In this document: piece after piece, positions 1-26,227 of the stretch | Position numbering within the stretch: the first letter of the stretch is position 1 | How the letters are laid out: each line of letters begins with the position of its first letter | Virus record (IMG/VR): IMGVR_UViG_3300048589_000150 | Span: 1-26,227 of that record | DNA: 26,227 bases | Source: a virus | Strand: one strand, 5' to 3' | The notes under the pieces: generated by a model | Databases searched by the model: none | What the model was told of the DNA's origin: nothing | The model's input: the letters and a program-made list of their open reading frames with translations, nothing else | Translations under genes and position numbers: made by a program

Positions 1-1
1 G

Positions 2-181
2 GGCTGGACCGCAGCGACGGGCACGGCGGCCAAAGGCGCTTACGCGACGTACGCCGGTCAAGACGTCAGTGCCGCGTACGTTGAGGCCGAGGCGCAGGCC
101 ACGGACGATGCGGTCAAGGCGCTGTCGCAGCGGTTCCTCGCATTGGAACAGGCGTGCCGTGCCGCAGGAGTGATTACCTAA
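2..181 (+). CDS. C-terminal fragment of an unidentified phage protein
   Basis: An open frame enters from the left edge and ends at a TAA (179-181) whose last A is the first base of the portal ATG. The visible 59 residues are alanine-rich and mostly helical in character, ending in the residues RAAGVIT. The 5' end lies outside the window. Genes directly before a portal are often terminase subunits or small packaging proteins, but nothing in this fragment resembles a terminase nuclease domain, so no function is assigned. The TAATG overlap implies translational coupling with the portal gene. Confidence 0.6.
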   Translation, partial: GWTAATGTAAKGAYATYAGQDVSAAYVEAEAQATDDAVKALSQRFLALEQACRAAGVIT

Positions 182-2127
182 TGCGCTGGCCCTGGACCAA
201 ATCACAACCCGCCGCGGACGCCGCCCCCACCGAGCGCGAAGCCGCCACGCTGTCGCCGTCGCAGCACAACCGCGCCGTGGTCGACCGGCGCCTGGCGGGC
301 CTCAAGGCCGCGACGGGCACCGGCACGGGGCAAGACGGCCTGTGCGGCGGGCTCACGCCCTGGGGCGCCCCGGCCGGCGAGGCCCCCGAGGCGCTGTTCG
401 CGTGGTATGCCGCGCAGGGCTTTCTCGGCTACCAGTTCTCGGCGCTGGTCGCCCAGCATTGGCTCGTGGACAAGGCGTGCAGCGAGCCCGCCCGGGACGC
501 GGTGCGCCACGGCTTCACCTGCACGATCGATGGGCTCGACGAGGACCAGCAGGACGACGCCCTGCACATGATCCACAAGGCGAACAAACGCATGGGCCTC
601 AACGCCGCCATGCAGGATTTCGTGCAGTTCTCGCGCGTGTTCGGCGTGCGGGTCTGGTTGCCTATCGTGGAGAGCACCGACCCGCTCTATTACGAGCTTC
701 CGTTCAACCCGGACGGCGTGACCCCGGGCAGCTATCGCGGAATGACGCAGATTGACCCGTACTGGGTCACGCCCATTTTGGACGCCGCGGCGTCAAGCAA
801 CCCGGCTAACCCGGGCTTCTACATGCCGACGTGGTGGCAAATTAACGGCAAGCTGTACCACCACACGCACCTCGTGGTCAGCACCCCGTTCCCGGTCGCC
901 GACATTCTCAAGCCCTCGTATCGCTACGGCGGCGTGCCCCTGCCGCAGCGCATCATGGAGCGCGTCTATGCGGCCGAGCGCACGGCCAACGAGGCGCCGC
1001 TGCTGACCATGACGAAGCGGCTGGTCACGTGGAAAACCGACCTGGCCGAAAAGCTGCTGGACCAGGCCAAAACCGTCGAGCACCTGCAGGGCCTGACCGA
1101 GTGGCGCGACAACTTCGGCGTCAACATGGTCGACACCGAAGATGCTATGGAACAGCTCGAGACGTCCCTGGCGGATCTGGACGACGTGATCATGTCGCAA
1201 TACGTGATCGTCGCGGCCATCGCGGGAATGCCGGTCACGAAACTGATGGGCACGCCGCCGAAGGGCATGAACGCGACCGGCGAGGGCGATGCGGAAAACT
1301 ACCAGCAATCGCTTGAGAGCATCCAGACGAACGACCTGGACCCGCTGCTGGAGCGCCACCTGCTGCTGCTGACGCGCTCCGAGATCGAGCCGGCCTTCAA
1401 GGTTGCGCCCGGCACGCTCGAGGTCACGGCGGACTGGAACCCGCTCGACAGCCCGTCCGCGAAGGAATACGCCGAGATCGACAAGCTCAAGGCCGAGCGC
1501 GACGAGGTACTGGCCAACGCCGGGGCGATCGACGGCATGGATATCCGGGCCCGGCTGCGCAACGACCGGGGCGGCGACTATACCGACCTGCCGGACGTGA
1601 TGCCCGATACTCCCGACGAAGAGGGCGAGGAAGCGAACGTGTTGGCCGAGGCGCAAGACGCCGACCCGCGCCCGCTGTACGTCTCGCGCCGGCTGGTCAA
1701 TACCGCCGAGTTCAAGCGGTGGGCGAAGGCGCAGGGGTTCGGGTCGGTCGTCGACGACCTGCACGTCACCGTGACCTTTAGCCGGTCGCCGGTCGATTGG
1801 ATGATCATGGGCGACAATTGGTCGAGCGACCAGAACGGCAATCTGACGATCGAGCCGGGCGGCGCGCGTCTGGTCGAACCACTGGGCGACAAGGGCGCCG
1901 TGGTGCTGCTGTTCAACTCGTCGGCGCTGGCCTATCGCCACGAACAGATGCGCGAGCGCGGGGCGTCGTGGGATCACCCCTCATATCAGCCGCACGTCAC
2001 GATCACCTATTCCGGCACGGACGTCGATCTGTCCAAGGTCGAGCCGTACCGCGGCAAGCTCGTGTTCGGCCCCGAGGTGTTCGCGCCGCTTGACGAGGAC
2101 TGGGCGTCTCGTGTCACGGAAGCGTAA
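181..2127 (+). CDS. Portal protein (DUF1073 family) with C-terminal Acb1-like 2H phosphoesterase domain
   Basis: The 648-residue product has a portal-type body at about residues 60-480, the DUF1073 class now named Acb1-like N-terminal in domain databases. The portal forms the ring at the capsid vertex through which DNA is packaged. Residues about 493-640 form a separate domain with two H-x-T motifs, H528-V-T530 and H605-V-T607. That is the signature of 2H phosphodiesterases and of the anti-CBASS nuclease Acb1, which cleaves cyclic oligonucleotide signals. An acidic stretch (about 475-492) links the two. ATG 181 was chosen over an upstream GTG at 154 because AGGAG (166-170) lies 10 nt upstream and the ATG overlaps the previous stop. 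The head morphogenesis gene starts inside its 3' end. The portal role is well supported. Activity of the 2H domain is inferred from the motifs only. Confidence 0.88.
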   Translation: MRWPWTKSQPAADAAPTEREAATLSPSQHNRAVVDRRLAGLKAATGTGTGQDGLCGGLTPWGAPAGEAPEALFAWYAAQGFLGYQFSALVAQHWLVDKACSEPARDAVRHGFTCTIDGLDEDQQDDALHMIHKANKRMGLNAAMQDFVQFSRVFGVRVWLPIVESTDPLYYELPFNPDGVTPGSYRGMTQIDPYWVTPILDAAASSNPANPGFYMPTWWQINGKLYHHTHLVVSTPFPVADILKPSYRYGGVPLPQRIMERVYAAERTANEAPLLTMTKRLVTWKTDLAEKLLDQAKTVEHLQGLTEWRDNFGVNMVDTEDAMEQLETSLADLDDVIMSQYVIVAAIAGMPVTKLMGTPPKGMNATGEGDAENYQQSLESIQTNDLDPLLERHLLLLTRSEIEPAFKVAPGTLEVTADWNPLDSPSAKEYAEIDKLKAERDEVLANAGAIDGMDIRARLRNDRGGDYTDLPDVMPDTPDEEGEEANVLAEAQDADPRPLYVSRRLVNTAEFKRWAKAQGFGSVVDDLHVTVTFSRSPVDWMIMGDNWSSDQNGNLTIEPGGARLVEPLGDKGAVVLLFNSSALAYRHEQMRERGASWDHPSYQPHVTITYSGTDVDLSKVEPYRGKLVFGPEVFAPLDEDWASRVTEA

Positions 2128-2974
2128 GGCCCGGCCGCCTCTGACCAAAGCCAAACAGGCGCAGGGTGCGGCGGTCCACAAGGGCAAGCCGCTCCACTAC
2201 AGCGCGGCGGTCGAAATGCGGTACACCGACACGCTGACCCGCATGGTGCGCCAGATGCGCCAGGCGACCGAAAGCGCGTTCCGGCGTCTCGACAGGCAAT
2301 TTGCCACCGCGCAGGACGCGCTGGGCATGGACGCCCCGTCGTACGCCTCGCAGGCGCGGATCCTGACCGATGCGCTGCGCAAGCGGTTCGCCGCGGCGTT
2401 TGCGCGCCGTGCCCGCCCGGCCGCCGAGCGGATGCAGGCCCAGGTCGACGCGGCGTCCTCGGCGTCGCTGCACTCGTCGCTGCGTGAACTGTCGGGCGGT
2501 ATCAGCCTGTCGACGCGCAGCATCCCCAAGCCCGCAATCGAAATGCTCAAGGCGAGCGTGACCGAGAACGTCGCGCTGATCCGCAGCATCCCCGACCAGT
2601 ATTTCCTCGACGTGCAGGGCGCCGTGATGCGCAATATCCAGCGCGGCGACGGCACGGCGGGCGTCCTGCGCGAGATCGAGCGCGCCGGCGGCGTGGCCAC
2701 GCGGCGGGCCGAGCTGATCGCCCGGGATCAGGTCAGCAAGGCCACGTCGGCGCTTAATGCGGCGCGGATGAAAGGGCTCGGCATCCGCAAGTTCGAGTGG
2801 ATCCACTCGGGCGGCGGGAAAGAGCCGCGCAAACTACACCAGCGCATGTCGGGCAACATCTATTCACTGGACGACCCGCCCGTGATAGACGAACGGACAG
2901 GCGAGCGCGGCCTGCCTGGCCAGCTCATCAACTGCCGGTGCGTCATGCGCCCGGTTTTGGAGTTCGAGGAATAG
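2111..2974 (+). CDS. Phage head morphogenesis protein (SPP1 gp7 / Mu gpF family)
   Basis: The 287-residue basic protein has a helical N-terminal two thirds. Its C-terminal domain, from about residue 195, is typical of Mu F/SPP1 gp7 proteins: ELIARDQ, a tryptophan-containing strand followed by a lysine/arginine-rich turn and histidine (RKLHQRMSG), and the terminal LINCRCVMRP motif. These minor head proteins bind the portal and are carried in the capsid; some affect DNA delivery. The start is taken as GTG 2111, overlapping the portal stop by 17 nt, with GAGGA at 2095-2099. A TTG at 2090 is possible but would lengthen the overlap. Position directly after the portal is the usual arrangement. Confidence 0.85.
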   Translation: MSRKRKARPPLTKAKQAQGAAVHKGKPLHYSAAVEMRYTDTLTRMVRQMRQATESAFRRLDRQFATAQDALGMDAPSYASQARILTDALRKRFAAAFARRARPAAERMQAQVDAASSASLHSSLRELSGGISLSTRSIPKPAIEMLKASVTENVALIRSIPDQYFLDVQGAVMRNIQRGDGTAGVLREIERAGGVATRRAELIARDQVSKATSALNAARMKGLGIRKFEWIHSGGGKEPRKLHQRMSGNIYSLDDPPVIDERTGERGLPGQLINCRCVMRPVLEFEE

Positions 2975-2976
2975 TT

Positions 2977-3537
2977 ATGCCGTGTGTTTACTGGGTACAT
3001 TTGCCGGAACACACCGACATCACGACCGAGGGGTACGTGGGGTTCACAAAATATTCCGCCAAAAGTCGTTGGACGCGCCATCGCCGAGAGATCGTCAAAG
3101 GGGCGCGGCGATGCCGTGGATTGGCGGAAGCCGCGGACCGGCACGGGCTCGGCGCGATGCGCGTGCGCACGCTGGTCGTCGCGCCACTCGACGAGCGTGT
3201 CGCCATTGAGGGGCGGCTGCGCCCCTACGCCCATACTGGCTGGAACATCGGCCCAGGCGGTCAATCGCCCGTGCTGGGCCGTAAGCACACACCTGAGTCG
3301 TTGGTTAAGATCAACGCGCACAAGAAAGGACGTGTCGTGACGGCCGAAACGCGCGCTAAGATCGCAGCGACGTTGAGGGGCAACACGAATGCAAAGGGTG
3401 CGGACGCCGGAAATGGTCGAGACGTACCGGGAACGGGGGCGCAAACTCCGCCACACGGCCGAAGCAAAAGCGCGCATCGGGGAGGCAAGCCGCCTAAACA
3501 AACTGGCGTACTGGGCGCGAAAGCGAGCGGAAAATGA
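2977..3537 (+). CDS. Free-standing GIY-YIG homing endonuclease with NUMOD3 motif (C-terminus probably frame-disrupted)
   Basis: The 186-residue frame starts at ATG 2977, with GAGGA 6 nt upstream. The GIY-YIG nuclease core is visible as V4-Y5 and Y20-V21-G22, followed by an arginine-rich helix (R32, R35), E78 in AIEGRLRPY and N90 in GWNIGPGG. Residues 101-133 hold NUMOD3-type DNA-binding repeats ([22 protein letters not shown]). Such enzymes cut phage DNA lacking the gene and spread their own gene by repair. It sits between two head genes with no intron evident. After about residue 138 this frame turns into Gly/Pro/Lys-rich sequence with poor third-position GC. The +1 frame carries a further NUMOD3-like repeat instead (see 3389-3544). 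Family call is confident; integrity of the C-terminus is doubtful. Confidence 0.85.
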
Positions 3538-3544
3538 CGGCTAG
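3389..3544 (+). CDS. Displaced C-terminal NUMOD3 repeat of the homing endonuclease, or a separate 51-residue ORF
   Basis: Reading +1 relative to the endonuclease gives a 51-residue peptide containing [15 protein letters not shown] and [19 protein letters not shown], which matches the NUMOD3 pattern (TPE...GRK...T.E...KI). Third-position GC counted by hand is about 30 of 43 codons here, against about 21 of 41 in the endonuclease frame over the same bases. A one-base change in or near AAAGGG (3393-3398) would join the two frames. Alternatively ATG 3389, with GAGGGG (3375-3380) 8 nt upstream, could start an independent DNA-binding peptide. It ends 11 nt inside the protease gene. Confidence 0.5.
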
Positions 3545-4640
3545 AATTTATGACCAAAATGGGTGGTTCGCTGTCCGTAACAACCCGCTGTCCAAGGTCG
3601 GCGTCTTCCCGTATCTCGGCGCGAGCATCGGGGCCGACGAGCCCGACCGCGTGTACATGGTCTATCGGCCCGCCGAGGAACTGGGCGCGCCCGAGTGCGT
3701 GGACAGCTTCAAGACTGTGCCGATCATCGACGACCACGAAATGCTTGGGTCGGTCGACGTCGGCCTGACGCCCGTGGAGCGCAAAGGCGTCGGCGGGGTC
3801 ACGGGGGATCTGGTCGAGTTCGACGAGGCGACCGGCGTGCTGCGCGGGAACCTCAAGATTTTCTCCGAAGCCCTGGCGCGCCAGATCAACGGCGGCAAGA
3901 AAGAATTGTCGTGCGGATATCGCTGCGAGTACGATTTTTCGCCCGGAACGTGGAACGGCGTTAGATATGACGTTGTGCAACGGAAAATGCGTGGTAATCA
4001 TGTCGCCGTGGTGAAAGCGGGTCGCATGGGCCCGGACGTCGCCGTTTTGGATCAAAAATTCACGTACGACCACGTGGACACACAGGAGCTCCGACCCGTG
4101 CTGGACAAAGAAACGCAGGACGCCATCGACGCCGCCGTGACCAAGGCGACCGAAGGCATCACCGCCACCGTGACCAAGGCCGTCGCCGACGCCATGCCCG
4201 CCGCTCTCGCCAAGGCGAAAGAGGACGACGAGGCCGAGGACATGTCGCCCGACGAGGACGACAAGGCTCTGGACGCCAAAGTCGCCAAGGCCGTCGCGGA
4301 CGCCCGCGCCGCTGACGCCGCCGAGATCGCGTCGCTCAAGGATCAACTTGCCGCGGCCAAGCCGACGCTCGACGCGTTGGACGCCCGCACCGCCGCCGAG
4401 GACAAGGCCACGCTGGTCGAGCGTCTCAAGCCGCATGTCGGGTCGTTCGACCACGCCGCCATGGACACCGATGCGGTGGTCAAGTACGGCCTCGACAATA
4501 TGCAGATCATGGGCGTCGTGCCCGGCACCGAGCGCGCCGTGCTGGACGGCTACCTGCGCGCCAAGCCGCTGCCCGTGCCCATGACCGGCGACGCCGCCAT
4601 CCCGACCGACAGCCCGGTCGCCAACTACATCAAGGGGTAA
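3534..4640 (+). CDS. Prohead protease-scaffold fusion (DUF2213)
   Basis: The 368-residue product has an N-terminal protease-like domain (about 1-175) of the DUF2213 family. Conserved candidates for the catalytic residues of an HK97-type serine protease fold are H68 (IIDDHEM), S126 (KELSCGY) and H156 (RGNHVAVV). Residues about 185-300 are Ala/Glu/Asp/Lys-rich and predicted coiled coil, as in a scaffolding domain, and the C-terminus is a compact segment. These proteins template procapsid assembly, then cleave the scaffold and sometimes the capsid protein. It begins with an ATGA overlap on the endonuclease stop and is followed by cement and capsid genes, the expected order. The catalytic assignment is by pattern, not alignment. 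Confidence 0.85.
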
Positions 4641-4647
4641 CGCCGCC

Positions 4648-5214
4648 ATGGCCTTCCAATCCACTGTTGCCGCCCAGATCGGGTTCGGCGTCGTCGGCGA
4701 ACTGGCCGTCGAGGGCCCGCTGGTCTCCCAGCCCGCCCGCATCGTCTCGGGCGACGCGGCCAACAACGTCGTCGGTCGCGCTTTCACCGTGACCTCGGGC
4801 GCCACCGGCTCGTGGGACGGCACCTCGGCGGATGCGGGCGACCCCGCCGCCTTGGTCGCCGCAGCGGGCGGAACCAACGCGTTCGCGGGCATTCTGGCCA
4901 ACCCGAAGGTCTACCCGGGCCTCGGCACCGTCGCGGGCGGCACGCTCGCCCCGACCCTGACCGTCCCGAACCAGACGATCGGCGAACTGATCCAGGAGCA
5001 CCCGGGCGTCATCGTCGCTCTGGGCGCCGCTGCCGACGTCGGCGACGTGGTGTATTACGCCAACGCCACCGGCATTCTGGCCACGACCGCCCCGGGCGCT
5101 GCGGCCCCGGCCAGCCATTCCGGCCCGATCGGTCGCGTCGAACGCTACGACCTGACCGGCTCCGGTCTGGCCGTTATCTCTGTCTTCACTCCGCGCATTC
5201 CGGCCGGCGAATAA
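4648..5214 (+). CDS. Structural cement / head decoration protein (Gp24-like)
   Basis: The 188-residue Gly/Ala/Val/Thr-rich beta protein matches the cement/decoration class usually found just upstream of a DUF2184 capsid gene. Features are an N-terminal segment beginning MAFQSTVAAQIGFGVVGE, a central run of short beta strands with NAFAGILANPK, and a C-terminal GRVERYDLTGSGLAVISVF segment. It probably binds the outer capsid lattice and stabilises it after expansion. ATG 4648 follows the protease stop by 7 nt, with AAGGGG inside the protease 3' end as ribosome binding site. No signal peptide or membrane segment is present. Confidence 0.75.
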   Translation: MAFQSTVAAQIGFGVVGELAVEGPLVSQPARIVSGDAANNVVGRAFTVTSGATGSWDGTSADAGDPAALVAAAGGTNAFAGILANPKVYPGLGTVAGGTLAPTLTVPNQTIGELIQEHPGVIVALGAAADVGDVVYYANATGILATTAPGAAAPASHSGPIGRVERYDLTGSGLAVISVFTPRIPAGE

Positions 5215-5227
5215 GGAACCCTGAACG

Positions 5228-6361
5228 ATGTCTCAAGTTCACAGCGCCTTTGACGGGGCCGGATATGTCAAGCGGGGTCCGCTCGCGCTGGACGCCTCGC
5301 AGGTCAGCGACACGATCGCCGCCGAACTGGCGCTGATCGGCATTCACTTCGGTGCGGACCATCGCCAGCAGGTCAAGAACCTGACCGCCATGGCCCTCGC
5401 CGCCGGCGCCATGGACGCCGCGCCGGATCCGCAGCCCACGGTGTACGCGGGCAACGTCGGTGCGCCGATCCAGTTCCTGCAAAAGTGGCTCCCCGGCTTC
5501 GTCCGGTCGGTCACGCAGGCCCGCAAGATCGACGAACTGGTCGGCCAGATGACGGCCGGCGACTGGGCGGACGAAGAGGTCATCCAGGGCTCGATGGAGC
5601 TGACCGGCCTTGCCGTCCCGTACGGCGACTACACGAACGTGCCGCTCGCCTCGTGGAACTTCGGTTTCGACCGCCGCACCATCGTGCGGTTCGAGGAAGG
5701 TCTGCGCGTCGGTCGCCTCGAGGAAGCCCGCTCGGGCAAGATCGGCGTTTCGTCCGGTGCGACCAAGCGTTCCGCCGCCGCCCTGGCGCTGGACATTCAG
5801 CGCAACCGGGTCGGTTTCTACGGCTACAACGCCGCGAACAACCGCACTTACGGTTTCCTGAACGACCCGGCGCTGCCCGCGTACGTCGCCGTGACCGGCG
5901 CTGCGTGGACCTCGGCGACCTTCCTGGTGATGACCGCCCAGATCCGCACCGCTCTGGCCGCCCTGCGCACCCAGTCGGGCGACACGATCGACCCGAACAC
6001 CGCCCAGATCACGATGGCCGTTGCGTCCAACCGCATCGACTATCTGACCACGACCACGGATTTCGGTATCTCGGTCAAGGGCTGGCTGAATGAGACCTAC
6101 CCGAACGTCCGCGTCGTCTCGGCTCCCGAGCTGAACGGTGCGAACGGCGGCGCCAACGTCTTCTACCTGTATGCCGACCGGGCGACCGACGACAACGGGT
6201 CGGACGACGGCGGGCAAACGATGGTGCAGATCGTCCCGAGCCGCTTCATGCTGGTCGGTGTCGAACAGCAGGCCAAGGCGTACGTCGAGGACTATGCGAA
6301 CGCGACGGCCGGCGTGCTGGTCAAGCGCCCGTATCTGGTGGTCCGTTACACCGGCATCTAG
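5228..6361 (+). CDS. Major capsid protein (DUF2184)
   Basis: The 377-residue product matches the DUF2184 major capsid family, an HK97-fold group. Characteristic parts are the helical N-terminal region with ARKIDELVGQMTAGDW, the central strand region with GDYTNVPLASWNFGFDRRT, the EARSGKIG loop, and the C-terminal QIVPSRFMLVGVE and GVLVKRPYLVVRYTGI strands. Its length is normal for the family. A strong AAGGA (5213-5217) precedes ATG 5228 by 10 nt. The gene is followed by a rho-independent terminator at 6387-6417, consistent with its high expression and with reduced transcription of the tail genes downstream. Confidence 0.9.
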   Translation: MSQVHSAFDGAGYVKRGPLALDASQVSDTIAAELALIGIHFGADHRQQVKNLTAMALAAGAMDAAPDPQPTVYAGNVGAPIQFLQKWLPGFVRSVTQARKIDELVGQMTAGDWADEEVIQGSMELTGLAVPYGDYTNVPLASWNFGFDRRTIVRFEEGLRVGRLEEARSGKIGVSSGATKRSAAALALDIQRNRVGFYGYNAANNRTYGFLNDPALPAYVAVTGAAWTSATFLVMTAQIRTALAALRTQSGDTIDPNTAQITMAVASNRIDYLTTTTDFGISVKGWLNETYPNVRVVSAPELNGANGGANVFYLYADRATDDNGSDDGGQTMVQIVPSRFMLVGVEQQAKAYVEDYANATAGVLVKRPYLVVRYTGI

Positions 6362-6386
6362 TCACGGGCGGAACAATAGGCTACGC

Positions 6387-6417
6387 AAGGGGCTCTGCAA
6401 TCGCGGGGCCCCTTTTC
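6387..6417 (+). terminator. Rho-independent terminator after the major capsid gene
   Basis: AAGGGGC (6387-6393) pairs with GCCCCTT (6408-6414) around a 14-nt loop, and the right arm runs into a TTTT tract (6413-6416). It lies 26 nt after the capsid stop and before the ribosome binding site of the next gene. A short T-run suggests partial termination that lowers expression of the neck and tail genes. Confidence 0.75.
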
Positions 6418-6443
6418 GTATGCCCGCCAGGAGGACAGAAACC

Positions 6444-6869
6444 ATGGCCAAGGCCAAACACGACCATTACGTCTTTTCGACCATGTCGGCCCCCGTGACC
6501 TATTCCACCTCGCGCGAGGTGCCGGGCCGCGACCTGCCCGAGATTATCCCGGGCATCACCATCGCGGGCGGCGTCGGCGTCGCGGACAAGAAAACGCTGG
6601 TCACGCCGCAGGGCGCAATGGTTACGGGTATCAGCGCCGAACAGCTCGCCCGTCTGCGCGAGGACCGCGTGTTCATCGAGCACGAAAAGAATGGCGCGAT
6701 CCGCGTATCGGATCACGACGAGGAGCCCGAGGTGGTCGCGTCGGACATGCGCGGCCGCGACGAGAGCTCCCCGATCACGCCGCAGGACTACGAGGCCGAG
6801 GGCAAGGAAGCGCCCAAGGTCGGCGCGGACGTCGAGGACGCCCCGAAGCGCAACCCCCGCAAGGCGTAA
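6444..6869 (+). CDS. Uncharacterised head/neck-region protein
   Basis: This 141-residue protein lies between the capsid gene and the first connector. The frame is open further upstream, but ATG 6444 is chosen because AGGAGG (6429-6434) lies 9 nt before it and the terminator lies upstream. Residues 1-75 contain short strands and a glycine-rich turn (GITIAGGVGVADKK). The rest is strongly charged with many Glu/Asp and a basic tail, probably disordered. No family is recognised. By position it may be a minor head or connector-associated protein. Confidence 0.7.
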   Translation: MAKAKHDHYVFSTMSAPVTYSTSREVPGRDLPEIIPGITIAGGVGVADKKTLVTPQGAMVTGISAEQLARLREDRVFIEHEKNGAIRVSDHDEEPEVVASDMRGRDESSPITPQDYEAEGKEAPKVGADVEDAPKRNPRKA

Positions 6870-6875
6870 CACTCC

Positions 6876-7313
6876 GTGGCGCAGCACACGCTCGACATTC
6901 CGGCATTCCGTCTCGCCTTCCCGGCGTTCGCCAACACGACCACCTACCCCGACGCGACGATCACGCTGCGCTGGGGCGAGGCGGTCGTGTATCTGGGCGA
7001 CTATGACGGATGCCTCTTGTCGGGCGTGGCGCTGCAGTCCGCTCTCAACTACCTGACGGCGCACCTGCTGGCGTCGTTCGACATTATCGCCCGGGGCCAG
7101 ACGCCGGGCATCGTCACCGACAGCCGCGTGGACAAGGTCGCCGTGAGCCTGGCGCCCCCGCCGACCCGCGACGGATGGCAATGGTGGCTGGCCACGACGC
7201 CGTACGGCGTCCAGCTTTGGGCGCTGCTGACCGCCAAATCCGCCGGCGGCTGGTACGTCGGGGGTCGCCCCGAGCGTCTCGGCTTCCGGCGCGTCGGCGG
7301 GGGCTTCGGCTAA
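6876..7313 (+). CDS. DUF4054 head-tail connector protein
   Basis: The 145-residue product has the DUF4054 pattern: an N-terminal FRLAFPAFANTTTYPDATI segment, a helical middle with QSALNYLTAHLLA, a strand with VDKVAVSLAPPP, and a C-terminal WLATTPYGVQLWAL helix followed by a glycine-rich tail. Proteins of this class sit directly under the portal as connector or adaptor rings. GTG 6876 is used as start, 6 nt after the previous stop; the Shine-Dalgarno sequence is weak. The stop TAA overlaps the next ATG (TAATG), so the next gene is probably translationally coupled. Confidence 0.8.
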   Translation: MAQHTLDIPAFRLAFPAFANTTTYPDATITLRWGEAVVYLGDYDGCLLSGVALQSALNYLTAHLLASFDIIARGQTPGIVTDSRVDKVAVSLAPPPTRDGWQWWLATTPYGVQLWALLTAKSAGGWYVGGRPERLGFRRVGGGFG

Positions 7314-7774
7314 TGTCCGTGCGTCGGGACCGCTCGGGCGGCGACCGCCTGACCGTGGCGCTGCGTGACATTGACGGGCTGGTCGGCAAGACCGGCTATT
7401 TCGAGACGGCCAAATACCCGGACGGAACCCCCGTGGCCTATGTGGCGACCATTCACGAATACGGCGCGGCTGGCCAAGGCATCCCCGCTCGCCCGACCAT
7501 GCGTCCGACCGCCGCGGACAAGCGCACCGAGTGGGCCGGGCTGATGGCCAAGGGCGCACGCGACGCCCTCAACGGCAAGATGACCTCCCGCGACGCCTTG
7601 GAGCGTCTGACGTTGCGCGCGGCCGGGGACGTGTCCAAGGCCATCAGCGCATTGCAGACGCCCGCTCTGTCGCCGCGCACCATCGCGCGCAAGGGCTTCG
7701 ACAAGCCGCTCGTCGACACCGGCCTGATGCTCCGCAGCGTGACGGGCGTGGTGGAGCCGAAGGGGTCGCAATGA
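7313..7774 (+). CDS. HK97 gp10-like / tail completion (virion morphogenesis) protein
   Basis: The 153-residue product carries the features of HK97 gp10/Mu G-type neck proteins: YVATIHEYGAAGQGIPARP followed by a helix, then an internal helical segment and the C-terminal KPLVDTGLMLRSVTGVV strand motif. These small proteins join heads to tails or cap the tail. It starts at ATG 7313 inside the DUF4054 stop, and its own stop forms an ATGA overlap with the next gene. The frame runs further upstream, but that part is out of frame with the connector gene and has no support. Confidence 0.75.
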   Translation: MSVRRDRSGGDRLTVALRDIDGLVGKTGYFETAKYPDGTPVAYVATIHEYGAAGQGIPARPTMRPTAADKRTEWAGLMAKGARDALNGKMTSRDALERLTLRAAGDVSKAISALQTPALSPRTIARKGFDKPLVDTGLMLRSVTGVVEPKGSQ

Positions 7775-8157
7775 GCACGCCGGGATCCAATGTGCTCGCC
7801 CTGGCGCTGACCGCCATTGCGCCCCAGCCCGTCGAGTATCGGGCGTATACCGGCAAGACGACGCGTGCGGACGGCCAGCAGGTCGCCGCGTTTGCCGCCC
7901 CCGTGACCCTGTACGGCTCGTGGCAGGCCGTCCCGTCGTCGGACAAGGCGGCGTACGGCCTTACGCTGTCGATGGACTATGCGGTGTTTTATGCCTCGAC
8001 GCCGATGCAGAACGCCGTGCGCGACGAGGCGCCCGACCAGTTCACCTATGCGGGCCGTCGCTGGTCGATCGTGTCGCGCACGGGCTGGTTCGTCATGGAC
8101 GGATGGGATAGCGTGCTCGTCGTCGATATCGGCCCCGAACCCACGCCCGAACCATGA
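7771..8157 (+). CDS. Uncharacterised neck protein (possible head-closure or collar protein)
   Basis: The 128-residue product is translated from ATG 7771 in an ATGA overlap with the gene before and has another ATGA overlap with the one after. It is mostly beta: VEYRAYTGKTTR, a mid-protein YGSWQAVPSS strand, and FTYAGRRWSIVSRTGWFVMDGWDSVLVV near the end. Head-closure (stopper) proteins have a similar size and position between connector and tail terminator. No specific family is recognised from sequence, so the role is inferred from gene order only. Confidence 0.7.
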   Translation: MSTPGSNVLALALTAIAPQPVEYRAYTGKTTRADGQQVAAFAAPVTLYGSWQAVPSSDKAAYGLTLSMDYAVFYASTPMQNAVRDEAPDQFTYAGRRWSIVSRTGWFVMDGWDSVLVVDIGPEPTPEP

Positions 8158-8699
8158 CCGACTACGCCCGCGCCGTCACGATCCGCACCGCCCTGCTGGC
8201 CGGGCTCGTCGCCAACGGGTCGAGCGCCGAGGTCGTCCAGTTTGACCCGATGACCACGCAGGGGCGCCCGAGCGGGCCCGCCGTGCTGTTCCAAAAGCTG
8301 TTCGACCGCCGGTACGGCTTCGCCAAACGCGACGACGTGCCGGACCCGGACGAACCAACGCGGATGATCCACCGCGAGACCCAGTATTACGAGAGCACCT
8401 ACCAGTTCGAGGCGGTCGGGCCGTCCGCCCAGCCCGGCGCGACCTTGCCGACCGCAACGCCTTCGGACCTCGTGAACCTGGCCGCCGGCGTCGTGCAATC
8501 CGACGCGTTCATGGACGCTCTGCGGCAGGGCGGCCTGGCCGTCCTGCGCGTCACGCAGGTGCGCAACCCGTTCATGCAGAATGACCGGGAGCAATTTGAG
8601 GCGGCGCCGTCGTTTGATTTAGTAGTGACGCACGAACAGATTATGCTATCAACGACGCCAGCCGCCGTTGTCGGCGAACTCCGCATGGCGAGGGTCTAG
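8154..8699 (+). CDS. Tail terminator / neck protein (LIC_12616-like)
   Basis: The 181-residue product lies immediately before the sheath gene, where the LIC_12616-type neck/tail-terminator protein is normally encoded. It has an N-terminal helix (VTIRTALLAGLV), VVQFDPM strand, and a mid-region RETQYYESTYQFEAVG, which matches the outer strands of tail-terminator folds. Such proteins stop tube and sheath polymerisation and bind the neck. Bases 8611-8652 contain several codons rare in the window (TTA, GTA, CTA, TCA) though the frame stays intact. Confidence 0.65.
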   Translation: MTDYARAVTIRTALLAGLVANGSSAEVVQFDPMTTQGRPSGPAVLFQKLFDRRYGFAKRDDVPDPDEPTRMIHRETQYYESTYQFEAVGPSAQPGATLPTATPSDLVNLAAGVVQSDAFMDALRQGGLAVLRVTQVRNPFMQNDREQFEAAPSFDLVVTHEQIMLSTTPAAVVGELRMARV

Positions 8700-8701
8700 G
8701 A

Positions 8702-10204
8702 ATGAGCATCGACATTACCCGGTACGTCCAGATCACGAGCGCCGTTGCGGCGACCGGCGGCGTTCCGCAGCGGGAGCTGATCCTGCGCCTGTTTTCCGAG
8801 AGCCCGCGCGTCCCGGTCGACAGCATCATCGAGTTCACGAGCGCCGCGGACGTCGGGGCCTATTTCGGTACCTCGTCGGTCGAGTACCTGCGCGCCCGGG
8901 CCTATTTTGCCTTCATCAGCAAGTCCCTCTCGACGCCCCGCAAGATCAGCTACGGGCGCCACGCTCGCACGGCCAGCCCGGCGCGCATTTACGGTGCGGT
9001 GCCGATCGCATCGCTGACCGAGTTTCAGGCCATCACGGCGGGCACGCTGGCCCTGACCGTTGGCGCCGAGACCGCCAGTCTCACCGGCCTGAACTTTTCG
9101 TCCGCCGTGTCGTTGGCGAACGTCGCCTCGATCCTGCAGACCGCCATCCAGGGCGCGAGCGGCGACCAGTTCGCCACCGCCACGGTCGCCTATGACGCCA
9201 CGTCCGGATCGTTCAACTTCGTCGCGTCGTCCGGCGAGACCGCAGCGGCCGACATTTCGGTCAACGCCGCCGCAGCCGGTTCGGTCGCCCCGTCGTTCGG
9301 CTGGTCCACGGGTGCGGTGTTCTCGCCCGCGACGCCCGCCCAGACGATCACCGAGGCGCTCGACGCCAGCGTGGCCATCAGCAACAATTTCGGGTCGTTC
9401 GCCTTCGTCATCACGACCCTGACCGTGGACGAAACGGTCGAGGCGTCCGCGTGGAACGCCGCGAACAACATCCTGTTCATGTTCTGCGCCCGCGCCAGCG
9501 TGACCGACGCGGTCGCCCTGTCCGCCGCGACCATCGACAAGGCGGGCACCGGCCTGACCCTGGCCCCGGTGTCGACCGAGTACCCCGAGCAACTGCCCGC
9601 CGCCATTCTCGCCGCGACGAACTACGCCCGGGCGAACTCGGTGCAGAACTACATGTACCAGCAGGCCGACCTGACGCCCGCCGTGACCACGAACACGCTG
9701 GCCGACCTCTACGACCCGCTGCGCGTCAACTATTACGGCCAGACCCAGACGGCCGGCACGAACATCAGCTTCTATCAGCGCGGCGTGCTGATGGGCGGCG
9801 ACACGGCCCCCGTCGACATGAACGTCTACGCGAACGAAATCTGGTTCAAGGATGCGGCACAGACGGCGATCCTCGCCTTGCTGCTGGCGCTCCCGCGCAT
9901 CCCGGCCAATGCGGACGGTCGCGGTCAGATCCTTGCCATCCTGCAAGACCCGATCGACCTGGCGCTGTTCAACGGCACGATCAGCGCCGGCAAGACCCTC
10001 ACGACCGCGCAGCGTCTGTACGTCACCGAGCTGACGAACGACCCCGACGCCTTCCAGCAAGTCCAGTCCATCGGGTATTGGGTGGACTGCGCGATCGAAC
10101 CCCGAACCGTCGATGACCGCACCGAGTTCGTCGCCGTGTACACGCTCGTGTACTCGAAGGACGACACCGTGCGGAAGGTCGAAGGCCAGCACATTCTCGT
10201 CTAA
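8702..10204 (+). CDS. Contractile tail sheath protein (DUF3383)
   Basis: The 500-residue product matches the DUF3383 sheath family. The N-terminal strand and ELILRLFSESPRVP segment are followed by the FTSAADVGAYFG motif shared by many sheath subunits. A central Ala/Ser/Thr-rich inserted domain (about 100-235) is probably exposed on the tail surface. The C-terminal half contains NYMYQQADLTPAV, DLYDPLRVNYYGQTQTAG, and a conserved C-terminal hub (SIGYWVDCAIEPRTVDDR). It forms the contractile outer tube around the tail tube encoded next. Its presence defines the phage as a myovirus. It starts 2 nt after the preceding stop, with GAGGG and AGGA available as ribosome-binding sequence. Confidence 0.9.
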   Translation: MSIDITRYVQITSAVAATGGVPQRELILRLFSESPRVPVDSIIEFTSAADVGAYFGTSSVEYLRARAYFAFISKSLSTPRKISYGRHARTASPARIYGAVPIASLTEFQAITAGTLALTVGAETASLTGLNFSSAVSLANVASILQTAIQGASGDQFATATVAYDATSGSFNFVASSGETAAADISVNAAAAGSVAPSFGWSTGAVFSPATPAQTITEALDASVAISNNFGSFAFVITTLTVDETVEASAWNAANNILFMFCARASVTDAVALSAATIDKAGTGLTLAPVSTEYPEQLPAAILAATNYARANSVQNYMYQQADLTPAVTTNTLADLYDPLRVNYYGQTQTAGTNISFYQRGVLMGGDTAPVDMNVYANEIWFKDAAQTAILALLLALPRIPANADGRGQILAILQDPIDLALFNGTISAGKTLTTAQRLYVTELTNDPDAFQQVQSIGYWVDCAIEPRTVDDRTEFVAVYTLVYSKDDTVRKVEGQHILV

Positions 10205-10213
10205 GGCAGGACC

Positions 10214-10660
10214 ATGGCAAACGACGTTTCCGGCTTCGGCCTTCGCATCCGCCTCACCGCTTCGCGCACTTTCCCGGCGGGCTTCACCATCACGCAGTTC
10301 GCCGACGACGCGGACCCGTTCGACCTGCCGTCGATCCAGATTGCCGACAAGGCGATGGGCCTGAATGGCGACCTGATCACGTGGTCCAAGGCCAACCCGA
10401 TCACGCCGACCATCAACGTCATCCCGGGCAGCGAGGACGACCGGAACCTGGCCGTGCTGCTCGAGGCGAACCGCGTGGGCCGCGGCAAGTCCGGTGCGCG
10501 CGACACGATCACCATGACGGGCACCTACCCGGACGGCCGCAGCATCACGCTCAATGCGGGCGTGATCACGGACGGGATGCCGGGCAACAGCGTGGCCAGC
10601 GCCGGGCGCCTCAAGAGCAAGCCGTACGCTTTCGCGTTCGAGGGCATGTCGCGCGCCTAG
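10214..10660 (+). CDS. Tail tube protein (DUF3277)
   Basis: The 148-residue product has the small beta-barrel layout of the DUF3277 family paired with DUF3383 sheaths: [23 protein letters not shown] near the N-terminus, a [21 protein letters not shown] strand pair, [15 protein letters not shown], and a C-terminal [14 protein letters not shown] strand. It polymerises into the inner tube through which DNA passes. ATG 10214 follows an AGGA 6 nt upstream. It is followed by a 55-nt gap with no gene, ending in the AAGGA of the chaperone gene. Confidence 0.85.
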
Positions 10661-10715
10661 ACACTCACGGGCCTGCGGTTTACGGTGCGGCCAATCCTCT
10701 CGATAAGGAACCGCC

Positions 10716-11168
10716 ATGCTCTACCCCAAGGATCTCGAACTGCCCACCCCGACGCCGGACAACCCGGACAAGGTCACGACGTTCGTGCTGTCCAAGTTTC
10801 CGGCCGTCGCGGGCCGCGAGATCGTCGCCAAATACCCCGTGAGCAACATGCCGAAGCTGGGCGACTACGCCGTCAGCGAGGCGACCATGCTCAAGCTGAT
10901 GGCATTCTGCGGCGTTCGCGTGGACGGGCGCGACGAGCCCTTGATGCTGACCAGCCGCGCCCTCGTGGACAACCACGTCGGGGGCTGGGAAACGCTCGCC
11001 CGGCTGGAATGGGCCATGATCGAGTACAACTGCAGTTTTTTCGGGAACGGGCTGAACTCCGATACCCTCGCCGCCCTGGTGGAGAAAGCCCGTCCGTTGA
11101 TTTCGCAAATGTTGACGGCTTTATCGGCGCAATCGTCGCCAGCCGACAAGCCAGCCTCCGAGAACTAG
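10716..11168 (+). CDS. Tail assembly chaperone, short (0-frame) form
   Basis: The 150-residue product is encoded between tube and tape measure, the fixed place of tail assembly chaperones (lambda G type). It is largely helical after residue 40 (SEATMLKLMAFCGVRVDG, WETLARLEWAMIEYNC) and ends in an Ala/Ser/Pro-rich tail. The function is to coat the tape measure while the tube polymerises around it; it is not found in the virion. Good ribosome binding site AAGGA lies before ATG 10716. Codons 107-109 contain the slippery heptamer that allows the longer GT form. Confidence 0.8.
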   Translation: MLYPKDLELPTPTPDNPDKVTTFVLSKFPAVAGREIVAKYPVSNMPKLGDYAVSEATMLKLMAFCGVRVDGRDEPLMLTSRALVDNHVGGWETLARLEWAMIEYNCSFFGNGLNSDTLAALVEKARPLISQMLTALSAQSSPADKPASEN

Positions 11169-11269
11169 CCACGGTCTACACGCTTGAGGAGGCGTTTGAC
11201 CTTTTCGAGATCGTGATGACCACCCGGATTAACGAGTATTTGGCCCACGAGCACGCGAACCGCAAATAA
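10716..11269 (+). CDS. Tail assembly chaperone, long form made by -1 programmed frameshift
   Basis: Translation of codons 1-109 in frame 0, then a -1 slip at 11036-11042 and continuation to TAA 11267-11269, gives a 184-residue fusion. Its last 75 residues end in ELATVYTLEEAFDLFEIVM and a charged helix, a pattern seen in the downstream chaperone domains of Mu-like myophages. In the -1 frame there is no ATG, GTG or TTG between the slip site and about 11210, so the conserved helix cannot be made from its own start. The stop overlaps the tape measure ATG (TAATG). In lambda the analogous T domain recruits the tape measure to the G domain. Confidence 0.75.
11036..11042 (+). promoter_or_regulatory. 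-1 ribosomal frameshift slippery heptamer T TTT TTC
   Basis: Frame-0 codons are AGT TTT TTC. The heptamer T-TTT-TTC fits X-XXY-YYZ, so both tRNAs re-pair after slipping one base back. It lies 126 nt before the frame-0 stop (11166-11168) and inside the tail chaperone gene, where such signals are conserved in tailed phages. No clear stimulatory stem-loop was identified by eye. Confidence 0.75.
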
Positions 11270-13050
11270 TGGGCATCCTCGACACCTTCTATATCCTGTT
11301 CGATACCGACGCCAAAAAGGCCGAGCGGGAAATGGCCGAGGTGCGCCGGGAAGGTGAGCGCACCGCCGACGCGATCGACGACAGTGTGCGCGGTGCGCGC
11401 AAGCTGGCGCCCGCACTGGACAAGGCGGCGGACAATGCCGGGCGGCTGGGGCGGTCGTTCCGGGGCATCGCGGGGCTTGCCGCCGGGATCTTTGCGGGTA
11501 TCGGGGCGGCTAATCTCGCCGGGGGGCTGCTGGCCGCATCCGAGGGATATACCCGGTTCGGCAACTCGCTACGCATCGCCGGGCTTGAGGGCGAGGCGTT
11601 GCTGCGCGTTGAGAACGCCCTGTTCGCGTCGTCCAAGCGCAACGGCGTCGAACTTGAAGGGCTCGGCACCCTGTATAGCCGCGTGGCCTCTGCGGCGTCC
11701 GAACTGGGCGTGAGCGAGGCCGAGGTGCTGCAGATGACCGACGCGGTGTCGGCGGCAATCCGCGTGCAGGGCGGCAACGCCAGTCAGGCCAGCGGGGCGA
11801 TGCTGCAGCTCTCGCAGGCGCTGGGCGCCGGCACGGTGCGGGCCGAAGAGTTCAACAGCATCATGGAGGGGATGTTGCCCCTCCTGCAGGCCGCCGCGTT
11901 CGCCTCGGACAAATACAAGGGGAGCGTCGCCCGGCTGCGCGCCGACGTCCTCGCGGGCAACGTCACCTCGCGCGAGTTTTTCGACCTGATCACGGCGGGC
12001 ACGGAATACCTCAACGACAAGGCGGCCAAGGCGCCGCTGACCGTGGCCCAGTCCATGACGTCGCTGCGCAACAGCGTCGGTGTCGCAATCGGACGGCTTG
12101 ATCAGGCGTGGGGGGTCACGCGGCGTCTGGCGGCCGGACTTGCGTGGATGGGCGAGAACCTCGAGGTGGTCGGCGTCGCGTTCGGGGTGGCGGGCACGAT
12201 CATCACCGCCTCGTTCCTGCCCGCCATCTGGTCGGCCGCTGCGGGCGTGCTGGCCGCGACCTGGCCGATCCTCGCCATCATCGCCGCTGCAGCCGCCCTC
12301 GGCGTGGCCTTCGCGCTCGCCTATGACGACGTCAAGGCGTTCCTGTCGGGGCAAGACAGCCTGATCGGCAATCTCATGGAGCGGTACGGTTGGTTCCGGG
12401 CCACGATCAACGGGCTGGCCGTCGTGTTCCGGGTGCTCGGTCGCATCGTCGGCGCGGTGTTCGGCTTTATCTGGCGCGAGGGCGGTCGGCTGGTCGCGGC
12501 GCTCGTGTCGTATTTCCGGGGCTGGTATGCCGTCGCCGCGCCGATCTTCGGGCTGCTGCGCGACATTGCGGTGGCCGTGTTCCGGGCCATCGGCAACGTC
12601 TTCATGTCGGTTGTCGGCCCGTGGTTGCCCTTCCTGCGCGTCGTGTTTGACCTGATGGTTCTGGGGTTCCGGGCGGTCGGGCAGGTGTTCGGCGCCGTGT
12701 TCCGCGCCATCGGCGACTGGTGGGACCGGGTGTTCGGGCGCATCGTGCGGGGCCTGAACATCGTAGTGAACGGGGCGCGGCGCCTGCTGGGCATGGAGGT
12801 CAGCGAGAACGCACAGGCCGCCGCGTCCGGGGTCGGTATCGGCCAGCGCCAGCTATCCGCCGCGTCCACGTCGCCCTGGGCCGCCCAGACCAGCAGCAGC
12901 GTCTCGACGAGCAACAGCAGCCGCAACACACAGGTCAATATGGGCGGCGTGAACATCACGACCGGCGCGAACCCGGCCGACATTCCGAACGCCCTGAAAA
13001 ACACCTACAGTGACGCCGTGTTCCAGTTTGACGACGGGGTGGCTCGATGA
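11269..13050 (+). CDS. Tape measure protein
   Basis: The 593-residue product has the tape-measure layout. An N-terminal helical region (DTDAKKAEREMAEVRREGER, about 15-50) is followed by a conserved tape-measure domain at about 75-275, with GYTRFGNSLRIAGLEG, SRVASAASELGVS and RAEEFNSIMEGMLPLLQAA. Hydrophobic helices lie at about 290-350 and an aromatic/Arg amphipathic repeat region (VFRVLGRIVGAVFGF, VFRAIGNVFMSVVG, GFRAVGQVFGAVFRAIGDWW) at about 380-490. A Ser/Asn-rich tail follows. It sets tail length; by the rule of about 0.15 nm per residue the tail would be short to medium, below about 90 nm. Hydrophobic stretches may act in membrane passage of DNA. Confidence 0.88.
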   Translation: MGILDTFYILFDTDAKKAEREMAEVRREGERTADAIDDSVRGARKLAPALDKAADNAGRLGRSFRGIAGLAAGIFAGIGAANLAGGLLAASEGYTRFGNSLRIAGLEGEALLRVENALFASSKRNGVELEGLGTLYSRVASAASELGVSEAEVLQMTDAVSAAIRVQGGNASQASGAMLQLSQALGAGTVRAEEFNSIMEGMLPLLQAAAFASDKYKGSVARLRADVLAGNVTSREFFDLITAGTEYLNDKAAKAPLTVAQSMTSLRNSVGVAIGRLDQAWGVTRRLAAGLAWMGENLEVVGVAFGVAGTIITASFLPAIWSAAAGVLAATWPILAIIAAAAALGVAFALAYDDVKAFLSGQDSLIGNLMERYGWFRATINGLAVVFRVLGRIVGAVFGFIWREGGRLVAALVSYFRGWYAVAAPIFGLLRDIAVAVFRAIGNVFMSVVGPWLPFLRVVFDLMVLGFRAVGQVFGAVFRAIGDWWDRVFGRIVRGLNIVVNGARRLLGMEVSENAQAAASGVGIGQRQLSAASTSPWAAQTSSSVSTSNSSRNTQVNMGGVNITTGANPADIPNALKNTYSDAVFQFDDGVAR

Positions 13051-13634
13051 CCCTGACCGCGACCAGCACCGAGGAAGCCACCGCGACCGTCGACGTCGTG
13101 GCCATCCGCCGCGCCGATACGGGCGAACAGGTGTTTGCGGGCGCGCGGCCCATGAACGCCAACGTGTACGAGGTCGCCAAGGCGCTAGAGCACCCGCTCG
13201 AGGACGGCGCGACGATCATAGACCATCTGGTATTTCAGCCGGTCGAGATCGAAATGCCGCTGATGGTCACGGGCGACGCGGCGGCCGACGTGTACGACGA
13301 GATCCGGCAACTGTTCCTGGCCGGTGCGCTGCTGACCGTGCAGGCCAAGGCGCGGACCTACGACAATATGCTGATAGTCGCCGTGCCGCATGACGAGCGG
13401 CCCGAAGAGTTCGACGCCCTGACGATCGGCCTGCAACTGCGCGAAGCGATGTTCGTGGCCAGCACCTACGGCGGCGCCGTGGTCGTGGCGCCCGCCCCGG
13501 CTCCCGCCGCACCCGCAACGCGCGCCCCTGCCGCCCGCGTGGCCACCTCGCGCCGGGGCGCCCAGCAGACCACGCCCGCACCGGCCCCCGCCGAGGAACG
13601 CGGCTCAATCCTTTTCCGGGCGTTCGGCCGATGA
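13047..13634 (+). CDS. Baseplate Dit-like protein
   Basis: The 195-residue product contains the N-terminal Dit-like pattern of small myophage baseplates: ARPMNANVYEVAKALEHPLEDGATIIDHLVFQPVEIEM, then a beta-rich body with IRQLFLAGALLTVQAKARTYDNM and a conserved LTIGLQLREAMFV end of the domain at about residue 145. Residues about 150-190 are a Pro/Ala-rich linker with a short basic tail. It probably forms the ring joining tube and hub. It begins with an ATGA overlap on the tape measure and ends in an ATGA overlap with the plug gene. Confidence 0.75.
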   Translation: MTLTATSTEEATATVDVVAIRRADTGEQVFAGARPMNANVYEVAKALEHPLEDGATIIDHLVFQPVEIEMPLMVTGDAAADVYDEIRQLFLAGALLTVQAKARTYDNMLIVAVPHDERPEEFDALTIGLQLREAMFVASTYGGAVVVAPAPAPAAPATRAPAARVATSRRGAQQTTPAPAPAEERGSILFRAFGR

Positions 13635-13930
13635 GAACCATCCCGCTAGAGGCCATCCCGAACCAAGCGTTTACCGTGCGGGTCGGCGACCAGTCGTTCG
13701 GCCTGCGCATCAAAGAAGCGAACGGCGTGATGGTCGCGGACGTCTCGGTCGGCGGCGTCGAGATCCTGTCAGCGGTGCGTCTGTGCGCCGGCACGCCCGT
13801 CATCCCCTACCAATACCTGACCGGCGCGGGCAATTTCGCGCTGCTGACCGATGGCGGGGCGCTCCCCGACTACCGCGAATTCGGGGTCACGCAAACGCTG
13901 GTCTATGCAGGGCCCGATGAGCTCGCTTGA
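13631..13930 (+). CDS. Baseplate plug protein (Pam3 gp18-like)
   Basis: This 99-residue all-beta protein begins MRTIPLEAIPNQAFTVRVGDQ and has the strand pattern FGLRIKEANGVMVADVSVGGVEILSAVRLCAGTP, matching the small plug protein found between the Dit-like and hub proteins in Pam3- and Mu-like baseplates. It probably fills the lumen between tube and hub. It starts in an ATGA overlap and overlaps the hub gene by 14 nt. No signal peptide or catalytic motif is seen. Confidence 0.75.
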   Translation: MRTIPLEAIPNQAFTVRVGDQSFGLRIKEANGVMVADVSVGGVEILSAVRLCAGTPVIPYQYLTGAGNFALLTDGGALPDYREFGVTQTLVYAGPDELA

Positions 13931-14759
13931 CCCCCGCCTGCTGCGTGTCGGCATTGAAGTCGACGGCGAGGTGCGCGTCTATGACGAGCGGTTCGATATC
14001 CGCGTGTCCGGGACAAAAATGGCGAGCGCCGCGCAAAACGAGTGCGAGGTCACGATATCGAACCTCAAGCGGGACGTGCGCAACTACCTGCTGACCGAGA
14101 CCAGCCCGTTCAATCCGAACCGCACGCCCAAGCGCCTGTACGTGGACGTGGGCCGCGTTTCGACCGGGCTGCAGCGCATCTTTGTCGGGGAGATCACGCA
14201 GTCCGCGCCGTCGCAGCCGCCCGATATCGGCCTGACGCTCAAGGCCCTGACCGGCGCATATGCCCGTGGCCTCGTCATCGCCCGCTCGGGCCTTGCGCAA
14301 GAGGCGTTGTCGGCCATCGCTGCCCGGGTCGCTGCGGACCTTGAGGTGCGGCTGGATTTCCAGGCCACGGACAAACAGATCGGCAACTATGCGTTCAACG
14401 GCAACGCCCTGGCGCAGGTCAACGCGCTAGAACTGGCCGGGGGCGTCGACGCCTATGTAGACGACACGACGCTGGTGGTGAAGGACCGCGACGCGCCGCT
14501 GCCTGAACGCGTCAAGGTGTTGTCCGCTGCGTCCGGCATGGTCGGCGTGCCCGAGGCGACCGAGCGGGGCGTCAAGGTCACGTTCCTGCTGGACCGCGAC
14601 ACGGTGCTGGGCGGACGGCTCGACCTCGAGAGCGAGATCAACCCCGCCATGACCGGCCAATACACGATCTACTCGCTGGGGTTCGAGGCCGCATCGCGCG
14701 AGACGCCCTTCTATTGGACCGCCGAGGCGTCCCGCAACGGCTACGTGCCGCCGGAGTAG
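13917..14759 (+). CDS. Baseplate hub protein
   Basis: The 280-residue product resembles the small hub proteins (gp27-like) of this baseplate type. An N-terminal beta domain (RLLRVGIEVDGEVRVY, FDIRVSGTKMASAAQNECEVTISNL) is followed by a phage-late-control-type region with QEALSAIAARVAADLEVRLDF and NALELAGGVDAYVDDTTLVV, and a C-terminal strand region with GQYTIYSLGFEA. The hub binds the spike below and the tube above. ATG 13917 gives a 14-nt overlap with the plug gene; an in-frame ATG at 13905 is the alternative. A 37-nt gap follows. Confidence 0.75.
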   Translation: MSSLDPRLLRVGIEVDGEVRVYDERFDIRVSGTKMASAAQNECEVTISNLKRDVRNYLLTETSPFNPNRTPKRLYVDVGRVSTGLQRIFVGEITQSAPSQPPDIGLTLKALTGAYARGLVIARSGLAQEALSAIAARVAADLEVRLDFQATDKQIGNYAFNGNALAQVNALELAGGVDAYVDDTTLVVKDRDAPLPERVKVLSAASGMVGVPEATERGVKVTFLLDRDTVLGGRLDLESEINPAMTGQYTIYSLGFEAASRETPFYWTAEASRNGYVPPE

Positions 14760-14796
14760 CTAGCCCCCGCGCCCGCCTTGCGCTACATCTGCGGGC

Positions 14797-15543
14797 ATGA
14801 CGAACGCCCCGCCCAGCGCCAATCCTGCCGACGTCGGCTCGCTACAGGGCCTGCTGCGCGTGTTCGGTCAGAAACTCGCCCAGAATACCGACGACATGCT
14901 GCCCGCCCGGGTCGTGGCCTATGACCGCGCCACGAACCGGGCGACCGTGCAGCCGCTCGTGCAAATGGTCACGACGCAGGGCGAGCGCATCGCCCGGGCG
15001 CAAATCCCGTCCGTGCCGGTTTTCCAGTATGGCGGCGGGGGCTTCGTCATCGCCTTCCCGCTCGCGCCCGGGGATCTCGGGTGGATCAAGGCGTCTGACC
15101 GCGATATCGGCCTCGTGCTGCAAACCCTGGGCGAGGCCGAACCGAACACGGCCCGGACGCACAGTTTTCAGGACGGTATGTTTTACCCGGACGTGCTGCG
15201 CCAGTGGACGCTCGACGAGGCCGACGCCGACCGCCTCGTGATCCAGAGCACGGACGGGGCCACGCGCATCGCAGTCGGGGCGGATATCGTCGCCGTGACC
15301 TCCTCGGGCTCCGTCACCGTCGAAGCCGAGGGCCTTGAGGCGACCGTGTCAACCGCCAATATCGCCGCCAGCACAGCCATCAACCTGACCTCCCCAACCG
15401 TGACCGTGACGGGCAACCTGGTCGTCACCGGCACGTTGTCCGCTGCGGGTGGCATTACCGGCGCGGGCGGGCTAGAGTTCGAGACGCACACGCACGGCGG
15501 CGTCACCGCCGGGGCGGCCAACACAGGGGCGCCGAACCCATGA
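14797..15543 (+). CDS. Baseplate spike / assembly protein V (Gp138 N-terminal domain, beta-helix)
   Basis: The 248-residue product has an OB-like N-terminal domain of the Gp138/gpV type at about 30-130 (LPARVVAYDRATNRATVQPLV, FPLAPGDLGWIKASDRDIG). A repetitive Val/Thr/Ser/Ala-rich segment follows at about 150-225, as in a trimeric beta-helix spike. The C-terminal tip contains H231-T-H233-G-G, a pattern found at spike apexes, where paired histidines of three chains can bind a metal ion. The spike punctures the outer membrane. Start ATG 14797 has only a weak Shine-Dalgarno sequence. The stop forms an ATGA overlap with the next gene. Confidence 0.8.
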   Translation: MTNAPPSANPADVGSLQGLLRVFGQKLAQNTDDMLPARVVAYDRATNRATVQPLVQMVTTQGERIARAQIPSVPVFQYGGGGFVIAFPLAPGDLGWIKASDRDIGLVLQTLGEAEPNTARTHSFQDGMFYPDVLRQWTLDEADADRLVIQSTDGATRIAVGADIVAVTSSGSVTVEAEGLEATVSTANIAASTAINLTSPTVTVTGNLVVTGTLSAAGGITGAGGLEFETHTHGGVTAGAANTGAPNP

Positions 15544-15890
15544 CGCTGACATTTGCCGTCACCGCCGACAACGACCTTGCCGTGGCCGAGAACGGGTCGC
15601 TCGCCCTGTTGCAAGGCGACCCGGCCATCCTGCAGACCTCAATCCATGCCGCCCGGGTGCGGCGCGGCGAGTGCGTGCTGGACGCCCCGCGCGGCATCCC
15701 GTTCGCCACGACCGCATGGGCCGGCGTGCCCGACGTGCAGCGGTTCGTCGCCGCCCTTCGCGCGCAGCTATTGGCGGTTGAGGGGGTCGCGTCTATTGTG
15801 TCGCTCACGACGCGCCGGGCGGGCAACACCCTCCGATACGTCGCGTCTCTTCGCACCGTCAACGGCGAGCTCGTGACCCTCAATGGCTGA
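15540..15890 (+). CDS. Baseplate wedge protein (gp25 / GPW-like)
   Basis: The 116-residue product has the size and layout of gp25-like wedge proteins: an N-terminal strand (LAVAENGSLALLQGDPAILQTSIHAARVRRGE), the central PFATTAWAGVPDVQRFVAALRAQLLAVEGVASI helix-strand unit, and a final beta pair (LRYVASLRTVNGELVTLNG). It nucleates the inner baseplate and binds the sheath. It lies between the spike and the gp47/J-like gene, as in most simple myophage baseplates, and overlaps both neighbours. Confidence 0.75.
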   Translation: MTLTFAVTADNDLAVAENGSLALLQGDPAILQTSIHAARVRRGECVLDAPRGIPFATTAWAGVPDVQRFVAALRAQLLAVEGVASIVSLTTRRAGNTLRYVASLRTVNGELVTLNG

Positions 15891-17079
15891 CTACGGCTAT
15901 ATCACCTCGACCGGCACGGTGTTCCCCGACACGGCGGATATCCTCGCCGAGGTTCAAGCGGACTGGCGCGCGGCGTTCGGGCAGGACTTGATCGTCACGC
16001 CGGACACCCCGCAAGGCGTCATCATCACGCTGCAGACGCTCGCCCGGGACGCCTTGGTGCGCAACAACGCCGCACTGGCCAACCAGATCAACCCGAACCT
16101 TGCGGGCGGCATTTGGCTTGACGCCATCTGGGCGCTGACCGGCGGGGCGCGCGTGCTGGCCACGCGGTCGATCGTGCGCGAGGTCACGGTGGCGGGGGTG
16201 CCCGGTGCGCTTATCCCCCAAGGCTCGCAGGCGCGCGTCGGCGAGGACGGGGCGCTGTTCGAGACAACCGGGGCCGTGACCCTCAACTCGCTCGGGCAGG
16301 GCCTCGCCACATTCCGCAGCGTCGAGTTCGGGCCGATTGGCGCGGCGGCCGGTGCGCTCGATACGATCGTCACGCCCGTGCTGGGGTGGGAAACGGTCAC
16401 GAACCCCACGCCCGCCGAGCCCGGCACCACGACCGAGAGCGACGAGGCCAGCCGCGCACGCCGCCGGGTCACGCTGGGCGCGCAAGGCGTCGCCCTGCCC
16501 GAGGCGATCCTGGCCGCCGTCTGGAATGTCGCCGACGTCACGTCCGTCGTGTTCCGCGAGAACGTCACCGACGCGCCGCTGGTCATTGAGGACCAGACGC
16601 TTGACCCGCACAGCATCTATGTGTGCGTCGATGGCGGGCTGGACAGCGAGATCGCCGCGGCTTTGCTGGCGAACAAGAGCCTCGGCGCCGGATGGAATGG
16701 CACGACCGACGTGGACGTGGTCGACCCCGCGTCCGGCCAGACCTACACCGTGTCATTCCAGCGGCCCGACGCTGTGCCGATCTTCGCCGCCGTGGACGTC
16801 AAGGTGCTGGGCCCGGGCGGCGATCCGGCCGCCACCGTGCGCGAGGCCATCGTGGCCTATGCGGCGGGCCTGCAGGAAGGCGAGGCGGGCTTGATGATCG
16901 GTCAGGACGTATCGGCTTTCGAGTTCGCGGGGGCGGTCAATCGCGCCGCACCGGACCTCTACGTCTCGAACGTCGAGATCGGCCTTGCGCCCGGAACGCT
17001 GGCTACGACGCCCATCCCCATTACGATCAGCGAGCGCGCCCAGGTGATCGGCGGCAACATCGTCGTGAACGTGACCTGA
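15883..17079 (+). CDS. Baseplate J / gp47-like wedge protein
   Basis: The 398-residue product has the gp47/J pattern. The N-terminal domain has FPDTADILAEVQADWRAAFG, ALVRNNAALANQINPNLAGGIWLDAIWALTG and a GVPGALIPQGSQARVGEDGALFET strand unit. The middle contains the conserved TTTESDEASRARRRVTLGAQGVALPEAILAAVWNV segment, and the C-terminus is beta-rich (VEIGLAPGTLATTPIPITISERAQV). It forms the wedge arm that changes conformation on contraction. It overlaps the gp25-like gene by 8 nt, and the next gene begins 1 nt after its stop. Confidence 0.88.
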   Translation: MADYGYITSTGTVFPDTADILAEVQADWRAAFGQDLIVTPDTPQGVIITLQTLARDALVRNNAALANQINPNLAGGIWLDAIWALTGGARVLATRSIVREVTVAGVPGALIPQGSQARVGEDGALFETTGAVTLNSLGQGLATFRSVEFGPIGAAAGALDTIVTPVLGWETVTNPTPAEPGTTTESDEASRARRRVTLGAQGVALPEAILAAVWNVADVTSVVFRENVTDAPLVIEDQTLDPHSIYVCVDGGLDSEIAAALLANKSLGAGWNGTTDVDVVDPASGQTYTVSFQRPDAVPIFAAVDVKVLGPGGDPAATVREAIVAYAAGLQEGEAGLMIGQDVSAFEFAGAVNRAAPDLYVSNVEIGLAPGTLATTPIPITISERAQVIGGNIVVNVT

Positions 17080-17080
17080 T

Positions 17081-17740
17081 ATGGCCGCGATCCAGCCTTT
17101 CGACCCCGGCGCGGATCTCCAAAGCGCCCTGCTATGGCAGTACGAGGCGGCGACGGGCCTGCGTAGCATCGTCGAGGCCGAACAGGCGTGGTTCGACGCC
17201 AACCAAACCCAGTTCTGGTCGGACTGGTATCGGGACGTGTTCGACCTGCGCACGGCCAACGATTTCGGCCTGTCCGTCTGGGCCATCATCCTCGACCTGC
17301 CGCTGCTGGCCTATGCGCCGGCGACCGGCGACCGGCCCGTGTTCGGGTTCGGTGAGTTCAACCTGAACTTCTATCAAAGCAATTTCGGCCGCGACAACGA
17401 CGCGGCCTTGCAGCTCTCGACCGAACAGCGGCGCCTGGCGCTGCGCCTGCGCTATTTCCAGCTCACGACGCGAGGGGCCGTCACCGAGATTAACGCCTTC
17501 CTCGCCTATCTCTTCGGCGACGAGGGGGACGTCTATGTTCTGGACGGCGAGGACATGACGGCCACGTACGTCTTCACCTTCCCTCCGAACGCGGCGCTGC
17601 TGTTCGTCCTGCAGAACTTCGACCTGTTGCCGCGCCCGGCTGGCGTACGCATCAATATCCTGATAAATCCGGCTGACCGTTTCGGGTTCGCGCCCTATTA
17701 TCTGAATTTCGACAACGGCAACTTTGGTGAGAGCGAATGA
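17081..17740 (+). CDS. DUF2612 baseplate/tail protein (tail protein I-like)
   Basis: The 219-residue product matches the DUF2612 family that follows the J-like gene in DUF3383-type myophages. It has an N-terminal helix with LQSALLWQYEAATGLRSIV, a WYRDVFDLRTANDFGLSVWAIILDLPL core, and EQRRLALRLRYFQLTTRGAVTEINAFLAYLFG. The C-terminus is aromatic (FAPYYLNFDNGNFGE). By position it corresponds to gpI, linking wedges to tail fibres. The stop forms an ATGA overlap with the fibre gene. Confidence 0.8.
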   Translation: MAAIQPFDPGADLQSALLWQYEAATGLRSIVEAEQAWFDANQTQFWSDWYRDVFDLRTANDFGLSVWAIILDLPLLAYAPATGDRPVFGFGEFNLNFYQSNFGRDNDAALQLSTEQRRLALRLRYFQLTTRGAVTEINAFLAYLFGDEGDVYVLDGEDMTATYVFTFPPNAALLFVLQNFDLLPRPAGVRINILINPADRFGFAPYYLNFDNGNFGESE

Positions 17741-19245
17741 GCACGCAAAAGTTTTTCAAAGTCGCCTTTGCCGCCAGCGGCGATATTTCGCCCATTCCCG
17801 ACGCGGCGCAAATTGATGGCTCGATCAGCTACACCGAGGGGTATGGCCTCGACTACGAGCTGGACCCGACCAGCGACCCGGACGCCAAGCGCATCGAGCG
17901 CACCAAGTTCAACGACCTGCTGCGCGACGTGACGCTGAATATCCAGCAGTACCAGTACTACGGAAACCCCGAATTCATCACCACCGCTCAGAACGGCGGC
18001 ACGCCGGTCAGCTACGCCAAGGGCGCAATGGTCAACTACGACACGGGCGGCGGGGTTTTCCAGCTCTACACCTCCCTCGTGGCCAACAATACCGTGCTGC
18101 CCGGGTCGGACCCGACCAAATGGCGCGCGACCGACCCGTGGTCGGACAGCCTGATCGCCACCGCGGCCGATTACGTCACCCCGTCCAGCAACGCCCTCGT
18201 GACCTCCCCGGGCCGTCTGGCCACGGCGACGCGAGAGGGGCGCCTGACCTACGCCGCCGCGACCCGGTCGTCCGCCGCGTACTCGCTGACGCTGCCCGGT
18301 GCGGCCTTTACGCTCGTCGCCGGGGCGCAAGTCGACTTCACCGTGCCGGACGCTTCGCCGGCCGGGCCGCTGACGCTCAAGGTCGGCGCGCTCGCGACCG
18401 TGGCGTTGCAGACCAACGCCCAGACCGACCCGGCGGCGGGCGACCTGCAGGCGAACCGCGTCTATACGGCCCGCTACAATGGCACGGCGTGGCTGATCAC
18501 GCAGGCGTTGCCGTCGCAGCTCACGCCGCCCCTGGCGCTGCCCGACCGGCTCGCAGCGACCACGGCGAGCGTTGCCGCCTCAACCGATCTGAACACCGCC
18601 CTGTCGAACGGCTGGTATCGGGCCGCTGCGGGCGTGACCAACGGCCCAAGCGCCCTGTCAGCCGTCGCTCTGCAAATCGAGGTCAGCGCGACCGACAGCA
18701 ACAACGTCTCGCAGATCGCCCGCGCCCAGACCGGCGTGAGCGAGACCACGACCAGCACGTACCAGCGGTTCCGCATCGCCGGGACGTGGGGCCCGTGGTT
18801 CCGCGTGTACTCCACGGCAACCGAGATCCAGCGCATCGCCATCGAGCCGGGCTTTTACGGCTTCACCGCCGGCCCTTCCGCGCCGAACGGGTGGCTGGTC
18901 GCTAACGGTCAGGCCGTGAGCCGCACCACGTACGCCGCGCTGTTCGCCGTGATCGGCACGCTGTACGGCGCCGGCAACGGCACCACCACGTTCAACGTGC
19001 CCGACCTGGTCACCCGATTCCTGCGCGGCGGCACGCCGGACGGCACGCAATATGCCGATACGGTCGGGCCGCACCTTCACCAGGTCAATCCGCCGCCCCG
19101 CAACTCCGAGGGCGGGTCGGGCTACACCGTCACGGGCGGAACCGGAACGGGCGAATCGCTGTTTGCGTATAACACCGAGCTCGGCTTTACCGGGTCGGAA
19201 ACCGCGCCCAAGCACATGCTGGGCCTGCCGCTGATCAAATACTAG
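17737..19245 (+). CDS. Tail fibre with pyocin-knob and tail-collar domains
   Basis: The 502-residue product is the probable receptor-binding fibre. Residues 1-130 form the attachment region (KFFKVAFAASGD near the start, TKFNDLLRDVTLNIQQYQYYG). A Thr/Ala-rich beta region covers about 150-265. Residues about 275-362 match a pyocin-knob domain (DLNTALSNGWYRAAAGVTNGP ... FRIAGTWGPWFRVY). Residues about 369-425 match a tail-collar domain (GFYGFTAGPSAPNGWLVANG ... FNVPDLVTRFLRGG). A histidine-containing tip (GPHLHQV) precedes a glycine-rich tail ending MLGLPLIKY. Knob and collar domains are the parts most likely to differ between relatives. No separate fibre chaperone gene was recognised downstream. 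Confidence 0.85.
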   Translation: MSTQKFFKVAFAASGDISPIPDAAQIDGSISYTEGYGLDYELDPTSDPDAKRIERTKFNDLLRDVTLNIQQYQYYGNPEFITTAQNGGTPVSYAKGAMVNYDTGGGVFQLYTSLVANNTVLPGSDPTKWRATDPWSDSLIATAADYVTPSSNALVTSPGRLATATREGRLTYAAATRSSAAYSLTLPGAAFTLVAGAQVDFTVPDASPAGPLTLKVGALATVALQTNAQTDPAAGDLQANRVYTARYNGTAWLITQALPSQLTPPLALPDRLAATTASVAASTDLNTALSNGWYRAAAGVTNGPSALSAVALQIEVSATDSNNVSQIARAQTGVSETTTSTYQRFRIAGTWGPWFRVYSTATEIQRIAIEPGFYGFTAGPSAPNGWLVANGQAVSRTTYAALFAVIGTLYGAGNGTTTFNVPDLVTRFLRGGTPDGTQYADTVGPHLHQVNPPPRNSEGGSGYTVTGGTGTGESLFAYNTELGFTGSETAPKHMLGLPLIKY

Positions 19246-19256
19246 GAGACCGCCCC

Positions 19257-19352
19257 ATGCTGCACGCTCAAGACTTCCCCGCACCGCCCCCGCCGCCTCC
19301 CCCGCCACCGCCCCCGCCCCCGCCGCCGGACGAGCAACCCACCGTCCCCTAG
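19257..19352 (+). CDS. 31-residue polyproline microprotein
   Basis: A short ORF follows the fibre gene. ATG 19257 has AGGAG (19244-19248) 8 nt upstream, overlapping the fibre stop, and TAG at 19350-19352 overlaps the next GTG. The peptide begins MLHAQDFPA, continues with 15 prolines in a row, and ends DEQPTVP. All four proline codons are used (CCG, CCC, CCT, CCA), so the tract is not a simple nucleotide repeat. Such a run would stall ribosomes without EF-P. No family is recognised. Function is unknown; a translational pause ahead of the membrane-protein gene or a small structural tip are possibilities. Confidence 0.6.
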   Translation: MLHAQDFPAPPPPPPPPPPPPPPPDEQPTVP

Positions 19353-19804
19353 TGAGCTGGCTGGGCGCCCTGTGTCTGCTGGCGGTCGTGTCGACGTCTT
19401 TCCGGGCGTCGTCGCGGCTGTTTGCGGCTTTGATTTTTGTTCACTGGGCGTCTGCACAGTTCGTCTGGCGCGTGTTCGGCGACGCCATCTATCTCTACGT
19501 CATGCCGCGGGATCTGGCGCTCGGCGCGCTGGCCGCGTGGTTCGCTTGGCAGCGCCCGACGTGGTCACGCGTCGTCATCGTCGTGTGCGTTTTTTGTATG
19601 TCGATAGCGCACGTTGCGCACTGGACGCTATACGCGCGGGGTGTGTATGCTGGGGAGGAATATCTCTTCGTTCTGGAAGCCCTGTTCGTGACCATGTTAG
19701 CCGCACAAGGGGCGTTCCTTGGCCGTCCTGTTATCCGTTCTCTGCGTCGCCGGGTGGTTGCCCGTCGTGGCGTTCCTGACCTGGTTGGAGCGAAAAGACG
19801 ATGA
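19352..19804 (+). CDS. Multi-spanning membrane protein, probable lysis-region protein
   Basis: The 150-residue product has four or five hydrophobic segments (about 2-17, 22-39, 52-66, 72-91 and 104-123) separated by short polar turns, and an arginine-rich end. GTG 19352 overlaps the polyproline stop (TAGTG). Position after the fibre gene and before two other small membrane proteins suggests the lysis cassette, but no holin family is recognised. From about 19719 the codon pattern deteriorates (11 of 27 codons with G/C at the third base), while the frame of the overlapping 19719 ORF scores 22 of 26. The C-terminal 27 residues are therefore probably constrained by that ORF, or the gene is frame-shifted here. 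Confidence 0.6.
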   Translation: MSWLGALCLLAVVSTSFRASSRLFAALIFVHWASAQFVWRVFGDAIYLYVMPRDLALGALAAWFAWQRPTWSRVVIVVCVFCMSIAHVAHWTLYARGVYAGEEYLFVLEALFVTMLAAQGAFLGRPVIRSLRRRVVARRGVPDLVGAKRR

Positions 19805-19925
19805 TCGCAGACGCGCTTCCGATCGGCTTGGCCTTTGCGATGCTGGTCCAGACGGCCGCAATCGCGTTTTGGGCCGGGCGGATGACGCAGCGTCTGACTG
19901 CCGTGGAAAAGATCGCCGGGGATAG
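19719..19925 (+). CDS. Small single-span membrane protein in an overlapping frame
   Basis: A 68-residue ORF begins at TTG 19719, with AAGGGG (19707-19712) 6 nt upstream and the previous in-frame stop at 19698-19700. Its first 22 residues are one hydrophobic segment (AVLLSVLCVAGWLPVVAFLTW), followed by a charged stretch (LERKDDDRRR). Third-position GC is high only up to about 19800. Beyond that it overlaps the next gene and looks like out-of-frame sequence. It may be a real small membrane protein (holin, antiholin or spanin partner) or the displaced end of the gene before it. No lipobox is present. Confidence 0.4.
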   Translation: MAVLLSVLCVAGWLPVVAFLTWLERKDDDRRRASDRLGLCDAGPDGRNRVLGRADDAASDCRGKDRRG

Positions 19926-20067
19926 CGAAAAGGTCACGCGGTTGGTCGTCGAAATGGAGCACGCGACGGCCGGCATCGAGCGTCTCGAACACCAGATGGA
20001 AAACGTGCAGCGCCAGCTTGCCAACATCGCAACCGGACGTATGGGGCAGTCCGGGGTGCTCCCGTGA
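19801..20067 (+). CDS. Membrane-anchored coiled-coil protein (spanin-like or DUF2730-like)
   Basis: The 88-residue product has one N-terminal transmembrane helix (about 6-25) and a long heptad-rich helix (about 30-77, with EKIAGDSEKVTRLVVEMEHATAG and LEHQMENVQRQLANI). That is the topology of inner-membrane spanin subunits and also of the Mu-like DUF2730 proteins. The start ATG 19801 overlaps the stop of the 150-residue membrane protein (ATGA). It overlaps the next gene by 4 nt. The lysis role is inferred from topology and position. Confidence 0.6.
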   Translation: MIADALPIGLAFAMLVQTAAIAFWAGRMTQRLTAVEKIAGDSEKVTRLVVEMEHATAGIERLEHQMENVQRQLANIATGRMGQSGVLP

Positions 20068-20330
20068 CCCTCGATCGCATTGCGTGGTTCGTCGGGGAGA
20101 TTGCTCGCCCTCTCGCCATCATCGTCTCGTCAGTCTCGGCCAGCACCGCAAGCGTTGTGATGGCCTTTCGGGTCGCGGACGGCTCGGACGGCTCGCTGCT
20201 GGCCGGGGCGATCTGGCTGGGCGTCTCGGTCATCATGGGCGCCAAGGCCGCCGAAGAGTTCGGTAAAAACCGCAACGCCGCGAAGGTCCAGGTCGCCAAG
20301 GCCGCCGAGCGTGAGCCGGGCCGCGACTAG
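20064..20330 (+). CDS. Putative holin (two membrane segments)
   Basis: The 88-residue product begins MTLDRIAWFVGEIARPLAI, a start seen in several small phage holins. It has two hydrophobic helices (about 16-35 and 45-61) and a charged C-terminal tail rich in Lys, Arg and Glu, which fits a class II holin with cytoplasmic ends. It starts at ATG-less GTG 20064 in an overlap with the previous stop (GTGA). Its own TAG (20328-20330) shares the bases CTAG with the stop of the DNA polymerase on the other strand. No endolysin gene is visible beside it. Confidence 0.55.
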   Translation: MTLDRIAWFVGEIARPLAIIVSSVSASTASVVMAFRVADGSDGSLLAGAIWLGVSVIMGAKAAEEFGKNRNAAKVQVAKAAEREPGRD

Positions 20331-22633
20331 CCCTTCCGATACCGCCGACCGCGCCAGCCGCCCGCCGCACGGATAGGCCACGGGCGGCCCCCCGCATCGT
20401 GCGCCCAGTCAGGCATCGTGGCCATGATGCGCTCGAATTCCTCTAGCGAGCCGGTGCCCTGCGGAACCTCGGCGAGGATCTCGTCGTACACGTGCAGGAC
20501 GGTCGGGTAGCCCGCCATGCGCAGGTTGAGGATCGCGTGCCGCAGAATGTCGTGCGCCGTGGCCTGGACGATATTCTCTGTCAGCCGGCCGCCATACGTC
20601 TCCATGGGCCCCCAGCCCATCGGCCCGTACTTGGGGTTGCTGTTCCACGTCATATAGACGATCGACAGCTCGTCGGGCCGGCGCTGCGACGGATAGAGGC
20701 GGGGCGAGTGGTAGGTCAGCTCGCGGCCGGACAGCAGCGTCACTATGAGCGCCTGCGGGGCCGCGCCATTCACCCCCGTGTGAATGGTGGTTCCGGGCGA
20801 CCCGTCCCCTGTCGCCGGGCGGTGGGGCATGTCGCGCAGCTCAAACTTAACGCCGCGCCAGTCGTACACGGCGCCGGGGTTCTGGATCGCCGCGATCGCC
20901 ATACCCTCGTAACCGAACAGCTCGGGGCGCCGGTCGCGGTCCCACGGGAGGCCCCGGAACTGGCCGCCCCACAAGTCCACGATGGCGGGGCTGGCCGCGC
21001 GCCAGGCGAGGATTTGCGCCTTGATCACGTCGTCCGGCTCGGTGCTGCCGAACGCCTTGTACGAGCCTATCCATCCGCCGAAGCCGCAAGCCAATTCCGA
21101 AACCTTACCGATATGCTGGCGATCCGGGTGGTGCTCGCCGTGCGCGGCGTGATAGGCGAGGTACTCGTCGAGCGAACGCCCCGTGATCTTGCTGGCCCCG
21201 ACCAGATATATCGGGTCGCCGTTGTGGAACGCGTCGATACGCCATTGCTCCCCGGCCAGCATGGCGATGACCACGGCCTCGATCGCGCTGTAGTCGCTGG
21301 CGATCAGATCCATGCCGGGCCCGGCGACGAACAGCCCGCGCAGGCACCCCGATATGCAGGACAGCGCGTCGCCGAAATACCACTCGACCAGTTGCAGCGA
21401 GCGCGTCGCCATGATTTCCAGCACGGGGTCGACGGCCTCGGCGGACCATTTGCCCTTGCGCGCCCCCGCCGCGTCCGCGCCGCACCACGGGCAGACGTCG
21501 TGACCTCGGCGGAACGGGCGGCGACAGGCGCACCAGTTGAGCGACGGGCCCTCGCGCGGGAGGTTGAGCGGTTGAGGGCCTTCGCCTGTCGGACGCCCCG
21601 TGCGCGCGCCGTGGTGGATAATGAGGTTCTGCAGCCGGTCGTTGCGGTTCGCCTGGTGCTCCATAGCGTATAGCTTTTTGACGCTGGCGGACCCTATGAG
21701 CTGGCGGATTTCCAGCGCCCGGCGCGCGGCGTACTGGCCGCCCGGGGGGTGCGGGGCCATGCGGGCGAGCGCCTCGTCGATGGCCGCCTCGTCCATGCTG
21801 GCCATCTGGACGCCCTGCGCGGCCAGCCAGCCCCGCGTGGCCTGCAACTGCGTCGGGTCCAGCCCGCCCGTGAGGGTGCGGAATTCCGCGCCGTACAGGT
21901 CGAGCGCCTGTTCGAGGACGGACATACAGTCGCGCAGGGCGGGGCGGTCAATGGCGATGCCGCGCCGGTTGATTTCCTGATCGACCAACCAGAACACCGT
22001 TTCGGCGTCCGACATGGGCGGCGTGGCCTCCGATGCGGCGCGTTCGGCGAGCACGTCCTGGTCACAGTACGCCCGGTACGCCTCGAATTGTACGGGATCC
22101 TCGTCGGGCCGGATGCGTCGGCGCGGGTCTTTTTTCGTCGGGTCGCGGGGCATCGAAAACACCTTCATCAGGCGCGTGCCCTCTTTGTCCTTTCCGGGCG
22201 TGCCGAGCACGGCGGCCAGATTGCCCAGCGCGCCGGGCAGGGAGGCCACACGGGCCTTAGCCGCGCTGCACCGCAACTGGTTGACGTAGGGCGCGAGCGA
22301 CGGCCAGCCGTAACGGGGCACGCACACGTTCTCCCACACGAGATATTCGAACATCAGGTTGTGCGCCTCGAGCATCCCGCCCCGCGCGAGGTGGTCGAAC
22401 AGCGGCGTGGGGTTCGGCTCGCCCGGTCGCCAGCGCCGCACGCCCTGACCATCCGCCAGGTCGTACGATGCGGTCAGCACCTCGGCGGTCGGGTGCTCGG
22501 TATAGACCGCCGTACCCACGACGGGCAGGCCCTTGGACCGTGCGCCCTGGGGCGCTTCGTGCTTGCCGGTCGCGGGGTTGAAATTGTAGCCCGCGGCAGA
22601 AAATGTCTCAAAATCTAGGGCGGGGAGGGTCAC
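20327..22633 (-). CDS. Phage family A DNA polymerase with 3'-5' exonuclease and inserted zinc-ribbon-like motif
   Basis: The 768-residue product starts at GTG 22633, which forms a GTGA overlap with the stop of the preceding gene; an in-frame TTG at 22663 is less likely. Exonuclease motifs are D7-x-E9 (ALDFETFS), H91-N92..F95-E96 and Y189..D193 (YCDQD). Polymerase motif A is D447-Y-S-A-I-E452, motif B is K510-x7-F518-G519, and motif C is V715-Y-D717-E718, where most family members have His-Asp-Glu. Between the thumb/palm HGARTGR segment and motif A lies C368-x-C370-x10-C381-x2-C384, a likely zinc ribbon. There is no 5'-nuclease domain, as usual for phage replicative enzymes. It probably copies the phage genome together with the DUF2815-like SSB and the DUF2800 nuclease encoded upstream in the same operon. 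Confidence 0.92.
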   Translation of the reverse strand: MTLPALDFETFSAAGYNFNPATGKHEAPQGARSKGLPVVGTAVYTEHPTAEVLTASYDLADGQGVRRWRPGEPNPTPLFDHLARGGMLEAHNLMFEYLVWENVCVPRYGWPSLAPYVNQLRCSAAKARVASLPGALGNLAAVLGTPGKDKEGTRLMKVFSMPRDPTKKDPRRRIRPDEDPVQFEAYRAYCDQDVLAERAASEATPPMSDAETVFWLVDQEINRRGIAIDRPALRDCMSVLEQALDLYGAEFRTLTGGLDPTQLQATRGWLAAQGVQMASMDEAAIDEALARMAPHPPGGQYAARRALEIRQLIGSASVKKLYAMEHQANRNDRLQNLIIHHGARTGRPTGEGPQPLNLPREGPSLNWCACRRPFRRGHDVCPWCGADAAGARKGKWSAEAVDPVLEIMATRSLQLVEWYFGDALSCISGCLRGLFVAGPGMDLIASDYSAIEAVVIAMLAGEQWRIDAFHNGDPIYLVGASKITGRSLDEYLAYHAAHGEHHPDRQHIGKVSELACGFGGWIGSYKAFGSTEPDDVIKAQILAWRAASPAIVDLWGGQFRGLPWDRDRRPELFGYEGMAIAAIQNPGAVYDWRGVKFELRDMPHRPATGDGSPGTTIHTGVNGAAPQALIVTLLSGRELTYHSPRLYPSQRRPDELSIVYMTWNSNPKYGPMGWGPMETYGGRLTENIVQATAHDILRHAILNLRMAGYPTVLHVYDEILAEVPQGTGSLEEFERIMATMPDWAHDAGGRPWPIRAAGGWRGRRYRKG

Positions 22634-22815
22634 GCGGGGTAATATCGCCAGTGGCGCGGCCAAACCGTGTCGGGCATCCGCAAAATCTTGCCGTTGCGCA
22701 GCGCCCGTTTCACTTCGCGGGCGAGCGGGGTTCCGGCGTCAATCGCCAAGCTGGACAGACCGTTGCGCCGGATGTGCTCCTTGGCGAAAAGGTCGGTGAG
22801 GGTCGGCTCGGTCAT
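22630..22815 (-). CDS. Small uncharacterised protein upstream of the polymerase
   Basis: The 61-residue product starts at ATG 22815, 1 nt after the stop of the preceding gene, and its TGA overlaps the polymerase GTG. It is basic and mainly helical (TLTDLFAKEHIRRNGLS, PLAREVKRALRNGKILRM) and ends in an aromatic, arginine-containing tail (WPRHWRYYPA). The helix-turn-helix-like spacing and charge would fit a DNA-binding or polymerase-associated peptide, but no family is recognised. Tight coupling to the polymerase suggests a replication role. Confidence 0.6.
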   Translation of the reverse strand: MTEPTLTDLFAKEHIRRNGLSSLAIDAGTPLAREVKRALRNGKILRMPDTVWPRHWRYYPA

Positions 22816-22816
22816 C

Positions 22817-23050
22817 CTACTCGCTCCCGATCCAGCGCGGCACGCCCGTCGTATCGACGCCGTCCGCTTCGATTTCCCACCAAGTCGTTGTCGGAACGCT
22901 CGTGCCGCTGTAGCGCAGCAGCCGAACGAACCCGCCCGCGTGACCTGCGTAAATGTGCTCGCCGCGCCGGTACACCTTGGCCTGGCGAAACACCCCGCCG
23001 CGTGTGCGCAGGATCACGGCGCCCTCGGGGATCTCATGGAATAGCTGCAC
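22817..23050 (-). CDS. Small conserved-type phage protein of unknown function
   Basis: The 77-residue product is beta-rich: FHEIPEGAVILRTRGGVFRQAKVYRRGEHIYAG in the first half, then GFVRLLRYSGTSVPTTTWWEIEADG. Proteins with this look are common in phage replication modules but have no assigned function that I know. The start ATG 23050 lies inside the 3' end of the zinc-ribbon gene (17-nt overlap), implying coupled translation. No catalytic motif, membrane segment or signal peptide is seen. Confidence 0.65.
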   Translation of the reverse strand: MQLFHEIPEGAVILRTRGGVFRQAKVYRRGEHIYAGHAGGFVRLLRYSGTSVPTTTWWEIEADGVDTTGVPRWIGSE

Positions 23051-23177
23051 GGCTGGTCTCCTGCGCTGCGTTGAGGGCGTGGCGTATCAGATTAGGCAAG
23101 GCGCCGTGGCGGGAGCAGACAAAGAACCGCGCGGCGTTTTTGCGGGCCTTCGCGCCGCATTTCGGACAGTGGGCCAT
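23034..23177 (-). CDS. Zinc-ribbon microprotein
   Basis: The 47-residue product starts at ATG 23177, which has AAGGA 8 nt upstream on the minus strand; the frame continues upstream for 16 codons without such support. It carries C-P-K-C-G near the N-terminus and V-C-S-R-H after 13 residues (C-x2-C-x13-C-x2-H), a likely zinc-binding site, then a basic helix (ALPNLIRHALNAAQETSR). It overlaps the next gene by 17 nt. A nucleic-acid-binding role is plausible from charge and motif. A 105-bp structured element lies directly upstream. Confidence 0.6.
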   Translation of the reverse strand: MAHCPKCGAKARKNAARFFVCSRHGALPNLIRHALNAAQETSRAAIP

Positions 23178-23217
23178 CGAGGCAATCCTTAAGGGAAACT
23201 CGGCGGCGGGGGCCTTC

Positions 23218-23322
23218 GTTCTCAAATCCCGTGGCCCGGGCCGCCTCGTTCCTTATGTCCATAGGACATTAGACAGCGCGCGAATGCGCGCTGTCGCTGG
23301 CCGCTTCCCTGGGATTGAGAAC
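23218..23322. repeat. Nested inverted-repeat element in the replication operon
   Basis: This non-coding stretch lies between the 162-residue gene and the zinc-ribbon gene. Outer arms GTTCTCAAATCCC (23218-23230) and GGGATTGAGAAC (23311-23322) pair over 12 bp with one bulged base. Inside are the palindrome GGCCCGGGCC (23233-23242), the dyad ATGTCC-ATA-GGACAT (23255-23269), and a perfect 10-bp hairpin GACAGCGCGC-GAAT-GCGCGCTGTC (23272-23295). It could be an operator, a structured leader RNA or a replication origin. No T-run follows the hairpin on either strand, so a simple terminator is unlikely. Confidence 0.7.
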
Positions 23323-23350
23323 AGAGGAGTACGGCCAGCAATGCGCAAAG

Positions 23351-23839
23351 TCAGGTTCCGGGCTTCTGCGCCCCGCCCGCCGGGGGCGCCGGGTCGAACG
23401 TCGTTTTGGTATGGACCGGGCCCATCGTCAGCAGGGCGATCCCCTCGAGGTCCGGGTTATGCTCTTTCAGCTTGGCGGCCAGCTCGCGGCGCTTCGCCTG
23501 TTTGTCGGCGGCGGCAATGCGCCCGAGCACCTCTTGCTCTTGCGCTTTCAGGTCGTCGATGAACTTTGTGTCGACCTTGCCGACGACCCAGCGCATCGTC
23601 TCGCCGCTGTCGAAATTCACGTCGAGGTCAACCTCCGTAACCTTGCCGATCGTATAGCCCCACCGGGTGTCCGTGGGGATGGTCACGAGGTCGCCGGGCG
23701 CAATGTCCGCGTCGATGGTCTTGAACGATTTAATCTCGCGCGGCACGTCTTTTCCGCGCGCGTCAATAGTTTTGTCATACGCGACGGCGACGCAGCGCAC
23801 GTTCTCGTTGACGAGGAAAATAGCGGTCGAGAGGTTCAT
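23351..23839 (-). CDS. Uncharacterised protein between SSB and zinc-ribbon genes
   Basis: The 162-residue product starts at ATG 23839, preceded on the minus strand by a GAGGAAGGAA ribosome-binding region; the frame is open further upstream but that part crosses the intercistronic hairpin and the SSB gene. Residues 1-90 are beta-rich (STAIFLVNENVRCVAVAYD, GDLVTIPTDTRWGYTIGKVTEVDLDVNFDSG). Residues about 92-125 form a charged coiled coil (DDLKAQEQEVLGRIAAADKQ), and the tail is Pro/Gly-rich. No family is recognised. Its place in the operon suggests a role in DNA replication or recombination, possibly as an oligomeric partner of the SSB. Confidence 0.65.
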   Translation of the reverse strand: MNLSTAIFLVNENVRCVAVAYDKTIDARGKDVPREIKSFKTIDADIAPGDLVTIPTDTRWGYTIGKVTEVDLDVNFDSGETMRWVVGKVDTKFIDDLKAQEQEVLGRIAAADKQAKRRELAAKLKEHNPDLEGIALLTMGPVHTKTTFDPAPPAGGAQKPGT

Positions 23840-23863
23840 AGTGCGGGTTCCTTCCTCGGTGGT

Positions 23864-23888
23864 GGCGGGCCGCACGGTGCGGCCCGCC
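23864..23888. repeat. Intercistronic 11-bp perfect hairpin
   Basis: GGCGGGCCGCA (23864-23874) and TGCGGCCCGCC (23878-23888) form a perfect 11-bp stem with the 3-nt loop CGG. It fills much of the 56-nt gap between the SSB stop (23896) and the start of the next minus-strand gene (23839). No T-run follows on the minus strand, so it more likely stabilises or processes the mRNA than terminates it. Confidence 0.7.
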
Positions 23889-23895
23889 AGGGTGG

Positions 23896-24732
23896 TCAGG
23901 CGGCCATATAGCCCGAGGCGACCAGTTGCGTGTCGGTCCATCCGGCGGCGATATACGCCTCGTACGTGACCCCGTTCGCAGCGGGGAGCATGGCGCGCAC
24001 CGGAGCGGCGGGGGCCGGGGCCGGGGCGGGTGCACTCGGCATGACCGGGGCGGGCGCGGACAGCGGAGCGGCACCGGGCGGGAGCGCCGCGCCAGAGCCG
24101 CCGAACGCCTCGGCCGCGCTGGGCCCCGACGTCTGGATGATCTCTTGACCCTCGGCGCGGACGCAGATCATGCCGAGATTGACGTACACGCCGGGCCGCT
24201 GGGCGTTAGTGTTGCCCGTGATCGTGCCGTTGACCTGAATGAACCAGCCCGCCTTGCAATCCCGGGTCTCAACGAACGTGCCGGGCGACGCCTCGCGGAA
24301 CACGCCGGGCGCACCGATGCTGGCGCCGCGCGAGTATTTGACGACCCAGTGGCCCGCAAAGCCCTCACGGTCGGACCACCTTTTGCCGGACTGGTCGATG
24401 CCGTCGCCGTCCGTGACCTTGAAGCTGAACTGCGGATGCGAGCACACGCCGCCTTGGAACAGGTGCGGGAAGGCCCGGGCCGCCTCGTCGCGGATCTCGG
24501 CGAGGTGTTTTCCGACCGGCGACCCCGTGGCGATCTCGGCGTCCATGGTCGTAACGCCCGGGCTCTTGGGATAGGCCACGGCGATGAAAAACTGCGGGTT
24601 CGGCTGGCCGGCGTTCGGGCCCGTCTTAACGGTGCGAAGCGCGCCGTTCTGGTCCTTCTCGCTCGGTTTGAACGCGTCGCCCTGGACCAGTCGGCCAATC
24701 GGGGCGGTAAATGGGGTGTTGGGGTTGGTCAT
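23896..24732 (-). CDS. Single-stranded DNA-binding protein (DUF2815-like) with Pro/Ala linker
   Basis: The 278-residue product resembles phage DUF2815/gp2.5-type ssDNA-binding proteins. It has an OB-fold-like body at about residues 10-205 with PNPQFFIAVAYPKS, FKVTDGDGIDQSGKRWSDREGFAGHWVVKYS, a KAGWFIQVNGTITGN strand and QRPGVYVNLGMICVRAEG. Residues about 212-250 are Pro/Ala-rich. The last 25 residues (YEAYIAAGWTDTQLVASGYM) form a short helical module replacing the acidic tail usual in SSBs. Start ATG 24732 overlaps the stop of the nuclease gene (ATGA). It probably protects ssDNA and recruits replication proteins through its C-terminus. Confidence 0.8.
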   Translation of the reverse strand: MTNPNTPFTAPIGRLVQGDAFKPSEKDQNGALRTVKTGPNAGQPNPQFFIAVAYPKSPGVTTMDAEIATGSPVGKHLAEIRDEAARAFPHLFQGGVCSHPQFSFKVTDGDGIDQSGKRWSDREGFAGHWVVKYSRGASIGAPGVFREASPGTFVETRDCKAGWFIQVNGTITGNTNAQRPGVYVNLGMICVRAEGQEIIQTSGPSAAEAFGGSGAALPPGAAPLSAPAPVMPSAPAPAPAPAAPVRAMLPAANGVTYEAYIAAGWTDTQLVASGYMAA

Positions 24733-25859
24733 CCAAATGCCTTTGCTGCTGCGTTGTCGTCGCGGGCGGTCAGCTTGGCCGCGCCGCTAGGACGTTCCGT
24801 GTAAGCGGCTATGACGGTCGCGTCAAGCCCTGCTGTGCGTGCCTGTGCGGGCGTGATCGGTTCGGCGGGTTTGCGCACGTCCACGCCCATCAAGTCGCCC
24901 AGTGCGAACACCTCGTCAGCGGGACGAACCCACCGTTCGCGGGCCTTGCCGTGCGTGATCTCGAAATGCGGGACGTTGACGCCCTGGCGGATTGTGGCCA
25001 TCGCCGTCGCCTCGACCGCGTCGACATGGGCGTTGAGCCGTTGCTGCGCGGCCTTGAGGTTGCGCAGGTGCAGCCCGAGCGCGGCGGGCGGAAGGTCACG
25101 CGGCACTGCGGCGCCCGCCATGTCGACCACGTTGAGCGCGACGGCCTGTGCGGCGGGGCACCCGGCGTTCGCCAGACAGTAGCGGCAATGCTCGCCCGTC
25201 TGTGTCGGCGGGTTCGGGCCTTGCGCTACCTCGGCCATGCGCGCCAACACCTCAATCTCGGCCCAGCATACCGGCCCGGTCGTGTCCCATCGCCGCACCG
25301 GCCCGTCCGCGTCGTAATTGCGCGGCTGGACGACGCGGATGCTCACGGCGAGGTCCGCCACGTCTTCGGCGGTCAGCTCGTACGCCTCGAACACCCCGGC
25401 GACATAGGCGAGCATTTGGGCGTTCCCGAACGGCTCGACGTAGCCGTGGCCGTACTTGTAATCCCAGACCACGAGGCGCTTGCCTGCCAGGTCCAGCATG
25501 TATGCGTCCGGCGTGCCCTCACAGGTCGGATGGATCAGCCCGTGCATGGTCAGCTTCGTCTCGACCCCCATAGCGTGCGGCGTTGGCCCGGAGCGTATGG
25601 CCGTCTCGCGCATCACGTCGTCCACAAAGCACTGGCCGCACTCGACCATTTCCTCGTCGATCGGGTGGCCGTTCGGCGCGAGCGTACCGACCGGGTGGAC
25701 GCGGCCCTGCACCGCCTCGGTCACATAGAAGTGGGCCGCCGTGCCTTCGCGCGCTTTCGGGCTGTCTTCGTCCTCGGGATAGAGCGCCTCGAGGACGTGC
25801 GACCCGGCGCATTTCGACCAGATCGGCGCACTGGACGGTCGGAGGGTGGTTTGGGTCAT
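24729..25859 (-). CDS. DUF2800 family Cas4/RecB-like Fe-S nuclease
   Basis: The 376-residue product matches DUF2800 nucleases of the PD-(D/E)XK superfamily. Motifs in order: C17 (SKCAGS), G39-T-A-A-H43 (motif I region), E100, G115-T-P-D118 (motif II), D133-Y-K135 (motif III, VVWDYKYG), Q148-x3-Y152, and the cysteine cluster C225-x2-C228-x5-C234, which with C17 would hold a 4Fe-4S cluster as in Cas4 and AddB. The enzyme probably acts as a DNA exonuclease in recombination or replication. It starts at ATG 25859 in an ATGA overlap with the gene before and is coupled to the SSB gene after. Confidence 0.87.
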   Translation of the reverse strand: MTQTTLRPSSAPIWSKCAGSHVLEALYPEDEDSPKAREGTAAHFYVTEAVQGRVHPVGTLAPNGHPIDEEMVECGQCFVDDVMRETAIRSGPTPHAMGVETKLTMHGLIHPTCEGTPDAYMLDLAGKRLVVWDYKYGHGYVEPFGNAQMLAYVAGVFEAYELTAEDVADLAVSIRVVQPRNYDADGPVRRWDTTGPVCWAEIEVLARMAEVAQGPNPPTQTGEHCRYCLANAGCPAAQAVALNVVDMAGAAVPRDLPPAALGLHLRNLKAAQQRLNAHVDAVEATAMATIRQGVNVPHFEITHGKARERWVRPADEVFALGDLMGVDVRKPAEPITPAQARTAGLDATVIAAYTERPSGAAKLTARDDNAAAKAFG

Positions 25860-26227
25860 GCCCCCAGCTCCCGCAGATGCTCGACGAACCGGGGCACGAG
25901 GTGCGCGTTCGCCGTGGCGGCCAGTTCACGCATGGCACCCAGCCCCAGCTTGTCCGTCACGATGGCGAGGGTGTCCGCCGTCGTGATCTTGCCCGCCGCC
26001 TGCGCCGCCGTGGCCATTTGCATCGCCTGGGCGAACGTCACGTCACCCGAGGGGTCGGGGGAAGAGACCGGCGGGGCCGGCGAAGCGGCGGGCGCAGGTG
26101 GCGCGGGCGGGGTAGCAGCGACAGGGGCCGGGGGGCTCGTGGGGCCCTCCGGTGCGGGGGGAGGCGGGGGCGGTGCGACGGCGGGGGCGGTGCTGCCCGC
26201 TTCGGGCGGGGCGACCAGACCGCCCTC
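25856..26227 (-). CDS. C-terminal part of a Pro/Ala-linker protein, 5' end outside the window
   Basis: The frame is open from the right edge to TGA 25856-25858, giving 123 codons. The first 60 or so residues are Pro/Ala/Val/Thr-rich, with a run of six prolines. The last 63 form a helical module (GDVTFAQAMQMATAAQAAGKI, LAIVTDKLGLGAMRELAATAN, LVPRFVEHLREL). A GTG at 26041 could be read as the start of only this module, but the continuous linker frame suggests it belongs to a longer protein. The design resembles the SSB nearby: linker then short C-terminal helical domain. Function is not recognised; position before the nuclease suggests recombination or replication. Confidence 0.65.
   Translation of the reverse strand, partial: EGGLVAPPEAGSTAPAVAPPPPPPAPEGPTSPPAPVAATPPAPPAPAASPAPPVSSPDPSGDVTFAQAMQMATAAQAAGKITTADTLAIVTDKLGLGAMRELAATANAHLVPRFVEHLRELGA

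Follow-up and report, generated by a model that had tools for sequence, protein, structure and literature searches.

The window (the whole stretch of DNA analyzed, 26,227 nt, positions 1 to 26,227 of IMG/VR record IMGVR_UViG_3300048589_000150) starts with a portal gene whose product carries an additional domain at its C terminus. The gene lies within a head cassette containing MuF, protease-family and capsid genes; genes for sheath, tape measure and baseplate come after these, and the contig is thus that of a small myophage. No terminase gene is seen in the window because the portal gene is at the contig edge. The source record, a virus contig, comes with no host genome. Among bacterial genomes, close relatives are found mostly as prophages of Caulobacteraceae, sphingomonads and rhizobia, and some occur in Pseudomonas and Xanthomonas. 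The features considered below are the following.

181..2127, plus strand: portal protein with a C-terminal Acb1 domain, 648 amino acids, a single open frame
433..1506, plus strand: DUF1073/Phage_portal_3 core, residues 85-442 (PF06381, E=2.1e-84)
1573..1665, plus strand: flexible acidic linker, residues ~465-495 (low pLDDT, hypervariable among relatives)
1663..2118, plus strand: segment cleanly missing in the sibling phage L247 (blastn)
1672..2109, plus strand: Acb1 2H phosphoesterase domain, residues 498-643 (PF23474, E=5.1e-38)
1678..1680, plus strand: Y500, counterpart of T4 Acb1 Y12 (nucleobase stacking; from alignment)
1762..1770, plus strand: catalytic motif 1, H528-V-T530 (T4 H44/T46; from alignment, in a predicted beta strand)
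1993..2001, plus strand: catalytic motif 2, H605-V-T607 (T4 H113/T115; from alignment)
2101..2103, plus strand: W641, counterpart of the T4 Acb1 lid residue W147 (from alignment)
2090..2974, plus strand: MuF-like head morphogenesis gene (PF04233, E=1.9e-15; phrog_324, head morphogenesis)
3534..4640, plus strand: DUF2213 protein of the head-maturation-protease family, a candidate processing protease (PF09979, E=3.8e-42; phrog_3778, head maturation protease, E=1e-107)
5228..6361, plus strand: major capsid protein (PF09950, E=3.9e-11; phrog_264)

The MuF-like gene has a probable GTG start near 2111 and overlaps there the 3′ end of the portal gene. Another frame, at 2797-3537 on the plus strand, overlaps the end of the MuF-like gene and has weak matches to phrog_314 (homing endonuclease) and NUMOD3; in the sibling L247, a different small gene occupies that place.

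The product of 181..2127 falls in the PHROG category of portal/minor head proteins. The ATG at 181 is taken as the start because the sister contig L002 has the same MRWPW start at an ATG. The core matches PF06381 with 283.7 bits (cut-off 33.8) and is 47% identical to Pbunavirus portals (44% to those of E217 and Pa193 in Foldseek). The AlphaFold2 model of the entire 648-residue chain has a pLDDT of 82.1, and its top Foldseek matches are the portals of E217, Pa193 and Pam3. In that model, the pLDDT falls below 50 at linker residues 465-471 and 473-492, after which comes a folded domain. Directly after the hypervariable linker, an Asp-Ala pair is present at −6/−5 before a conserved LYV in 176 of 181 DUF1073 fusions (residues 493-498 in the window, ~1657-1674); it is missing from the HK97-type fusions. 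At the border between linker and domain, such a pair might serve for processing or might cap the fold. An internal start yielding a free Acb1 was considered and rejected: an in-frame start with a Shine–Dalgarno-like site near the junction is present in 48 of the 208 fusions, fewer than in the +1 control frame (70 of 208), which is no enrichment. In the window portal, there is an in-frame GTG behind GAGGAAG, probably a chance product of Glu codons.

The sequence-only reading of this locus had pointed to two H-x-T motifs in a separate C-terminal domain, and both are present, H528-V-T530 and H605-V-T607, 77 residues apart. H-x-T triplets are common by chance and two of them alone are weak evidence. 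Residues 498-643 match PF23474 with 130.5 bits (cut-off 27). With phmmer, residues 525-643 match the crystallized Acb1 of FBB1 (7t26; E=3e-10 to 3e-9) and the domain matches the C terminus of the Pam3 portal (8hds; E=2.6e-30). A fold prediction had been asked for, and AlphaFold2, with an alignment of 67 relatives, gives for the domain a bilobed 2H fold with a pLDDT of 93.4. In a Foldseek search of the PDB, Acb1 crystal structures come first (7t27/7t26; E=1e-7, probability 1.00, TM 0.77-0.78 by target), above a Burkholderia phage phosphodiesterase and LigT. When 271 domains are aligned (208 fused and 63 others), H528, T530, H605 and T607 share columns with T4 H44, T46, H113 and T115. The profile match, the predicted fold, the conserved tetrad and the purifying selection described below support the earlier reading of an Acb1-like 2H domain, and mark residues 498-643 as a true member of the Acb1 family.

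T4-type Acb1 enzymes cleave the cyclic di- and trinucleotides of CBASS by acid–base catalysis with their two HxT motifs, and Y12 of T4 Acb1 has a role in nucleobase stacking (PMC9117128). Nine more standalone homologs have been published, all of which cut 3′3′-cGAMP and cAAA. With the Acb1 proteins T4 gp57B and FBB1 (PF23474), the window domain has in common the family, the fold, the HxT/HxT tetrad and the equivalences Y12 = Y500 and W147 = W641. It differs from them in being fused to a portal instead of being a free enzyme, and its activity is predicted. The position of T4 F107 is His599 here (aromatic or His throughout the family) and that of T4 W74 is Glu566, in a region where the alignment is uncertain. 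Given that the closest assayed Acb1 enzymes are only ~25% identical to the window domain and that there is no clear aromatic at the W74 position, the substrate may differ. Database labels for this family vary. The Acb1 genes of DSS3P8 (L005 4995-5447) and of Edwardsiella phage ZHS (L004 2116-2715) are labeled "prohead protease" in GenBank, a mislabel, as only Acb1 and related 2H models match them; the label probably spread from real Acb1–protease fusions such as L137. Many T4-like Acb1 genes are labeled "RNA ligase".

Some of the search patterns include motif 1, so that the conservation of motif 1 is biased in the sets so obtained. Because a search with the domain would skew the count, 88 DUF1073 portals were collected by their core alone: 27 carry Acb1, 60 do not and one is cut off. 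The statement of the sequence-only reading that DUF1073 portals are annotated as Acb1-like does not hold: the Pfam core is named "Phage portal protein", Acb1 is a separate entry, and the 60 portals just mentioned lack it. The complete H/T/H/[TS] tetrad is found in all 27 fusions of the core-sampled set, with 32 of 158 domain columns invariant and a median pairwise identity of 56%; the W641 column is Trp in 16 of these 27 and a gap in nine. In the 271-domain alignment, only nine columns are conserved at 98% or more, among them Y500, H528, T530 and H605. The H and T of motif 1 are invariant (208/208 fused and 63/63 other domains), the Y500 column is Tyr in 208/208 fused domains, and motif 2 has His in 206/208, with Thr or Ser always at the T607 position. 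The sole decayed copy among the 208 fusions is one protein present in L237 and L238, in which the second catalytic His is Tyr and the Thr is Ser. Between the window and its sister L002, dN/dS is 0.16 for the domain and 0.14 for the core (by simple counting, with synonymous sites partly saturated); domain and core are under the same purifying selection.

The domain is optional. In blastn, window positions 252-1595, 1621-1662 and 2119-2972 align with L247 at 85–87% and 1663-2118 do not; the L247 portal is intact and ends cleanly after the linker. The prophages L292 and L277 have portal cores 97.8% identical and flanks 94% identical, and only one of them has the Acb1 domain. On a tree of 102 portal cores, there are 13 changes between presence and absence of Acb1, at least nine of which are forced by well-supported branches. 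The clean loss, the difference between the two prophages and the repeated changes on the tree imply that the domain is not a structural part of the portal. Between the window and L022, identity is 75% for the domain but only 23% for the core, hence the module is transferred between portals that differ widely. In the tree of domains, few branches are supported, and the only supported grouping is that of all portal-fused domains. In the slot where other phages have the Acb1 tail, the prophage L298, compared with the nearly identical L292 (5300-6038), has a putAbiC (abortive-infection-like) gene on the opposite strand (5376-6299, minus strand), a hotspot of defense and counter-defense directly behind the portal core. 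With its active-site residues intact and its repeated gain and loss, the domain looks like a swappable counter-defense cargo, with predicted enzymatic activity, on a flexible portal tail.

Acb1 occurs on other head proteins as well. It forms the C-terminal part of fusions with Mu-type portals (L118, plus 13 assigned by similarity) and with HK97-type portals (L087 and four more). It stands at the N-terminal side of an S78 prohead protease (L137), a DUF2213 protein (L191) and XkdF-type proteases with ChaB (L230 and L231; in L243 it lies further in). It is also a part of proteins of the ADP-ribosyltransferase or another polyvalent type (L181, L184, L189, L200, L228). Standalone Acb1 genes are found beside a DUF1073 portal (phage ZHS and seven contigs) and between the terminase and the DUF1073 portal. 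The Acb1 portal fusions number in the hundreds, and at least 588 viral contigs encode portal-type Acb1 relatives according to one degenerate pattern. There are DUF1073 portal tails with other cargo, namely an ADP-ribosyltransferase (L300 3872-6040) and a PBECR3 nuclease (L283 2932-4887); those of L252 and L253 are ParB-like in appearance and have no Pfam match. Like MuF and polyvalent effector proteins, these portals place variable effector domains on head proteins, with a tail that also accepts ART and PBECR3; here, in contrast, the carrier is the portal and the cargo a putative signal-degrading enzyme instead of a toxin.

The closest solved cores are those of the Pbunavirus gp19 portals of E217 (8fvh) and Pa193 (9b41), with 44–47% identity. 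They too have a long C-terminal region without density (residues 529-765); that region, however, gave no Acb1 match in the searches made. In E217, the C-terminal barrel of the portal projects into the head (E217 paper). With the C-terminal side facing the head interior, up to 12 copies of the domain would be held there per ring. The Pam3 portal has the same two-domain architecture with a homologous C-terminal domain; its second motif is H-x-S and its core is only distantly related to that of the window. The deposited virion portal of Pam3 (8hds) contains 442 of 621 residues, and the Foldseek search of the PDB with the domain alone did not return 8hds, although a homologous domain should match at once. 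We conclude that the domain is not modeled in the Pam3 virion portal; it is possible that it is mobile there, or that it is cleaved off and then trapped or removed.

CBASS cyclases are far more frequent in genomes with the domain than in class-wide genomes (16/50 versus 8/289). Against randomly drawn, family-matched genomes, there is no clear excess in the hosts (4/21 versus 54/477, p=0.29). Pooling within seeded lysogens gives p=5e-4 in a sample chosen for the domain, in which genome G020 gave results that were not consistent with each other. We claim no association with CBASS, since the contrast shrank after family matching, the pooled sample was selected for the domain and the G020 results are discordant. 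In the prophage of Mesorhizobium sp. YIM 152430 (L178), genes for a SMODS nucleotide cyclase and a SLATT-like membrane effector form a CBASS-like pair (3348-4984, minus strand; the SLATT match does not reach the cut-off) immediately ahead of the terminase and portal-Acb1 genes (5068-8441), an alarm and a possible silencer together. Other SMODS-like matches, on L117, L302 and further contigs, look like the antisense of the terminase small subunit and were discarded; only that of L178 is real.

What could a portal do with such a domain? The evidence of sequence and model makes it probable that the domain is an active immune-nucleotide nuclease, although that it acts on immune nucleotides is something we infer. 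It would cut cyclic oligonucleotides of the CBASS type in the way that Acb1 does, as an intact 2H domain carried as an accessory module on the flexible portal tail. If it is active, we lean slightly toward its acting mainly in the producing cell, late, while it sits on procapsids and on portal subunits that are still free. Head proteins are abundant by then, and one of them can set off at least one CBASS system: in phage Bas13, it is the prohead protease that engages a CBASS sensor (PMC12409349). On balance, we favor a portal with an active Acb1-type nuclease that would work in the infected cell during head assembly. To be freed by the maturation protease and ejected along with the DNA might be a second, additional use of the domain.

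The main rival is a virion-delivered effector, in which the maturation protease would free the domain in the procapsid and the domain, packaged alongside the DNA and ejected as infection begins, would degrade immune signals before any phage gene is expressed. The sequence-only reading had allowed for delivery with the particle, at about 12 copies of the domain each, or for action during assembly; the case for delivery is weak, and a role in the producing cell while heads are built is at least as good a fit. Delivery was put forward for such fusions in PMC9503650. It would agree with the fusion partners, all head-assembly proteins, with the inward portal barrel, with the flexible and hypervariable linker and the Asp-Ala pair at the domain border, and with the gene of the DUF2213 maturation-protease family two genes downstream. 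The domain missing from the Pam3 virion model and the ADP-ribosyltransferase and PBECR nuclease domains of other portal tails, which are typical injected effectors, point the same way. Plain mobility also removes density, however, as for residues 529-765 of E217 and Pa193, and the cleavage site at the border is only a candidate. Portals, moreover, stay in the capsid and offer at most 12 copies per particle, a small dose of enzyme. These few copies against the many in the producing cell, together with the sensor triggered by a prohead protease, make us prefer action in the assembling cell; we hold delivery as the sole or main role to be unlikely.

Still less probable is a 2H enzyme directed at RNA (RNA-end processing or RNase) instead of cyclic immune nucleotides. 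In favor of it, structurally related 2H enzymes (the LigT/Usb1 type) work on RNA, an RNase role has been considered for polyvalent 2H domains (PMC5512222), and T4 W74 is not conserved in the window domain. Profile and fold nevertheless match Acb1 best, not LigT or Usb1; the domain retains Y500 and, where T4 has F107, an aromatic residue or His; and these 2H versions have reportedly never been seen with RNA ligases (PMC5512222). A structural or DNA-binding role only, in portal assembly or DNA packaging and with the catalytic residues as relics, is largely refuted and very improbable. The domain does belong to an essential head protein, and the second His is lost in one lineage (L237/L238), but siblings with cores 88–98% identical do without the domain, the tetrad is invariant in the 27 unbiased cases and the module is mobile between very different portals. 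That two HxT motifs arose by chance in an unrelated C-terminal extension, frequent as such triplets are, is refuted by the PF23474 match (E=5e-38), by Acb1 as best structural match and by the hundreds of relatives.

The class of portal–2H fusions and the idea of counter-signaling are already known. Fusions of 2H domains to MuF and portal domains, with degradation of host signaling nucleotides proposed, were described by Iyer et al. 2017 (PMC5512222), and the same fusions, now with packaging and injection, by Iyer et al. 2022 (PMC9503650). The architecture and the predicted role are the same here; the difference is that one case is examined for its tetrad, selection, loss in a sibling and protease fusions. 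In the literature searched (most subscription journals lie outside it), we did not find the fusions to maturation proteases, the presence and absence in near-identical siblings or the size of the family. Acb1 has been described as relatively rare, with ~280 known homologs (PMC9117128, PMC11722364). With at least 588 portal-type contigs from a single pattern, the largest reservoir of Acb1 may hide in proteins annotated as "portal" or "prohead protease".

A wider reading can be offered tentatively, and we consider it rather doubtful as a whole. The inward tail of DUF1073 portals might be a general slot for swappable effectors (Acb1, ADP-ribosyltransferase or PBECR nuclease), exchanged between nearly identical phages. 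Acb1 on portals and prohead proteases would then sit on the very head proteins that can trigger CBASS and would silence it at the source, and the Acb1 of L178 might restrain the prophage's own SMODS–SLATT system on induction. If the portal-borne domain is active, these phages couple counter-defense to head assembly, and this coupling can be tested directly in pairs from nature whose near-identical portals differ in having or lacking the domain.
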